64,000 nucleotides of DNA from an uncultured Bacteroidales bacterium. Lineage in GTDB: Bacteria; Bacteroidota; Bacteroidia; Bacteroidales; Paludibacteraceae. The notes under the pieces were generated by a model that saw only the letters and a list, made by a program, of their open reading frames with translations, ran no database searches and was not told where the DNA came from. The DNA lies in the NCBI GenBank assembly GCA_902766045.1, contig CACXCA010000010.1, positions 1 through 64,000 on the forward strand, given 5' to 3'. Every line of letters starts with the position of its first letter. Positions within the stretch are counted from its first letter, which is position 1. Shown here one piece after another: positions 1 through 64,000 of the stretch. Made by a program: the position numbers and the translations under genes.

Positions 1-148
1 GCGTACAACGCTCAGCTCCAGCTACTGCCGGATTCACCAAATAATAATTGAAATGGTATTGATCGCATACTATTTCCTCTTGTGCATTCGCTTGGAATAG
101 TGTCACAAGCAACGCCAACACAGTTATTATACGACATTGATTTTTCAT
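1..148 (-). CDS. PorP/SprF-like type IX secretion membrane protein, N-terminal fragment
   Basis: Read on the minus strand, an ATG at 148 opens a frame that runs off the left edge (about 49 codons visible). The first 23 residues form a signal peptide ending near QANA-Q. The mature start has the pattern D-Q-Y-H-F-N-Y-Y-L-V-N-P-A-V-A-G, closely matching the conserved N-terminus of PorP/SprF proteins (usually Q-F-S-Q-Y-M-F-N-P-x-x-x-N-P-A-Y-A-G). Family members are outer-membrane proteins of the T9SS/gliding apparatus, often encoded next to large secreted repeat proteins. A good Bacteroidota promoter lies upstream. The T9SS cargo at the right end of the window fits this. Only the N-terminus is present, so the subfamily is unknown. 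Confidence 0.7.
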   Translation of the reverse strand, partial: MKNQCRIITVLALLVTLFQANAQEEIVCDQYHFNYYLVNPAVAGAERCT

Positions 149-205
149 CCTTATACGTTTTTCATCGAATTAGTAAATAATAATGTACCTGAGTACATAG
201 TCGGA

Positions 206-236
206 CAAAGATAGGTATATTTCTTAAAAAAGCAAA
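206..236 (-). promoter_or_regulatory. Bacteroidota-type promoter for the PorP/SprF-like gene
   Basis: On the minus strand, TTTG (236-233) is followed after 19 bp by TATCTTTG (213-206). This matches the -33 TTTG / -7 TAnnTTTG consensus of the primary sigma factor in Bacteroidota. It lies about 58 bp upstream of the ATG at 148. Confidence 0.75.
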
Positions 237-497
237 AAAAGATGATGATATTTTTAGTTATATTCATCGATAATAATGAGAACAGGTTCTATAAATCCAT
301 CTTATAAACTTATTAATCAGAAAATTAACAAAAATGTATTGCTAACAAAAATCAATAACAAATATTAACAAAAAAAAGCATGTAGATATCCTATTATAGA
401 TTATTTTTTCAATAAACAAGGGGATAATTTCAGCAAACACACTTAATTGCAAAGAATATAAAGCGAAAAGGAAAGACGTTTATCGAATAAAATCTTG
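237..497. other. AT-rich intergenic stretch with no gene seen
   Basis: The gap between the PorP/SprF-like start (148) and the GGGtGRT stop (557) holds a promoter at its left and a terminator at its right. In the remaining AT-rich bases I see no open frame with coding character, no RNA gene and no strong repeat. Confidence 0.5.
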
Positions 498-530
498 AAA
501 AAAAAAGGGCATATCAACTATGATACGCCC
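498..530 (-). terminator. Intrinsic terminator of the GGGtGRT gene
   Basis: On the minus strand a 10-bp stem (one G-U pair) with a 4-nt loop at 530-507 is followed by nine U residues (506-498). It sits 26 bp past the stop codon at 557. Confidence 0.9.
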
Positions 531-556
531 TCCGTCCAGCATATAATCAAATTCGA

Positions 557-1576
557 TTATTTCTTGTTCAAGTACAAATCAACTTCAACTGCACAAGCAA
601 CTGTACATCCTACCATTGGGTTATTACCAATACCTAGGAATCCCATCATCTCAACGTGAGCAGGTACTGAAGAAGAACCAGCGAATTGAGCATCAGAGTG
701 CATACGTCCCAATGTATCTGTCATACCATAAGAAGCAGGACCTGCAGCCATGTTATCTGGGTGCAAAGTACGACCTGTTCCTCCACCTGAAGCAACTGAG
801 AAATAAGGCTTACCAGCTAATACACGTTCCTTCTTGTAAGTACCAGCAACTGGGTGTTGGAAACGAGTTGGGTTAGTTGAGTTACCTGTGATAGAAACAT
901 CAACATTTTCTTTCCACATGATAGCAACACCTTCACGAACATCGTCAGCACCATAGCAGTTAACAGAAGCACGCTCTCCCTCAGAGTAAGCAATCTTCTT
1001 AACAACTTTCAACTTACCAGTGAAGTAGTCAAATTTAGTTTGAACGTATGTGAAACCGTTGATACGAGAAATGATCTGAGCAGCATCCTTACCTAGACCA
1101 TTCAAGATACAACGCAATGGTTTATCTTTTGGTCTTGACTTGTTAGCCATCTTAGCAATCTTGATTGCACCCTCAGCTGCAGCGAAAGACTCGTGACCTG
1201 CCAAGAATGCGAAACATTTAGACTCAGGAGAAAGCAAACGAGCAGCCAAGTTACCATGACCTAAACCTACCTTACGATCATCTGCCACAGATCCTGGGAT
1301 ACAGAATGATTGAAGACCTTCTCCAATATATTTAGCTGCTTCAACAGCGTTTTTAGCTTTTTCCTTCAATGCGATAGCAGTACCTACTACGTATGCCCAT
1401 TTAGCATTTTCGAAACAGATCATCTGAGTTTCCTCACATGTCTTATATGGATCCAAACCTGCCTTGTCGCAGATTTCGTTAGCCTCTTCTATTGATTTGA
1501 TGCCGTGTTTTGCCAATGCAGCATTGATTTGCGCAATACGACGATCTTGTGATTCAAATTTAACTTCTCTAATCAT
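557..1576 (-). CDS. GGGtGRT family protein (function unknown)
   Basis: This 339-residue protein carries the family's name motif, G-G-G-T-G-R-T, at residues 264-270, followed by L-H-P-D-N-M-A-A-G-P. It is a soluble, apparently cytoplasmic protein with no signal peptide or membrane segment. Nine cysteines are spread along it, including C324 and C328 near the C-terminus. The family is known in Bacteroidota and clostridia but, to my knowledge, has no assigned activity. Its neighbour upstream, 180 bp away on the same strand, is a NifU/IscU-like scaffold, so a role linked to iron-sulfur or sulfur metabolism is a reasonable inference only. A tandem heptamer repeat sits 8 bp upstream of the ATG. The identification rests on the motif and the pairing. 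Confidence 0.85.
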   Translation of the reverse strand: MIREVKFESQDRRIAQINAALAKHGIKSIEEANEICDKAGLDPYKTCEETQMICFENAKWAYVVGTAIALKEKAKNAVEAAKYIGEGLQSFCIPGSVADDRKVGLGHGNLAARLLSPESKCFAFLAGHESFAAAEGAIKIAKMANKSRPKDKPLRCILNGLGKDAAQIISRINGFTYVQTKFDYFTGKLKVVKKIAYSEGERASVNCYGADDVREGVAIMWKENVDVSITGNSTNPTRFQHPVAGTYKKERVLAGKPYFSVASGGGTGRTLHPDNMAAGPASYGMTDTLGRMHSDAQFAGSSSVPAHVEMMGFLGIGNNPMVGCTVACAVEVDLYLNKK

Positions 1577-1583
1577 AATAATC

Positions 1584-1611
1584 TTGAATTTTGAATTTTG
1601 AATTTTGAATT
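1584..1611. repeat. Four tandem copies of TTGAATT
   Basis: Four perfect head-to-tail 7-bp units occupy 1584-1611, ending 8 bp upstream of the GGGtGRT start codon at 1576. Related AATTCAAAA/AATTCTTAA words recur at about 1688-1757 in the same intergenic gap. Such a short tandem array could change copy number by slippage and alter leader spacing; that effect is inferred. Confidence 0.85.
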
Positions 1612-1756
1612 ATCTTTAAGACACATCTCCATGGAATAACATATTCTGAAAAAGATGTTTCCATCTTGATAGAGAGATCTAATAACTAAAATTCAAAATA
1701 AAGTTTATATTATTCTTACGTATTCTAATTAAAAATTCTTAATTCAAAACTCTTAA

Positions 1757-2458
1757 TTATTCCTTACGTGGGTCGATAGATTTAACTGCTCCATCTTCCT
1801 TCTTAGTACGTCCGTAAGTTCCTGTAACGCTCTTCAATGCCTCATCAGCAGGAACACCTTTCTTCACTGCATCCATGAATTTACCCATGTGAACAAATTC
1901 ATAACCGCAAACTTGGTCGTCCTTGTCAAGGAACATCTTAGTAATGTAACCTTCAGTCAACTGTAAGTAACGAGTACCTTTTGCTTTTGTACCATACAAA
2001 GTACCCATTTGACCGATCAAACCTTTACCTAAGTCTTCCAAACCAGCACCGATAGCCAAACCGCCTTCAGAGAAAGCTGATTGTGTACGACCATAGACAA
2101 TCTGTAAGAACAATTCACGCATAGCAGTGTTAATTGCATCACACACCAAGTCGGTATTCAAAGCTTCCAACAAAGTCTTACCTGGAAGGATCTCTGACGC
2201 CATAGCTGCAGAGTGAGTCATACCTGAACATCCGATAGTCTCAACCAAACATTCTTCGATAACACCTTTCTTTACATTCAACGTAAGTTTACATGCACCT
2301 TGTTGAGGAGCACACCAACCAATACCGTGAGTCAAACCAGAAATATCTTTGATTTCTTTTGCTTGAATCCATTTTCCTTCTTCAGGAATTGGAGCTGGTC
2401 CATGATTAGGACCCTTGGCAACACAACACATCTGTTGCACTTCATGTGTATAAACCAT
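1757..2458 (-). CDS. Iron-sulfur cluster assembly scaffold-like protein (NifU/IscU N-terminal fold)
   Basis: The 233-residue product has the IscU/NifU-type core. A segment G-A-C-K-L-T-L-N-V-K (C56) is followed by I-G-C-S-G-M-T-H-S-A-A-M (C77) and a further cysteine at C106, spaced much like the three cluster-ligand cysteines of IscU. There are extra N-terminal cysteines (C11, C12, C49) and a C-terminal extension of about 90 residues not found in IscU. Scaffold proteins hold nascent Fe-S clusters before transfer to target proteins. It precedes the GGGtGRT gene on the same strand, a pairing I recognise from other anaerobes. No iscS/sufS-type desulfurase is nearby, so it may serve a special target rather than general Fe-S assembly. 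Confidence 0.8.
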   Translation of the reverse strand: MVYTHEVQQMCCVAKGPNHGPAPIPEEGKWIQAKEIKDISGLTHGIGWCAPQQGACKLTLNVKKGVIEECLVETIGCSGMTHSAAMASEILPGKTLLEALNTDLVCDAINTAMRELFLQIVYGRTQSAFSEGGLAIGAGLEDLGKGLIGQMGTLYGTKAKGTRYLQLTEGYITKMFLDKDDQVCGYEFVHMGKFMDAVKKGVPADEALKSVTGTYGRTKKEDGAVKSIDPRKE

Positions 2459-2586
2459 AATTTTACTTTTATATGATATAAATTAGAAAAAATCGTTCGA
2501 TTCAAATCCAACTACAAAAGAAACAAAAAAATCGCACACAACAAAATTTAATCCTATGTTTTTAGGAGGGATATCGGTTTGATTTT

Positions 2587-4419
2587 TTACTTATAAAACA
2601 TCTGCAGTTGATTATTCATTTTTTCCACCAATGAGGAATCTATTGGCGATGAAAAATCCTCATTCAATCCTGCATCTGTTAATTGACATTCTCCACTATA
2701 AAGCAGGTTTAAAATATTCTTTTCAGAATCAATCAAACCAGCTCCAATGTATGTATCTACAAGCAAATAATCACGTTTCTTTATATCGTCCAAATAGGTA
2801 CCCATGGAATAATCTGACGGTGCATTTTCTGTGCCGAAAAGATCTCGCATAAGTGTTGGAACCAAATCGTAATGCGCCGTCCAATGATCATATACAGCAG
2901 GCGTCACTCCTGGATGATAATAAATCATCGGCACACGGATCTGAGCATCTGAATAATTTCCATTATGTCCCCAAAAACCATGGTGATTATCATTAAATTC
3001 CTGTGCATGATCACCTGTAAATACGACTATCGTATTTTCCAGCAATCCTCTCTGTTCGAGTTCGTTTAACACACATCCGACAAGACTATCCAGATAATAC
3101 ACCATGTTTTTATACAAATTGAAAAACTCCACAGGATCCGTATCATTTCCTAATCGCTCATAATGAGCAATGCTCCACGATGGTTGAAACGGTCCTTTAT
3201 AATCATCTGGTTCTATCATGCTATGCAGAGAATCGAAAAAAAGGAAAGAGAAAAAAGGCTTCGTCATGTCACGTTCAGCTAAATAGTGAATATAATTGGT
3301 TGCCAATTTTTGATCTCTCTGCCATGCATTCATTCCCTCCGTAGGATCACATTGGTCTGACACCATCTGAAACACTGTCTTATCTAACGGTGGGTTGCGA
3401 AGCGATGCACTAGGGAACAATCGAACATCATACTTTTGTCTGAAAAATTCCTGCATCAATACGGGTGAGATAGACTGCTGGTTGAAATCATTAAAATAGA
3501 CACCAGACAATCCATAGAAAATAGAGAAAACACCTGATTTAGTACTATTACTGCAACTATAATGATTTTTATACACCACAGCTTTTTTTGCAAATCGATA
3601 AATATTTGGCGAACATATCGAATCCATGGTATCATAACGCCATGCATCAAAACCTACTATTAATAAATTCTTATCGGCAGCATGTGTTATAATCTCTTTT
3701 TTAGGATATGAATAGGTTCTTCCCTCCCCCTTTAAGTGATTCATCATACTATATGATGGGAAACATTCATTGGGATAAAACGGCACTACTAATGGAAAAT
3801 GATTTTCAACAGCAAGAATGGAACGATCTTTATGGAATAATCCCCATGTTCTGTAGCTTTGGACTGACAATAAAAGGATGCCCCACAACGGGAAAAGCCA
3901 GAAAATTTTTCCTGCAATGAAACGCCTTGCACATCGTTCTGCCAAATTAAATAGAACATATTCAATTCCCAACAACAAAAGGAGAAACAAGGCCACCATA
4001 ATGTATTGGCCTATCGAAAACTCAAATACTTGTCCAGAAGCAGGACCGAACACCTGCTCCAACACATAAATATTTAGATGGAACCGATAAAGGGAAAACA
4101 CATACGCATCAATCGTCAGAACAATCAACGATAGAACCGACATGACAATTGATACCCATTTCGCCAATCGATAATTCTTCAAAAGAGAATATATTGGCAA
4201 GAAAATCAGCAGGAAGGGTAACATGCACAGCGCAAAGAAATGGCTTACACATGCCATAACTGAATAAACTGGATGGACACTTGCCACGCCCGAAAACAAG
4301 AGGAAAAAATACTTAGTTGAGATTAATAACACAAAAACGGAATTCAGTAAACAATACCAAATTCCGGCTTTCACTTTTTCGTCAGAAATAAATTCCGACA
4401 GAGATGTTTTTATATTCAT
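2587..4419 (-). CDS. YejM/PbgA-like membrane protein with sulfatase (alkaline phosphatase superfamily) domain
   Basis: The 610-residue protein has about five N-terminal membrane helices (residues 20-195), like the DUF3413 part of YejM, then a periplasmic sulfatase-fold domain (about 248-560). Metal-site and catalytic candidates are D258 in V-G-F-D-A-W, T293 in S-N-S-T-K-S-G, and G-D-H-A-Q-E-F near residue 470, followed by G-H-N-G. The late S-D-Y-S-M-G motif resembles N-E-Y-S-Q-G of YejM. Relatives act on envelope lipids: LtaS and EptA transfer phospho-groups, while YejM regulates LPS synthesis. This copy keeps a full active site, so a phosphotransferase or hydrolase is plausible. It starts 25 bp after the DUF2490 gene and is probably the last gene of that operon. 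Confidence 0.8.
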   Translation of the reverse strand: MNIKTSLSEFISDEKVKAGIWYCLLNSVFVLLISTKYFFLLFSGVASVHPVYSVMACVSHFFALCMLPFLLIFLPIYSLLKNYRLAKWVSIVMSVLSLIVLTIDAYVFSLYRFHLNIYVLEQVFGPASGQVFEFSIGQYIMVALFLLLLLGIEYVLFNLAERCARRFIAGKIFWLFPLWGILLLSVQSYRTWGLFHKDRSILAVENHFPLVVPFYPNECFPSYSMMNHLKGEGRTYSYPKKEIITHAADKNLLIVGFDAWRYDTMDSICSPNIYRFAKKAVVYKNHYSCSNSTKSGVFSIFYGLSGVYFNDFNQQSISPVLMQEFFRQKYDVRLFPSASLRNPPLDKTVFQMVSDQCDPTEGMNAWQRDQKLATNYIHYLAERDMTKPFFSFLFFDSLHSMIEPDDYKGPFQPSWSIAHYERLGNDTDPVEFFNLYKNMVYYLDSLVGCVLNELEQRGLLENTIVVFTGDHAQEFNDNHHGFWGHNGNYSDAQIRVPMIYYHPGVTPAVYDHWTAHYDLVPTLMRDLFGTENAPSDYSMGTYLDDIKKRDYLLVDTYIGAGLIDSEKNILNLLYSGECQLTDAGLNEDFSSPIDSSLVEKMNNQLQMFYK

Positions 4420-4444
4420 TTATATATTACACTTACGATGGGTT

Positions 4445-5128
4445 CTATAAACTAAATTGATATGAAAGTCCAAGATTGCTACCGTTGACAGCTTTCTTTT
4501 TCGCATTCATAACATCATCATACTGATAATATAGTTTCAAAGCATTCTTTTTATTCAACTCATATTTCAAAGCAACCTCATACCTCATTTTTCTTATCGA
4601 ATTACCTTTGTAATCATTGGTACGATAAAACAATTCAGCTGCCACAGATGGATAAAGAGCCACATGCGGTATCTTAGCAGAGAAAGATAATTTATTTCTC
4701 CAATAATTAGACCATACTTTGGACTCCTCTTTTTCTGGGCGGTACGTCATCTGGTAACGAGAGCGCCAAGCCAAAGAAAATCGATTAAAGGTATATTTCA
4801 CATTGGTATAACCTTGAAACCGTTGATTAAAGAAATAATTCTCTTCTCTATGTTTAGAAATAGCATAATAGGAGACTCCCACTTTGAAGATTTTGCGAAC
4901 TACAGCATACGAGACATCCACTTTAGAGGAAATCTTATCTAAATTAGTGGAATTTTGATTCAACGATACAGATTCTGTAAAACCCACTTGTAGTCGTTTA
5001 AAAAATTTCTTAGATATGCCGACATCATACGATGTAGAAAAATCGCAATCATCTCTTTCTGCCATTACCTGAAAAGAAGAGCAGAAAGAGATAATCATCA
5101 ATACTATTCCAAGACGAATCTTATCCAT
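4445..5128 (-). CDS. DUF2490 outer-membrane beta-barrel-like protein
   Basis: The start is placed at the ATG at 5128 because its ATGGATAA overlaps the DUF4956 stop (typical translational coupling) and gives a clean signal peptide (M-D-K-I-R-L-G-I-V-L to V-M-A-E). An ATG 15 bp further upstream is also in frame. The roughly 227-residue product has alternating amphipathic strands rich in Tyr/Phe and basic residues and ends in L-S-Y-Q-F-S-L, the aromatic C-terminus expected of an outer-membrane barrel. It matches DUF2490, a Bacteroidota barrel family of unknown function. Its place behind the VTC and DUF4956 genes suggests it is the outer-membrane partner of that system. Confidence 0.75.
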   Translation of the reverse strand: MDKIRLGIVLMIISFCSSFQVMAERDDCDFSTSYDVGISKKFFKRLQVGFTESVSLNQNSTNLDKISSKVDVSYAVVRKIFKVGVSYYAISKHREENYFFNQRFQGYTNVKYTFNRFSLAWRSRYQMTYRPEKEESKVWSNYWRNKLSFSAKIPHVALYPSVAAELFYRTNDYKGNSIRKMRYEVALKYELNKKNALKLYYQYDDVMNAKKKAVNGSNLGLSYQFSL

Positions 5129-5801
5129 TAAAATCTTTTGCACGTGTTATAGAATCGATCGTATTAATTTCTTTCGAAGTTGCTTCGTAATATACCTTTA
5201 CCAAAGCTGTATCTTTCAGAAAATCAATATATCCGACTTCAAATTTTGTAACATTCAAACCTGTACGTTTCTTGATATCCTCCATCATTTCATCATATTT
5301 ATCAGGAGTTATCAAATCAATTTTCTCATACTTGATAAGTTTACATGCACTTTTAGAAACAATACGAGTTTTTTCCATCAGCCATGTCATGAGGACGAAT
5401 AATCCATTCGTAATGATCAACTCAAAATAGCTTACGCTGATAGCCAATGCATTGATTACAGACAAACCGATGATCAAGAACAAATACGTCATTTCACGAA
5501 TAGGCACCGTATCCGTTCGATAACGGATGATACCAAAGATGGCAAACAAACCAAGTGCTAAACCTATCTGAAGTTTCTCGCTACCTAACAAAAAGATAAG
5601 CAAGAAGACTGTCGTACTGATTAATGTGAAAGTAAAAACATAGTCTCTTCTTTTTGATTTACCATAATATAGCCAAACGATAATCAAAGAAGTCACCAAG
5701 ACATTTAGTCCAAAGCGGAACAACAATAACCAGATACCATCTGTGTTAATCAATGGAGTACCGAAGAACTCGTAATCCAAAATACTGTTTAAAAGAGTCA
5801 T
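5121..5801 (-). CDS. DUF4956 integral membrane protein
   Basis: The 226-residue protein has about five hydrophobic segments in its first 145 residues, with the characteristic loop F-G-I-I-R-Y-R-T-D-T-V-P-I-R-E-M-T-Y-L-F between helices. A soluble C-terminal domain of about 80 residues follows. DUF4956 genes are repeatedly found beside bacterial VTC-type polyphosphate polymerase domains. By analogy with the eukaryotic VTC complex, whose membrane part conducts the growing chain, it may anchor the polymerase or carry polyphosphate across the inner membrane (inference). It lies 72 bp after the VTC gene and overlaps the DUF2490 gene by 8 bp. Confidence 0.85.
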   Translation of the reverse strand: MTLLNSILDYEFFGTPLINTDGIWLLLFRFGLNVLVTSLIIVWLYYGKSKRRDYVFTFTLISTTVFLLIFLLGSEKLQIGLALGLFAIFGIIRYRTDTVPIREMTYLFLIIGLSVINALAISVSYFELIITNGLFVLMTWLMEKTRIVSKSACKLIKYEKIDLITPDKYDEMMEDIKKRTGLNVTKFEVGYIDFLKDTALVKVYYEATSKEINTIDSITRAKDFNG

Positions 5802-5873
5802 AATTATTTATTTTTTACTATTTACGAATTAATATAATCATTTCTATTCAATCATCTGACAGACAAGCATTAA

Positions 5874-6635
5874 TCAAAGTTTGTCAATATACCGTATTTT
5901 CTCTTTAAAACGGTTTGACTTCAGACTTGGGTCTGTTAAAATCATACCCAGACAATACTTACTGATACTCCGTTTTTTTATCCGAAGAGAACTCAAATAG
6001 TCTTTGAAATGAGAGTGAGCATTACCATCTTGTTTGATTTCGACAATACACAATTTTGAAATTGTATCTTTTTTTCCCGTGACACAATTTTCAAAATTAA
6101 TATTAAAATCAATGGTTAAGCGTTCTGATTTTTCCTTGTTCACCAACGTAATACGATAAAAGCTGTTTCGCAAACGAAAATCAATCTCATTCATTTTGAA
6201 CTTAGACTTTTCATTCAAGAAAGCAATAGCCTCAGGATTCTGTAATACATTTTCATCCGTTACCGTAATTCGTTTCTTAGATGTACGTCCTTTATTACTT
6301 TTGGTTTTTACCTCAAGAAACATAAGATTCGACTCGACATATTCACGAACACGTATTTTCTGTCGATTCAACTTGCCATCATGATGTACTGTGTACATTG
6401 TAGCGGTCGGCGTATCATAGTATAACGTTCGATAAAATGCTTTTCTTAAATCACCTATCTTCTGTACAAAGTAGTCTTTTTGAGCCATATCAAGAAGAAT
6501 AGGCAACTGGGTCACATTCACTAAGAATTTAGTATCAATGCGATTCATCAATCGAATGCCACTCATTTCTTCCAAAGAGATGGTGTCAAAAGCAGAAAGC
6601 TTTTCATCTATCGTTTTAACGACTTGATCTATCAT
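5874..6635 (-). CDS. VTC-domain polyphosphate polymerase-like protein
   Basis: The 253-residue cytosolic protein has the VTC/triphosphate-tunnel layout. Basic tunnel positions appear in N-R-I-D-T-K-F (about 31-37), Q-K-I-R-V-R-E-Y (92-99) and S-K-K-R (119-122). Acidic metal-binding positions appear in F-L-E-V-K-T-K (106-112) and I-V-E-I-K-Q-D. The C-terminal R-S-I-S-K-Y-C-L-G matches the conserved VTC end. VTC4 of yeast polymerises ATP gamma-phosphate into polyphosphate; bacterial members are assumed to do the same. The start overlaps the preceding stop as TAATG. The neighbours (secreted protein, DUF4956, DUF2490, YejM-like) suggest an envelope-coupled version. No ppk or exopolyphosphatase gene is in the window. 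Confidence 0.85.
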   Translation of the reverse strand: MIDQVVKTIDEKLSAFDTISLEEMSGIRLMNRIDTKFLVNVTQLPILLDMAQKDYFVQKIGDLRKAFYRTLYYDTPTATMYTVHHDGKLNRQKIRVREYVESNLMFLEVKTKSNKGRTSKKRITVTDENVLQNPEAIAFLNEKSKFKMNEIDFRLRNSFYRITLVNKEKSERLTIDFNINFENCVTGKKDTISKLCIVEIKQDGNAHSHFKDYLSSLRIKKRSISKYCLGMILTDPSLKSNRFKEKIRYIDKL

Positions 6636-7033
6636 TATTCTACAATGTATTCAAATTCCTTGACGCTCTTCACTTTGCCATTAGGTAAAATGGTTGTTTG
6701 TGACTTTTTCTTGCCATTTTCAAGGTATTCATATTGAGTGGTCTTAACCAACTTATTATACTCATCATATTCTTTTTCTTCTATACATTTACCATTTTCA
6801 TTATAGGCATATGTCTTTCGTGATTTCTGCTCACCGATAGAAGAATATTCAATCTCCTCAACTTTCCTTCCTTCAGAATATCTTGTCAAATGATCCAACT
6901 TTTTCTTTGATCCATCAATACGCCACTCCTTCACTTCTTTCAAGACCTTTCCATCCACTTTTTTTTGTGCCTGAGCAGAGAACAAAGAAAATGCAAAAAA
7001 TGCCAACACTAATGAATAAACTGTTTTTCTCAT
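6635..7033 (-). CDS. Small secreted protein with Y/K/E-rich strand repeats, first gene of the VTC operon
   Basis: The 132-residue product begins with a clear signal peptide (hydrophobic to residue 20, cleavage after S-A-Q-A). The rest is made of short repeating strand-turn units, such as K-T-Y-A-Y-N-E-N-G-K and T-Q-Y-E-Y-L-E-N-G-K, reminiscent of YD/MORN-variant repeats. It is therefore probably a periplasmic or surface beta-repeat protein. I do not recognise a named family. It has a near-consensus promoter directly upstream and overlaps the VTC gene start (TAATG), so it belongs to this operon and is likely an accessory or sensor part of it. Confidence 0.65.
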   Translation of the reverse strand: MRKTVYSLVLAFFAFSLFSAQAQKKVDGKVLKEVKEWRIDGSKKKLDHLTRYSEGRKVEEIEYSSIGEQKSRKTYAYNENGKCIEEKEYDEYNKLVKTTQYEYLENGKKKSQTTILPNGKVKSVKEFEYIVE

Positions 7034-7061
7034 AACGATTGGTATTAAATTAAACTGATTT

Positions 7062-7092
7062 CAAATATATACTAAAAACATTGAAATACAAA
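7062..7092 (-). promoter_or_regulatory. Promoter of the VTC/DUF4956 operon
   Basis: On the minus strand, TTTG (7092-7089), a 19-bp spacer and TATATTTG (7069-7062) match the Bacteroidota promoter consensus. The ATG at 7033 follows 28 bp later. No equally good promoter is seen between the genes down to 2587. Confidence 0.75.
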
Positions 7093-7236
7093 AAAAATTC
7101 AACAAACTCAAAAATGCGGAAGACATAATGGTGTATCTGACTCACCTGATGTTTTTGATGTAATATGATGCAATAAGTTTTTTTATATGCCCTTATCACG
7201 CATTTTCCTGGAAAACAAAGGAAGAGTAGTCAAGAA

Positions 7237-7788
7237 CTACTCTTCAAAATAATTATCATTTATACTTAATCCATCTAATTCATCCTCATTGAATCCTTCA
7301 CCATCCAAGAAATCTTCTTGGTCATCTATGAAAAGTTGATTATTTTTCTTAGATAAGGATTCATCATCTAAGAATAATCCATCCAACACCTGAGCTGGAG
7401 CTTTTCCTTTTTTTAACTTGCATACAGGCTTAGGCAAATTCACTTTTGTGCGAATAGACTTAAGTTCCATAAAGAATGAGCGTTCATTTAAATAATCAAA
7501 AACAAACATCAGTTTCTGTCCTTCATCATTTAAAAACTCATCCAATCTTGTACTCTCCATGATATAACTATCCACATCCGAAGCTGTGTCCATTTCTATT
7601 TGCGTGATTTCGGTTTCCTTTTCCCAATCCTCATCACAAATCACAAAAGACGACATCTGGTCATTCGAATAATTCACGGATGCCAATATCGCATCGTGTA
7701 AATCTAAAAATGTAGCTTCAGAATCGATTTCTATCTCACGAACAAAATCCTCTACCTCATCTGATTTTAGAATCAAATTATATACCAT
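7237..7788 (-). CDS. pRiA4b ORF-3-like protein (IS1096 TnpR-type family)
   Basis: The 183-residue acidic protein resembles the PRiA4_ORF3 family: an N-terminal strand V-Y-N-L-I-L-K, then D-L-H-D-A-I-L-A-S-V, then F-V-F-D-Y-L-N-E-R-S-F-F-M-E-L-K. The C-terminal 50 residues are Asp/Glu-rich and look disordered. Family members occur on plasmids, beside insertion sequences and as chromosomal singletons; their function is unknown. No transposase or inverted repeat is seen here, so it is not an IS remnant. It lies 35 bp after dnaA but has its own -7 element, so it is probably a separate transcript. Confidence 0.6.
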   Translation of the reverse strand: MVYNLILKSDEVEDFVREIEIDSEATFLDLHDAILASVNYSNDQMSSFVICDEDWEKETEITQIEMDTASDVDSYIMESTRLDEFLNDEGQKLMFVFDYLNERSFFMELKSIRTKVNLPKPVCKLKKGKAPAQVLDGLFLDDESLSKKNNQLFIDDQEDFLDGEGFNEDELDGLSINDNYFEE

Positions 7789-7811
7789 AATCTATCTAGT
7801 TTTTACAGCTA

Positions 7812-7819
7812 CAAATATA
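7812..7819 (-). promoter_or_regulatory. -7 element upstream of the pRiA4b ORF-3-like gene
   Basis: TATATTTG on the minus strand, 23 bp before the ATG at 7788 and overlapping the end of the dnaA region. The -33 box is weak. Confidence 0.5.
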
Positions 7820-7823
7820 TACT

Positions 7824-9203
7824 TTATTTTAATAAATTCTCAATTGACTCTAAACTTTGTCTGTATGTTTTGTCATATTTCAGCAAATCACTTACAGCAT
7901 TACAAGCATAAAGAACTGTCGCATGATCTCTATTGCCTATCTGCTCACCAATTGACGACAAAGAATTTTTGGTGTATTTCCTAGCCAAATACATTGAGAT
8001 CTGTCTTGCTTGAACCACCTCTCTTTTACGTGATTTAGTTTGAATATCACTTGCATTCAAATGGAAATAGTCACATACCAATTTCTGAATAGATTCAACC
8101 GTGATTGTCTTCTCTGCAACATTGACAATACGTCCAATGACACGTTCTGCCAATTCAATGTTGATCTCTGTCTTAGTTAAAGTGGATTGAGCCAACAAAG
8201 AGACAACAACACCTTCCAACTCACGAACATTATCTGTTACATTCTTAGCAATGTACTCAATAACTTCTTCTGGTATCAGCAAACCTTCATTTCTAACCTT
8301 TGCCTGAAGAATTGCCATACGAGTATTCTGTGAAGGAGCCTCTAATTCAACTGTCAATCCCCAACGGAATCGGCTCAAAATTCTATCGTCCAATCCTTTC
8401 AGAACCTTTGGCGAACAATCAGACGTCAAGATAATCTGTTTGCCAGTCTGCTGTAAATAATTGAATATCTGAAAGAAAACATTCTGTGTAGCCGTTTTGT
8501 TAGACAAGAACTGAATATCATCGACAATCAGAACATCAATCTGTTGATAGAAGTTCAAGAACTCATTTGTCTTATTACACAAACAAGCATCCGTAAACTG
8601 AAGCTGAAAACGATTGGCATCAACATACAGAACTGTTTTTTCTGGATTATTCTTCAAAACCTCCCATCCTATTGCATGCACCAAATGAGTCTTTCCTAAA
8701 CCAGACCCACCAAAGACAAACAAAGGATTAAATGTATTTTTATATGGAGTCTTCGCAACTGATAATCCAGCCTCTTTACCCAATTTATTGCATGGTCCAC
8801 CTACAAATGTATCAAATGTATAATTAGGATTTAATTGTGGTTCTACCGCAGGCCTAATGTTTCTGGCAAATGGATTAAATCCTGATGCAGGAGAAGGAGT
8901 CGGAGCTTGAATGATCTTAGTTCTTTCTACACTTTCAGCCACTATACTATACATCAATTTTGTTCCCTCTCCCATTACACGGTCAAAGGTCTTCTTCATC
9001 AAATCTGCATAGTGAGAATCAACAAATTCAGCATAAAAAGAACTAGGAACTTGAATCGTCAATGTGCGATCCTCCCAACGCTCTGCCACAATAGGCTCAA
9101 ACCACGTCTTATATTCCTGTTCCCGAATATTGTCTTTTATGATTGTAAGACATCTGTTCCATAAAACCTCACATTCAGGGGCATTATCTCTATACTCGTT
9201 CAT
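7824..9203 (-). CDS. dnaA: Chromosomal replication initiator protein DnaA
   Basis: This 459-residue AAA+ protein binds DnaA boxes and opens the replication origin. Domain I occupies residues 1-85 (with W-F-E-P-I at 34-38), followed by a short linker. The AAA+ domain has Walker A G-G-S-G-L-G-K-T at 165-172 and Walker B V-L-I-V-D-D-I-Q-F-L. The C-terminal DNA-binding domain contains the signature I-G-N-R-D-H-A-T-V-L. Length and architecture are typical. The gene is not followed by dnaN or recF; it stands between mlaD and a pRiA4b-like gene, which is common in Bacteroidota. I see no cluster of DnaA boxes beside it, so this is not obviously the origin. Confidence 0.98.
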   Translation of the reverse strand: MNEYRDNAPECEVLWNRCLTIIKDNIREQEYKTWFEPIVAERWEDRTLTIQVPSSFYAEFVDSHYADLMKKTFDRVMGEGTKLMYSIVAESVERTKIIQAPTPSPASGFNPFARNIRPAVEPQLNPNYTFDTFVGGPCNKLGKEAGLSVAKTPYKNTFNPLFVFGGSGLGKTHLVHAIGWEVLKNNPEKTVLYVDANRFQLQFTDACLCNKTNEFLNFYQQIDVLIVDDIQFLSNKTATQNVFFQIFNYLQQTGKQIILTSDCSPKVLKGLDDRILSRFRWGLTVELEAPSQNTRMAILQAKVRNEGLLIPEEVIEYIAKNVTDNVRELEGVVVSLLAQSTLTKTEINIELAERVIGRIVNVAEKTITVESIQKLVCDYFHLNASDIQTKSRKREVVQARQISMYLARKYTKNSLSSIGEQIGNRDHATVLYACNAVSDLLKYDKTYRQSLESIENLLK

Positions 9204-9505
9204 AAAACTTTGTTTTTTCTTTGCAACGCAAATATCATTCTTTTTTCTTCAAAAAAAAAAATAATAAAAAATTTGGTTATTCAAAAAAGTTCACAACTAT
9301 CTAATAATCAAATATATATATTTTGAATACTCATATTCAAATAGTTATAGCAAATGCTTTTTTTTTACGTTCTGATTTATAGTATTTTATAAAAATACAC
9401 AACGTTTTTTTGATTTCGATAAGAACTATTTCAAATACCGACTTTTAAGGTTTTTAACACAAAAAAATTAAATTCACTTTTTTTGTTATTTAGAATTATT
9501 CTAAA
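9204..9505. other. AT-rich gap between mlaD and dnaA
   Basis: About 300 bp of strongly AT-biased sequence with long A and T runs. CAAATATC at 9229-9236 (GATATTTG on the minus strand, one mismatch to the -7 consensus) may be part of the dnaA promoter. A short palindrome, TTTAGAAT-T-ATTCTAAA, lies at the mlaD stop. No gene, RNA or DnaA-box cluster was found. Confidence 0.5.
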
Positions 9506-10414
9506 TTATTTATCTTTATCTTTACCCATCAAAGAAAAATGAACATATCGTTTTGGATTCGCTTTTAAATCCAATAACAAATCATTTGCACTTCCTATTG
9601 TTGTGTTTAAATTATTATACATTCCCTTGTCTGTCAGCAACATACCAAGTGTACCTTCTCCTCTATTCAACTTATCTGTTACATTCTGAACTCCTGCCAA
9701 CGTTTGATTCAACTGATTAACTGTCTTATTAAAATCAACACGAGAAAGGCCATCACCCACCTTATCTAATTTCATCATAACAGAATTTGCATTACCCAAC
9801 AACTGAGGGACATCCTTATCCACTAATTTATTCAATCCGACAGAAGTTCCCTTTAGATTGTTTGTGATAACTTGAATATTATCCAATGATTTTTCTATCG
9901 CTTTATTTTTAGCAATTACTTGCAGCGACACCATCAACGAATCCAACTGTGGTATGATAGATTGAATTCGCGGCATCAATTCGGTTGACAATGCCTCCAT
10001 CACGCCGTCATCCACATAAGAAGGAATCGTATCTCCTTTCTTGAAATATTCTGTCGATGGATTAGGTTCCATAAATAACTCTATTGAGGGGCTTCCCAAT
10101 AGACTTGAAACTAATCCTGCTCTTGTACCAACAGGGATTTTTAAATCGTCATCCACCTGCAACACAACAACCACCTTTTCACTTGGGTTATCATAATCAT
10201 AGATAATCTCTTGAACCAAACCCACCTTGTATCCTTTTATATTTACAGGATTTGTCTCCACCAATCCATTGATGCGATCAAATTTCAAATAGTAATAATT
10301 GGTTGGATGAAATATATTAATACCTTTCAAATAGTTCACTCCGAAAAATGTCAATGCAATGGTTATAATCACCCATACACCGATTTTAAACTCTTTTGTA
10401 ATTTTGAATTCCAT
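9506..10414 (-). CDS. MlaD/MCE-family lipid transport protein
   Basis: The 302-residue protein has an N-terminal membrane anchor (residues about 11-28, I-G-V-W-V-I-I-T-I-A-L). An MCE domain follows (about 38-118) with the typical V-N-I-K-G-Y-K-V-G-L-V and L-L-G-S-P-S-I-E-L. A long helical tail comes next (about 140-280), as in substrate-binding subunits that form a hydrophobic tunnel. MlaD-type proteins carry phospholipids between inner and outer membrane with an MlaE permease and MlaF ATPase, which are not in this window. It starts 29 bp after the amidase gene, so the two envelope genes are probably co-transcribed. Confidence 0.88.
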   Translation of the reverse strand: MEFKITKEFKIGVWVIITIALTFFGVNYLKGINIFHPTNYYYLKFDRINGLVETNPVNIKGYKVGLVQEIIYDYDNPSEKVVVVLQVDDDLKIPVGTRAGLVSSLLGSPSIELFMEPNPSTEYFKKGDTIPSYVDDGVMEALSTELMPRIQSIIPQLDSLMVSLQVIAKNKAIEKSLDNIQVITNNLKGTSVGLNKLVDKDVPQLLGNANSVMMKLDKVGDGLSRVDFNKTVNQLNQTLAGVQNVTDKLNRGEGTLGMLLTDKGMYNNLNTTIGSANDLLLDLKANPKRYVHFSLMGKDKDK

Positions 10415-10443
10415 ACTCTCCCCTGTTTATTTTTCCTTGTTTT

Positions 10444-11655
10444 TTATTTGTAATAATTCCTTGCCTCATTCATCGGCAATTTAACACCATTTTTTATAAC
10501 GACCAAAAAGGCATCCGGGAACTTCTTTTTTACTTCATCCCTCAGTTTCAATCCCTCCTGGAAGGTCTTTTCGTCACCATAAACATATTTATATTTATAG
10601 GTGCCTGTTTCTATAAATTCTCTAGCAGGAACAAATCCTTTGAAATCTCTGCAATCTAATGGTTTCTGTGTACTTGAGCTACAAAACTGAACAGCATATC
10701 GTATCTCATCTTGTTTCTTTTCTTCCACAACTACTTTAGTTGAATCTATGGACGTCTGTTTGTCAGTCTCTTCTGCCTTTGCTTTATCATCTTTTTTATC
10801 TTCAACAGTTTTCTTCGAAGCATCGTCCGACACATTTGCAGATTCATTATTTTTTCTCACCTCCTCTTGATATGAGACACCATTCTTCTTATCATGCTTT
10901 GATTTATAAGAGACAAAAGCTTTGTGAATCGACTTAGCGAACTTTTCAATATTTGCATCTTTACTCAAAAAAGCCTCTTCTTCTTTATTTGACAGATAGC
11001 CAAGTTCAACCAACACTGCAGGCATTGATGTCTGTTTCAAAACCCAGAAACCTGCCTGTTTCACACCTCGACTAGTACGATTAATATTTTGGAATTGTTT
11101 CTCTATAGAAGAGGCAAAGCCAAGACTCTGCTCAATATATTTAGACTGAATAAAATCAAACATTATATAGGATTCGGAGCTGTTGTCAAATCCCTTATAT
11201 TTTGTTTTATAATCTGACTCATACAAAATAACTGAGTTCTCTCGCATAGCCACATCCAAGTTCGCAGATGACGAACCCAACGTATAGGTTTCAGTTCCTT
11301 TTGCTGACCTATTTTCTGCAGCATTCGCATGAATAGATATAAAAAGGTCTGCCTTCGCTTTATTTGCAATCTGAGCACGATCATCCAACGGAATAAAAAC
11401 ATCTTTCTTCCTAGTATATATAACCTTAACACCTGGTTCTTTTTCCAATAAAGCACCAAGTTTCAAAGCTGTTTTTAAGTTGACTGATTTCTCCTGTAAT
11501 TTCAGCGTGTAACCAATGGCTCCCGCATCTTTTCCACCATGACCTGCATCAATGACAACAATAAAAGGTTTGTCCGACGAATAGGCAAGTCCCGTAGAAG
11601 CAAGAAAAACAAAAGTCAAGTACAAAAATCTAAAAAAATAAAAAGATTTTCTCAT
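10444..11655 (-). CDS. N-acetylmuramoyl-L-alanine amidase with C-terminal SPOR-like region
   Basis: This enzyme cleaves the bond between muramic acid and the peptide stem of peptidoglycan. Residues 1-26 are a signal peptide. The Amidase_3 domain (about 30-235) has the zinc ligands H39 (D-A-G-H-G-G), E55 and H109 (S-I-H-A-N-A) and the catalytic glutamate E217 (V-E-L-G-Y-L). A Lys/Glu/Asp-rich linker (about 250-315) leads to a C-terminal domain of about 85 residues, starting I-R-Y-A-V-Q-F, that resembles SPOR domains binding denuded glycan at division sites. It is divergently transcribed from lptD with nearly touching promoters and likely heads an operon with mlaD. Confidence 0.93.
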   Translation of the reverse strand: MRKSFYFFRFLYLTFVFLASTGLAYSSDKPFIVVIDAGHGGKDAGAIGYTLKLQEKSVNLKTALKLGALLEKEPGVKVIYTRKKDVFIPLDDRAQIANKAKADLFISIHANAAENRSAKGTETYTLGSSSANLDVAMRENSVILYESDYKTKYKGFDNSSESYIMFDFIQSKYIEQSLGFASSIEKQFQNINRTSRGVKQAGFWVLKQTSMPAVLVELGYLSNKEEEAFLSKDANIEKFAKSIHKAFVSYKSKHDKKNGVSYQEEVRKNNESANVSDDASKKTVEDKKDDKAKAEETDKQTSIDSTKVVVEEKKQDEIRYAVQFCSSSTQKPLDCRDFKGFVPAREFIETGTYKYKYVYGDEKTFQEGLKLRDEVKKKFPDAFLVVIKNGVKLPMNEARNYYK

Positions 11656-11680
11656 CTACTTCTATTTAAAAATTACGTAG

Positions 11681-11688
11681 CAAATTTA
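11681..11688 (-). promoter_or_regulatory. -7 element of the amidase-mlaD operon
   Basis: TAAATTTG on the minus strand, 26 bp before the ATG at 11655. The expected -33 position falls on the lptD -7 element. Confidence 0.55.
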
Positions 11689-11701
11689 GGAAAAAAAATC
11701 A

Positions 11702-11709
11702 TATATTTG
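11702..11709 (+). promoter_or_regulatory. -7 element of lptD
   Basis: TATATTTG on the plus strand, 38 bp before the lptD start. It is only 13 bp from the divergent amidase -7 element. The -33 box is weak. Confidence 0.55.
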
Positions 11710-11747
11710 CACTGAATAAATATTCAAAAAAAATTATATTTAAACTT

Positions 11748-14441
11748 TTGATACAGAGATACATATATATTATCATACAATTTTCCGTCTTTATTTTTGC
11801 ATGTAATCATGTGCAAGCACAAGCGGAAAATGGCTCTTCAAAAGAGACAAAAAATGCTGTAGATAAAGATTCAACAGGGAAAAAAGCAGAAACTATTCGA
11901 TTTTCTAATGATGCAATTGAAGATATTGTTCACTACTCAGCGAAAGATTCAATTGTGTTTTATGCCAATGGCCATGCATACCTATACGGTCAAGCAAACG
12001 TAAAGTACCAAACCATGGAATTAACGTCTGACCACATTGAACTGAACACTGACAGCAACATGGTTCACGCTCTTCCTGGGAAAGATTCTGTTGGCGCACT
12101 TATCAACAGACCTATTTTCAAAGATGGTCCTGACAGTTACGAATCAGACTGTATCGATTTCAATTTCAGAACAAAAAAAGGATTGATACGCAATGTTGTC
12201 ACTCAACAAGGCGAAGGTTATGTCACCAGTGAAAAGACAAAAAAACTAGAAGACAATACGTTTTTAATGAAAAACGGTAAATACACCACATGTGACGAAC
12301 ATGAGCACCCACACTTTTATCTGAACCTAACAAAAGCGAAGGTAAAACCGGGTGAATACATTGTGGCGGGTCCAGCATATCTCGTCATCGAAGATGTGCC
12401 GCTTCCTCTTGCTCTTCCATTTGGTTTTTTCCCATTCACGGAGAAATATTCATCTGGTATCTTGATGCCAACCTTTGGAGAAGAATCAAGCAGAGGTTTT
12501 TATCTTCGAAACGGAGGTTATTATTTGGCTATCAACGATTACGTGGATTTAGCTATTCGTGGAGACATTTACACAAAAGGTTCATGGGCACTAAATGCCA
12601 CTTCCCGTTACAAGAAAAAATATAAATTCAACGGAAACTTTTATGTGGGGTATCAATCCACAAAAACAAGTGAGAAGACATTACCCGACTATGTTCAGAT
12701 GAATGACTTCAAAGTGATTTGGACGCATGCTCAGGATCCAAAAGCGAATCCTTTCAGCACATTCTCTGCGTCTATCAACTTCACCTCCACATCATACAAC
12801 AAAAACAATACAAGTTCTCATTATAACCCATCCACCTATGGCGAGAACAACAAATCATCCAGTATCAACTACACATACAAATTTCCAGAATCACCATTTT
12901 CATTAACCACCAACTTCACTATCAACCAAAGACAAAGCGACTCTACGCTTTCTCTTAAGCTGCCGACTATCAACCTCAGCATGTCACGTGTCTATCCTTT
13001 CAAGCGGAAGGAAAAAATAGGGAAAGACAAATGGTATGAAAAAATATATTTAACATACGGACTGAATTTCGACAACTACATATCCACCAAACAGGATAAA
13101 CTATTCGAAGCGAACCTTCTAAACGACTGGAATAATGGTATCAAAAACCAGTTCTCAATAGGCGCGTCTTATACATTATTTAAATACCTTATTTTAACAC
13201 CATCACTCGGCTACAACGAGAAATGGTATTTCAAGAAAGTCTATCAAGAATGGAACGAGCAAAATCAAAAAGTTGATACCCGCAATGAAAACGGTTTCTA
13301 TCGAATCAATGATATGAGTGCCAACTTAAACTTAAGCACTCAATTATATGGATTCTATCAACCTATCTGGGGCAAAAAGATTAGTATGATACGACACGTG
13401 CTTCAACCATCTGTCGGTTTGTCTTTCTCTCCTAAAATGGAACGTCCATGGCCTCACTTTAATCAATACTATTATGGGGAATACACTCGCAGATTCCCAG
13501 ATGCCTCCATGGATACCATTAAATATAGCTATTTCCAGCATAACTACTATGGTGGCCCGACCAGTAACGGCGGCGGAATCGTCAACTTCAGTCTATCTAA
13601 CAATGTAGAGATGAAAGTAGCTTCGGACAAAGATTCAACGGGATATAAAAAAATATCACTCATAGACAATCTATCCTTGAACACAAGTTACAACCTATTT
13701 GCAGAAGAGGATGAACCCGCATGGTCTGACCTCAATGTAAACTTACGATTAAAATTCACACAAAGGATTGGATTCAATGTTGTTGCAGGCTATTGTCCCT
13801 ATACTTATATGTTAGATGAGAACGGAGCACCTTACAAATCCAAAACCACTGAGATGGAACGTAACGGAAGGCTTTTCAGGCTGACGAATGCAAGGACATC
13901 CTTCAACTACACATTCAACAATAACACATTCAAGAAAAGCAAGAAACAGGAAAATGAATATCCTGAGGATGATGGACTCAACCCAGACTTTGAAAATCTG
14001 GACGATTTATTAGATAATCAAATAACTGATCTTGAGAAAAAACAAGAGAAGCAAGAAGATCCCGACGGCTACGAAGAGTTTTCATTGCCATGGAATCTAA
14101 ATGTAAGCTACTCCATTGCTTATGGAAACTATATATTCAACAAAGAATCCTTAGAATATGACCGAAGGCTCACCCAATCGCTCAACTTCTCCGGTAGCAT
14201 AAATTTCTCAAAGAACTGGATGTTCACCATCAGTTCAGGATACGATTTCATCAATCATGAAATGTCCTACACCTCATGTAGTATCAGACGAAATCTTCAC
14301 TGCTGGTCAGCCACATTGGATTTCATTCCTTTTGGTCTTAATCAAGGATTCAACTTTCATATAGGAGTGAAATCATCCATGCTTCAAGACTTGAAATACG
14401 AGAAGAGAACGGATGCAAGTGATTATCCTCTATGGTACTAA
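11748..14441 (+). CDS. lptD: LPS-assembly protein LptD (OstA-like)
   Basis: The 897-residue outer-membrane protein inserts lipopolysaccharide into the outer leaflet. A signal peptide (to H-V-Q-A-Q) precedes an OstA/LptA-like beta-jellyroll region (about 50-190, with F-Y-A-N-G-H-A-Y-L-Y-G and repeated strand units). A large C-terminal barrel rich in Tyr/Asn strands ends near D-Y-P-L-W-Y. The start is a TTG at 11748: it is the only candidate giving a full signal peptide, and the next in-frame ATG would remove that peptide and part of the jellyroll. An acidic, Lys/Glu-rich insert near residue 740 lies in a loop. It stands apart from other lpt genes. Confidence 0.9.
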   Translation: MIQRYIYIIIQFSVFIFACNHVQAQAENGSSKETKNAVDKDSTGKKAETIRFSNDAIEDIVHYSAKDSIVFYANGHAYLYGQANVKYQTMELTSDHIELNTDSNMVHALPGKDSVGALINRPIFKDGPDSYESDCIDFNFRTKKGLIRNVVTQQGEGYVTSEKTKKLEDNTFLMKNGKYTTCDEHEHPHFYLNLTKAKVKPGEYIVAGPAYLVIEDVPLPLALPFGFFPFTEKYSSGILMPTFGEESSRGFYLRNGGYYLAINDYVDLAIRGDIYTKGSWALNATSRYKKKYKFNGNFYVGYQSTKTSEKTLPDYVQMNDFKVIWTHAQDPKANPFSTFSASINFTSTSYNKNNTSSHYNPSTYGENNKSSSINYTYKFPESPFSLTTNFTINQRQSDSTLSLKLPTINLSMSRVYPFKRKEKIGKDKWYEKIYLTYGLNFDNYISTKQDKLFEANLLNDWNNGIKNQFSIGASYTLFKYLILTPSLGYNEKWYFKKVYQEWNEQNQKVDTRNENGFYRINDMSANLNLSTQLYGFYQPIWGKKISMIRHVLQPSVGLSFSPKMERPWPHFNQYYYGEYTRRFPDASMDTIKYSYFQHNYYGGPTSNGGGIVNFSLSNNVEMKVASDKDSTGYKKISLIDNLSLNTSYNLFAEEDEPAWSDLNVNLRLKFTQRIGFNVVAGYCPYTYMLDENGAPYKSKTTEMERNGRLFRLTNARTSFNYTFNNNTFKKSKKQENEYPEDDGLNPDFENLDDLLDNQITDLEKKQEKQEDPDGYEEFSLPWNLNVSYSIAYGNYIFNKESLEYDRRLTQSLNFSGSINFSKNWMFTISSGYDFINHEMSYTSCSIRRNLHCWSATLDFIPFGLNQGFNFHIGVKSSMLQDLKYEKRTDASDYPLWY

Positions 14442-14521
14442 CAAAAAATAGGTTCAAAACTTCAAAAAAAAAAATTTTTTCATTATTTTCGCTTGAAATT
14501 TGGAATTCTATAGAATTAGAT

Positions 14522-16147
14522 ATGGAAAATAAAATAAACGATCCAGACTACGTATTTGAAATCAGTTGGGAGGTCTGTAATAAGATTGGAGGCATATATA
14601 CCGTTTTATCTTCACAAGCCAAAGCATTATATGCCATACATAAGGAAAACCTAATTTATATAGGTCCAGACTTCGAGGGAAAAGAGAATATTTTTTTCAT
14701 CGAAGATAACACCCTATTCAAAAAATGGACGTCGAGCTGTAATAAGAGAAACATCAGAGTACGTGTCGGACGATGGGATATTCCAGGAAAGCCGATTGTA
14801 ATATTGGTTGATCACAGCACATTTGCTGCCGATACAAATTCTTTTCTTTACGAAATGTGGGACCACTTCAAAGTAGATTCCATGGATGCCTATGGGGACT
14901 ACAATGAATCAGTTCTTTTCGGATATGCAACAGCGAAGATCATCGAGGATTTTTGTCATTTCAATAAAATCGAGAAGAAAAAAATCGTAGCACAATTTCA
15001 TGAATGGACCACAGGATCTGGTTTATTATACACTAAGATTCATTGTCCGCACATCAAGACATTGTTCACGACACATGCCACGACGACAGGACGTTCCATC
15101 TGTTTCAACGGAAAAAAACTTTATGAATACTTCACTGGATACAATGGTGATCAAATGGCGAATGAATTAAACGTCAAAGCCAAGCATCTTGTTGAGAAGA
15201 ACGCTGCGCTTCAGGCAGATTGCTTCACCACTGTCAGTGACATAACAGCGAAGGAATGTAAACAACTTTTGGGGAAAATGCCAGACATTGTAACCCCTAA
15301 CGGTTTTGAAGACGACTTCATTCCTACCGGTGCACAATACACGAAAGCAAGAAAAACAGCAAAGAAACTTCTTCGTTCCGTTGCAGAAAATCTATTCGGG
15401 TATAAGCTATCGGACGATGTAATATTTGTTGGGACCGGAGGTCGATATGAGTTTCGGAACAAAGGGATAGACTTATTCTTAGAATCACTGAAATTAGTAG
15501 CAAGCGACCCTGATTTCAAGAAAGAAATCGTTGCCTTCATCTTAGTACCAGGATGGAACATGGGGGCAAGGAAAGATTTGCAACAGAAACTTGAAGATCC
15601 AGAAGCCAATTATAATGTGTATAGGAAAAACATCACACACGAGATTTACAATTTCTGGGATGATCAGATCTTACACACAATGAACACGTTCCACTTCGAC
15701 AACAACGAAGACCAAAACGTGAAGGTTATTTTGGTACCAAGCTACTTGAATGGAGATGACGGTATCTTCAACAAGAGCTATTACGACCTGCTAATCGGAC
15801 TGGATTTAACCCTATTCGCCTCTTATTATGAGCCATGGGGATACACTCCACTCGAGAGTGCTGCATTTGGAATACCAACCATCACCACCGACTTGGCTGG
15901 ATTTGGATTGTGGTGCTCAAAAGAGCCTATTGACATAAGCAATGGAGTGGCTGTCATTCATCGAACTGACAACAACTATTTCGCCGCTGCATACGAAATA
16001 CAAAACAACATCAAGCAGTTAGCGAACATGAGCAAAAAGGAGTATGATGCAACCAAAAAGAAAGCAATGTCAATAGCTAAAAAATGTTCTTGGGATGATT
16101 TCATAAATTATTACGAGAAAGCTTTTAACATAGCACTTTCAAAATAA
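14522..16147 (+). CDS. Glycogen synthase, GT3 (eukaryote-like) type
   Basis: The product (about 541 residues) transfers glucose from a nucleotide sugar to glycogen. The start is placed at the ATG at 14522 because the family begins directly before the conserved Y-V-F-E-I-S-W-E-V-C-N-K-I-G-G-I-Y-T-V; an upstream TTG-initiated extension has no homology character. The C-terminal lobe carries E-P-W-G-Y-T-P-L-E, the two-glutamate motif of the GT3 active site, followed by G-I-P-T-I-T-T-D-L-A-G-F-G. Bacteroidota use this GT3 enzyme, related to fungal and animal glycogen synthase, rather than bacterial GlgA. It is followed 36 bp later by glucan phosphorylase, giving a synthesis/breakdown pair. No glgC is adjacent. 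Confidence 0.93.
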   Translation: MENKINDPDYVFEISWEVCNKIGGIYTVLSSQAKALYAIHKENLIYIGPDFEGKENIFFIEDNTLFKKWTSSCNKRNIRVRVGRWDIPGKPIVILVDHSTFAADTNSFLYEMWDHFKVDSMDAYGDYNESVLFGYATAKIIEDFCHFNKIEKKKIVAQFHEWTTGSGLLYTKIHCPHIKTLFTTHATTTGRSICFNGKKLYEYFTGYNGDQMANELNVKAKHLVEKNAALQADCFTTVSDITAKECKQLLGKMPDIVTPNGFEDDFIPTGAQYTKARKTAKKLLRSVAENLFGYKLSDDVIFVGTGGRYEFRNKGIDLFLESLKLVASDPDFKKEIVAFILVPGWNMGARKDLQQKLEDPEANYNVYRKNITHEIYNFWDDQILHTMNTFHFDNNEDQNVKVILVPSYLNGDDGIFNKSYYDLLIGLDLTLFASYYEPWGYTPLESAAFGIPTITTDLAGFGLWCSKEPIDISNGVAVIHRTDNNYFAAAYEIQNNIKQLANMSKKEYDATKKKAMSIAKKCSWDDFINYYEKAFNIALSK

Positions 16148-16183
16148 AGAATAATAACTAAACTTCAATAAAACACTTAAAAA

Positions 16184-18745
16184 ATGAGCTTACAATTAAA
16201 TCGCGTAAACTCTCCTTCATGGAAAGAGGTTAACACAAAATCAAAAGTACCAGCCAAGTTGGAAAAATTACAGGAATTGGCATTAAATGTTTGTTGGTCT
16301 TGGAATCCTGAGATAAGAAAATTATTCAAATCCATAGACGCTGATTTTTGGAATAAATGTGGAAGAAATCCTATTTTATTTTTGAACACCATCGAAATTG
16401 AAAAATTAGAGGCTGTTGAAAACAACAAAGAGTTATTGGCTAATATAGACACTGTATATAAAAAATTCAGAAAATATGTAGATACGCCAAAAGACCCTAA
16501 GAAAACATCTGTCGCATACTTTTCAATGGAGTATGGATTAACAGATATTTTAAAAATCTATTCTGGAGGTCTTGGTGTATTAGCAGGAGACTATTTAAAA
16601 GAAGCCAGCGACTGCAACGTAGATATGACAGCTGTCGGATTCTTATACCGTTATGGTTACTTCACACAGACATTGTCTATGGACGGAGACCAAATTGCCA
16701 ACTACGAAGCTCAGAACTTCAGCAATTTGCCTCTTTCTCTTGTTAAAGACGAACATGGTAACCCTGACTTATTGGAAGTTCCTTACCACGATCGAATCAT
16801 CTACGCAAATATCTGGAAAGTAGCTGTCGGACGTATCAATCTTTATTTGATGGATACTGACATTGACAAGAACTCTGAATATGATCGTTCAATCACACAC
16901 ATGCTATATGGTGGTGATTGGGAAAACAGATTGAAGCAAGAGTACTTATTAGGTATCGGTGGTATTCTTATGTTGAAGAAATTAGGCATCAAGCACGACA
17001 CTTACCACTGCAACGAAGGCCATGCTGCTTTAATCAATATTCAACGTCTATATGACTACATCAAAGAAGAAGGCTTAACATTCCGTCAAGCATTCGAAGT
17101 TGTTCGTTCTTCCTCTCTATATACGGTTCACACTCCTGTTCCTGCAGGTCATGATAAATTTGAAGAAGGATTATTCTGGAAGTACATGAATCAATATCCT
17201 GAAAGATTAGGCATCTCTTGGGATGAATTGATGGATATGGGACGTGAAAATCCAGGAGACAAGAATGAGAAATTCTCTATGAGCGTATTTGCTTGTAATA
17301 CATGTCAAGAGGTTAACGGTGTAAGCTGGTTGCATGGTGAAGTTTCTAAAAAGATGTTTGCTCCAATCTGGAAAGGTTATTTCCCAGAAGAGTCTCACGT
17401 AAACTACGTTACCAATGGTGTACACCTTCCTTCATGGGCAGATTCTTCATGGAGAAAGTTATTTGAAGAGACATTTGGCATAGAATTCTATCAGAACCAA
17501 TCTGACGAAAAGATGTGGCAAAAGATTTATGATGTGCCAGATGAGAAGATTTGGGAAACAAGAAAGAAGTTAAGAAAGAAACTGTTTGATTACATCGATG
17601 TGAAATACACCGAGAGATGGTTAAGCACACAAGGAGACCCAACTCGCATCATGGAAGTAAAAAGAAAAAGCAATCCAAATGCGTTGACTATTGGTTTCGG
17701 TCGTCGTTTTGCCACCTACAAACGTGCTCATCTATTGTTCACTGATTTAAAGAGACTTTCTGAAATCGTCAACAACCCAGATCGTCCTGTAACATTTATC
17801 TTCACAGGAAAAGCTCACCCTGCCGACGGTGGTGGTAAAGGCTTGATAAAACGAATCATCGAGATATCTCGCATGCCAGAGTTCATTGGTAAGATCATCT
17901 TCTTGGAGAACTATGACATTGCCTTGGCAAAACGATTGATTGCTGGTGTTGATATCTGGTTGAACACACCAACCCGTCCACTTGAAGCATCTGGAACATC
18001 TGGAGAGAAAGCATTAATGAATGGTGTAATCAACTTCTCTGTTAAAGATGGATGGTGGTTAGAAGGATATCGTGAAGGCGCAGGATGGGCGTTGACAGAA
18101 AAACGCACATACGACAATCAAGGATACCAAGATCAATTGGATGCTGCAACTATCTATAGAATATTAGAGACTGAAATCATTCCTATGTACTACGCAACCA
18201 ATAGTAAAGGATATTCTCCTGAATGGATTCAAACCATCAAAAATTCATTTGCGAAGATTACTCCAAACTATACAACAAAACGTATGTTGGATGATTACAT
18301 CAGAAAGTTCTATAAACCATTAGGTGAACGTAAGGCATTCATCACAGCCAACAACTATGCTAAAGCAAAAGAAATTGCAGCATGGAAAGAAGAAGTGGCA
18401 GCCAAGTGGGATCAAATCGAAATTGTTTCTACAACTTTGTCTGATAAATTATTATCTAATGCAGAGGTGGGTGACAACTACGTTGTTGAAGCTGTAATCG
18501 ACACAAAAGATCTAGCAGATCAAAGAATTGGCGTTGATTTCGTATCCATCTTCAATGCAGGAAACAATGAAACATTAGACGCTAAGAAAGAGATGGAACT
18601 TTACAAAACAGAAGGAACAAAATTATACTTCCGTTTGCAAGACCGTATCTCTCGTGCAGGTGCATATAAATACGCATTCCGTATGTTCCCTAAAAATGAG
18701 GACTTGGCACATCGTCAAGACTTCTGTTATGTTCGTTGGTTCTAA
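16184..18745 (+). CDS. Alpha-glucan phosphorylase (GT35)
   Basis: This 853-residue PLP enzyme releases glucose-1-phosphate from glycogen or maltodextrin. It has the N-terminal DUF3417 segment (about 15-130) typical of the short bacterial glucan-phosphorylase branch. The catalytic body includes [19 protein letters not shown] and C-N-E-G-H-A-A. The cofactor-binding motif [14 protein letters not shown] lies around residues 600-613, with the lysine as the PLP anchor. Its distance from glycogen synthase (36 bp) argues for one operon controlling the storage pool. A strong terminator follows the stop. Confidence 0.95.
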
Positions 18746-18772
18746 TCAAACACAACATAAACCATTAAAAAA

Positions 18773-18797
18773 GCGAGGAGAAACTCCTCGCTTTTTT
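18773..18797 (+). terminator. Terminator of the glycogen operon
   Basis: An 8-bp perfect stem GCGAGGAG / CTCCTCGC with a 3-nt AAA loop (18773-18791) is followed by six T. The miaA start codon lies only 13 bp beyond the T-run. Confidence 0.95.
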
Positions 18798-18798
18798 G

Positions 18799-18806
18799 TA
18801 TCTTCG
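18799..18806 (+). promoter_or_regulatory. -7 element of miaA abutting the upstream terminator
   Basis: TATCTTCG (one mismatch to TAnnTTTG) begins one base after the terminator T-run and ends four bases before the miaA ATG at 18811. If used, transcription would start at or inside the first codons, giving a leaderless or nearly leaderless mRNA. Confidence 0.45.
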
Positions 18807-18810
18807 CAAC

Positions 18811-19692
18811 ATGAAGAAAAAACTGATTATAATATTAGGACCTACAGCTGTCGGGAAAACAGAATATAGTCTGCAAATGGCAGAAAAAATTCACACCGAG
18901 ATTCTCTCCTGCGATTCCAGACAGATGTTTCGAGAGATGAAAATCGGAACAGCAGCCCCTACTGATGAAGAACTCAAAAGAGTTCCTCATCATTTCATCG
19001 GAAATCTATCTATTCACGATTACTATAGCTGCGGGAAATATGAATTGGATGCTCTAGCGAAATGTGATGAACTATTCAAACGTCACGACACATTAATAAT
19101 GACAGGAGGATCCATGCTATACATTGATGCAATATGCAAAGGCATTGATGATATTCCTAACATAGATGAGGAACTTCGATCTTCACTATGGAATACATTC
19201 GAAACAGAAGGATTAGAACCGCTAAAGGCACAGCTAAAATTACTAGACCCAGACTACTATAATATAGTAGATCAAAAAAACGGGAAAAGAATCATTCATG
19301 CACTAGAGATCTGTTTACAGACAGGCCAGTCCTACTCTTCCATCCGAAAAAACGCAAATAAAGAAAGGCCTTTCGAGATTCAAAAAATCGGCATCATAAG
19401 ACCTCGAGAAGAGTTATATCAACGAATCAACCTAAGAGTGGAAAAGATGTTCGATGATGGATTAGAAGAAGAAGCTAGAGCGCTCTACCCTTATAAAGAA
19501 TTGAATGCTCTTAACACCGTTGGATACAAAGAATTATTTGAATATTTTGATGGGAAGTGGACATTCGAGTATGCCAAACAGATGATTCAACAAAACACAC
19601 GTCATTATGCCAAAAAGCAAATATCCTGGTTTAAGAGAGATCCTGAAATTCAATGGATAGATGCCAACACATACACCGTTACCACATTATAA
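18811..19692 (+). CDS. miaA: tRNA dimethylallyltransferase MiaA
   Basis: MiaA adds a dimethylallyl group to A37 of tRNAs reading codons that begin with U. The start is taken at the ATG at 18811 (M-K-K-K-L-I-I-I-L), since the in-frame ATG at 18796 would lie inside the preceding terminator. The P-loop G-P-T-A-V-G-K-T is at residues 10-17, followed by D-S-R-Q-M-F and G-G-S-M-L-Y. The C-terminal part contains L-N-T-V-G-Y-K-E and R-H-Y-A-K-K-Q-I-S-W-F, both family hallmarks. About 293 residues, normal length. The 112 bp after it contain the promoter of the next gene. Confidence 0.96.
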   Translation: MKKKLIIILGPTAVGKTEYSLQMAEKIHTEILSCDSRQMFREMKIGTAAPTDEELKRVPHHFIGNLSIHDYYSCGKYELDALAKCDELFKRHDTLIMTGGSMLYIDAICKGIDDIPNIDEELRSSLWNTFETEGLEPLKAQLKLLDPDYYNIVDQKNGKRIIHALEICLQTGQSYSSIRKNANKERPFEIQKIGIIRPREELYQRINLRVEKMFDDGLEEEARALYPYKELNALNTVGYKELFEYFDGKWTFEYAKQMIQQNTRHYAKKQISWFKRDPEIQWIDANTYTVTTL

Positions 19693-19768
19693 AGTAACGA
19701 GATTTTTTTGCCTGAGCAATTACAATTTTATCAAAAATTGATTTCTTCCACGTTACAAATAAAAATAG

Positions 19769-19776
19769 TATCTTTG
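19769..19776 (+). promoter_or_regulatory. -7 element upstream of the ABC-F gene
   Basis: TATCTTTG, perfect to TAnnTTTG, 28 bp before the ATG at 19805. No clear -33 TTTG is seen at the usual spacing. Confidence 0.55.
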
Positions 19777-19801
19777 CATTGCAAAACAAAACAGAAAATA
19801 A

Positions 19802-21421
<1,620 letters not shown>

Positions 21422-21423
21422 GA

Positions 21424-22530
21424 ATGAAAAAGTCATTTGAAATTTTCTCTTTGATTTTGCTTGTTGCGACCCTACCCTGTTGCAACAAGCAAAATCGTTT
21501 TCAAGAAATAAGTGTATCGGACATTCCAGAAGCGAAAACTGAAATCATCCGTATGGATAAGGACATCTATCAGTTGAATGATTGTATCACCCGACCAGCC
21601 ATCACAGGCAACTACGATATGATGACGGTTGACATACCCGACAATGATTCACTCTGTATGCTGCAGCAAATCAACCAAATCAGAGACAGATATAAGGAAC
21701 AATACTCCTTGTATATGTATCAATTAGGTGCACTGACAGGCACACAGAATATCAATCCTGCTACACTATTCTACTTATTCTTATCTCACCCAGCCTATGG
21801 AGAATTATTCCAAGACTGCGAAAAAGAATATGAAAACGTATCAGACTTAGAAGAAAATTTCACCCATGCTTTTTCCAGAGCTAAGGCACTCATTCCTTCG
21901 TTTAATATTCCGAAGGTGTGTACTTTTTTCTCTTGTTTCGCAGAATACATAGCTGCAGATTCTTCCACAATTTATGTTTCTCTTGAATACTTTTTAGGAG
22001 AAGACTACAAAAACTACCAACACGTACCAGGAATATACGACTACATGATTCCAAATCTGAAGAGAGAAAAAATTGTTCCTGATGCATTATATCATTGGAT
22101 TTGTTCAGAATATCCTCTACAAAAAGAAGGTGGAAATCTCTTGGACAACATGATACACTATGGAAAGATGCTTTACACGATAGAATCCATTTTGCCTAAT
22201 ATCGACAAAAAGCTCCTAATCGGATACAATCAAGAGCAATGGGATTGGTGTGAAGAAAACGAGAAAGGAATGTGGAATTATCTACGAGAATACAATCAGC
22301 TATTCTCCACTGATTCAAAGACCATTTCAGATTACCTTTTCCCAGCCAACAACACGAAATATTTTTCAGACGAAGAGGGGCACAACGCTCCTAGTCAAGC
22401 GGTTTTATGGATAGGTTGGAAGATTGTTTCTGAGTATATGGAGAAAGAATCCCAACTCACAATCAACGATCTTTTGATGCAAGACAAAGATGCCCAATCA
22501 ATCTTGGCTATAGCCAAATATAGACCATAA
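21424..22530 (+). CDS. GldB-like gliding-motility lipoprotein
   Basis: The 368-residue product starts with a lipoprotein signal (cysteines at 19-20). The body carries family features of GldB: K-V-C-T-F-F-S-C-F, I-Y-V-S-L-E-Y-F-L-G-E-D-Y and Y-D-Y-M-I-P-N-L-K-R-E-K-I-V-P-D. GldB is needed for gliding in Flavobacterium, but relatives occur in non-gliding Bacteroidales, where the role is unclear. The fold suggests an envelope-located, possibly metal-dependent protein (inference). It lies 2 bp after the ABC-F gene and is convergent with a minus-strand lipoprotein 61 bp away. Confidence 0.75.
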   Translation: MKKSFEIFSLILLVATLPCCNKQNRFQEISVSDIPEAKTEIIRMDKDIYQLNDCITRPAITGNYDMMTVDIPDNDSLCMLQQINQIRDRYKEQYSLYMYQLGALTGTQNINPATLFYLFLSHPAYGELFQDCEKEYENVSDLEENFTHAFSRAKALIPSFNIPKVCTFFSCFAEYIAADSSTIYVSLEYFLGEDYKNYQHVPGIYDYMIPNLKREKIVPDALYHWICSEYPLQKEGGNLLDNMIHYGKMLYTIESILPNIDKKLLIGYNQEQWDWCEENEKGMWNYLREYNQLFSTDSKTISDYLFPANNTKYFSDEEGHNAPSQAVLWIGWKIVSEYMEKESQLTINDLLMQDKDAQSILAIAKYRP

Positions 22531-22591
22531 AGATTAAGGGTAGGTTATAAATTCATTTCGTTGGATTTTTGAATTTGTTCAGAATCACATT

Positions 22592-23521
22592 CTAATAATG
22601 TTTACAAATAGAAAAGGCTGCATTACGGAATACGGCATCTCTTTTCCTGATTTTTCGTGACATAACAGACTTGCCGTATCTAGCTGTAAGAATAACATCA
22701 TCAACAGACTCAAGCAAATCATCATGTTTGAAAAAGTCGTCCCAATCACTCATTGAAGTAGTGATACCCATATCTTTGACCGTAACAGAACAAACATAAT
22801 CCGGCACTGTTTCGCCACATATATTTTGAATGGCAACCGGCATATATAAGAAGTTCTGAGTAGGATATTTTATCAATTCGAGCTTAGAAATTGTTCCAAT
22901 CAAGAAACCACAAGAGCGTAATGTTAACGAAGAAACTTCATGTGGCACATACGCTTTATAATAACCTAAGGAATCCGTATAAGTTAATATATCATTATCA
23001 AAATTATCTTTCTCGCGAATTTTATTTCTAATCTTATATGTTTTAGCCTTATACTTAGGGTGAATATGAACAGGCATATGTTTCAGCGGTGTGCCATCTT
23101 CCTCCATTATACGACCTTTCACTTGAAACACATCCAATGTAATCGTCTCTTTTAACGTATCTCCAGCATATTCTGCCAAAGAATAGAAGAAAGTATCAGA
23201 AGCCACGACCAAACACATATCCATTAGAGGCAATGTCGTATCATACCTACCTGGATGATTCATCATATAAGAAGAGAGACCTTCTGAGAAAATCAGATTA
23301 ACAGGCAAACAAGACTCTATACGAGATGCTTTTGCATCAATAAAAGAAAAACAAACACAAACAGAATCCTTTGACAACTTCATTGAAGGTATAACAAGTA
23401 ACGAATCTGCGACTTTGACCGAATCAATTGTATCTTGGCTAACACCAATGCCAAACTCACTATAATTCTGACACGAAAAAAAAGAAAACGCAAATAAAAT
23501 AATGTATATATAGTTTTTCAT
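22592..23521 (-). CDS. Lipoprotein with carboxypeptidase-regulatory-like domain, function unknown
   Basis: The 309-residue protein has a lipoprotein signal with a lipobox at F-F-S-C17. A central segment of about 85 residues, starting V-K-G-R-I-M-E-E-D-G-T-P-L and including D-S-L-G-Y-Y-K-A-Y-V-P, looks like a CarboxypepD_reg/transthyretin-like domain. These are common in Bacteroidota surface proteins. The flanking parts are not recognised. An intrinsic terminator for the upstream MORN gene ends three bases before the ATG, leaving no room for a separate promoter. The gene therefore depends on read-through, or the hairpin acts as a control element. Confidence 0.6.
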   Translation of the reverse strand: MKNYIYIILFAFSFFSCQNYSEFGIGVSQDTIDSVKVADSLLVIPSMKLSKDSVCVCFSFIDAKASRIESCLPVNLIFSEGLSSYMMNHPGRYDTTLPLMDMCLVVASDTFFYSLAEYAGDTLKETITLDVFQVKGRIMEEDGTPLKHMPVHIHPKYKAKTYKIRNKIREKDNFDNDILTYTDSLGYYKAYVPHEVSSLTLRSCGFLIGTISKLELIKYPTQNFLYMPVAIQNICGETVPDYVCSVTVKDMGITTSMSDWDDFFKHDDLLESVDDVILTARYGKSVMSRKIRKRDAVFRNAAFSICKHY

Positions 23522-23524
23522 CTT

Positions 23525-23570
23525 AAAAAAAAGTAGGGAGGTTGCTTATTCAGCAACATCCCCTATCTAC
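23525..23570 (-). terminator. Intrinsic terminator between the MORN gene and the lipoprotein gene
   Basis: On the minus strand, an interrupted stem (GTAG / CTAC outer, GTTGCT / AGCAAC inner, 5-nt loop) is followed by eight T that end 3 bp before the next ATG at 23521. Confidence 0.75.
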
Positions 23571-23593
23571 TCATTTAATATCACAATCAACCA

Positions 23594-24073
23594 CTATTTT
23601 TTCTTAGGACGTTCAATACTAATTTCCTCAACCATGTCACCTTCTTCGAAGATACCGACCTGCTTTGTTCCACTTGCATAGTAGTACGTACCATTTCCAT
23701 CGAACTTACCGCCTTTGAATTCACCTTCATAACGATCTCCTGTAGAATATGTATATACTCCTTTTCCATCAGGATATCCAGCTTTGAACTCACCGACATA
23801 GACATCTCCCGTTGGATATGTGAACTTTCCTTTTCCTTCACGAACACCAGCCTTAAAGTCTCCTTCATACTTAGCACCACTCTTGAAAGTATAAGTTCCT
23901 TTTCCTTCAAACTTTCCCTCCTTAAATGTTCCTGAATAAACTTCTCCATCTTCAAATGTGTAGGTACCCTTTCCGTCTCTACACTTACCTTTACAACGAG
24001 CTGCAGCCCCAGCCTCAAAACATATTAAAGAAAAAATAGCTATAACTGCTAAAAATTTCGTCTTCATAATCAT
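23594..24073 (-). CDS. Secreted MORN-repeat protein
   Basis: After a signal peptide (to about E-A-G-A-A-A) the protein consists of five to six MORN repeats of about 23 residues, each with the pattern G-x-G-x-Y-T-F-x-x-G-x-x-Y-x-G-x-F-K. It ends in a basic tail, R-P-K-K-K. MORN repeats form extended beta-hairpin stacks, often binding lipids or proteins; the specific role is unknown. Two ATGs (24073 and 24067) are possible, and the second gives the more usual M-K-T-K start. A consensus promoter lies upstream and a terminator downstream, so it may form a single-gene unit. Confidence 0.85.
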   Translation of the reverse strand: MIMKTKFLAVIAIFSLICFEAGAAARCKGKCRDGKGTYTFEDGEVYSGTFKEGKFEGKGTYTFKSGAKYEGDFKAGVREGKGKFTYPTGDVYVGEFKAGYPDGKGVYTYSTGDRYEGEFKGGKFDGNGTYYYASGTKQVGIFEEGDMVEEISIERPKKK

Positions 24074-24113
24074 TTTTGTATTGTGTTTTTATGTTTTTAC
24101 AAATCTAATCGCA

Positions 24114-24144
24114 CAAATATATAAAGAATATTATTGGGAACAAA
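24114..24144 (-). promoter_or_regulatory. Promoter of the MORN-repeat gene
   Basis: On the minus strand, TTTG (24144-24141), 19 bp, TATATTTG (24121-24114): full match to the Bacteroidota consensus, 40 bp from the ATG at 24073. Confidence 0.75.
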
Positions 24145-24203
24145 GTATAACAATATTTTTTTACAATCAAGAAAAAATATTCGTAAAAAAATACAGAAAA
24201 AAT

Positions 24204-24233
24204 TTTGTCGATGTATTTTTTTCCTTACATTTG
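24204..24233 (+). promoter_or_regulatory. trp operon promoter
   Basis: TTTG (24204-24207), an 18-bp spacer and TACATTTG (24226-24233) match the Bacteroidota promoter. Transcription would begin near 24240, just upstream of the Trp leader peptide. Confidence 0.75.
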
Positions 24234-24254
24234 CACCAAAATTAAAGAACAATT

Positions 24255-24335
24255 ATGATTATATTGAATCATACATATTGGTGGTGGCAAAGCTCAGAAC
24301 AAAAAGTTGTGAGGGCGTTTGCTCATCCTTGTTAG
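24255..24335 (+). CDS. trpL: trp operon leader peptide (26 codons, three consecutive Trp codons)
   Basis: A short frame starts with ATG at 24255 and ends with TAG at 24335. It contains three adjacent UGG codons (24279-24287) in the context H-T-Y-W-W-W-Q-S-S. It begins about 15-20 bp after the predicted transcription start. It is followed by an intrinsic terminator (24375-24411) and then trpB at 24437. Trp is a rare residue, and a WWW run in a 26-codon frame directly before a trp operon is the classic sign of ribosome-mediated attenuation: a ribosome stalled for charged tRNA-Trp changes downstream RNA folding. The UCCUUGUU at the end of the frame can pair with AACGAAGGA just before the terminator (one bulged G), which could be the antiterminator (inference). 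Confidence 0.85.
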
Positions 24336-24374
24336 ATTCAATCAAAAAGATATATAAACATAGTCAAAACGAAG

Positions 24375-24411
24375 GAGGCTCGACCATCACGGTAGAGTCT
24401 CTTATTTTTTT
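24375..24411 (+). terminator. trp attenuator (intrinsic terminator in the leader)
   Basis: Stem GAGGCTCGACC (24375-24385) pairs with GGTAGAGTCTC (24391-24401) across a 5-nt loop, with one G-U pair and one G-A mismatch. It is followed by a T-rich run (24402-24411). It lies between the Trp leader peptide and the trpB start, where a terminator makes sense only as a regulated one. Confidence 0.85.
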
Positions 24412-24436
24412 GTTAATAATTAAAACATCAAATAAT

Positions 24437-25624
24437 ATGAAATCATTCTTAGTTGACCAAAACGGATTTTATGGAGAATTCGGAGGTGCCTACATTCCAG
24501 AGATTCTCTATAAGACAGTCGAAGATCTGAAAAAAGCGTATTTACCAATCATCGAAAGTGAATCGTTTCAATCTGAATTCCGCACTTTATTACGCGACTA
24601 CGCAGGACGTCCATCTCCACTTTACTTTGCCAATCGTCTCAGCGAAAAGTACAATTGCAAAATCTACCTGAAACGAGAAGACCTGAACCACACAGGTGCT
24701 CATAAAATCAACAATGCCTTAGGTCAGGTGCTATTAGCAAAAAAAATGGGAAAGAAACGAATCATTGCAGAGACAGGTGCTGGACAGCATGGTGTTGCAA
24801 CAGCAACCGTATGTGCTCTTATGAATCTTCCTTGTCGTGTATATATGGGAGCAACCGATGTGAAACGTCAGCACATGAATGTTGAAAGAATGAAGATGTT
24901 AGGTGCGGAAGTATTTCCCGTAGAAAGCGGCAATAAAACACTAAAAGATGCAACCAATGAGGCTATTCGAGATTGGTGCTGTCATCCATCCGACACATTC
25001 TACATCATAGGTTCCACAGTAGGGCCTCACCCCTACCCCGACATGGTTGCAAGACTTCAAAGCATCATCAGCGAAGAAATAAAATGGCAACTTAAAGAGA
25101 AGGAAGGAAAGGAAGATCCTGACTATCTAATCGCTTGTGTCGGTGGTGGTAGCAATGCAGCAGGAACCATCTATCACTACATAGACAACTTAGATGTTAA
25201 AATCATATTGGCAGAGGCTGGAGGAAAAGGCGTTGACTCTGGATACACAGCAGCAACTATTCAAAAAGGCACACTGGGCATCTTACATGGTAGCAAAACG
25301 CTCACCATGCAGACTGAGGACGGTCAGATTGTGGAGCCGTATAGCATATCAGCTGGTCTTGACTATCCTGGAATAGGTCCGATACATGCCAACATTGCTC
25401 AACAGCATCGTGCAACAGTCCTTGCCATCAACGATGACGAAGCAATTCGTGCCGCATTTGAATTAACTCGATTAGAGGGAATCATCCCAGCATTGGAATC
25501 AGCCCATGCATTAGGTGTTTTACCTAAAGTTCAATTCAAACCCAACGACATTGTCGTACTGACAGTTAGCGGAAGAGGAGACAAAGATTTGGAGACTTTT
25601 CTTGCACATAAAGACGAAATATAA
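24437..25624 (+). CDS. trpB: Tryptophan synthase beta chain
   Basis: TrpB condenses indole with serine to make tryptophan, using PLP. The start at 24437 gives the normal beginning [17 protein letters not shown]; the frame is open further upstream, but that part runs through the attenuator and is not coding. The PLP lysine is K90 in [10 protein letters not shown], and the phosphate-binding loop is G-G-G-S-N-A-A-G. 395 residues, normal length. It is the first structural gene of trpBEGDCFA, and its partner trpA is the last. Confidence 0.97.
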
Positions 25625-25642
25625 ACTAAAAAACAATAGATT

Positions 25643-27067
25643 ATGACAGTTTTCAATTATACAGTACAATCCAAAAATATGCTGGCTGACCTATGTACTC
25701 CTGTCAGCGCATATATACGTCTCCGTGACCTCTACACACAAAGTGCTTTAATGGAGAGTTCTGATTATCATGGAGGAGAGAACGGACGTTCATTCATTGG
25801 TGTTCAACCCCTAGGTCATGTATCCATCGAACATGGTGTCGGCCATTGCTATTTTCCTGACGGTTCCACCTACGACCTACCTATTAACAAAGAGAATCGT
25901 TCAGAAGCAATCATAAACCATTTCCTAAAATCCTTCAACATTCAGGGCGAGAATGCCAAGTTATGCGGACTTTTTGGATACACATCCTTCAACGCTGTAC
26001 GATACTTTGAGAATATCGACGTTAAAGACGAGACAATGGAGAAAAATGACGCTCCTGATATGATATATATCCTTTATAAATATGTAATCGTATTTGATCA
26101 TTTCAGAAATTCACTCAGCATCAACGAGTTACTACAAGAGGGTGAATCTAGCAACATTAGTTTCATTGAAAAAACAATCAATAGTCCGAAGATAAGTCTC
26201 TACGATTTCCATCCTGTTGGAGAAACAACAAGTACATTGACAGATGATGAGCATAGAGAGAACATCCGCAAAGGGATTGCTCATTGCAAGCGAGGCGATG
26301 TCTTCCAGATTGTTTTAAGTCGTCGTTTCATTCAGAAATACGAAGGAGATGATTTTAAACTATATCGAGCTTTGCGCAGCATCAATCCTTCACCCTATCT
26401 GTTTTACTTCGACTTTGGTGGATTCAGAATCTTCGGAAGTTCACCAGAAACACATTGTAGAATAGAAAACGTAGGCAGCAAGTCAGAACCGATTTTCAAA
26501 GCTTTCATCGACCCAATTGCTGGCACAACAAAACGTACAGGGAACACAGAAGAAGATGCAAAAAATGCAGAATACCTTAGAAATGACCCTAAAGAGAATG
26601 CAGAGCATGTCATGTTAGTTGATCTTGCACGAAACGACTTAAGTCGTAACTGTCACAATGTAAAAATCGAGTTCTATAAAGATTTACAATACTACAGCCA
26701 TGTTATTCACTTAGTCAGTCGTGTAAGTGGGGATCTTGACAAAGGAGCCGATCCTATTAAAAGTTTCATAGACACATTCCCTGCGGGCACATTAAGTGGT
26801 GCACCTAAAGTACGTGCCATGCAACTCATAAGTGAATACGAACCACACAATCGTGGAGCTTACGGAGGTTGTATTGGATTCATTGGCATGGATGGTTCTC
26901 TCAACCAAGCCATTACCATCCGTACATTTGTCTCTCGTAATAACGAATTATGGTTTCAAGCTGGAGGCGGAATCGTTGCTAAAAGCAATGTAGAATACGA
27001 ATTGCAAGAAGTCAACAACAAACTTGGAGCTCTTCACAAAGCCATTCTGATGGCAGAAAAAATGTAA
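25643..27067 (+). CDS. trpE: Anthranilate synthase component I
   Basis: This 474-residue enzyme makes anthranilate from chorismate with the TrpG glutaminase. The N-terminus has T-P-V-S-A-Y-I-R-L (19-27) and L-M-E-S-S (36-40), the position of the tryptophan feedback-binding motif L-L-E-S. Chorismate-binding signatures include P-A-G-T-L-S-G-A-P-K-V-R-A-M and the late G-A-Y-G-G-C-I-G-F. The retained L-M-E-S motif suggests feedback inhibition in addition to attenuation. It lies 18 bp after trpB. Confidence 0.97.
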   Translation: MTVFNYTVQSKNMLADLCTPVSAYIRLRDLYTQSALMESSDYHGGENGRSFIGVQPLGHVSIEHGVGHCYFPDGSTYDLPINKENRSEAIINHFLKSFNIQGENAKLCGLFGYTSFNAVRYFENIDVKDETMEKNDAPDMIYILYKYVIVFDHFRNSLSINELLQEGESSNISFIEKTINSPKISLYDFHPVGETTSTLTDDEHRENIRKGIAHCKRGDVFQIVLSRRFIQKYEGDDFKLYRALRSINPSPYLFYFDFGGFRIFGSSPETHCRIENVGSKSEPIFKAFIDPIAGTTKRTGNTEEDAKNAEYLRNDPKENAEHVMLVDLARNDLSRNCHNVKIEFYKDLQYYSHVIHLVSRVSGDLDKGADPIKSFIDTFPAGTLSGAPKVRAMQLISEYEPHNRGAYGGCIGFIGMDGSLNQAITIRTFVSRNNELWFQAGGGIVAKSNVEYELQEVNNKLGALHKAILMAEKM

Positions 27068-27091
27068 ATAAAAACAGAAAGACAAAGCAAT

Positions 27092-27655
27092 ATGAAAATA
27101 GCATTAATAGACAATTACGACAGTTTCACCTATAATCTGTATCATCTTTTAAGAGAGTTAGACGTAGATGTTACCGTATATAGAAATGATCAGTTTGAAC
27201 TAAACGATCTTGCACTATATGATAAAATATTACTAAGCCCCGGTCCAGGCATTCCGTCTGAAGCTGGACTGCTTACACAAGTAATAAAAGAGTATGCAGG
27301 GAAAAAACCGATCTTAGGCATCTGTCTAGGCGAACAAGCGATCGGAGAAGTCTTTGGAGGAACATTAATCAACCTAAGCGAAGTATTTCATGGAGTACAA
27401 ACACCGGCACACATCATTACCGATGATTACATTTTCAAAGGTTTACCCAACGACATCGTGGTCGGACGTTATCATTCCTGGGTAGTGGATGCAAAAACAT
27501 TACCAGACACACTTGAAATAATATCCACTAGCGATGAAGGACAGATCATGGCACTCCGTCATAAAACTTATGACATACGTGGCATTCAATTTCATCCTGA
27601 ATCAATTTTAACTCCTCAAGGCAAGGTTATGATAAGCAACTGGATAAATAAATAA
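27092..27655 (+). CDS. trpG: Anthranilate synthase component II (glutamine amidotransferase)
   Basis: The 187-residue class I amidotransferase supplies ammonia from glutamine to TrpE. The nucleophile is C78 in L-G-I-C-L-G-E-Q, the oxyanion region is L-S-P-G-P-G (48-53), and the His-Glu pair is in F-H-P-E-S-I near the C-terminus. The dedicated position between trpE and trpD supports a tryptophan rather than a folate role. Confidence 0.96.
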   Translation: MKIALIDNYDSFTYNLYHLLRELDVDVTVYRNDQFELNDLALYDKILLSPGPGIPSEAGLLTQVIKEYAGKKPILGICLGEQAIGEVFGGTLINLSEVFHGVQTPAHIITDDYIFKGLPNDIVVGRYHSWVVDAKTLPDTLEIISTSDEGQIMALRHKTYDIRGIQFHPESILTPQGKVMISNWINK

Positions 27656-27695
27656 TACATCAACAGACATTTTAATCATTCGCATTTTTTTGACC

Positions 27696-28700
27696 ATGGA
27701 TAAAATATTAAAAGAAATCACGCACCAAGAGACTTTCACTTCGGAGCAGGCAAAAGAAATCATTATAGATATAACAAAAGAAGAATACTCGAATGAACAG
27801 ATAGCAGCTATCTTGATGGGTATTCAGATGAGAGGTGTAACTGTAGATGAAATCATTGGGTTTCGAGAAGGTCTATTAGCTACAGGAAAAGCAGTTGATC
27901 TGTCTCCCTACAACGTAATTGATATTGTTGGAACGGGAGGTGATGGCAAAAACACGTTCAACATATCGACAGCGGCATGTCTTGTTGTCGCTGGTGCAGG
28001 ATACAAAGTAGCTAAACACGGTAACTATGCTGCCTCCAGTGTATCGGGAGCCAGTAACGTTTTGGAGGCACATGGCATAAAATTTACAAGCGACAATGAT
28101 CAGTTAAGACGTAATATTGAAACTTGCGGTTTTGTATATCAACATGCGCCTTTGTTTGCAAGTGGAATGAAATATGTTGCACCTGCAAGAAAACAAATGG
28201 GTGTACTCGGTACTCCGACCTTCTTCAATCTCTTAGGTCCATTGGTAAATCCATGCAGACCCACTCATCAACTTTTAGGTGTAGCCGATTTAAATCAAAT
28301 GAGATTATACCAACAAGTCTATCAACGACTTAACATTCAATTCGGAATCGTCACAAGCATAGATGGTTACGATGAAATCTCCTTAACCTCAGATTTCAAA
28401 GTAATAACCAACACCAAAGAGCATATTTATACTGCAGATAAAGTTGGAATGAAAGCTTTCAAACAAAACGAGCTATATGGAGGAAACACATTAGACGAAG
28501 CAAAAAAAATCTTTGATAATGTATTAACCAATCAATGCACAGAGGCACAAAAAGACGTCGTCCTCATCAATGCAGCTTTTGCTATTCAAGTAATAGAGCC
28601 GGATAAAAGCATTGATGAATGTATCAGTATTGCCAAAGAATCATTAGAAAGTGGAAAAGCATACAATGTCTTAACAAAATACATTGAATTGAATAGTTAA
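27696..28700 (+). CDS. trpD: Anthranilate phosphoribosyltransferase
   Basis: TrpD joins anthranilate to PRPP. The start is the ATG at 27696 (M-D-K-I-L-K-E-I); a TTG two codons upstream is possible but unlikely. The PRPP-binding motif G-T-G-G-D-G-K-N-T-F-N-I-S-T and the K-H-G-N-Y-A-A-S-S segment are intact. About 334 residues, normal. Confidence 0.97.
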   Translation: MDKILKEITHQETFTSEQAKEIIIDITKEEYSNEQIAAILMGIQMRGVTVDEIIGFREGLLATGKAVDLSPYNVIDIVGTGGDGKNTFNISTAACLVVAGAGYKVAKHGNYAASSVSGASNVLEAHGIKFTSDNDQLRRNIETCGFVYQHAPLFASGMKYVAPARKQMGVLGTPTFFNLLGPLVNPCRPTHQLLGVADLNQMRLYQQVYQRLNIQFGIVTSIDGYDEISLTSDFKVITNTKEHIYTADKVGMKAFKQNELYGGNTLDEAKKIFDNVLTNQCTEAQKDVVLINAAFAIQVIEPDKSIDECISIAKESLESGKAYNVLTKYIELNS

Positions 28701-28710
28701 ATCATTCATC

Positions 28711-29511
28711 ATGAAAGATATATTAGAAGATATCATTGCCAACAAGCGGAAAGAAGTGGATGCGTCCAAAGGGCTCTTACCATTCGAGAATCTTCGCAAG
28801 CTAGTGGAGAAGAAGATGGAATTGTCCGAATTCGCCAAACATTCCATGCGTAACTCACTTCTGAATAGTCAGTCAGGAATCATCAGTGAATTCAAACGGA
28901 AATCGCCTTCCAAAGGATGGATTCATGAGAATGCCAAGGTAACTGAAGTGGTACCACAATATGCTCAAAATGGAGCATCTGCCATTTCTATACTAACCGA
29001 CTTCACATTCTTTGGTGGAAACCAAAATTTCATCCGCGAAGTACGTCCCCTAATAGAGACTCCTATTCTTCGTAAAGATTTCATCATTGACGAATATCAG
29101 TTATATGAAGCAAAACTAATTGGTGCCGATGCTGTCTTGTTAATCGCGGCAGACCTGACGAAAGTACAGTGTCATGAACTATTACAACGAGCTCATCAGT
29201 TGGAATTAGAAGTTCTGTTGGAGATTCATGATGAAAAAGAGTTGGATTATCTCACACCAGAAGTGGATATGTTAGGCGTTAACAACCGTCATTTAGGTAC
29301 TTTTCACACGGATGTACAGCAATCCTACGACATTGCCAAGCTTCTTCCAAAAGAATTCACATTGGTCAGTGAAAGCGGTATCAGCAATCCATCAACGGTA
29401 AAAGAGCTTCGAAATGCAGGATTCAGAGGATTCCTTATTGGAGAAACATTCATGAAGGAAGAAGACCCAGGAGCTGCCTTGAAAACATTTATACAACAAA
29501 TTCATAATTAA
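28711..29511 (+). CDS. trpC: Indole-3-glycerol phosphate synthase
   Basis: This 266-residue TIM barrel closes the indole ring from CdRP. Signature segments: S-E-F-K-R-K-S-P-S-K-G (catalytic Lys), I-L-R-K-D-F-I-I-D-E-Y-Q, L-L-E-I-H and S-E-S-G-I. It is a monofunctional TrpC; trpF is separate and follows 8 bp later. Confidence 0.97.
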   Translation: MKDILEDIIANKRKEVDASKGLLPFENLRKLVEKKMELSEFAKHSMRNSLLNSQSGIISEFKRKSPSKGWIHENAKVTEVVPQYAQNGASAISILTDFTFFGGNQNFIREVRPLIETPILRKDFIIDEYQLYEAKLIGADAVLLIAADLTKVQCHELLQRAHQLELEVLLEIHDEKELDYLTPEVDMLGVNNRHLGTFHTDVQQSYDIAKLLPKEFTLVSESGISNPSTVKELRNAGFRGFLIGETFMKEEDPGAALKTFIQQIHN

Positions 29512-29519
29512 TTACGCTC

Positions 29520-30143
29520 ATGATAATTAAAGTTTGTGGCATGAGAGAGGCAAAAAACATCCAGGAGGTAGAAAACTTGGGTGTTGACTGGATGGGATTC
29601 ATCTTTTATGAAAAATCCAAACGATTTGTCTCTGAGCGTCCCGAATACATCCCTATGAAAGTCAAACGAATAGGTGTATTCGTAGATTGTACGATAGAAA
29701 AGATTCTTACCAAAATGGAGGATTTTCAACTGGATGGAATACAACTGCATGGAAGTGAGAGTCCTGAATACTGTCAAGAGCTACGAAAAAGGATAAACCA
29801 ATCCATATTGATCAACAAGGCATTTGGTATCCGTACAATAGATGATTTAAAGCAATCTTATGACTACGAAGGAGTGTGCGATTACATCCTATTCGACACC
29901 AAAACTGAAAGCAAAGGAGGGTCTGGTCAATCATTCGACTGGTCCATTCTCACTCATTACCAAGGAGAAACACCCTTTTTACTCAGTGGAGGAATCGGAT
30001 TAGAAAACGAAGAAGAACTCAAATCCTTTCACCACGAACGACTCGCAGGAGTTGATTTAAACTCCAGATTCGAGATTTCACCAGCGTTAAAAGACACAAA
30101 TAAACTAGATCTATTTTTAAAAAAATTCAACAGATATGAATAG
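29520..30143 (+). CDS. trpF: Phosphoribosylanthranilate isomerase
   Basis: This 207-residue barrel performs the Amadori rearrangement of phosphoribosylanthranilate. The catalytic cysteine is in I-K-V-C-G-M (residues 3-8), with Q-L-H-G and F-L-L-S-G-G-I-G further along. It overlaps trpA by 8 bp. Confidence 0.96.
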   Translation: MIIKVCGMREAKNIQEVENLGVDWMGFIFYEKSKRFVSERPEYIPMKVKRIGVFVDCTIEKILTKMEDFQLDGIQLHGSESPEYCQELRKRINQSILINKAFGIRTIDDLKQSYDYEGVCDYILFDTKTESKGGSGQSFDWSILTHYQGETPFLLSGGIGLENEEELKSFHHERLAGVDLNSRFEISPALKDTNKLDLFLKKFNRYE

Positions 30144-30918
30144 AATCAATCAACTTTTTCAAACCAGACCCAATCGTTTGCTGAGTTTGTATTTCTGTGC
30201 AGGTTCGCCAACATTAGACGGCACCGTAAATGTCATTGAGACTCTTACCCGTAGAGGAGTAAACATGATTGAAATAGGCATTCCTTTTAGTGATCCAATG
30301 GCCGATGGACCCGTCATTCAATCTGCGGCAACTCAATCTTTGCGAAACGGCATGACTCTGAAATTACTCTTCAATCAGTTGAAAGACATTCGGGAAAAAA
30401 TAATAAGACCTGTTCCCCTCATTCTGATGGGATACATGAATCCTATCATCCAATATGGTTTTGAACATTTCTGTCAAAGCTGTACAGAAGTAGGCATTGA
30501 CGGTGTCATCATCCCCGACCTTCCTTTCGATGATTACATGAAAGATTTCAAACCCATTGCCGACAAATATGACTTACGCATCATCATGCTCATAACACCA
30601 GAGACAAGTGATGAAAGAATTCGATTCATTGATGATAACACCGATGGATTCATCTATATGGTTTCATCTGCCGCCACAACAGGTACTCAGCAATCATTTG
30701 ACGAGATGAAACAACAATATTTCAATCATGTACGCTCATTAAATTTGAAGAATCCAACCATGATTGGCTTTGGTATCAGCAACAAACAAACATTTGAGAC
30801 CGCCCAAGCCAACGCCAACGGAGCCATCATCGGTTCTAAATTCGTTCAATTGTTAGACGAAGAAAAAGGAGATCCAGAGAAAGCCTTAGATCGACTGTTC
30901 ATATCTTTACTAAAATAG
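30136..30918 (+). CDS. trpA: Tryptophan synthase alpha chain
   Basis: TrpA cleaves indole-3-glycerol phosphate and passes indole to TrpB. Catalytic glutamate and aspartate lie in E-I-G-I-P-F-S-D-P-M-A-D-G-P and in I-I-P-D-L-P-F. 260 residues. It ends the trp operon; a palindromic terminator follows 19 bp after the stop. Confidence 0.97.
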   Translation: MNRINQLFQTRPNRLLSLYFCAGSPTLDGTVNVIETLTRRGVNMIEIGIPFSDPMADGPVIQSAATQSLRNGMTLKLLFNQLKDIREKIIRPVPLILMGYMNPIIQYGFEHFCQSCTEVGIDGVIIPDLPFDDYMKDFKPIADKYDLRIIMLITPETSDERIRFIDDNTDGFIYMVSSAATTGTQQSFDEMKQQYFNHVRSLNLKNPTMIGFGISNKQTFETAQANANGAIIGSKFVQLLDEEKGDPEKALDRLFISLLK

Positions 30919-30937
30919 AAATTAAGGCTTATAATAC

Positions 30938-30970
30938 AGGGACGCATATGATGCGTCCCTCTTTTTTTTT
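30938..30970 (+). terminator. Terminator of the trp operon, GGACGC-palindrome type
   Basis: A perfect 10-bp stem AGGGACGCAT / ATGCGTCCCT with a 3-nt loop (30938-30960) is followed by a run of nine T. Its GGACGC core recalls the other GC-rich hairpin at 57026-57043. Confidence 0.95.
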
Positions 30971-31002
30971 CAGACAGGTTCTTCCATTCATTTACGGAAC
31001 CA

Positions 31003-32046
31003 TCATCTGTTATAATTTTTGTTGTCGATATAGACTTCTAACAATTTAGTAATACCTGCTTGATTATTCGGGATAACCATCATATCCGCAACAGAAGCAG
31101 GAACCAAGCAACTATTTCCAACAGTCAAAGAGACTTCCCTAATCTCTGGCATCACATTCCATCCATATCCTTTCGTGCTTACAATCTTGATTGTACAATC
31201 TCCCTGCAAACACATATAGATTACAAAAGAATCATACTTAAAAAGTTTTCGATGAAAAGCCCGATTGATTTCTAACAATTTCACCGTAAAGAAAGGAGAG
31301 TCTGAAATACAGACAGGTTTATTTATTGTTCTATGATATTCAACTTTAGCCGATTCCGAGACCTGATAATCAAGAGCATCCACTGCAAGCTCCGTATGAA
31401 GTTGTCTTGGCTGACCATTTAAACCCATACGTCCATAGTCATATATTCGATAGGTTATATCACTACTTTGTTGAACTTCAGCAACTAGAGAGCCACCTCC
31501 AATAGCATGGACTCTTCCGGCTGGAATAAAAAAGACATCACCCACCTTTATATTATACTCCTGCAACACATCACAGATGGAGCCGTCCTCAATTCGTTTA
31601 CCATATTCATACTTAGATATCAACGAATTGAATCCGCAATATAACTTAGCATTCTCTTGAGCATCCATCACATACCACATCTCCGTTTTACCGAAACAGC
31701 CATGGCGTTGCATTGCCAATTCATCATTCGGATGGACTTGAACAGATAGATTTTCTGCCGCATCAATAAATTTAACAAGCAGAGGGAATACCGTACCATA
31801 CTGGTTCAGCACAGTCTTACCAACCAAATAATCTTTATATTCAGCTACCAATTCGTTCAAAGTCTTACCCTTCAGCGGACCATTCATCACCACTGATTCA
31901 CTCTCTTTCACAGCACTTATTTCCCAACTTTCTCCAATCTTATCATTTGGATCGGAAGGAAGACCTTTAAACTGTTTCAACCTATTTCCGCCCCACACCA
32001 ACTGATGCAGATTCAACTCAAACAAGAACGGATATAATACAATCAT
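31003..32046 (-). CDS. manA: Mannose-6-phosphate isomerase, class I
   Basis: This 347-residue zinc enzyme interconverts fructose-6-P and mannose-6-P, feeding GDP-sugar synthesis. Zinc ligands are visible in Q-V-H-P-N-D, in K-T-E-M-W-Y and in G-R-V-H-A-I-G. The N-terminus L-V-W-G-G-N-R-L and the following G-E-S-W-E-I-S are typical of the Bacteroidota/Firmicutes branch. It begins 2 bp after the CapD-like gene, so both belong to a surface-sugar operon. Confidence 0.93.
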   Translation of the reverse strand: MIVLYPFLFELNLHQLVWGGNRLKQFKGLPSDPNDKIGESWEISAVKESESVVMNGPLKGKTLNELVAEYKDYLVGKTVLNQYGTVFPLLVKFIDAAENLSVQVHPNDELAMQRHGCFGKTEMWYVMDAQENAKLYCGFNSLISKYEYGKRIEDGSICDVLQEYNIKVGDVFFIPAGRVHAIGGGSLVAEVQQSSDITYRIYDYGRMGLNGQPRQLHTELAVDALDYQVSESAKVEYHRTINKPVCISDSPFFTVKLLEINRAFHRKLFKYDSFVIYMCLQGDCTIKIVSTKGYGWNVMPEIREVSLTVGNSCLVPASVADMMVIPNNQAGITKLLEVYIDNKNYNR

Positions 32047-32048
32047 TT

Positions 32049-33974
32049 TTATTGTCTGTTTTTATCTAATTTAGAGAAGACACTGTTGTTACTAATATAT
32101 TCAGGAATAATCTCTTTAATCTTAGAGACAATATCAAAATCGCCTCCTGTCACAAGAATATTCTTCAATTCATCCAACTGTTGGTCAACATATTTTTCCT
32201 CATATTTCACAACTCTAGCGTGCATAATCTTAGGATGTTCCGTAGGAATTGTATTTTCCTTATCCGACAACAATTCCTCAGATAATTTTTCACCAGGTCT
32301 TAATCCTATTTCTTTTATTTCTACATTTTTCAACTTAGAAAGACGTATCATATTTTCTGCCAGATCATAAATACGAACCGGCTTACCCATATCAAACACA
32401 AAGATATCACCACTATCACCAATCGAACTAGCTTCCAATACCAAATTAGCGGCTTCCTGAATAGTCATGAAATAGCGAAATACATCTTTATGCGTAACCG
32501 TCAATGGTCCTCCCATCTCCAACTGCTTATGGAAAAGAGGCACAACAGAACCACTGGAACCAAGTACATTTCCAAAACGAGTCGTCACAAAAGAGGTAGG
32601 AGTCGATGGACGGCTCTGAACAAATATTTCAGCCAAACGTTTGGTTGCCCCCATTACGTTCGTCGGGTTAACAGCCTTATCCGTGGATATCATCACGAAC
32701 TTTGCTGTTTTATATTTCATGGCAGCTTCCGACAGCACCTTCGTACCAAAGACATTGGTACAAGTAGCCTCATACGGATTTTCCTCCATCAACGGAACAT
32801 GCTTATAAGCCGCTGCATGATAAATAATATCCGGATGATATTTTGAGAAAATACGATCAATCACAACAGGATCCCTCACATCTGCAATTTCAAATATCAC
32901 TCTATTTGAAAAGACCTTATACACATCGGAGTTTTTCAATTCGAACTTCAAATCAAAGATAGACGACTCTGCCTGATCCAATGCAATTACCTGACGAGGA
33001 TTATGCACAATCACCTGACGAAGAATCTCACTTCCAATAGAACCAGCTGCTCCAGTAACCAAAACAACTCGATTATCAATTTCCCTTACAATATTGTTTT
33101 CATTAATCACAATCGGATCCCTATCCAACAAATCCTCAATCTTAATGTTTTGCAACATATTAGGAGAGAACTGATCATTAATCCACGAATCAATTTTAGG
33201 AACAACCTTAATTCTCAGTTTTAAGTTCAACGCTTTATTGATAATCTCCTGTCGTCTGCTCACAGATATCTTCGGTAAAGCCAAGATAAGCGTATCGACC
33301 TCTTTTTGATTCACGAAAGAGCTATTCAACACATTGTTTGCCAGAAGAACCGGAGTTCCATCAATCGACTTGTTAGTGATATTGACATTATCATCCAAGA
33401 AAGCAATCACCTTACTTTTAGGAGACTCAGTTTGTTGTTTCAATGCATTACTCACCAATACACCCACATTACCTGCACCATAAATCACCACATTAGATGT
33501 ATCATTGGAATGTCCCAAATCAAAATCACGATAAAAGAACTTCACAAAAAGTCGTTCAGAAATCATCATGACAGAAACGAAAGAGACATGAAACAGCATT
33601 TCGAAAGGTGCCAACAAATAAAAATCGATGTCTTGAATAAAGCAAGAGCACAATTTCATCACCAAATAAATAACATAAACAACAAGATTGGCTTTCAAAA
33701 TAAGCGTGACATCACTCAATCCCGCATGACGAATTATTCCATAATAAGGCTTGGCAACAACGAAAGAAAAGAGATACAACAACAGGATGGTAATAAACTT
33801 ACCCACCAAATCAATCATCGAAAAGGGGGTTGTATGACAACCAAACGAAATAACCAGCAGGAATACAAGGAAAACAACAATCAAATCGCATAAAAGCACC
33901 ATCCATTTTGAAAATGGACTGCTTGAACAATGGCTCAAAATCGATTTAAATATATTACCTAAATATTCTGACAT
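32049..33974 (-). CDS. CapD/WbpM-like membrane nucleotide-sugar 4,6-dehydratase
   Basis: The start is the ATG at 33974 (M-S-E-Y-L-G-N); an in-frame TTG 21 bp upstream is less likely. The 641-residue protein has four N-terminal membrane helices (about 20-125), a first Rossmann-like domain with I-Y-G-A-G-N-V-G, and a C-terminal short-chain dehydratase domain with V-T-G-A-A-G-S-I-G. Its catalytic motif has the S-T-D-K-A and M-G-A-T-K form of inverting and retaining UDP-GlcNAc dehydratases, not Y-x-x-x-K. Such enzymes make 4-keto-6-deoxy sugars for capsule, O-antigen or protein glycans. Its partner is manA, 2 bp downstream. Confidence 0.9.
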   Translation of the reverse strand: MSEYLGNIFKSILSHCSSSPFSKWMVLLCDLIVVFLVFLLVISFGCHTTPFSMIDLVGKFITILLLYLFSFVVAKPYYGIIRHAGLSDVTLILKANLVVYVIYLVMKLCSCFIQDIDFYLLAPFEMLFHVSFVSVMMISERLFVKFFYRDFDLGHSNDTSNVVIYGAGNVGVLVSNALKQQTESPKSKVIAFLDDNVNITNKSIDGTPVLLANNVLNSSFVNQKEVDTLILALPKISVSRRQEIINKALNLKLRIKVVPKIDSWINDQFSPNMLQNIKIEDLLDRDPIVINENNIVREIDNRVVLVTGAAGSIGSEILRQVIVHNPRQVIALDQAESSIFDLKFELKNSDVYKVFSNRVIFEIADVRDPVVIDRIFSKYHPDIIYHAAAYKHVPLMEENPYEATCTNVFGTKVLSEAAMKYKTAKFVMISTDKAVNPTNVMGATKRLAEIFVQSRPSTPTSFVTTRFGNVLGSSGSVVPLFHKQLEMGGPLTVTHKDVFRYFMTIQEAANLVLEASSIGDSGDIFVFDMGKPVRIYDLAENMIRLSKLKNVEIKEIGLRPGEKLSEELLSDKENTIPTEHPKIMHARVVKYEEKYVDQQLDELKNILVTGGDFDIVSKIKEIIPEYISNNSVFSKLDKNRQ

Positions 33975-34006
33975 GAAATATAGTTGCGCGCACAATTTAT
34001 CATGTG

Positions 34007-34014
34007 CAAATATA
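34007..34014 (-). promoter_or_regulatory. -7 element of the CapD-manA operon
   Basis: TATATTTG on the minus strand, 32 bp before the ATG at 33974. The -33 box is not clear. Confidence 0.5.
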
Positions 34015-34087
34015 AACTATTTTATATATTTTAAAGAAATACAAACAGTAAGATTTTCAATAAAAAAAAACTTTTCAGGCAAAAAGA

Positions 34088-34118
34088 TTTTAAGTAAAAG
34101 ATAAATGTGTTATTTTTG
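34088..34118 (+). promoter_or_regulatory. Promoter of the thioredoxin-rfb operon
   Basis: TTTT (34088-34091, one mismatch), 19 bp, TATTTTTG (34111-34118, full match), 33 bp before the ATG at 34152. Confidence 0.55.
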
Positions 34119-34151
34119 GGGAGAAATTTAGTAACTAAAATAAAACAGAAT

Positions 34152-34610
34152 ATGAAAATAAGATTAGTCAAAGCAATAATTGCATGTTTCCTTTTCGGGA
34201 TTTCTTCCTGCGTATGCGCTGCAAACAAAGAAGGTAATAAAGAATCCGCGGGGAAAGTTATCCATATAAATTACGCTGAATTTAACAAGAGAGTGGTCGA
34301 TGTCAGAGCTGATGGATGGAATTATCTAGGTGACAAGCCATGCATTTTAGATTTCTACGCAAAATGGTGTGGTCCATGTAGAATGATTTCTCCATATCTC
34401 GACGATTTAGCCAAAGAATATGGTGATCAGATATATATTTACAAAATAGACGTTGATGAAGAAAAAGAATTAGGAAGAATGTTCGGTGCAGTCTCTATTC
34501 CTTTGTTGGTTTTCATTCCACAAAAAGACCAACCGCAAATGGCTCGTGGTGCCATGTCAAAAGCTGAATTAAAGAATGCAATTGAAACTGTTCTTCTTAA
34601 AAAGAAATAA
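34152..34610 (+). CDS. Thioredoxin-like lipoprotein
   Basis: The start at 34152 yields a lipoprotein signal with a lipobox at I-S-S-C20. The thioredoxin fold has the classic W-C-G-P-C at residues 72-76 and a cis-proline in V-S-I-P-L-L-V. About 152 residues. As an exported dithiol protein it would act in the periplasm, reducing or exchanging disulfides. It sits 6 bp before rfbA, a context with no obvious functional link, probably just shared transcription. Confidence 0.88.
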   Translation: MKIRLVKAIIACFLFGISSCVCAANKEGNKESAGKVIHINYAEFNKRVVDVRADGWNYLGDKPCILDFYAKWCGPCRMISPYLDDLAKEYGDQIYIYKIDVDEEKELGRMFGAVSIPLLVFIPQKDQPQMARGAMSKAELKNAIETVLLKKK

Positions 34611-34616
34611 GCAAAA

Positions 34617-35486
34617 ATGAAAGGAATAATCTTAGCTGGAGGAAGTGCAACGCGGCTCTATCCTCTATCTAAAGCTATATCAAAACAGATAATGCCTGTC
34701 TATGACAAGCCTATGATATACTATCCTCTTTCAACACTGATGTTGGCAGGGATAAAAGAAATACTAATCATCTCAACTCCAAGAGACTTACCTATGTTTC
34801 AACAGCTATTAGGCGACGGCAAACACTTAGGCATGTCTTTTAGTTATAAAATACAAGAAACGGCTAACGGATTAGCGCAGGCATTTGTTTTAGGAGCAGA
34901 ATTTTTAAATGGTGAGAAAGGCTGTTTAATCTTAGGTGACAATCTTTTCTACGGTCAAAATTTTTCTGCAATGCTGAAACGTGCAGCTAGCAGAGAAATC
35001 GGAGCTACAGTATTTGGATACTACGTAAAAGATCCATCAGCATACGGTGTGGTTGAATATGATGAATCGGGGAAAGTTATTTCTCTTGAGGAGAAACCTA
35101 AAAATCCAAAGTCAAATTATGCAGTTCCCGGACTCTATTTCTATGACAAGACCGTCACAGAAAAAGCAAAAAAAGTAAAGCCATCTGCAAGAGGTGAATA
35201 CGAGATAACCGATCTAAACAAAATGTATTTAGAGGAAGGCACCTTGCAAGTAGATTTGTTCGGACGCGGTTTCGCATGGCTCGATACAGGAAACTGTGAT
35301 TCATTATTGGAAGCCAGCAATTTTGTTGAAACAATTCAAAAACGACAAGGCTATTATATCGCTTGTCTTGAAGAAATAGCATGGCGTAACAAATGGATTA
35401 ACGACGAGCAGCTTAGGAGTTTAGGAAATCAATTGTCAAAAACTCAATATGGTCAATACATATTATCTTTATTAGAAGAAAAATGA
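34617..35486 (+). CDS. rfbA: Glucose-1-phosphate thymidylyltransferase
   Basis: RfbA makes dTDP-glucose, the first step to dTDP-L-rhamnose. The N-terminus [14 protein letters not shown] is the nucleotide-binding motif; [12 protein letters not shown] and L-G-D-N-L-F-Y-G follow. 289 residues, normal. The stop overlaps rfbC by 4 bp (ATGA). Confidence 0.96.
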
Positions 35487-36031
35487 TTTTCACAGAACAA
35501 AAAATAAAAGGCGTTTGGGTGATAGAACCTAAAGTATTTGCTGATAGCAGAGGATATTTTATGGAAGCCTTCAAACAAAACGAGTTTGAAGAGCATGTTG
35601 GAAAGATTAACTTTGTTCAAGACAACGAATCAAAATCATCGTATGGAGTACTTCGTGGATTACATTACCAAAAAGGTGAATTTTCACAAGCTAAATTGGT
35701 ACGTGTAATCAAAGGTGAGGTTTTAGACGTTGCCGTTGATATCAGAAAGAGTTCTCCTACGTTTGGTCAACATGTTGCCGTATTACTCAGCGAAGACAAC
35801 AAGAAACAATTATTTATTCCAAGAGGCTTTGCGCACGGATTTGTTGTTTTAAGCGATGAAGCTATCTTCACTTATAAAGTGGATAATGTATATGCACCAC
35901 AAGCAGACGCAGGAATCATGTTCAATGACCCAACCATTGCTATTCAATGGCCTATTGACAGTTCAAAAATGTTACTATCAGAAAAAGACAAGAAACATCC
36001 TCAATTGAAAGATGCCATTGTTTTTGAATAA
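35483..36031 (+). CDS. rfbC: dTDP-4-dehydrorhamnose 3,5-epimerase
   Basis: This 182-residue cupin epimerises the 4-keto sugar at C3 and C5. The catalytic His is in L-R-G-L-H-Y-Q, with D-V-A-V-D-I-R and P-R-G-F-A-H-G-F typical of the family. Coupled to rfbA (4-bp overlap) and 11 bp before rfbD. Confidence 0.96.
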
Positions 36032-36042
36032 TATAAAGTACC

Positions 36043-36894
36043 ATGAATATATTAGTCACTGGAGCTAACGGACAACTAGGTAATTCCATCCAAAAAATTC
36101 ATGTTCAATATCCTGAACATAAGTTTATTTTCACGGATGTGCCCGAAGTTGACATTACAAATCTTGATTTATTAAGAGAATTAGTCAAAAAAGAACAAAT
36201 TGGAGCTATCATCAACTGTGCGGCATTCACGGCTGTTGACAAAGCAGAGAGTTGTGAAGAGCTAGCAGAGAAGATCAACGTAACAGGTCCGAAGAATCTC
36301 GCAATTGCAGCACACGAAGTTGGTGCCAAATTGGTTCACATCTCAACAGATTATGTATTTGGAGGAAAGAGCAGTTTACCTCTAAAAGAAACAGATGAGA
36401 CTGCACCTATAGGTGTTTACGGACGTACTAAACGTCAAGGAGAAATAGAGGTCGAAAAGAGTGGATGTGATGCCATCGTCATACGTACAGCATGGCTATA
36501 CAGCGAATATGGTAATAATTTTGTCAAAACGATGCTTCGTCTAGGCAAAGAGAGAGAAAGCCTCAACGTTGTATTTGATCAAATAGGGACACCTACCTAT
36601 GCAACAGACCTAGCATACGCCATCATGACATTGCTAAACAAAGGAATTAACAAGTTTGAGATATACCATTTTTCCAACGAAGGTGTTATCAGCTGGTATG
36701 ATTTTACAAAAGCCATATTTGAAATTGCTGGATATAACACGACCGTGGGAGCTATTGAAAGCTATGAATATCCAACCGCAGCAGAACGTCCCGCTTATAG
36801 TGTTCTCAACAAACGGAAGATAAAGAAAGCTGGCGTCACGGTTCCTTACTGGAAAGATTCCTTAAAAGAGTGTATGTCCATACTTTTAGCATAA
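36043..36894 (+). CDS. rfbD: dTDP-4-dehydrorhamnose reductase
   Basis: RfbD reduces the keto sugar to dTDP-L-rhamnose. It is an extended SDR with G-A-N-G-Q-L-G at residues 7-13, S-T-D-Y-V-F-G and the catalytic Y-G-R-T-K. 283 residues. rfbB (dTDP-glucose 4,6-dehydratase), normally in this cluster, is absent: the operon ends in a terminator and cstA follows. The missing step must be encoded elsewhere. Confidence 0.95.
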   Translation: MNILVTGANGQLGNSIQKIHVQYPEHKFIFTDVPEVDITNLDLLRELVKKEQIGAIINCAAFTAVDKAESCEELAEKINVTGPKNLAIAAHEVGAKLVHISTDYVFGGKSSLPLKETDETAPIGVYGRTKRQGEIEVEKSGCDAIVIRTAWLYSEYGNNFVKTMLRLGKERESLNVVFDQIGTPTYATDLAYAIMTLLNKGINKFEIYHFSNEGVISWYDFTKAIFEIAGYNTTVGAIESYEYPTAAERPAYSVLNKRKIKKAGVTVPYWKDSLKECMSILLA

Positions 36895-36922
36895 AAAGAC
36901 GAGCCTATCTCGTCTTTTTTTT
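36894..36922 (+). terminator. Terminator of the thioredoxin-rfb operon
   Basis: Stem AAAAGACGAG / CTCGTCTTTT with a 5-nt loop, running into eight T (36915-36922), directly at the rfbD stop codon. Confidence 0.92.
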
Positions 36923-36988
36923 GCCAAACACTTTATACGAAAGACAATTTAGTACAATTGAATAAACCAACACTTAAACAGATTAACA

Positions 36989-38428
36989 ATGATAACATTT
37001 ACAGTCAGCCTACTGATCCTAATCATAGGATATCTAGTGTACGGAAAATTCATAGAGAACATTGTAGCACCCGATGCCAACAAGACAACTCCTGCCATCG
37101 AACATAATGACGGGGTTGATTATATGCCTCTTCCTACATGGAAGATTTTCATGATTCAATTTTTAAATATAGCAGGAACAGGACCTATATTTGGTGCTAT
37201 CATGGGTGCCAAATTTGGACCATCGGCTTATCTGTGGATTGTATTAGGATGTATCTTTGCAGGTGCCACACACGATTATCTCAGTGGTATGTTATCTCTA
37301 CGAAACAACGGTGCAGGATTACCTGAGATCATTGGTATCTATTTAGGTAAGAATGCAAAAAAAGCATTCCTAATTTTTACAATATTTTTGATGACAATGG
37401 TAGGTGCTGTGTTTGTATATAGTCCCGCAATGATTTTAGGAAACATGACAAAAGAATTTTTCTCTACCAACGCAGTATATATCTGGTGTGTCATAATTTT
37501 CATCTACTACCTGATAGCTACATTATTGCCAATCGACAAAATCATCGGAAAGATTTATCCTCTTTTTGCCATAGCTATTCTCTTTATGGCAATTGCATTG
37601 GGCTTCTCATTGTTCATAAAGTTCCCTACTCTTCCTGAATTATTTAATTCCGGAGTTAGTTCAGCTTCATTCAATGGGAAGGACATCTTCCCAGCCCTCT
37701 TTATCACCATTGCCTGCGGAGCCATCAGCGGTTTTCACGCCACACAGAGCCCTCTTATGGCAAGATGCATTACAAATGAGAAGCATGGTCGTCGTATATT
37801 CTACGGAAGCATGATAACAGAAGGTATTGTAGCGCTCATCTGGGCCACTATATCTATGTACTTCTTCTATGGAGGCGGAGCCGCAGAATTAGGTGTCGCA
37901 AATACCCTTCAAGCACCAGAGGTAGTAACGGTTGTCAGCAAAGGATGGTTAGGCATTGTCGGCGGAATATTGGCATTGCTCGGTGTTGTGGCAGCTCCAA
38001 TCACAAGTGGTGATACAGCCCTACGTTCAGCAAGATTAATCATTGCTGAGTTCCTACACATAGAGCAAAAAAGCATAAACAAAAGATTGTATATCTGTAT
38101 TCCATTGTTCGTATTCACAATGGCACTCTTGTTCTTCAACATCTCAAATCCAGAAGGGTTTAACATTATCTGGAATTACTTCGGATGGGCAAACCAAACA
38201 ATGGCTGTATTCACATTATGGGCGATAACCATCTATTTACGTAAAAGCAACAAGTTGTACATTGTAACATTATTGCCTGCTCTATTCATGACAGATGTCA
38301 CCACTACATTCTTCTGTATAGCACCCGAATGTTTAGGATTAAATAGTACATTATCATACAGTATAGGTGCCGTATGCACAATTCTATGTCTTGTACTTTT
38401 CATCGCATCAATTAGGAAGAAAGGATAA
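36989..38428 (+). CDS. CstA-family carbon starvation transporter
   Basis: The 479-residue protein has about 12-13 hydrophobic segments and CstA signatures: Q-F-L-N-I-A-G-T-G-P-I-F-G-A-I-M-G, G-A-T-H-D-Y-L-S-G, G-F-H-A-T-Q-S-P and I-T-S-G-D-T-A-L-R. CstA proteins import peptides or pyruvate when carbon is limiting. It is shorter than E. coli CstA, like other Bacteroidota members. It follows the rfb terminator by 66 bp and seems to be its own unit; no promoter element is clear. Confidence 0.92.
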   Translation: MITFTVSLLILIIGYLVYGKFIENIVAPDANKTTPAIEHNDGVDYMPLPTWKIFMIQFLNIAGTGPIFGAIMGAKFGPSAYLWIVLGCIFAGATHDYLSGMLSLRNNGAGLPEIIGIYLGKNAKKAFLIFTIFLMTMVGAVFVYSPAMILGNMTKEFFSTNAVYIWCVIIFIYYLIATLLPIDKIIGKIYPLFAIAILFMAIALGFSLFIKFPTLPELFNSGVSSASFNGKDIFPALFITIACGAISGFHATQSPLMARCITNEKHGRRIFYGSMITEGIVALIWATISMYFFYGGGAAELGVANTLQAPEVVTVVSKGWLGIVGGILALLGVVAAPITSGDTALRSARLIIAEFLHIEQKSINKRLYICIPLFVFTMALLFFNISNPEGFNIIWNYFGWANQTMAVFTLWAITIYLRKSNKLYIVTLLPALFMTDVTTTFFCIAPECLGLNSTLSYSIGAVCTILCLVLFIASIRKKG

Positions 38429-38496
38429 GATTATAAAAATCAAGTTTTTTCATAATAGCAAATAAAAGCATCAAAACTATAAACAGCTTATTATAA

Positions 38497-38997
38497 ATGA
38501 AAAGGTGGCTTAAAATATTGTGGAGAATTCTCATAATCGGTTTCATAATTTTCATCGGATTTACAGGATTGATGATTTATGTCATAGGCAAAGCAATGGA
38601 CTGTAGTCAGTCACCGGAAAAGCCTACAAACATACCTCAAACTGCTGTTTGGTCGGGAGAGTGCGAAACCGGGCATTGGGTAAATCTTGTCGAAATCCAC
38701 GATGGCAAATATCGTTTTATGCTTTATGGCTTTGATGGAACGTTAGTGTTAGATGCTGATTTTGTACTCAAAGGAGAATCCAACTACAGACAAATTATAG
38801 ATGAAAACAATTGGCAAGATCAAATATTAAATTATAAAGTGGATGCCGATTTTGTAAACATAAAAGGAGGAAAACTAGAACTTGTATTACCTGCATACGG
38901 AGGAGAATACTGGGATAAAGACAAAGGAACCTTCATATGGGATAATGACAAAGACACAGATAAATCAATAGATACGACAGCAAGCATGCCATCATGA
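38497..38997 (+). CDS. Small membrane-anchored protein of unknown function
   Basis: The 166-residue product has a basic start, one membrane helix (about 10-32) and an acidic soluble domain of about 130 residues with W-S-G-E-C-E-T-G-H-W-V-N-L and a Gly/Tyr/Asp-rich C-terminal half. The topology suggests a periplasmic domain. I recognise no family. It precedes the kinase-like gene by 40 bp on the same strand and may be co-transcribed. Confidence 0.5.
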   Translation: MKRWLKILWRILIIGFIIFIGFTGLMIYVIGKAMDCSQSPEKPTNIPQTAVWSGECETGHWVNLVEIHDGKYRFMLYGFDGTLVLDADFVLKGESNYRQIIDENNWQDQILNYKVDADFVNIKGGKLELVLPAYGGEYWDKDKGTFIWDNDKDTDKSIDTTASMPS

Positions 38998-39037
38998 CCA
39001 TAATCAGTACATACGTTAATCATTAAAATCAACCATT

Positions 39038-39844
39038 ATGAGCAATGGAACAAGACTTGAGCAAAATAATAATGAGTCAAACCAACATATCGGTGGAAAC
39101 CTTTATCAGAAAGCAACCAAAAGAGAAATGGCAGATCTTGACAGAGGCGACATTAGAGTGTTTGAAAAAGGGGTTCACGATCAACCGTATGGAGATTCAG
39201 AGGATGTCCAGACTACTTTTGAGCAAACCAGAGCGGAGCAGGTAGAGACAAAAAGATTGTTTGATATAGCTAAAAAAAATGGTCTGTTTATCGACCGAGA
39301 AACTATTGATAAGTTTGGAGATAAGCTGTGTACTAAAACCGGTGAATGTGAAATTTTTTACAATGAAAAAGAATCACTTATTTACAAAGTGAAAGATCCA
39401 TTTGCTAAATGGGTAATTAAAAATCTCCACGCTGAAGATGCCATCTACGAGCATATCATCCATAACCTTCTATTCCCAAACACTCGTTATAAATTCATCG
39501 GCATTGCTGAAGATGATGGTAATCTTAGAATTGTGTTGTCTCAGCCATTCATATCTTCTACCAATGCCCACCCTACAGACGAAGAGATTATTTGTCATCT
39601 GAAGACGTTGGGATTAGAGCCAGACGGCACTTATTTTTACGGCAACGAATATGTCACAGTCACAGACACCGGCACAGCCAGCGACAATGTGTTAAAAGGT
39701 GACGATGGTGAACTATACTTCATCGACCCAATCATCAAATTAAAGAAGCCTGCAAAAGAAGTCATAGAATTTCTTATAAATTTCACTCCAAAAGAAGAGC
39801 CATTGCCTTGGTGGAAATCGTTGCTGAAACGTTTAAAACGATAA
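39038..39844 (+). CDS. Stand-alone polyvalent-type protein kinase fold protein
   Basis: The 268-residue protein resembles the Ser/Thr/Tyr kinase domain found inside large polyvalent proteins of phages and conjugative elements in Bacteroidota. Visible features: T-G-E-C-E-I-F-Y then L-I-Y-K-V-K-D (candidate ATP lysine K117); a helix with E133/E138; a hinge near L-S-Q-P-F; a catalytic-loop-like V-T-D-T-G-T-A-S-D-N-V-L (D210, N217); and Y-F-I-D-P-I (D230, DFG-like). The D-to-N spacing is two residues longer than in classical kinases. The N-terminal 70 residues are polar and probably disordered, and the C-terminus ends in a basic W-W-K-S-L-L-K-R-L-K-R. No phage or conjugation genes are nearby. Activity and target are unknown. 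Confidence 0.65.
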   Translation: MSNGTRLEQNNNESNQHIGGNLYQKATKREMADLDRGDIRVFEKGVHDQPYGDSEDVQTTFEQTRAEQVETKRLFDIAKKNGLFIDRETIDKFGDKLCTKTGECEIFYNEKESLIYKVKDPFAKWVIKNLHAEDAIYEHIIHNLLFPNTRYKFIGIAEDDGNLRIVLSQPFISSTNAHPTDEEIICHLKTLGLEPDGTYFYGNEYVTVTDTGTASDNVLKGDDGELYFIDPIIKLKKPAKEVIEFLINFTPKEEPLPWWKSLLKRLKR

Positions 39845-39872
39845 AGAGTGTGTATCTATCAGCTAAGTGTTC

Positions 39873-40625
39873 TTATCGTACAATTATCTTCATCGGCTTG
39901 AACTTATACAAATCTGATTGACGGATTTTATCTGCAGACACACCCAAATCCATCAACTTCCCTTTCACCTCATCACTTTGTTCGTTTGTCAACCGTGGTT
40001 CAATGACAAATTCATCTATTAAATCAGCAGGATCTATTTCAAACTCCAGTGATTCAACTCCCACATTACAGAAATCATTCGGAATTGTTCTTATAATGCG
40101 CACTTCTTGTTCATGTTCAAATGGTTTACGTTTCAGAAAAAAAGATTCTATCATCAGTGAATACATATCCGATGCTGAGATAGGTTGATGCTGCCACCTC
40201 ACTAATTCATCATCCGTAAGATAGTTAACTCGTCCCAAAAAAGTTGTATGCTGATGAGATAATTGGTTATCTTCTGCTGGATAAATCACATCAAACAATT
40301 TCTTTACAGTCGTTTTGATACGTACAGCACAACTTTCGCGATACTTATTGGAATAGATTCTCCACATGGCATCCGACTCGTCCTGCAACGTCCATGACTG
40401 TCCATAAACACATCCTAATAAACTATCCGCTTTCCCTGACAAGTTTCCATACACAAACTCGTTTTTCAAGAAAAAATTTTCATACACATCTTCCCATTTT
40501 GATGTATGATCAACACGCAATAACTTATTCTGAAGAAGTGGTGTTAGATACTTTAAGGGGAAATACTTATATATCACCTCTTCTCCTGTTAAGCCATTCA
40601 ATAAATTATCTTCTCTCCTATTCAT
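39873..40625 (-). CDS. DUF2971 family protein
   Basis: The 250-residue soluble protein fits DUF2971: an opening Y-K-Y-F-P-L-K-Y-L-T-P-L-L, then S-W-T-L-Q-D-E-S-D-A-M-W-R-I-Y, and a later E-H-E-Q-E-V-R-I-I-R segment. The W-x-x-Y followed by a C-A-V-R-I strand is the family core. DUF2971 is scattered among mobile and accessory regions, and no biochemical role is settled. It is convergent with the kinase-fold gene (28 bp apart) and shares the strand of DUF805 and tilS upstream. Confidence 0.8.
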   Translation of the reverse strand: MNRREDNLLNGLTGEEVIYKYFPLKYLTPLLQNKLLRVDHTSKWEDVYENFFLKNEFVYGNLSGKADSLLGCVYGQSWTLQDESDAMWRIYSNKYRESCAVRIKTTVKKLFDVIYPAEDNQLSHQHTTFLGRVNYLTDDELVRWQHQPISASDMYSLMIESFFLKRKPFEHEQEVRIIRTIPNDFCNVGVESLEFEIDPADLIDEFVIEPRLTNEQSDEVKGKLMDLGVSADKIRQSDLYKFKPMKIIVR

Positions 40626-40647
40626 ACGCTTTTCGTGAGATATTCCG

Positions 40648-41211
40648 TCAACCCTTGTTATTAGGATTTTTCATGATTAACAAAAAAAGGAAAATAAGAT
40701 TTCCTATAAAAGGAATCAACTGGACAAGATAGGTCAATGGTCCATACCCTGCATCTCGCAACCGTCGAATTGTCAAAGAGAAATAAGGAAGCATCACAAG
40801 CAAGGTATAAATCGTGAACAATCGTAGTATGTATATATCAATGGATAAAGAAAAAAATAGATATAACGCATAAAAGGCAATCGGACAAAGGATGAAAGCA
40901 ATCCACACGACCAAGGCCAAAAGGAATGCAGCAATTCCTTTGTATATAAAAGAATACTGCTGACAATCCTGTAATATAGACATTACAGGCATCTGATTTA
41001 CATCATAAGAGAACAGACTCATAATTGATGCTACGAAATCCCTGAAATCATCCGTTAAGAGATTGTCATAAGAAGACAAGGTAAAGAGGAAAAACAAGAA
41101 AAAAACAAAAAGATTGCCAAAAGCAAACACCCAAAATGCTTTTCTGCTTGATTTTGATCTAATATCCGAGAACTCAAACCAAGGATTAATAAATAAATCG
41201 ATGACTTCCAT
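40648..41211 (-). CDS. DUF805 inner-membrane protein
   Basis: The 187-residue protein has about four membrane helices and the DUF805 hallmarks: S-R-K-A-F-W-V-F at the first helix and S-L-T-I-R-R-L-R-D-A-G-Y-G before the last pair. Function is unknown. It lies 14 bp after tilS and probably shares its transcript. Confidence 0.88.
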   Translation of the reverse strand: MEVIDLFINPWFEFSDIRSKSSRKAFWVFAFGNLFVFFLFFLFTLSSYDNLLTDDFRDFVASIMSLFSYDVNQMPVMSILQDCQQYSFIYKGIAAFLLALVVWIAFILCPIAFYALYLFFSLSIDIYILRLFTIYTLLVMLPYFSLTIRRLRDAGYGPLTYLVQLIPFIGNLIFLFLLIMKNPNNKG

Positions 41212-41225
41212 AATCTAAATTCGTT

Positions 41226-42554
41226 TTATTCTTCGACACATGACAAACATAACACCACCGAAGTATCATTCGATACTCTAAACCGATTATCCGCTCGGAA
41301 TCCAACAATCCAAGCAACAGAATCATCCTCTGTAGTCAAAATCCATGCATTTTTTTTTGCCTCATTTGATATTTTCTGATCCACAAAATAATCACTTATT
41401 TTTTTCTTTCCTCTCATACCAAATGGAATAAACCAATCTCCATTCTGCCATCTCCGTAGCACTAACGGAAACGTCAACGCAGTCATGTCTAAGTAACAGT
41501 GGGAAGCGTCTTTCACAATTTCAAACTCTCCAACTCTTTTGACGATAGCCGTCATTTGAAAAGGCAGACGGCTAAAATCATCCAAGCAATGAATCTCATA
41601 ACGTTGAGCCTCTGTCTGAATCATTCTTTTCAGCAACAAAGTATCCCGTTCCTGTATAATCACATAATTATTTCTTTTAGCATAGAAACAATTTCCTGAC
41701 TGTCCTTTCTTTATCGAGTCATTCAACTGTTGAATAGTAGCAGCAGAAAAACCATAGGGAGACAGGAACTCATAGAGCAAGAAATCAGCAGAAGGTTCTT
41801 TTAACAATAGGGGTAAAGAGAGTTCCCACGTACCATGTTTTCCTTCTTTAAAGATTGCGAGTCGTTTCTCTTCTATTATCTCCTGCAAGAAGGACTCTGT
41901 CTGTTGCAAATATCCAATCGTATTTTTTACATTATTTTTAAAGGTCGGATAAACAGATTGAAGCATCGGGATAATTTCGTTTCGAAACTTATTCCTTGTG
42001 TATAACGAATCCGCATTGGTTGAATCCTCCACATGAGGAAGTCCTTTGCTTGTTATATATTCCATGATATCCTGTTTAGAATAATTCAACAAAGGTCTCC
42101 ATACACGTCCAGCAAGTTCTTTTATACCCGTCAGTCCACGAATACCCGTTCCTCGGGAAAGATTCATCAAGAATGTCTCTACCACATCATCAGCATGATG
42201 AGCGACTGCGATATAATCTGCATTTTCTCTAACGCATAACTGTCGGAACCACTCATATCGCAGTTCACGAGCAGCCATTTCAATAGAAATAGATTTTAAC
42301 GCAGCATATTCTTTTGTTTGAAAGTCAATTTTTCGAAAGGGAAGTTTATATCTGAGGGCTAAAGAAGTCACAAACCGTTCATCCCGATTCGACTCATCAC
42401 CTCTCAGATGAAAATTACAATGAGCAATAACACAAGAATACCCCAAGCAACAAAGGAGGTCAAGCAACGCAACAGAATCAGCGCCGCCGCTCACTGCCAC
42501 AATTAGCTTGGTTGTAACAGGGAATCTTTTGTTAAAGTGTGAGACATCAATCAT
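41226..42554 (-). CDS. tilS: tRNA(Ile)-lysidine synthase
   Basis: TilS attaches lysine to C34 of tRNA-Ile(CAU), allowing AUA decoding. The PP-loop V-A-V-S-G-G-A-D-S-V (19-28) is intact, followed by H-C-N-F-H-L-R-G and A-V-A-H-H-A-D-D. The C-terminal domain (about 360-442) with R-R-W-Q-N-G-D-W-F and K-K-I-S-D-Y-F is the TilS-specific part. 442 residues. The start overlaps the nucleoside phosphorylase stop by 8 bp, indicating coupling. Confidence 0.96.
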   Translation of the reverse strand: MIDVSHFNKRFPVTTKLIVAVSGGADSVALLDLLCCLGYSCVIAHCNFHLRGDESNRDERFVTSLALRYKLPFRKIDFQTKEYAALKSISIEMAARELRYEWFRQLCVRENADYIAVAHHADDVVETFLMNLSRGTGIRGLTGIKELAGRVWRPLLNYSKQDIMEYITSKGLPHVEDSTNADSLYTRNKFRNEIIPMLQSVYPTFKNNVKNTIGYLQQTESFLQEIIEEKRLAIFKEGKHGTWELSLPLLLKEPSADFLLYEFLSPYGFSAATIQQLNDSIKKGQSGNCFYAKRNNYVIIQERDTLLLKRMIQTEAQRYEIHCLDDFSRLPFQMTAIVKRVGEFEIVKDASHCYLDMTALTFPLVLRRWQNGDWFIPFGMRGKKKISDYFVDQKISNEAKKNAWILTTEDDSVAWIVGFRADNRFRVSNDTSVVLCLSCVEE

Positions 42555-43428
42555 TCGTCAGTCGAGTTAAAACAATTCGCACCAAATCCTCCATTCCACC
42601 CTTATATTCTGTATTCATAGTCTTATCCACTCGTCCGGCAATAATATTACATATTGTCACAGCTTTATGTCCCAACAATTTTGCCAATCCTGCCACAGCA
42701 GAACTTTCCATTTCAAAATTTGTAATTTTCTCACCTTGATATTCAAATGATTCTATTTTCTCATTCAAGGAAGCATCTGCCAATGGAATGCGAACATAAC
42801 GGCCTTGCGGACCATAGAATCCTGGTGCAGAGATTGTCACACCCATCACCATTCCCTCACAAAGCTGATTAACCAGTGTCTCATCTGCCGAAACCACATA
42901 AGGAGCAGCCAATCGAGGACTCCAGTTAACGTGACGGCAAAAAGCTTGTTCAAAATCCAAATCTATCGTTCCTTCTGGAATCTGATAATAATTCAGCAGG
43001 CCGTCAAAGCCAATAGAACGACGAGAAACAACAAAAGAACCAACCGGACAGAATGGCTGTAATCCACCAGAAGTACCAATACGAACCAACGTCAGTTGCG
43101 TATGCTCCGATTTAACCATCCGTGTATTAAAATCAATATTCTTCAACGCATCCAATTCAGTCAACACAATATCTATATTGTCGGTACCGATTCCATGCGA
43201 AACACATGAAATACGTTGTCCCCTTACTTTTCCCGTGATAGTATGGAACTCTCGGCTACGAACCTCACACTCTTTCTCATCAAAGAATCCTGCCACCATA
43301 TCCACACGATCAGGATCACCGACAAGAATAACTTTATCTGCCAATTGTTCTGGCTTTAAGTGCAAATGAAAAATTGAACCATCTGCATTTATAATCAATT
43401 CAGAAGAAGGAATCACTCTCATACACAT
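42547..43428 (-). CDS. Nucleoside phosphorylase (uridine phosphorylase-like)
   Basis: This enzyme cleaves nucleosides with phosphate for salvage. It has the PNP/UDP-phosphorylase layout: V-G-D-P-D-R-V (phosphate loop), V-R-I-G-T-S-G-G-L-Q and F-E-M-E-S-S-A-V-A-G-L (ribose/base site). 293 residues, or 291 from the second ATG at 43422. The base preference cannot be fixed by eye. A -7 element lies upstream. Confidence 0.88.
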   Translation of the reverse strand: MCMRVIPSSELIINADGSIFHLHLKPEQLADKVILVGDPDRVDMVAGFFDEKECEVRSREFHTITGKVRGQRISCVSHGIGTDNIDIVLTELDALKNIDFNTRMVKSEHTQLTLVRIGTSGGLQPFCPVGSFVVSRRSIGFDGLLNYYQIPEGTIDLDFEQAFCRHVNWSPRLAAPYVVSADETLVNQLCEGMVMGVTISAPGFYGPQGRYVRIPLADASLNEKIESFEYQGEKITNFEMESSAVAGLAKLLGHKAVTICNIIAGRVDKTMNTEYKGGMEDLVRIVLTRLTND

Positions 43429-43456
43429 AGGATTTATATCAGATATTTTATTATGT

Positions 43457-43464
43457 CAAAGATA
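43457..43464 (-). promoter_or_regulatory. -7 element of the nucleoside phosphorylase-tilS operon
   Basis: TATCTTTG on the minus strand, 28 bp before the ATG at 43428; no clear -33 box. Confidence 0.5.
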
Positions 43465-43496
43465 TGAAAAACCTTTTATAATTTAATTCATTTTCT

Positions 43497-43504
43497 TATT
43501 TTTG
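43497..43504 (+). promoter_or_regulatory. -7 element of the 43562 lipoprotein gene
   Basis: TATTTTTG on the plus strand, 57 bp before the ATG at 43562; divergent from the nucleoside phosphorylase promoter. Confidence 0.45.
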
Positions 43505-43561
43505 TCATAAGTTAAACAGTAAAAAAGAATTTACAGAACCCACCTAAATACGATCTATTTT

Positions 43562-44272
43562 ATGAAAGTAAAAAATTTCTCAATATTCATATTATGCTTA
43601 CTTTCTTTTGCATGCGCCCATACATCCAATGAGCAATCCGACAACAACGGAAAGGACACTGCAATCACACAAAATCTCGTTGAAGCAACCATACCAACCG
43701 ACCCATTGGACAGCTACCAACCGTTAACTAAAGTAGCTGAATCAGAGGCCACCCATTTCAACTTTAATCATTTCGATATAGAGACAGACACGCTTTGGAA
43801 TTTCATTGTGATTACAGAACCCATATCCGAGGATAAGGACTGGTATTATGTCTGCGCAGAATCTTCCTACCCTAAAAATGCAAAAGGAAATATAAACATC
43901 CTTCTCATTCCTAAGGACACAATGATTTTCAAATATATCCACATTGAAGAGGAAGAGAGTTCAAATTTCAAATCTATTGAAAATGTAAAGAAGATCTGTA
44001 AAGGACTGTTCAACCAACAAAGTCCGCTCCTACTTCAACAGTTTGATGTTTATCTACTTCTATCCGATGTGAATGAGCTAGACAAAGAAACCACCTACAC
44101 TACCGGACAATATGTAACAAAGGAGAATACCCCCTATCACATGTATCAATATACCACAAAAGGTTGGTCTCTCATAGCCGAATTACAACGAAACACAGAA
44201 TCCATCCATCAATCAGCATTTGATTTTGGAGAATACATACTAAAACAGAATCATGCTTCGCTTACAAAATAA
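43562..44272 (+). CDS. Lipoprotein of unknown function
   Basis: The 236-residue product has a lipoprotein signal with S-F-A-C18, then a polar linker (about 20-45) and a single soluble domain with mixed strands (F-N-F-N-H-F-D-I-E-T-D-T, W-Y-Y-V-C-A-E-S). I do not recognise a family. It stands alone between divergent and downstream promoters, so it is probably a single-gene unit exposed to periplasm or surface. Confidence 0.55.
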   Translation: MKVKNFSIFILCLLSFACAHTSNEQSDNNGKDTAITQNLVEATIPTDPLDSYQPLTKVAESEATHFNFNHFDIETDTLWNFIVITEPISEDKDWYYVCAESSYPKNAKGNINILLIPKDTMIFKYIHIEEEESSNFKSIENVKKICKGLFNQQSPLLLQQFDVYLLLSDVNELDKETTYTTGQYVTKENTPYHMYQYTTKGWSLIAELQRNTESIHQSAFDFGEYILKQNHASLTK

Positions 44273-44347
44273 GAGCAAAGGGGGTATTGATCCGGAGGTG
44301 TTTAGGGCATAACATCAGTTTTTCTTTTAAACATCAGATTTTTTCAC

Positions 44348-44355
44348 TACCTTTG
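44348..44355 (+). promoter_or_regulatory. -7 element of the que operon
   Basis: TACCTTTG on the plus strand, 47 bp before queF. No preQ1 riboswitch fold is recognisable in the leader. Confidence 0.5.
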
Positions 44356-44402
44356 CATCGCAAAAGAGCTTTGAAGTATTTCCTCTTAAACTAAATACAA
44401 TT

Positions 44403-44879
44403 ATGTCAAGAACCACAGAAGAATTGGAAGGAGTAACACTCCTTGGAGAGAAAAAAACGGTGTATCCCACAGATTATGCACCACAAGTCTTAGAAACATT
44501 TGTCAATAAACATCCTGAAGAGGACTATCTGGTGACATTAAATTGTCCAGAATTCACTAGTCTATGTCCTAAAACCGGTCAGCCAGATTTTGCCCATATC
44601 ATCATCAACTATATTCCAAACGAACGAATGGTTGAAAGCAAATCGCTGAAATTATACCTATTTAGTTTCCGTAACCATGGCGATTTTCATGAGGATTGCA
44701 TCAACATCATAATGAAAGACCTCATAAAACTGATGGATCCACGCTATATCGAAGTATATGGAATATTCACTCCCCGAGGAGGAATTTCAATATATCCTTT
44801 CGCCAACTATGCAGATGAATCGCATCAAGATATAAAGAAAGCCAGACTACTGGCACAGATGAGTCAATACAATAAATAA
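44403..44879 (+). CDS. queF: preQ0 reductase (7-cyano-7-deazaguanine reductase)
   Basis: QueF reduces the nitrile of preQ0 to the amine preQ1 with NADPH. It is the short, unimodular type (158 residues). The catalytic cysteine and substrate motif are in [13 protein letters not shown], followed by E-S-K-S-L-K-L-Y, with the E-x-x-H-E-like F-H-E-D. First gene of a compact queF-C-D-E operon. Confidence 0.96.
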
Positions 44880-44888
44880 TCATATCCT

Positions 44889-45542
44889 ATGAAAGATAGC
44901 ATTCTCATACTGTCCGGTGGCATGGATAGTGTCACTCTATTGTACGACAAGCAAGATACAATAGCCATGGCTGTTTCTTTTCATTATGGGAGCAATCACA
45001 ATGACCGAGAAATTGCCTATGCCAAACTACATTGTGAAAAGCTAGGAATACCCCATATAATCATCCCGTTAGCCTTCATGAAACAGTACTTTAAAAGTTC
45101 ACTGTTGGAAGGAGCTGATCAAATACCAGAAGGTGACTACAATGGTGATAATATGCACTCGACAGTTGTTCCTTTTCGAAACGGTATTATGCTGTCCATT
45201 GCAGCAGGATTAGCAGAATCCAACGGACTGAAACACATCATGATGGCAAATCATGGAGGTGACCATGCTCTATACCCAGACTGTCGGCCTGAGTTTGTAG
45301 AGGCAATGAATCAAGCTGTTTCAACTGGCACCTATGTAAACATCACATTGAATGCGCCCTACACCCATCTGACCAAAGCTGACATTGCGAAGAAAGGAAA
45401 GCTAATTGGCATCGATTATCGTCAGACATGGAGTTGCTACAAAGGAGGAGCGAAACATTGCGGGAAATGCGGCACATGTATCGAACGGAAAGCAGCACTT
45501 CGCGAGGCTGGGATAAACGACTTAACAGAATATGAAGAATAA
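44889..45542 (+). CDS. queC: 7-cyano-7-deazaguanine (preQ0) synthase
   Basis: QueC converts 7-carboxy-7-deazaguanine to preQ0 with ATP and ammonia. The PP-loop is L-S-G-G-M-D-S-V-T (8-16). The zinc-binding cysteines are S-C-Y-K-G-G and C-G-K-C-G-T-C near the C-terminus. 217 residues. 9 bp after queF. Confidence 0.96.
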   Translation: MKDSILILSGGMDSVTLLYDKQDTIAMAVSFHYGSNHNDREIAYAKLHCEKLGIPHIIIPLAFMKQYFKSSLLEGADQIPEGDYNGDNMHSTVVPFRNGIMLSIAAGLAESNGLKHIMMANHGGDHALYPDCRPEFVEAMNQAVSTGTYVNITLNAPYTHLTKADIAKKGKLIGIDYRQTWSCYKGGAKHCGKCGTCIERKAALREAGINDLTEYEE

Positions 45543-45554
45543 AACAAAAGAAGG

Positions 45555-45890
45555 ATGTATTATATAACGAAAAAAATAGAGATATCTGCAGCTCACAAAC
45601 TGAAACTCTCATACGACAGCAAATGCGAGAATCTGCACGGACACAACTGGATTATTACCGTGTATTGCAAAGCAAAGGAACTGGATGAGAACGGTATGGT
45701 AATCGACTTCACTCACATAAAACAGTTAATAACAGAGAAGTTGGATCACTCAATCATCAATGATGTCATCGGAGATGTTAATCCAACAGCAGAAAATATT
45801 GCTTATTGGGTGTATCAACAAATAGATTGTTGCTACAAGGTTTCCGTTCAAGAATCAGAAGGTAACATTGCCACCTATGAAGAGGATTAA
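45555..45890 (+). CDS. queD: 6-carboxytetrahydropterin synthase
   Basis: This 111-residue PTPS-like enzyme makes 6-carboxytetrahydropterin. Zinc ligands are the His of A-A-H-K-L and the pair in L-H-G-H-N-W; the catalytic cysteine is in K-C-E-N. A later D-H-S-I-I-N-D motif follows. It overlaps queE by 14 bp. Confidence 0.94.
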   Translation: MYYITKKIEISAAHKLKLSYDSKCENLHGHNWIITVYCKAKELDENGMVIDFTHIKQLITEKLDHSIINDVIGDVNPTAENIAYWVYQQIDCCYKVSVQESEGNIATYEED

Positions 45891-46425
45891 TGAGATATTT
45901 ATGAGCTTACAGGGAGAAGGATATCACACAGGTATCTCTTCCGTATTTGTACGCTTCTCTGGTTGCAATTTAAAATGTCCTTTTTGCGACACAAAACACG
46001 AAGAGTATAATGAGATGACGGATGACGAGATTATCAACGCCATTAAACAATACTCATCTCCTTGGGTGATTTTAACAGGAGGAGAACCAAGTCTGCAGGT
46101 CACAGAATCACTAGTAGATAAAATTCATAAGATCGGCAAGAAAGTAGCCATTGAAACCAACGGAACGAATGTTCTGCCTTCTAATATCGACTGGGTGACG
46201 CTCTCACCCAAAACAAACGCTTTAGCACTGGATCAGGCAAACGAAGTAAAAGTCGTTTTTCAAGAAAACAAAGACATGGAACATTGGCATAAAACGATAA
46301 AAGCCGATCATTATTTCCTACAACCTTGCTCGTGTCAGAACACACAACAAACCATTCAATATATATTGGAGCACCCTCATTGGCGTCTTTCGCTGCAGAC
46401 GCACAAGTACATTGGTATTGAATAA
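45877..46425 (+). CDS. queE: 7-carboxy-7-deazaguanine synthase (radical SAM)
   Basis: The start is the ATG at 45877 (M-K-R-I-N-E-I-F), inside the end of queD; a TTG three codons upstream is less likely. The enzyme contracts the pterin ring by radical SAM chemistry. The cluster motif is C-N-L-K-C-P-F-C (C-x3-C-x2-C), preceded by S-L-Q-G-E-G and followed by T-G-G-E-P-S. 182 residues, within the short QueE range. The pathway's GTP cyclohydrolase is not in this window. Confidence 0.95.
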   Translation: MKRINEIFMSLQGEGYHTGISSVFVRFSGCNLKCPFCDTKHEEYNEMTDDEIINAIKQYSSPWVILTGGEPSLQVTESLVDKIHKIGKKVAIETNGTNVLPSNIDWVTLSPKTNALALDQANEVKVVFQENKDMEHWHKTIKADHYFLQPCSCQNTQQTIQYILEHPHWRLSLQTHKYIGIE

Positions 46426-46473
46426 GACACCAACGACATAAAACATTCGACTATCATATCAATAGGATTATCC

Positions 46474-46508
46474 AATAAAAAAAGTCCCTTGACTAATCAA
46501 GGGACTTT
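46474..46508 (-). terminator. Terminator between queE and tRNA-Gln (mainly for the tRNA)
   Basis: A perfect 11-bp stem AAAGTCCCTTG / CAAGGGACTTT with a 6-nt loop (46481-46508). On the minus strand it runs into a T-rich tail (46480-46474), ending the tRNA transcript. On the plus strand the trailing TAAATTTTT could also end the que operon. Confidence 0.85.
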
Positions 46509-46518
46509 AAATTTTTCG

Positions 46519-46589
46519 TTGCCTTACCAGGACTCGAACCCGGACAAGCAGTGCCAGAAACTGATGTGCTACCATTACACCATAAGGCA
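46519..46589 (-). tRNA. tRNA-Gln (anticodon CTG)
   Basis: On the minus strand a full cloverleaf folds: acceptor TGCCTTA / TAAGGCA with discriminator A; a D-arm with GG in the loop; an anticodon loop TTCTGGC giving anticodon CTG; and a T-arm CCGGG-TTCGAGT-CCTGG. The anticodon stem has four good pairs and one mismatch at its top. CCA is not encoded. 71 nt. Confidence 0.92.
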
Positions 46590-46662
46590 ATCTTCAAATG
46601 TGGATGCAAAGATAGGAAACAAATTTTAAATCACCAACCCTTTATCCAAGTTTTTCTTTATT

Positions 46663-47865
46663 TCAAAGAATGAAATCTTGTATTTTTTTTACAATAAATT
46701 GAGCATCTTCCATCGTTACACAAGGTCCAGATGGAAGACAAAGCCCCTGACGGAACAAATTTAACGAGACTCCGTTCTCATATATAGGAAACGAGGAAAA
46801 GACTGGCTGTAGATGCAACGGCTTCCACAAAGGGCGAGTCTCGATGTTTTCCATCTGCAATAACTGACGAAGGGCCTCAACATTCTCATTAGGAGCCACC
46901 ATGTCGGCTGGATAACTATTATCAATCTTATTCTTCGTCTTAACCGAAGGATGAATCAAAATCGTAGATAACCAAAAATTAGGCTCATACATAGTTCCAG
47001 GTGCATCGTGGAACAATAGGCCATCCATCTTCTCAAAAGCAGACCTATAATAGTGTGCCAATCGACGATGGTGAGCCACATGCTCATCCAAAACAGTCAT
47101 CTGCCCTCTTCCTATTCCTGCAGACACATTAGACATACGATAATTATAACCTATGCACTCATGATGATAAAACGGATAATTCTCACGCGCCTGCGTAGCA
47201 TAAAACAGTGCTTTATTTTTATCCTCTACCGAAGAACTGATCAATGCTCCCCCACCCGATGTGGTAATCATCTTATTTCCATTGAAGGAAAAAACGCCAA
47301 AGGTTCCCATTGTACCACAACAACGGTTATCAAAACAAGCCCCCATTGCCTCGGCTGCATCCTCAACCAAAGGTATCTCATACTTATGAGAAATCTCTAT
47401 CAGCCGACCCATATTTGCGGGCATGCCATAGAGATGCACAACAATAATAGCTTTAGGTTTCTTACCCGTTTTGTCAATACGATCCTGAATGGCATGTTCC
47501 AAAAGATCAGGATCCATATTCCAACTATCCTTTTCCGAATCCACCAACACCGGTGTTGCGCCTAAATAGATAATTGGATTAGCCGAAGCACAGAAAGTAA
47601 AACTTTGACAAATCACCTCATCACCTTGTTGCACACCACTCATCAACAAAGCCAAATGAATAGCAGCCGTTCCAGAAGAGAGAGCTGTTACATATTTAGA
47701 TGAATCAGCACGATTCAGCCATTGTTCTATATCATTTTCAAAAGCAGTAACATTAGGTCCTAAGGGTGTTATCCAATTTGTATCAAAAGCCTCTTTCACA
47801 TATCGTTGTTCCGCACCCGATTGGCTCATTTGAGCAAGACATAAATATATAGATTTCGTCTTCAT
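46663..47865 (-). CDS. DegT/DnrJ/EryC1/StrS-family sugar aminotransferase
   Basis: The start is the ATG at 47865 (M-K-T-K-S-I-Y-L), 4 bp after the dehydrogenase stop; earlier in-frame ATGs would overlap that gene. This PLP enzyme aminates keto-sugars on nucleotide carriers. It shows W-I-T-P-L-G-P, S-S-G-T-A-A-I-H-L-A, H-L-Y-G-M-P-A, E-D-A-A-E-A-M-G and S-F-N-G-N-K-M-I, with the lysine of N-G-N-K as the cofactor anchor. About 400 residues. With the adjacent sugar dehydrogenase it should serve amino-sugar precursors of a surface glycan; the exact sugar is unknown. Confidence 0.92.
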   Translation of the reverse strand: MKTKSIYLCLAQMSQSGAEQRYVKEAFDTNWITPLGPNVTAFENDIEQWLNRADSSKYVTALSSGTAAIHLALLMSGVQQGDEVICQSFTFCASANPIIYLGATPVLVDSEKDSWNMDPDLLEHAIQDRIDKTGKKPKAIIVVHLYGMPANMGRLIEISHKYEIPLVEDAAEAMGACFDNRCCGTMGTFGVFSFNGNKMITTSGGGALISSSVEDKNKALFYATQARENYPFYHHECIGYNYRMSNVSAGIGRGQMTVLDEHVAHHRRLAHYYRSAFEKMDGLLFHDAPGTMYEPNFWLSTILIHPSVKTKNKIDNSYPADMVAPNENVEALRQLLQMENIETRPLWKPLHLQPVFSSFPIYENGVSLNLFRQGLCLPSGPCVTMEDAQFIVKKIQDFIL

Positions 47866-47869
47866 CTTA

Positions 47870-49150
47870 TCACAATCTACCATCAATATCCTTTCGGTCA
47901 ACCACACCTTTTACATCATATACAACACCTTTATTTTCATCAATCAACAAAGAACGAAGCGACAGATTCTTAAAGCAATCATGCGCCACAGCCAATAAGA
48001 CCACGTCAAAATGATCATCTGGCAACTCATTAGAAATCTCAATATGATATTCCGACATCACACGTTCAGCATTAGCCCAAGGATCATAGATGGTTATATT
48101 AGAAGTATATTCACACAAAGTATGATAAATATCCACTACTTTTGTATTTCTAACATCTGGACAATTCTCCTTAAACGTAACCCCTAAGATCAGGATCTTG
48201 GCATCTTTTACCATGACACCTTTCTTATTCATACATCGGATCACCTGATTTGCTACATAATCTCCCATTCCATCATTCAAACGACGTGCATTCGTCATAA
48301 CTCTAGGAAGCACACCGTACACTTGAGCTTTTTGAATAAGATAATATGGATCCACGCTAATGCAATGTCCGCCCACCAATCCTGGACGCATTTTGATAAA
48401 GTTCCACTTGGTTGATGCCGCCTCAATAACATCATTGGTATCGATTCCCATTGCATTAAAGATTTTAGCCAATTCATTCATAAATGCAATGTTGACATCA
48501 CGCTGCGCATTTTCTATGATTTTCGAAGCTTCCGCCACTTTGATCGATGGTGCCTTATGGGTTCCATTCAACAAAACGGAAGAATAAACCTTATCAATAT
48601 AATCTGCTATTTCCTCAGTAGAACCTGATGTTACCTTTTTTATCTTTTCCACCGTATGCTCTTTGTCTCCAGGATTAATTCTTTCAGGAGAGTATCCCGC
48701 AAAGAAATCTTGATTCAACGTTAATCCAGAGACTTGTTCCACTATCGGAATACACTCTTCCTCTGTAACACCAGGATAGACAGTCGATTCATATACCACC
48801 ACATCACCTTTACTTATCACTTGACCCACAATCTCACTGGCTTTCAAGAGCGGAGAAAGATCCGGACGGTTATTGGCATCCACAGGAGTAGGAACCGCTA
48901 CAATATAAAAATTTCCTTCCCTGATTTTTTCTATATCAGAAGTACACGTCAAACCATTCTCGTGCAAAGCTGTTTTCAATAATGTCTCTGACACCTCCAA
49001 TGTAGAGTCAACACCCCGCATCAGTTCAGAAACTCTTTGACTATTTAAATCATATCCCACCGTAGGATATTTGGTAGAAAACAACCGAGCAAGAGGTAAG
49101 CCAACATATCCTAAGCCAATAACAACAATTTTTGTCTCTTTCTCCATCAT
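47870..49150 (-). CDS. Nucleotide-sugar dehydrogenase (TviB/WbpA-like)
   Basis: The 426-residue enzyme oxidises a UDP-hexosamine to its uronic acid using NAD. The N-terminal Rossmann motif is I-G-L-G-Y-V-G-L-P-L-A. The family motif V-P-T-P-V-D-A-N-N-R-P-D-L marks the TviB/WbpA branch acting on UDP-GlcNAc or UDP-GalNAc. The catalytic cysteine is in V-G-G-H-C-I-S-V-D-P-Y-Y-L. It follows tmk by 3 bp and precedes the DegT gene by 4 bp. M1 or M2 may be the start. Confidence 0.92.
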   Translation of the reverse strand: MMEKETKIVVIGLGYVGLPLARLFSTKYPTVGYDLNSQRVSELMRGVDSTLEVSETLLKTALHENGLTCTSDIEKIREGNFYIVAVPTPVDANNRPDLSPLLKASEIVGQVISKGDVVVYESTVYPGVTEEECIPIVEQVSGLTLNQDFFAGYSPERINPGDKEHTVEKIKKVTSGSTEEIADYIDKVYSSVLLNGTHKAPSIKVAEASKIIENAQRDVNIAFMNELAKIFNAMGIDTNDVIEAASTKWNFIKMRPGLVGGHCISVDPYYLIQKAQVYGVLPRVMTNARRLNDGMGDYVANQVIRCMNKKGVMVKDAKILILGVTFKENCPDVRNTKVVDIYHTLCEYTSNITIYDPWANAERVMSEYHIEISNELPDDHFDVVLLAVAHDCFKNLSLRSLLIDENKGVVYDVKGVVDRKDIDGRL

Positions 49151-49153
49151 TCT

Positions 49154-49834
49154 TTAACTATTTAAATAACTCATCATCTTTTGATGAATCACCTCTTTCG
49201 GTAAGAAATTGTTATTTTCATCGAAACACTCAATATTAACAAACTGAGATTGTTCCGATAGCAGAATCATATACTCATCATACACCGCCTTTTGAAAGTT
49301 CATTGATGACTCATGAATATCCTTTTTCCCATTCAAATAATCACGGTCTTCACCTGTACGATTTTCCGTCAATGTCTTCTGTACTAAAGAGAGTGGTACA
49401 TTCAAGAAGAACGAGCAATCAGGCTGTGGCAACTGATTATGCTGATACTCATACTCTAAAATCCAATTTCTTAGACTCAGTTTATCTTTTGCATCCTGTA
49501 ATTTGGCGCATTGATAAGCAATATTAGAATAGACATAGCGATCAGCAAACACGCAACACCCTTCATTTAACCAATTCTTTATGGTCTGAATATGCTCCAT
49601 TCTATCATTAGCGAACAGCAAGGCAACAAGTTTCGGATGTACCTGTTCAATTGAACCGTACTCACCACGAAGGAACTCAGCCACCATGGTTCCATAGATG
49701 CCCTGATTCAACATAGGGAAATGAATGTATTTACAATCAACCCCCTTGTTCTGGAAAGCATCAGCCATCAACGAGAGCTGTGTTGATTTTCCACAGCCAT
49801 CCAATCCTTCTATGACAATAAACTTGCCCTTCAT
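49154..49834 (-). CDS. tmk: Thymidylate kinase
   Basis: Tmk phosphorylates dTMP to dTDP. The P-loop is E-G-L-D-G-C-G-K-S-T-Q (9-19). D-R-Y-V-Y-S-N-I-A-Y-Q is the substrate motif, and the lid is around E-N-R-T-G-E-D-R-D. 226 residues, slightly longer than usual. It sits 9 bp after the nitroreductase gene. Confidence 0.94.
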   Translation of the reverse strand: MKGKFIVIEGLDGCGKSTQLSLMADAFQNKGVDCKYIHFPMLNQGIYGTMVAEFLRGEYGSIEQVHPKLVALLFANDRMEHIQTIKNWLNEGCCVFADRYVYSNIAYQCAKLQDAKDKLSLRNWILEYEYQHNQLPQPDCSFFLNVPLSLVQKTLTENRTGEDRDYLNGKKDIHESSMNFQKAVYDEYMILLSEQSQFVNIECFDENNNFLPKEVIHQKMMSYLNS

Positions 49835-49843
49835 AATAATAAA

Positions 49844-50587
49844 TTATTGTTCGAATCCAATAGGATGAGACAACAATGGTTTAGCATCTTTCAATTCCAA
49901 CACTTCAAGGATAGCAGGTCTGTCAATATTTCCACAAGCGACAGTTGCCAATCCGTCTGCAGCACAATATAAATAGATATCCTGACTAACATATCCTACA
50001 TCTGTAGCAGAATAAAATTGTTTTCCTTCTTCGTCAAAGTTTTCCATTTTCAAGAAATTACCGACCAAAGCGATTGCGACAGGAGCTGTTGCAAAGAATG
50101 CTTGATTACCAGCCTTAGCACGAAAATCACCTTCCTTGTATAATTTTAACGAATGAGATTCCTTCTGATAATAATATATCGCCTTAGGCGTAAACAGATA
50201 AGCTTCAATCTCCTGTGCATTACGAGCCGTTGGAGAGGTCAATTTACCATCTTCACGATTCACACCGCATGCACTCCACAAAAGATTTGAGATCTGTTGA
50301 TCTGACAACAACTGATCAGAAAATGAGCGAACAGTCTTTCTGTTTTGAAGAGCCACATATAATGAAGGATTTTGATTCTCTGTAGGCTTATTCAATGCGA
50401 TTGAGTCTTGTACAGAATTTTCAATCACAAAAGACTCCTGAGAAGCTGACTCCTCTGTTACCGTGCTGTTAGACGGTTGATCTGTATTTGTTGATTCAGT
50501 AGCATCTGACAACTTCCATGCCAAGAAAACGACTGTAGCAGAAAGAGCCAAACACGCAATTTGATAAATTAATAATTTCTTATTCAT
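49844..50587 (-). CDS. Membrane-anchored SagB-type nitroreductase family protein
   Basis: The 247-residue protein starts with one membrane helix (about 7-25), followed by a Ser/Thr/Glu-rich linker (about 30-70) and an FMN-dependent nitroreductase domain. R-K-T-V-R-S-F (83-89) is the FMN-binding start, and T-S-P-T-A-R-N-A-Q and A-T-D-V-G-Y-V-S-Q-D-I-Y-L fit the SagB/ThcOx subgroup. The anchor would place the domain outside the cytoplasm, unusual for a flavin reductase. It overlaps the DedA gene by 8 bp (translational coupling). Substrate unknown. Confidence 0.85.
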   Translation of the reverse strand: MNKKLLIYQIACLALSATVVFLAWKLSDATESTNTDQPSNSTVTEESASQESFVIENSVQDSIALNKPTENQNPSLYVALQNRKTVRSFSDQLLSDQQISNLLWSACGVNREDGKLTSPTARNAQEIEAYLFTPKAIYYYQKESHSLKLYKEGDFRAKAGNQAFFATAPVAIALVGNFLKMENFDEEGKQFYSATDVGYVSQDIYLYCAADGLATVACGNIDRPAILEVLELKDAKPLLSHPIGFEQ

Positions 50588-51230
50588 GACATTTATTATT
50601 TTTTTTGTTCTTTAAAATTCCCGATATAATCAAATATCCCACAAAACACACAAATATAAACACACCACCCCAGAACAGATACGGTTTATATTGTGCTATA
50701 TATTCTCCAAGTTGATCCTTAGGCACAATAGAATGCAAACCATAACCAATAAAGGCTAAAATAGAGTTCCAGATACCAGCGCCTAAAAAAGTATAGCAGA
50801 TAAATATGGAGAATTTCATTTTAGACAATCCTGCAGGAATGGATATCAACTGACGAACTGCAGGAACCAATCTGCCTATTATAGTGGATGAGACACCATG
50901 TTCTCTAAAATAATCTTCTGCGCGTTCCATTTTCTCCTGAGACAGGAGACACATATGTCCTACTCTTGTGTTAACAAACCAATATACGAATGAACGTCCT
51001 AACTTATACGACAAGGTGTAATTTATCGTTGCACCGATTACAGCGCCGAATGTAGAAAAAAAGATAACACCCAACAAACTCATATCTCCCGCAGCGGCCA
51101 TATAGGCAGCAGGAGGTACAACTATTTCGGAAGGGAATGGAATAAATGAACTTTCGATAGTCATTAATAGCATGATCGTTCCATAGTTCAAATTATCCAA
51201 ACACCATTGAATAAATCCTAAAGATTCCAT
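50580..51230 (-). CDS. DedA-family membrane protein
   Basis: The start is the ATG at 51230; a TTG two codons earlier is unlikely. The 216-residue protein has about five hydrophobic segments and DedA hallmarks: E-S-S-F-I-P-F-P-S-E, G-R-L-V-P-A-V-R-Q-L-I-S-I-P-A-G and the preceding F-R-E-H-G. DedA proteins recycle undecaprenyl phosphate or other lipid carriers across the membrane. A strong terminator for pgi ends 11 bp before its start codon, so expression must come from read-through or a start embedded at the terminator edge. Confidence 0.92.
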   Translation of the reverse strand: MESLGFIQWCLDNLNYGTIMLLMTIESSFIPFPSEIVVPPAAYMAAAGDMSLLGVIFFSTFGAVIGATINYTLSYKLGRSFVYWFVNTRVGHMCLLSQEKMERAEDYFREHGVSSTIIGRLVPAVRQLISIPAGLSKMKFSIFICYTFLGAGIWNSILAFIGYGLHSIVPKDQLGEYIAQYKPYLFWGGVFIFVCFVGYLIISGILKNKKNNKCHE

Positions 51231-51241
51231 GAGCAAATAAC

Positions 51242-51282
51242 AAAAAGAACCGAGTCTGAGAGGATTCTCACAGACACGGTTC
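51242..51282 (-). terminator. Terminator of the lysS-gpsA-pgi operon
   Basis: A long interrupted stem (GAACCG / CGGTTC, GTCTG / CAGAC and GAG / CTC) with five T after it on the minus strand, 38 bp past the pgi stop and 11 bp before the DedA start. Confidence 0.9.
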
Positions 51283-51319
51283 CCATATAAAATATAACTT
51301 TAAGCAAATCAACTATTCA

Positions 51320-52681
51320 TTATTTATTAATTCTAGCCTTCATTGCCTCTGTTTCCTTTTCATAACCAGGTTTGCCTAACAATGCAAACATATTCTTCTT
51401 ATATGCCTCAACACCTGGTTGATTGAATGGATTAACACCTAATAAATAACCGCTGATACCACAAGCTTTCTCGAAGAAATAGAACAATTGTCCGATGTAA
51501 TATTCATTCAAAGAAGGCATATCGATATGCAAGTTTGGAACTTGACCATCAACGTGAGCAAATACAACACCCAATTCAGCCATCTTATTTACTTCGTCAA
51601 CTCGTTTACCAGCCAAGAAATTCAAGCCATCCAAGTTTTCCTTATCAGAAGGAACAATCAATTTCTTATTTGGTCTCTTAATAGAGATAACTGTCTCGAA
51701 GATAGAACGCTCACCTTCTTGAATCCATTGTCCCATAGAGTGAAGATCAGTAGAGAAATCTACAGCAGCAGGGAAAATACCCTTCAAATCTTTTCCTTCA
51801 GACTCTCCGTACAATTGCTTCCACCATTCACCGATATAGTGTAATTTAGGATGATAGTTAACCAAGATCTCAATTTTCTTACCTTTTTGATACAATTCAT
51901 TACGAACTGCAGCATACTGTGCAGCAGGGTTCTTTGAGAAAGGAACATCTGCGCCACAAAGTTTCTCCATAGAAGCAGCACCAGCTACCAACTTCTTGAT
52001 ATCAAATCCTGCAACAGCAATTGGAAGCAAACCAACTGGAGTCAACACTGAGAAACGACCACCGACATTATCAGGAATAACAAATGTCTTGTATCCTTCC
52101 TGTGTAGCCAATTTGCGAAGTGCTCCTTTAGCAGCATCTGTCACAGCAACGATTCTCTTTTGAGCTTCAGCTTTTCCTACTTGCTCTTCCAATTGAGTCT
52201 TCAAGATACGGAATGCCAAAGCTGTCTCAGTCGTTGTACCTGATTTAGAGATATTGATGATACCGAATTGTTTTCTACGCAAGAAAGCTGACAATTCAGC
52301 CAAATAATCTTCACTGATATTATTTCCTGCAAATACGATAGCAGGATTTCTTTTGCTCTTTTGAAAAGCAGAGAACGCATTTGACAAAGCGTCAATAACA
52401 GCACGAGCTCCAAGATAAGAACCTCCAATACCTGCAACGACAACAACATCGCAACGATTTCTCAAATCTTCTGCCGTTGCAATTATCTCATCCATAAACT
52501 TCTCTGTAATAGAAGATGGCAACGTCAACCAACCCAAGAAATCATTACCAAGGCCAGTACCCTTGTGCAACATTTCCATGCAATCCTTTACTTTTGCATC
52601 ATAAGCTGCAACAGCTTGTTTTGACACAAATACGCTTCCACATGCAAAAGCGTTTTCAATGTTTAACTTAATGTTCTCCAT
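51320..52681 (-). CDS. pgi: Glucose-6-phosphate isomerase
   Basis: Pgi interconverts glucose-6-P and fructose-6-P. The 453-residue protein is the shorter bacterial form (similar to Gram-positive enzymes). It has [33 protein letters not shown] and Q-P-G-V-E-A-Y-K-K at the C-terminus. It begins 28 bp after gpsA. Confidence 0.96.
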
Positions 52682-52709
52682 TTTGCTTTCTTATTTTAAT
52701 TTCAATTGT

Positions 52710-53708
52710 TTATCGCATCAAATCGCTCAACACCTTGATCTCTATTGCAGGTGAAATCTTACCATATAAAATATTATACACCGCATTTAGGATAGGCATA
52801 TTTACCTGATAACCTTTGTTTATTTCATAGATACACTTAGTACCATAATATCCTTCCGCAATCATCTCCATCTCCAACTGAGCTGTTTTAACGGAATATC
52901 CTTTTCCAATCATAGTACCAAATGTACGATTACGACTAAACTTAGAGTAAGCCGTCACCAACAAATCCCCCAAATAGGCAGACTCATTGATGTTACGTTG
53001 TTTCTCATCCACCACATTCAAAAAACGGTTCATCTCCTGAATTGCATTGGAAACTAATACAGCCTGGAAGTTATCGCCATACTTTAGTCCGTGACAAATA
53101 CCACAAGCTATCGCATAAACATTCTTCAAAACAGACGCATATTCCAAGCCAAACACATCATCTACAACAGATGTTTTCACGTAGTGACATTGTAACATCT
53201 CAGCCATCAGTTTCGCATTATCCCGATTATGACCTCCTATCATCAAATACGTAAGATGATCCATTGCCACCTCCTCGGCATGAGAAGGGCCAGAGATAAC
53301 CAAAAGATTATCAGTAGGTACATTATAAATACGATGGAAATACTCCGAGATATTTAAATTCTCATCAGGAACAATACCCTTGATAGCAGAAACAACAATT
53401 TTTGTTTTTAGAGAAGCACGAAGTTTTTTCAGATGCTGTTTTAGGAATGGAGAGGGGGTTGCAAAAATAAGGATGTCTGATTTCTTCACTATCTCATTGA
53501 TATTTGAAGAGAAATAGATTCTATCAGTATCAAATTGAACAGTAGATAAATAGGATGGATTATGTCCATACTTCTTAAACTCCTCAATTTGCTCATCTCT
53601 TCTCATATACCAACAGATACTTCTATCCCTTTGAGCCAAACATATCTTAGCTATAGCGGTTGCCCAACTACCACCACCCATGACAGCTATCTTTGGTGCT
53701 TTCTCCAT
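52710..53708 (-). CDS. gpsA: Glycerol-3-phosphate dehydrogenase [NAD(P)+]
   Basis: GpsA makes glycerol-3-phosphate for phospholipids. The N-terminal G-G-G-S-W-A-T-A-I-A is the nucleotide-binding loop. S-A-I-K-G-I, G-P-S-H-A-E-E-V and the late K-N-V-Y-A-I-A-C-G-I motif carry the catalytic lysine. 332 residues. 6 bp after lysS. Confidence 0.96.
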   Translation of the reverse strand: MEKAPKIAVMGGGSWATAIAKICLAQRDRSICWYMRRDEQIEEFKKYGHNPSYLSTVQFDTDRIYFSSNINEIVKKSDILIFATPSPFLKQHLKKLRASLKTKIVVSAIKGIVPDENLNISEYFHRIYNVPTDNLLVISGPSHAEEVAMDHLTYLMIGGHNRDNAKLMAEMLQCHYVKTSVVDDVFGLEYASVLKNVYAIACGICHGLKYGDNFQAVLVSNAIQEMNRFLNVVDEKQRNINESAYLGDLLVTAYSKFSRNRTFGTMIGKGYSVKTAQLEMEMIAEGYYGTKCIYEINKGYQVNMPILNAVYNILYGKISPAIEIKVLSDLMR

Positions 53709-53714
53709 AACTCT

Positions 53715-55262
53715 TTATTTTTCGTTAGATTCATTTTCCTCTTTCGCCTGAGCCTTCTTTTCAGGACGCATCTGAGGGAAGAACAAAACCTCTTGTATTG
53801 TTGTTTGACCTGTCATCAGCATCACCAATCGATCAATTCCGATACCAATACCTGATGTCGGTGGCATACCGTATTCCAATGCACGGACAAAATCATGATC
53901 AATGAACATTGCCTCATCATCACCCTTCTCAGACAATCTCAATTGTTCTTGGAAACGTTCCATTTGATCTATCGGGTCATTCAACTCTGAATATGCATTA
54001 GCTAACTCTTTACCATTCACCATCAACTCAAAACGTTCTGTCAAGCCTGGTTTTGAACGATGCATCTTAGTAAGAGGAGACATTTCTACAGGATAATCAG
54101 TAATAAAGGTAGGCTGAATATAAGTACCTTCACAAAACTCGCCAAATATCTCATCGATTAATTTACCTTTACCCATGGTATCATCAATATCCATCTTCAG
54201 GCTCTTACAGATTTGTCTGATTTCATCTTCCGACTTACCTTCCAAATCATATCCTGTCTTTTCCTTGATAGAGTCTAAAATAGAGATCCTTTTATATGGA
54301 GCTTTGAAACTGATTACATTATCCCCTACTTTTGTCTCGCTACAACCATTTGCTGCAATACAGATATTCTCCAGAAGTTTCTCTGTAAAGTTCATCATCC
54401 AATTGTAATCCTTATATTGAACATACAACTCCATGCAAGTAAACTCTGGGTTATGCGTTCTATCCATACCCTCATTTCGGAAGTTTTTGCCGATTTCGAA
54501 AACACCTTCAAAACCACCGACAATAAGACGTTTCAAATATAACTCCGTAGCAATACGTAAATATAGATCGACATCCAATGTGTTATGATGAGTAATAAAC
54601 GGACGAGCGGCTGCACCTCCTGCCAAGGATTGCAAAATTGGAGTTTCCACCTCAGTATAACCAGCTGCATCCAACTGATCACGTAACGATTTTATGATAC
54701 GAGAACGTTTCAAGAAAATATCTTTCACGCCTCCGTTCACTACCAAATCAACATAACGCTGACGGTATCTTAATTCTGGGTCATCAAATGCATCATATGC
54801 CACTCCATCCTTGTACTTAACGATAGGCAATGGACGTAATGATTTACTAAGTACAGTCAATTCAGATGCATGAACAGATATTTCACCCATTTGAGTACGG
54901 AACACATAGCCTTTAATTCCAATAAAGTCACCTATATCCAACAACTTTTTGAAAACGACATTATACAAATCCTTGTTTTCATCTGGACAAATTTCATCAC
55001 GAGATATGTATATTTGAATACGGCCTTTACTATCCTGCAACTCCATAAAAGATGCTTTACCCATGATACGACGAGACATGATTCGTCCTGCCACTGTAAC
55101 CTCTCTCTGAGGCGCATCATCTTTAAATTCTGCTTTAATATCTGTAGAATGTGCTGATACGACATATTCAGCTGCCGGATAGGGATCGATTCCCATATTC
55201 TTCAGAGCCTTCAAACTCTCTCGGCGAAGAATCTCCTGTTCACTCAATTCTGATACACTCAT
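53715..55262 (-). CDS. lysS: Lysyl-tRNA synthetase, class II
   Basis: This class II aaRS (515 residues) has an OB-fold anticodon domain (about 55-160; V-A-G-R-I-M-S-R-R) and a catalytic domain. Motif 2 contains [14 protein letters not shown] and motif 3 contains [11 protein letters not shown]. The C-terminus ends in a short Lys/Glu/Asn-rich tail. It leads the lysS-gpsA-pgi operon. Confidence 0.97.
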
Positions 55263-55293
55263 CTTATTTTTTTTATGCTTAAACTTAACGACG

Positions 55294-55301
55294 CAAATTT
55301 A
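55294..55301 (-). promoter_or_regulatory. -7 element of lysS
   Basis: TAAATTTG on the minus strand, 31 bp before the lysS ATG at 55262; no clear -33 box at the usual spacing. Confidence 0.5.
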
Positions 55302-55326
55302 CATAAAAAAAAACAAAAATTAGTTA

Positions 55327-55334
55327 TATCTTTG
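55327..55334 (+). promoter_or_regulatory. -7 element of the MBL-fold hydrolase gene
   Basis: TATCTTTG on the plus strand, 35 bp before the ATG at 55370; divergent from lysS. Confidence 0.55.
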
Positions 55335-55369
55335 CGAAGACAATTCAAACAAAAAATGAATCATACAAA

Positions 55370-56017
55370 ATGAAGCTTAAAAAATTCATTTTCAATAGAA
55401 TTCAGGTCAACACATATTTATTGACCGATGAAAATACTTTTGAGACAATTATTATAGATCCGGGCTGTCAGAGCAATGAGGAGAAAAAAATATTATCCCA
55501 ATATATTGAAGAAAACCAATTAAAAATTCGCATGGTGCTTAATACACACCTGCATTTTGACCATATTTACGGGAATAGATATATTCAAGAAAAATATGGT
55601 GTCGGGGCTATCGGATCCAAAGAAGACATATTCTTTTTGAATCACTATCAAGACCTACTTGCTCTTTTTGAAATGCCTATTGACGAAGACGCTCTACCGC
55701 TTCAGAGATACATAAGCGACGGAGATTGTCTTCAATTAGCATCAATGGAACTTCATGTTTTAGCTGTCCCTGGTCACTCACCAGGCGGACTTGCCTTTTA
55801 TATGCCAAAAGAAAATTGTGTCTTCGTTGGTGACACCATCTTGGAAGGTGGAATAGGTAGAACTGATTTACATAGAGGCAATTACGACACATTGCTTAAC
55901 AGCATAAAAACAAAATTGTTACCATTGCCAGATGACACCATCATCTATAGCGGTCACGGAAGATCATCAACCATAAAATATGAGAAATTAAACAATCCAT
56001 ACTTACAAAACTTGTAA
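55370..56017 (+). CDS. Metallo-beta-lactamase-fold hydrolase (glyoxalase II-like)
   Basis: The 215-residue protein has the metal motif T-H-L-H-F-D-H (about residues 60-66), a second-site G-H-S-P-G-G, then V-G-D-T-I-L and a C-terminal S-G-H-G. These are all ligands of a two-metal hydrolase. Short single-domain members act as hydroxyacylglutathione hydrolases, thioesterases or related enzymes; the substrate is not clear. 42 bp before the acyltransferase gene. Confidence 0.88.
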   Translation: MKLKKFIFNRIQVNTYLLTDENTFETIIIDPGCQSNEEKKILSQYIEENQLKIRMVLNTHLHFDHIYGNRYIQEKYGVGAIGSKEDIFFLNHYQDLLALFEMPIDEDALPLQRYISDGDCLQLASMELHVLAVPGHSPGGLAFYMPKENCVFVGDTILEGGIGRTDLHRGNYDTLLNSIKTKLLPLPDDTIIYSGHGRSSTIKYEKLNNPYLQNL

Positions 56018-56059
56018 AGGATTTCACAGATTTATATAACCCATTTAAATAGTATAATC

Positions 56060-56920
56060 ATGGCATCTTGTTTAGAAAACAAAAGATATAAAATGTTGAA
56101 AGTAAAGGAAGGTGAATATGTTCCAGTCGTGGAAGACACTTTCCCAGAAGACGATCCTTTTGTACACAAACTAAACTACGAGAATATCTATAATGAGGTA
56201 TTCGATGAGAATTATCCGTACTTAGACAATTCATGGAAATGGAAACTAGGACATTTGTGGGCACTCATTCGTAACAATCTTGTCTGCAAATGGTTCAACT
56301 ACGTATATTTCGGCATGCGATACGAAGGCAAGGAAAACATAAAAAAATTCAAGAAGGATTTCGTCAATGGTGCAGTTACCGTCTGCAACCATGCCTACCG
56401 TTGGGATTTTTTGTCTGTCTGGAATGGTACAGGAAGACTTAGAATATGGTACCCTGCATGGGCTGATAACTTTCAGACCAAGGACCGCAACAACATGAGA
56501 CACACCTGTGGAATTCCTGTTCCCAAGTCCATGAGTGCCATGAAAAAATTCAACGAGGCATTTGATACCCTTCATGAGCGGAAAGAATGGTTCCACGTTT
56601 TCCCTGAGGAGTGTCGATGGAACAATTACAAACCTATTCGACCATTCCGTAAAGGTGCCTTTATCTTTGCTTACAAATACAAATTACCAATCTTACCTAT
56701 GGTCATTGTATATCGTGAGCGCACAGGAATCTACAAGTTCTTCAACAAAACAGAACCATTATATACCTGCCGCATAGGCGAACCTATCTATCCAAACTTC
56801 GATTTACAAAGGAAAGAAGCGGTAGATGAGCTCAGAGATCGTGTACATGCCAAAATGTGTGAGATGGCTGGTATTATTGAAAACTCATGGCCTAGTGTTC
56901 AACCTAACGACAAAGGATAA
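56060..56920 (+). CDS. Lysophospholipid acyltransferase-like protein (PlsC superfamily)
   Basis: The 286-residue protein carries the acyltransferase box N-H-A-Y-R-W-D (H-x4-D) and a glycerol-phosphate-binding-like F-P-E-E-C-R-W-N-N, followed by R-P-F-R-K-G-A-F. It lacks a clear signal peptide and has an N-terminal extension of about 80 residues. It could act as a 1-acyl-glycerol-3-phosphate acyltransferase or acylate another lipid. A terminator follows. Confidence 0.85.
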   Translation: MASCLENKRYKMLKVKEGEYVPVVEDTFPEDDPFVHKLNYENIYNEVFDENYPYLDNSWKWKLGHLWALIRNNLVCKWFNYVYFGMRYEGKENIKKFKKDFVNGAVTVCNHAYRWDFLSVWNGTGRLRIWYPAWADNFQTKDRNNMRHTCGIPVPKSMSAMKKFNEAFDTLHERKEWFHVFPEECRWNNYKPIRPFRKGAFIFAYKYKLPILPMVIVYRERTGIYKFFNKTEPLYTCRIGEPIYPNFDLQRKEAVDELRDRVHAKMCEMAGIIENSWPSVQPNDKG

Positions 56921-56946
56921 AATCCATAAATCACAAAACATAGATA

Positions 56947-56976
56947 GGGACAGCTAAATCAAAGCTGTCTCTTTTT
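56947..56976 (+). terminator. Terminator after the acyltransferase gene
   Basis: A 9-bp stem GGGACAGCT / AGCTGTCTC (one G-U pair) with a 7-nt loop, followed by five T. Confidence 0.88.
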
Positions 56977-57020
56977 ATTATATGATGGACTCTAATTCTT
57001 TATAGGGGGATTTTGTTTCC

Positions 57021-57050
57021 GTAGAGACGTGGCGTACCGCGTCCGTTTTT
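57021..57050. repeat. GC-rich REP-like hairpin between convergent genes
   Basis: GTAGAGACGTGGCGTACCGCGTC forms a hairpin in which GACGTGG (57026-57032) pairs with CCGCGTC (57037-57043) around CGTA, then a T-run. Its G+C content and GTAG start contrast with the AT-rich surroundings and recall GTAG-type REP elements. It may also act as a backup terminator. Confidence 0.55.
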
Positions 57051-57065
57051 ATTCACTGGAACCTC

Positions 57066-57677
57066 TTACGCCGTCACACTCCTCATGGATTTATCATGGA
57101 ATGAAGAAAAAAGCGTTAATGCGAGCAGTGAACCTATCATGCACATAAACATATCCGTCTGTGTATCCCATATATAACCTTGCATTCCCAAGAATGCTTC
57201 AGTGTCTTCCGGATTGGTCATGGATGCTGCCCATTCTATAATCTCATAAAGTGCAGATACTGTCATTGCCACACAGAATGAAGCAAACGATGCCCATCGA
57301 CCTCTATTCATAGGAGTGCAACGCAAAAAGAGTTCCCGTGCATAAATCACAGGACCAAACCCTTGCATGAAATGACCGATTTTATCATAATTGTTACGCG
57401 TAAAGCCAAAGAGATCCTCCATCCAATAGCCAAGAGGCACCTTGGCATACGAATAATGGGCTCCGTACAACAACAATAGAGAATGAATGAAAATCAGGAA
57501 ATAGGCAAAATTCGAAAAGGTAAATTTTTTATAACTATATATCAAAATAGGGATTGTTATGATCACAGGCATTGACTCCAGCAACCATGTCAACCACGTA
57601 TCTTGAATATCTATTGCCGAAACAACAAAGGCAATAGATAACAACATAAGTAGTATTAATGGGAACTTCTGTTTCAT
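57066..57677 (-). CDS. DUF2238 (YjdF-like) membrane protein
   Basis: The 203-residue protein has about five to six membrane segments and the family motif N-Y-D-K-I-G-H-F-M-Q-G-F-G-P, followed by A-L-Y-E-I-I-E-W and W-D-T-Q-T-D-M. Function unknown. It overlaps the HAD gene by 4 bp (ATGA), closing a GH3-HAD-DUF2238 operon. Confidence 0.88.
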   Translation of the reverse strand: MKQKFPLILLMLLSIAFVVSAIDIQDTWLTWLLESMPVIITIPILIYSYKKFTFSNFAYFLIFIHSLLLLYGAHYSYAKVPLGYWMEDLFGFTRNNYDKIGHFMQGFGPVIYARELFLRCTPMNRGRWASFASFCVAMTVSALYEIIEWAASMTNPEDTEAFLGMQGYIWDTQTDMFMCMIGSLLALTLFSSFHDKSMRSVTA

Positions 57678-58363
57678 TCCCAGTCCATTATAAACTGAAC
57701 AAACTCATCCCAATGCATTGATACATAGGCAGAGGAAGGATCTTTCGAATTTTTCTTTTTTAAAATATGAATAAACTGAGCGCCACAAGAGAAAGCCGAC
57801 TTTCCATCTGTGTCAACACGATCTCCTACAACCAACAGTTCATCCGCCTCAACACCCATAGCAGAGGCTATCTCATGCATCGGACGTATGGCTGGTTTAA
57901 ACGCCCCCATATCAGGAGCAGACCAATAGTTCTCGCACAAATCGGATGGTAATCCCAATGCCTCAACTCTCTCCTTAACCAACGGATAATCTGAATAAAT
58001 AGCGGTAGGTATATTCATATGGTCTAAACAAGCAAACACTTCTTCAACCCCCGCATTAGCCTTGTAATGTTTATGAAGAATCTTAGGAAACATCTCCATA
58101 TATACTTTCCAATACCAATCACGAGCCTCTTCTGCCGTAAACCTTGATTTATCTGACAGATGAGAGAAAAAAGAATCATAAAAGGAATCAACATTATCCA
58201 AGTCCATTCCCTTCATCATTCGCCGCACTTTTCTTTCCGCACTAAACACAAAAGTATCCGCCACCCTTGAAGTTACCAACCAAAAAGGGAAGCGGCTGTT
58301 ATCATATAACGTGCCATCGAGATCAAAGACGATGGCACGCACTTTACTTAAATCAACATTCAT
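57674..58363 (-). CDS. HAD-superfamily hydrolase
   Basis: The 229-residue phosphatase-type HAD has motif I F-D-L-D-G-T-L-Y-D, a helical cap (about 35-105), motif II in Y-S-D-Y-P and motif III/IV in F-K-P and G-D-R-V-D-T-D. The closest general type is a phosphoglycolate-phosphatase-like enzyme, but the substrate cannot be read. It overlaps both neighbours by 4 bp, so it is tightly coupled to the GH3 enzyme. Confidence 0.9.
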   Translation of the reverse strand: MNVDLSKVRAIVFDLDGTLYDNSRFPFWLVTSRVADTFVFSAERKVRRMMKGMDLDNVDSFYDSFFSHLSDKSRFTAEEARDWYWKVYMEMFPKILHKHYKANAGVEEVFACLDHMNIPTAIYSDYPLVKERVEALGLPSDLCENYWSAPDMGAFKPAIRPMHEIASAMGVEADELLVVGDRVDTDGKSAFSCGAQFIHILKKKNSKDPSSAYVSMHWDEFVQFIMDWE

Positions 58364-60066
58364 TTTTTAACCAGATCCTTAAACTTAGCATGTCGTTTTT
58401 CATCCTGAAGCAACAAGTTGAGTTTGAATTGTCCGTCACGAGCACCCTCTTCTATACAACGTGCTTTAAATTTCTCAAACGATTCTGGCACCAAGATATG
58501 AGTAATAGGATCATGAACACGCAAAGAATCACGTTTTGCCTCATATTCCATATTTCTCTTTTTCAACTTCGTATCAACCGACTGAGTGAAAGCTTCTGCC
58601 TGTTCTTGAGTGACATTCTGATCTTCAAACTCATAATAGAAATGATATGCAGAAACACTCAAATCAGCAAATCCGATGAAGAATTTAATTGGCATATTCA
58701 ACTCCTTAGCTGTCTCTTCCACTGCACCTGTGAATTGTGTCTCATGAAGTTTTTCTCCAGTCATTGTCACAATACCATTGATCTTCTGTACCATGTGTAC
58801 CTTCGGAATCGTGTTATAATAACCTTCTACCTCCAACAAGTCACTCATCGTATAGCGATACAATCCAGCCCATGTTGTAACATACGGACAATAACGCTTA
58901 CCAATTTCCAACTCGTGTAATTGCAAGAATGTAGGGTGTTCACTTTCCAAATCATGTTCCTCAACGAACTCAAAATAATGCATATGAGGGAACAAAACCG
59001 TTCCATTTGTTTCATCCAACACCAATCCTGCACGACACTCAGAAGAGAAATAACTGAACTCTTGATGCAACATCTGAGGAGGGAACGAATCCTTAAACTT
59101 ATCCAAATAGAACTTAGTGTTACCACATTTCCATGTGTTCAGAATCTGCATGTTTGGCCAATAGTGTTTTGGAAGCACAGTGCCATACTTCGCCTTTAAT
59201 TCACGTAACTCTTTTGCTCTTTCTGGATTAGGCTGTAGATTCTTTGCCTTGATGATATTTTGTCTGATTTCATCAGAAACATTAATCTTACTACTGATAG
59301 TTCCATGCTCAATATCATCAACATAATCATCATAGAATTCATTGACATTATTTTGCATCTCAACAATAGTAGAAGGATTAGCTGTCACAATCAAATGTAC
59401 GTTATGCTCAATACCCAAACGCATAATGCAATAGTAACGAGCCTTGTAATCTGAGATAGTAAACACATCTGCAGGTGCAGTATAAGCCACCTTGATGAAC
59501 TCAGGACAATCACGTTGTGTCACACCAGAAACAGATCCATAAACAGTTCCATCTGGCGCAGCTCCTTCAATTGCTTTTCCTACGATAGAAACAATCTGTC
59601 CTTCAAAGGTTTTAGGTCTATTCTTAATGAAAGAATACAACCATACCTTGGTCATCTTGCTATAAATATTTGAATAATATTCATTCGTGATAGGTATCCA
59701 TTTAGGCTCACTTGTTGTACCTGATGTTGTAGCATACATCTTAGGTTTTCCTGGGAACAAGACATTTGCCTCGCCTTGTTTGTGACGCTCTACATATGGA
59801 CGGAAATCTTCATAATCATTAGGTTTTACATTTTCTTGATAACGTTTGAACAACTCTTCTGGAGTTGCGGCTTCCAAGATCTTTGAAAAGTTATGTTCTT
59901 TTCCATAAACAGAATCTTTTGCATATTCCAAAATCTGGCGCAACGTTTTCTCCTGGGCTTTTTTACAATCTTTTGCTGCCTTATCCAATTTCATCCATTG
60001 CAACTTTCCTGCAATAGAAAGGAGCGTTTTAATTTTCCACGCACCTTTTGTTTTTGGTTCATTCAT
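58360..60066 (-). CDS. GH3-family (auxin-responsive GH3-like) acyl-adenylating enzyme
   Basis: The 568-residue protein belongs to the GH3 branch of the ANL superfamily. It has the nucleotide loop T-T-S-G-T-T-S-E-P-K-W-I-P, the central Y-F-S-S-E-C-R, the late T-M-T-G-E-K-L-H-E and a basic C-terminal domain. Plant GH3 enzymes conjugate amino acids to auxin or jasmonate; the substrate of the bacterial members is, as far as I know, unsettled. The first gene of a three-gene overlapping operon with HAD and DUF2238, suggesting an activation/dephosphorylation pair acting with a membrane component. Confidence 0.9.
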   Translation of the reverse strand: MNEPKTKGAWKIKTLLSIAGKLQWMKLDKAAKDCKKAQEKTLRQILEYAKDSVYGKEHNFSKILEAATPEELFKRYQENVKPNDYEDFRPYVERHKQGEANVLFPGKPKMYATTSGTTSEPKWIPITNEYYSNIYSKMTKVWLYSFIKNRPKTFEGQIVSIVGKAIEGAAPDGTVYGSVSGVTQRDCPEFIKVAYTAPADVFTISDYKARYYCIMRLGIEHNVHLIVTANPSTIVEMQNNVNEFYDDYVDDIEHGTISSKINVSDEIRQNIIKAKNLQPNPERAKELRELKAKYGTVLPKHYWPNMQILNTWKCGNTKFYLDKFKDSFPPQMLHQEFSYFSSECRAGLVLDETNGTVLFPHMHYFEFVEEHDLESEHPTFLQLHELEIGKRYCPYVTTWAGLYRYTMSDLLEVEGYYNTIPKVHMVQKINGIVTMTGEKLHETQFTGAVEETAKELNMPIKFFIGFADLSVSAYHFYYEFEDQNVTQEQAEAFTQSVDTKLKKRNMEYEAKRDSLRVHDPITHILVPESFEKFKARCIEEGARDGQFKLNLLLQDEKRHAKFKDLVKK

Positions 60067-60139
60067 ATTAAATAATTTAATAAAAACTCACAATTTAAAA
60101 TCGGTTGCTAAGTTAAACAATTATCCCCATATAACAGAC

Positions 60140-60147
60140 CAAATCTA
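60140..60147 (-). promoter_or_regulatory. -7 element of the GH3-HAD-DUF2238 operon
   Basis: TAGATTTG on the minus strand, 73 bp before the ATG at 60066. No clear -33 box. Confidence 0.45.
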
Positions 60148-60169
60148 AAAAAAACTTAATTTTTTAACA

Positions 60170-62377
60170 TCAGAATTTCATTATTTGGTAATAACTAGCC
60201 CCTATTTCATCCTCAACAACAATCATATAAACACCTGGACCCCAATCTCTTATATAAAAATAGACATTGGATTGTTTCATTCGACGATATAACATTCTTC
60301 GTCCTGTAGGCGAATATATTGTAATAATAGATTTACCTGTCAATCCCTCAATATGCAAATCTCCATCTGTATATTTCGGATAAATTTTCAACGAATCATT
60401 GACTGTTTCTGCTGATGATACCTGTTCTACATTTCTCAACAACACAGGGGTTGCCGCACATACATTTCCACAAGACACCCTCCAATTGTAAAAATAGAGA
60501 TACCAAGGTTTACTATTCATCCACGACAGATTTGCACCGTCTATAGAAATCATATCATCTATCACATAAGGGAATTTTATATCTTCATCTGTATGTGAAT
60601 GATACAAAGGAGCCGTGGTTCCTAATGCATCCATCCGATATTTACCTGGCTTCAATGTCACATTGATTGGTAATCTGTTTTCTCCAGGCATAAGCTGCTT
60701 ATATTCCTGTGTCGATAGGACTTCTCCCGATGATTCACTTAGTATGCGTATAACAGCCGTCAAATTCGTTGTTGGATAAATCGACACAGAATCAATTGTC
60801 AACTCTTTATACACAGTAAAGAGCATTCCCTCCGACAAGTCGCTTCGTGTCCATGCATTGGTAGTCAACCGTTTTTTCCCGACCAACCCTGTATATGACG
60901 AAACATCCTTGACATACAAATAACGAGATTGTGCAGGCATTACATACGAACAAAGGTTTCCGATTTCAATCTTATGTTGTAAATCAGCATCTTCATACCA
61001 CACATAATTTCCGTTTCCTTTCACTTCCAACGTCATTGCTTCGCCTGTGGCACCCTCTACATCCTGAACTGGCAAGAGCCCAGATGTAACCGTTATTTCA
61101 TCCGATGCCGAATCACAATATACTGATGCAACAGTTAGACGATACACCCCTGCATCTTTCACAGACAGTACAGGCTCTTTACAATCCAACAACACACCGT
61201 CTTTTCTCCACTCATATTTATAACTAAACGTGTCATCTGACAAGTTTGAACTCAACGTTACAAACGAAGAGGTACAAATATGCACATCCTCTCCTAATTC
61301 AGGTTTTAATTCAGACATCAATGCGATAGTATCTCGCCTACTACACCAATCACTATCCATCACCAAGACATAGGAGCCCTCATTCCAAGCTGTTATAATA
61401 GCTTCTTTGGATATACGTTTCCCATTCCATAACCATTGATACTGGTTTGATTCATATTGTACATCTGGTGAAAGTTGATAGCTTTTAGCTCCTGTACACA
61501 ATGATTTATCCTTTCCCAAGTCAGGCTTTCTACACGTCTGATAGGCTACATCTGTATAAGTTGTTCCGATTCGAATGTCGTCCAACCATGTGTAACATGT
61601 TTCTGTCGGACACCATGTTTCATCATCTCCTCCATGAAACGTAGATATATAAAAGTCGTCCACCTTGTCACCGTTAGTTGTAAAGCGAAGGCCATTCAGC
61701 AATAAAACACGTACTCCGTTCACCCATATTTCAACCTCTCCATCAGAAGTAGATTCATTTGTATTTATTTTTACTCGTTCAGCAATATGATACCACTTCC
61801 CTCGTTCAAACACTACAGAAGAGCCATCTGGATAGATCAAGTCATGGTCTTCTCCATATTTCCCTGGCTTATCCATATGATATAGATAAAGAACGGCCTT
61901 ACCACCTGTTCTCCACATCAGACGAGCAGAGAACCCATTCGTGCCATCACACACATCACCACCCGAGCAACATGCGCCTCCACACAATCCTGGTAATTTA
62001 CCACCATAGCTGGTAGTCCCCCAAGAGAAATTTTCAGAAAACCGTAAACAATAAGATGCATAAGCCTCATCCCTACTGTCGAATAGCAACTGTACCTGAC
62101 AACCCGTTTGTTCAGTACCATATCCATCTTTAGGGTAAGTGATTCTCATCGATTGTAGTCCTGAAGCTGCTTGTGTAGAATCAATCATCGTACGGAGATT
62201 CAATGAATTATCCCATGTTCCCGTGGAAAACCCATTTGCTTGAAACAACGCGCGAGACATAGGTTCTCCTTGACGAAGGCTCTCAAAATCTGTAGAGGAT
62301 ATCATCGTCGCATGAAGTGCAACCGGCAACATCAACATCCATACCAATATAGCATTAATCTTCATACTTCCATTCAT
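60170..62377 (-). CDS. Secreted polysaccharide lyase-like (PL14-type) protein with Ig-like domains and T9SS sorting domain
   Basis: The start is taken at the ATG at 62377; one at 62365 is equally good, and both keep the signal peptide (M-K-I-N-A-I-L-V-W to L-H-A-T). The N-terminal domain (about 25-280) has K-L-P-G-L-C-G-G, G-F-S-A-R-L-M-W-R and a concanavalin-like strand pattern, as in alginate/glucuronan lyase-type proteins of family PL14. Ig/PKD-like modules follow (about 290-450, with repeated S-Y-Q-L-S and Y-R-L-T-V patterns). The last 80 residues (L-K-I-Y-P to Q-I-M-K-F) form a T9SS type A sorting domain. Cys-rich loops suggest disulfides. It follows the rhamnogalacturonan lyase by about 70 bp. 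The exact family is uncertain. Confidence 0.65.
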   Translation of the reverse strand: MNGSMKINAILVWMLMLPVALHATMISSTDFESLRQGEPMSRALFQANGFSTGTWDNSLNLRTMIDSTQAASGLQSMRITYPKDGYGTEQTGCQVQLLFDSRDEAYASYCLRFSENFSWGTTSYGGKLPGLCGGACCSGGDVCDGTNGFSARLMWRTGGKAVLYLYHMDKPGKYGEDHDLIYPDGSSVVFERGKWYHIAERVKINTNESTSDGEVEIWVNGVRVLLLNGLRFTTNGDKVDDFYISTFHGGDDETWCPTETCYTWLDDIRIGTTYTDVAYQTCRKPDLGKDKSLCTGAKSYQLSPDVQYESNQYQWLWNGKRISKEAIITAWNEGSYVLVMDSDWCSRRDTIALMSELKPELGEDVHICTSSFVTLSSNLSDDTFSYKYEWRKDGVLLDCKEPVLSVKDAGVYRLTVASVYCDSASDEITVTSGLLPVQDVEGATGEAMTLEVKGNGNYVWYEDADLQHKIEIGNLCSYVMPAQSRYLYVKDVSSYTGLVGKKRLTTNAWTRSDLSEGMLFTVYKELTIDSVSIYPTTNLTAVIRILSESSGEVLSTQEYKQLMPGENRLPINVTLKPGKYRMDALGTTAPLYHSHTDEDIKFPYVIDDMISIDGANLSWMNSKPWYLYFYNWRVSCGNVCAATPVLLRNVEQVSSAETVNDSLKIYPKYTDGDLHIEGLTGKSIITIYSPTGRRMLYRRMKQSNVYFYIRDWGPGVYMIVVEDEIGASYYQIMKF

Positions 62378-62450
62378 TATGATTCTCACATTGACATCCG
62401 CACAAACATATCATACAATCATATCATTCACGAAATATCAATCATCAAAG

Positions 62451-64000
62451 TTACTGAACTATCAATCTAAAACATTGCAATTCATTTCCGACCATAACTT
62501 GAAGCATATAAACACCACTCTTCAAGTCTGTCCTATGTAATGTGTACATATTCTCTCCCACTTCTGCTGAATAAGATGCTTGCAGCACCACCTGGCCTAA
62601 CAAATCGACCATGGTGTAACGAACCGTACATGGAGCATTTACCATAACCGACAAAGTTGAATATGAGGCAAGCGGATTCGGACTTATCGACACATTAAAA
62701 TCAAAGAGATTCACATCCGACACATCCGTGTATTCTGATTTCTTGACAATAATCTTTTCTTCTATGGATGCATTCGGATTACCACCCACCGTCTGTACTG
62801 TATAAGAATACTCACCTATTTGATCATTGATCGTTCCATAGATATGCACTCTTTTAGCATTATCATCCACCTCGACAATCAATCCGTTAGGCAAGCCTGA
62901 CACTTCAACGGTTTGCGCATTATCCCATGAGAAATAAATATCTTCAATCGTACTATCCTGACAAACCTCTTGTGATGCATTGGTTGAATACTCTTTAGAA
63001 AGAGAAGAGGCACCATAAGGAACGGTAATCGTACCACCCGTATCGGTCACTTCATTTCCATCATAAGCACCCACTGTAATCAACGAATACTGATAAATGC
63101 CAGGTTCTGTAGGTGTTCCCCCTATTCTAATCTGACCATTTTGCACCGTAGCGGACACACCAGGAGGCAACGTACCTATCACCTTTACACTCTCCGCATT
63201 TGTGAAATTATAGACTGTAGTCGTCATAGGAGATCCTACGTTGACAGTTTGGTTACGAGCACCGCCTGATCCCCAACGACCGATTGTTGCAGGCGATTGA
63301 TTACCCAATTTTTTGTAATATTCCACTGGACTATACCCCAAATGAGGAGGCTGATTATAACCACAATTTTGCCAAGCAACAGCCATGTCATATACATGAT
63401 CATCACGAAGCCAAGGTAATTTATACTCACTTTCAATTGTAGAGTGATAAATCGTTATATAATATTTATCATTGATAGAGGTCCAGAAGATGGATTCCTC
63501 ACGCCAGTCGCCAATGATATCAGCCTGCAAGCAACAATTATATTTGGTGGCATTATTCATATTAGCGCCCCATTCTATTTTTGTACCATCAATTGTCACA
63601 TTATAACCAAAGAGATAAACACGATCCCATGATTTACTGCTGCTGTTCCATTTATCCACATGTCCTCTATCCGAATACTCATCAAGCAAATCGCCATCCC
63701 AATAGATACGGAAATTTATCGAACTAGATTTGGTTGACCCCACATGCCATTCGGATATAGCATCACCTTTGCAGGTATAAATATCTGGATATGACCAACA
63801 AAAATATTCTGAACCGTCATAATTCCCATCACAATCCATAATCAATCCTCGTCCTGTATCACTATCTGTTATTTTTTTTGCAGAAAGCACCTTCCCAGTC
63901 TTAGCATCTAGCAGGGCGCAATCATAAGGTGGATAATCATCTTCCGTAATCATATAATATTCCATTCCATCATTAGAAGGGTCGAACTCACCTAAATGGG
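62451..64000 (-). CDS. Rhamnogalacturonan lyase-like (PL11) enzyme with T9SS sorting domain, partial at right edge
   Basis: The frame is open at 64000, so the true start lies outside; an internal ATG at 63965 is not the start, because the upstream codons (H-L-G-E-F-D-P-S-N-D-G) match the family. The catalytic part shows D-I-I-G-D-W-R-E-E-S-I, K-L-P-W-L-R-D-D-H-V-Y and A-V-A-W-Q-N-C-G-Y-N-Q-P-P-H-L-G-Y, hallmarks of PL11 rhamnogalacturonan endolyases (YesW/YesX type), which cut pectin backbones. Two Ig-like modules follow, and a C-terminal T9SS domain starts S-I-S-P-N-P-L and ends F-R-L-I-V-Q. It lies directly upstream of the PL14-like gene. Confidence 0.9.
   Translation of the reverse strand, partial: HLGEFDPSNDGMEYYMITEDDYPPYDCALLDAKTGKVLSAKKITDSDTGRGLIMDCDGNYDGSEYFCWSYPDIYTCKGDAISEWHVGSTKSSSINFRIYWDGDLLDEYSDRGHVDKWNSSSKSWDRVYLFGYNVTIDGTKIEWGANMNNATKYNCCLQADIIGDWREESIFWTSINDKYYITIYHSTIESEYKLPWLRDDHVYDMAVAWQNCGYNQPPHLGYSPVEYYKKLGNQSPATIGRWGSGGARNQTVNVGSPMTTTVYNFTNAESVKVIGTLPPGVSATVQNGQIRIGGTPTEPGIYQYSLITVGAYDGNEVTDTGGTITVPYGASSLSKEYSTNASQEVCQDSTIEDIYFSWDNAQTVEVSGLPNGLIVEVDDNAKRVHIYGTINDQIGEYSYTVQTVGGNPNASIEEKIIVKKSEYTDVSDVNLFDFNVSISPNPLASYSTLSVMVNAPCTVRYTMVDLLGQVVLQASYSAEVGENMYTLHRTDLKSGVYMLQVMVGNELQCFRLIVQ

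Follow-up and report, generated by a model that had tools for sequence, protein, structure and literature searches.

The window, the whole stretch of 64,000 nucleotides analysed here (contig CACXCA010000010.1 of an uncultured Bacteroidales bacterium), contains a short Trp-rich reading frame and a terminator between a promoter and trpB. This arrangement raises the question of whether transcription of the trp genes is controlled by a ribosome translating the leader and, if so, which pairing keeps the terminator from forming. Translation of the small Trp-rich leader peptide most likely decides whether transcription goes on. The reading as a whole, a ribosome-mediated trp operon attenuator that is a divergent relative of the Rfam family RF01692 and switches between pairings of regions 1, 2 and 4, is proposed here with good confidence. 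It is based on recurring parts, the covariation of three helices, the geometry of the leader and the folding of truncated transcripts; the ribosome footprint, the timing and the Trp response would follow from the attenuator model.

Parts of the leader and their recurrence in relatives

A preliminary description of the locus had placed a promoter, a 26-codon frame with three adjacent Trp codons, an 11-bp terminator with a T-run, and trpB in this order, and the order and coordinates were borne out on direct reading of the sequence, as were the frame and its Trp codons (Table 1). The terminator and its T-run are present where they had been placed, but the stem is slightly longer than 11 bp and contains one G-A mismatch (−16.3 kcal/mol when folded alone). 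This stem-loop was absent from the list produced by a simple terminator scan of the window, probably because of the mismatch. The gene names of the trpBEGDCFA operon were assigned from the ORF translations. The divergent neighbour (23594–24073, minus strand) encodes a 159-aa repeat protein, the repeats of which resemble MORN repeats.

Table 1. Features of the trp leader region in the window
Feature	Position	Strand	Basis and remarks
Promoter, TTTG – 19-nt spacer – TACATTTG, Bacteroidota type	24204..24234	+	Read from the sequence; TTTG at 24204–24207, TACATTTG at 24227–24234; TAnnTTTG count in relatives
Leader peptide frame, 26 codons and stop	24255..24335	+	Sequence; ATG at 24255, TAG at 24333–24335; counterparts in relatives
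Three adjacent Trp codons (control codons)	24279..24287	+	Sequence; TGG counts in relatives
Region 1 (CTCAGAAC)	24293..24300	+	5 nt past the last Trp codon; partner is region 2; 1:2 covariation
Region 2 (GTTGTGAG)	24306..24313	+	Partner is region 1, or the terminator loop and 3′ arm
TCCTTGTT at the leader stop	24326..24333	+	Partner of AACGAAGGA in the preliminary description; part of the predicted stalled-state fold
AACGAAGGA	24368..24376	+	Partner of TCCTTGTT in the preliminary description; overlaps the base of the terminator 5′ arm
Terminator stem-loop	24373..24403	+	5′ arm 24373–24385, loop 24386–24390, 3′ arm 24391–24403; stem covariation in 43 relatives
Region 4, TCACGGT	24387..24393	+	Loop and top of the 3′ arm; predicted antiterminator partner of region 2
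Terminator T-run	24405..24411	+	Sequence
trpB	24437..25624	+	ORF list; first gene of trpBEGDCFA, operon to 30918

The upstream TTTG of the promoter is presumably the Bacteroidota −33 element. A generic E. coli-type promoter scan listed no site at 24204–24234, and 60 of 99 loci (window included) had TAnnTTTG, named as the Bacteroidota −7 box in a passage of PMC9723704, in the 80 nt preceding the leader start codon, against a shuffle mean of 7.6. Searching both strands of the window gave no other short ORF with WWW (ATG start, 8–60 aa) than this frame, and 20 shuffles yielded four such ORFs in total. Across the 99 loci, the leaders contain three (64 loci) or two (35 loci) in-frame TGG codons. 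No Shine-Dalgarno signal was detected 5′ of the trp leaders, as SD-like 4-mers occurred in 2 of the 99 loci versus 2.1 in shuffles.

The relatives were collected by TrpB searches, which gave 110 loci: 30 from related genomes, including that of the window, and 80 titled with Bacteroidales taxa (among them Bacteroides luti, Parabacteroides, Seramator thermalis, and Paludibacteraceae and Prevotellaceae MAGs; one is titled "uncultured bacterium"). Conservation of the leader and its Trp codons was confirmed in the titled loci, 59 of 80 of which have a short ORF with W-W or W-x-W within 400 nt 5′ of trpB. A loose script (a Trp-codon run with a T-run later) accepted 87 of the 110 loci, some of them unlike leaders, and a stricter filter (a Trp-codon run plus a terminator hairpin) accepted 79; the 31 loci failing the latter include missed leaders (e.g., L003 and L005) and loci with trpB too near the contig end (L097 and L106).

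From these loci, an alignment (A1) of 43, with the window left out, was made. The window was also excluded when the covariance model R1 was built, although its clade mates L002 and L004 were used; this model, which encodes only the 1:2 hairpin and the terminator, served to align 99 loci out of 100 sources (L067 gave no match). For the top-scoring R1 matches, a trp gene was present in all 58 loci, a set that includes the window's locus and several of those used in training. The leader with WWW and the terminator recur 5′ of trp genes within the order and outside it, and the earlier proposal of ribosome-mediated trp attenuation is well supported by this recurrence.

The spacing of the parts also recurs. 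Region 1 starts 2 or 5 nt past the last TGG in 90 of the 99 loci. Relative to where region 2 starts, the stop codon lies at −8 to +12 nt in 76 loci (exactly 4 nt in for 56 of these), 21–38 nt past this start in 17 loci, including the window, and 10–23 nt before it in 6.

Covariation and folding of the competing helices

In the 43 aligned loci, the 1:2 helix was paired in 86.9% of the cells, with 37 double-change cells versus 9.5 in shuffles, and slid registers reached at most 41.7%. The corresponding values were 95.1%, 67 versus 17.0, and at most 53.9% for the terminator helix, and 92.1%, 27 versus 10.7, and at most 47.3% for the 2:4 helix, which is formed by region 2 with the terminator loop and the first four bases of the 3′ arm. 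When 2:4 pairs with a double change were counted instead of cells, these 43 loci showed no excess (3 versus 2.3 in shuffles). Within the terminator the loop bases are unpaired, so that their complementarity to region 2 is the most informative feature of this helix.

Seven or eight of the eight 2:4 pairs were kept in 80 of the 99 loci, and regions 2 and 4 formed 6.12 Watson-Crick pairs per locus with their true partners versus 5.29 (sd 0.07) with swapped ones. The 2:4 score was 5 or less in 13 of the 99 loci; in seven of these (L033, L036, L038, L039, L042, L048, and L062), the fixed register had missed a shifted loop partner. On the TrpB tree (90 loci), position 5, a base of region 2, changed at least six times, and the loop base followed region 2 in a mean of 3.4 of 4 independent pairs and never changed in the opposite sense (p 0.125–0.5, as four independent pairs cannot reach significance). 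The stem position 42:149 showed no independent covariation on this tree (1.4 with, 0.6 against, and 4.0 unchanged of 6). The alignments point to 1:2, the terminator and 2:4 as three mutually exclusive, competing helices, each of which covaries in the family.

The 2:4 helix of the window itself consists of four Watson-Crick and three G-U pairs, with a score of 11.5, below the shuffle mean of 13.5 (all loci). The loop-plus-3′-arm pairing is weak in this copy and would be assigned to it by homology.

The preliminary description had proposed another antiterminator, UCCUUGUU near the leader stop codon with AACGAAGGA just before the terminator. This pairing does exist but was seen only in the clade of the window, where sequence translated beyond region 2 is complementary to the lowest part of the terminator 5′ arm, and in the window its duplex energy equals that of shuffles (p 0.5); in six relatives (L005 and L139 apart), p ranged from 0.025 to 0.54. 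As the main antiterminator it was rejected, because a 5′-arm partner was found in 1 of 79 trp leaders and because of the p of 0.5 in the window. The pairing TCCTTGTT:AACGAAGGA may at most be the inner part of the antiterminator in the window's clade, as the folds allow. A covariance comparison of Bacteroidales trpB upstream regions, which had been suggested as a check, brought out three covarying helices, and the covarying antiterminator of the family is predicted to be region 2 with the loop and 3′ arm rather than the pairing described earlier.

Which terminator arm is taken was compared among leader sets using one scoring rule with shuffles and a threshold of p 0.1. For the Bacteroidales trp leaders, a partner on the loop/3′ arm was found in 55 of 79 and one on the 5′ arm in 1 of 79, while 24 fell short of the threshold. 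Many of the 79 are close kin; when the 73 with a usable TrpB were thinned to below 90% TrpB identity, the counts were 31 and 1 of 47, and below 80% identity, 13 and 0 of 21. For the branched-chain (ilv) leaders of the order, of which 18 of the 19 found were entered, one being without a terminator, the loop/3′ arm scored in 0 of 17 and the 5′ arm in 14 of 17. For the his leaders of the order, the counts were 3 and 11 of 23.

Outside the order, the trp leaders had been collected with R1 and are biased towards its consensus; those of a Flavobacteriaceae-like group (inferred from group codes; 5′ of trpE) gave the loop/3′ arm in 22 of 25 and the 5′ arm in 1 of 25, and 13 others of the class or phylum gave 5 and 7, respectively, two being counted in both. 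Among six E. coli leaders, trpL, thrL, pheL, and ilvL gave the 5′ arm (p ≤ 0.04), hisL and leuL gave no arm signal, and none gave the 3′ arm. The comparison recovers the textbook form in most of the cases known to have it, and by the same measure the trp form of Bacteroidales differs from it. These results suggest that the trp switch takes the terminator by its loop and 3′ arm, whereas the E. coli switch uses the other side. A helix that merely reaches the loop was rejected as a diagnostic, as it was found in 67 of 79 trp leaders but also in 10 of 23 his and 11 of 17 ilv leaders.

Folding with masked ribosome segments, also suggested in the preliminary description, gave a divided outcome. With the full-length window transcript, the terminator was favoured in all five states, and this fold was dropped as a test of the switch for that reason; truncated transcripts, used instead, did switch. 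Region 2 could be located in 73 of the 79 loci, and in 72 of these the terminator was the more stable structure once the complete 3′ arm was out, so that the switch would have to be kinetic. RNA polymerase covers 14 nt of transcript, and from this cover the decision point was placed at 4–6 nt of the 3′ arm out. At this point, with region 1 hidden, 2:4 formed in 72 of 73 loci; with region 2 covered, the terminator nucleus formed in 69–72; and with no ribosome, 1:2 and the terminator nucleus formed in 39–58, with 2:4 still winning in 9–15. In these models, the truncated transcripts switch as the ribosome mechanism demands. For the window in the stalled state (region 1 hidden), the fold comprised an outer helix of region 2 with the loop/3′ arm and an inner helix with the TCCTTGTT:AACGAAGGA pairing.

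Proposed switch and alternative readings

In untranslated RNA, region 1 would pair with region 2, and the terminator would form. At low Trp-tRNA, the ribosome would stall at the WWW codons and cover region 1; region 2, being freed, would pair with the loop and the first 3′-arm bases as these leave RNA polymerase, so that the terminator could not close in time and trpB would be transcribed. With ample Trp, the ribosome would advance to region 2, which would be blocked or back on region 1, and the terminator would form. Such an advance would end at a stop codon positioned within or close to region 2 in most relatives and about 20 nt past it in the window's clade. For such an attenuator, read-through is predicted to respond to tRNA-Trp charging and to require translation of the leader. 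For the trp leaders of Bacteroidota more broadly, we lean towards an inverted form of attenuation, in which the freed strand captures the loop and the descending arm at the last moment; with the ilv and his leaders of the order classical and the trp leaders elsewhere in the phylum mixed, the form would have changed during evolution.

It is unlikely that the element is instead a classical attenuator of the 2:3 type (compare E. coli trp, thr, phe, and ilv), with the terminator 5′ arm bound by sequence close to the leader stop. In its favour, the window's clade has TCCTT:AAGGA, which forms part of the predicted stalled fold, one relative in the clade reaches p 0.025, and 5′-arm antiterminators are found for ilv and his within this order, but a 5′-arm partner stands above shuffles in only 1 of the 79 trp leaders of the order, and the pairing in the window equals shuffles. 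About equally improbable is a contact of region 2 with the loop only, as a pseudoknot or in pausing, with the stem staying closed and something else being the true antiterminator. On its side is the phylogenetically independent covariation at the loop base, with none at the stem base; it is opposed by the retention of seven or eight of the eight pairs in 80 of the 99 loci, four of these pairs involving stem bases, which are also held by the terminator. In geometric terms, moreover, an 8-bp helix followed by the lower 3′ strand would leave no crossing linker, and the two structures would not be able to coexist.

The complementarity of regions 2 and 4 might also be a by-product of 1:2, if region 4 resembled region 1 through hairpin duplication. 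Regions 1 and 4 are alike in many loci, yet 2:4 is paired at least as well as 1:2 (the percentages of cells given above), the loop base, without another partner, still tracks region 2, and in the diverged loci L033, L038, and L048 the terminator is different and its loop nevertheless complementary to region 2; we consider this explanation somewhat less likely again than the previous two. Control by a ligand or a protein (a riboswitch or a TRAP-like system), with the leader ORF incidental, is highly improbable: an Rfam search at E ≤ 10 gave it no support, RF01692 being the only plausible leader match, whereas the Trp codons, their spacing to region 1 and the stop position recur, and His- and branched-chain-rich leaders precede hisG and ilvD in the same order.

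Distribution and comparison with known systems

Of 393 genomes of the order, R1 matched 212 and RF01692 58 at E ≤ 0.01, 21 of the latter above the curated cut-off; R1 matches under 1e-6 were present in 107 of the 393 genomes by hand count. In a sample of the phylum, R1 matched in 99 of 395 genomes. The weaker R1 matches include false ones. Among 44 matches checked (40 loci, picked for multiple or lower-scoring matches), a downstream protein matched a trp protein of the window in 33, five of them weakly TrpB-like (27–30% identity), with one of these five reading as a cysteine synthase, and was missing in 11, several of which lie at a stretch without any ORF of 80 aa. On the window's own genome, R1 gave 12 further weak matches at E ≤ 10 (best E, 0.03).

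Several trp arrangements other than that of the window were seen. Three genomes have a tandem pair of trp attenuators directly 5′ of trpE (L171, L172, and L173 in G256, G242, and G066), and G382 has separate trpB, trpC, and trpE units with a WWW attenuator on each (L138, L169, and L170). Leaders with Trp codons also precede distant TrpB-like genes (27–30% identity to the window TrpB) at L176, L178, L179, and L206; the encoded proteins are perhaps TrpB2. At L179 (G188, C131:11500–15900), two attenuators with nearly identical terminators lie 2 kb apart, one with a Cys-rich leader (MKISAYISINCCWCCENTSKCKQFVNM) before a cysteine-synthase-like gene and the other with a WWW leader before a TrpB-like gene (28% identity), and the two have the look of a single attenuator that was duplicated and then acquired different codons. 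Cys-rich short ORFs, MTLNLNISCCCCCNVSHKNGSNDCVKM and MKINKLNNTCCCSRIKVCCR, were also seen 5′ of cysK at L356 and L350; Cys leaders as a general feature before cysK were rejected (3 of 30 loci by a loose ORF rule, L331 being doubtful).

Leaders rich in other amino acids were found before hisG and ilvD. A His-rich short ORF lies 5′ of hisG in 23 of 30 loci versus 0 of 30 on the reverse strand, and an Ile/Val/Leu-rich short ORF lies 5′ of ilvD in 19 of 28 versus 3 of 28. A His-codon pattern search in the window's genome had been dropped as too unspecific (44 matches) and was replaced by the hisG search. In the window's genome (L290, C24:87450–87911), a His leader (MLNTHHHNHHHYQR) and a terminator precede hisG, with an antiterminator signal on the 5′ arm (p 0.08). 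Since the His- and Ile/Val/Leu-rich leaders recur, leader-peptide attenuation seems to be common in the order, and the ilv and his leaders, in their classical form, are a natural comparison for the trp form.

If the proposed switch is true, attenuation in a major gut phylum would be timed differently from that in E. coli, the decision falling when the loop leaves the polymerase. Transcription and leader translation would also have to stay closely coupled, in bacteria whose translation initiation does not involve Shine-Dalgarno pairing.

This kind of element is already in print as RF01692, Bacteroid-trp, the "Bacteroidete tryptophan peptide leader RNA", which was predicted in 2010 (Weinberg et al., Table 1 of PMC2864571). 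In passages of other reports, Bacteroid-trp is likened to the E. coli leader and named before trp in Flavobacterium psychrophilum (PMC6414381), clues for leader-peptide attenuation are described upstream of amino-acid operons of this species (PMC9723704), leader-peptide-like small ORFs are mentioned in general for B. thetaiotaomicron (PMC7366714), and reference is made to a survey of amino-acid attenuators published in 2010 by Lopatovskaya et al. (PMC4833913). The earlier remark that no trp case has been worked out in Bacteroidota holds for experiments only, none having been found in the literature searched; as a prediction, the element dates from 2010.

The window scored 34.9 bits with RF01692 (E 0.014 for 271 bases), below the gathering cut-off of 49 bits, which was passed by 8 of the 12 related loci entered (6 of the 9 from the order; L143, L147, and L204 lie outside it). 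R1, which scored 58.2 bits on the window (E 4.8e-9), also matches the RF01692-positive L143, L147, and L204, which are absent from its alignment, and so provides the homology link. The element in the window lies upstream of trp genes and has a leader frame with Trp codons, as expected of RF01692, and it shares with the family the position, the Trp codons, the inner 1:2 hairpin and the phylum. By these comparisons, the window copy appears to be a divergent, below-threshold relative of RF01692. Besides the 1:2 hairpin, the RF01692 model covers a helix around the Trp codons, and it stops in the terminator 5′ arm; in contrast to the present model, it is without the terminator hairpin and the antiterminator of region 2 with the loop/3′ arm. 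The three-helix anatomy and the wider genome coverage of R1 are added here, giving a definite three-helix model for a family that, in the parts of the literature searched, has otherwise been a bare prediction since 2010.

Attenuation of the E. coli trpL type involves control codons, leader hairpins, a terminator, and the ribosome as the sensor. The window has a short ORF with tandem Trp codons and an intrinsic terminator between the leader and the first gene; mutually exclusive 1:2, antiterminator and terminator helices are found in the family, with 2:4 weak in the window copy. The E. coli form of antiterminator, on the 5′ arm, was not borne out, given the single case among 79 trp leaders and the candidate in the window at the level of shuffles. 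The leader-peptide attenuators of F. psychrophilum belong to the same phylum and share the principle, and the passages of PMC9723704 and PMC6414381 are without an antiterminator topology. Narrow searches on loop/3′-arm antiterminators found no description, in the literature searched, of trp antitermination through the loop and descending arm. The Bacteroidales trp element shares control codons, leader hairpins, terminator, and, as proposed, ribosome sensing with E. coli trpL, thrL, pheL, and ilvL, whereas the E. coli antiterminators take the terminator 5′ arm and the Bacteroidales trp antiterminator would take the loop and 3′ arm; unlike E. coli trpL, the Bacteroidales trp leaders are also without a Shine-Dalgarno signal. 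The sequence comparisons support the view that a trp switch capturing the loop and descending arm of the terminator is a variant of a familiar class of mechanism.
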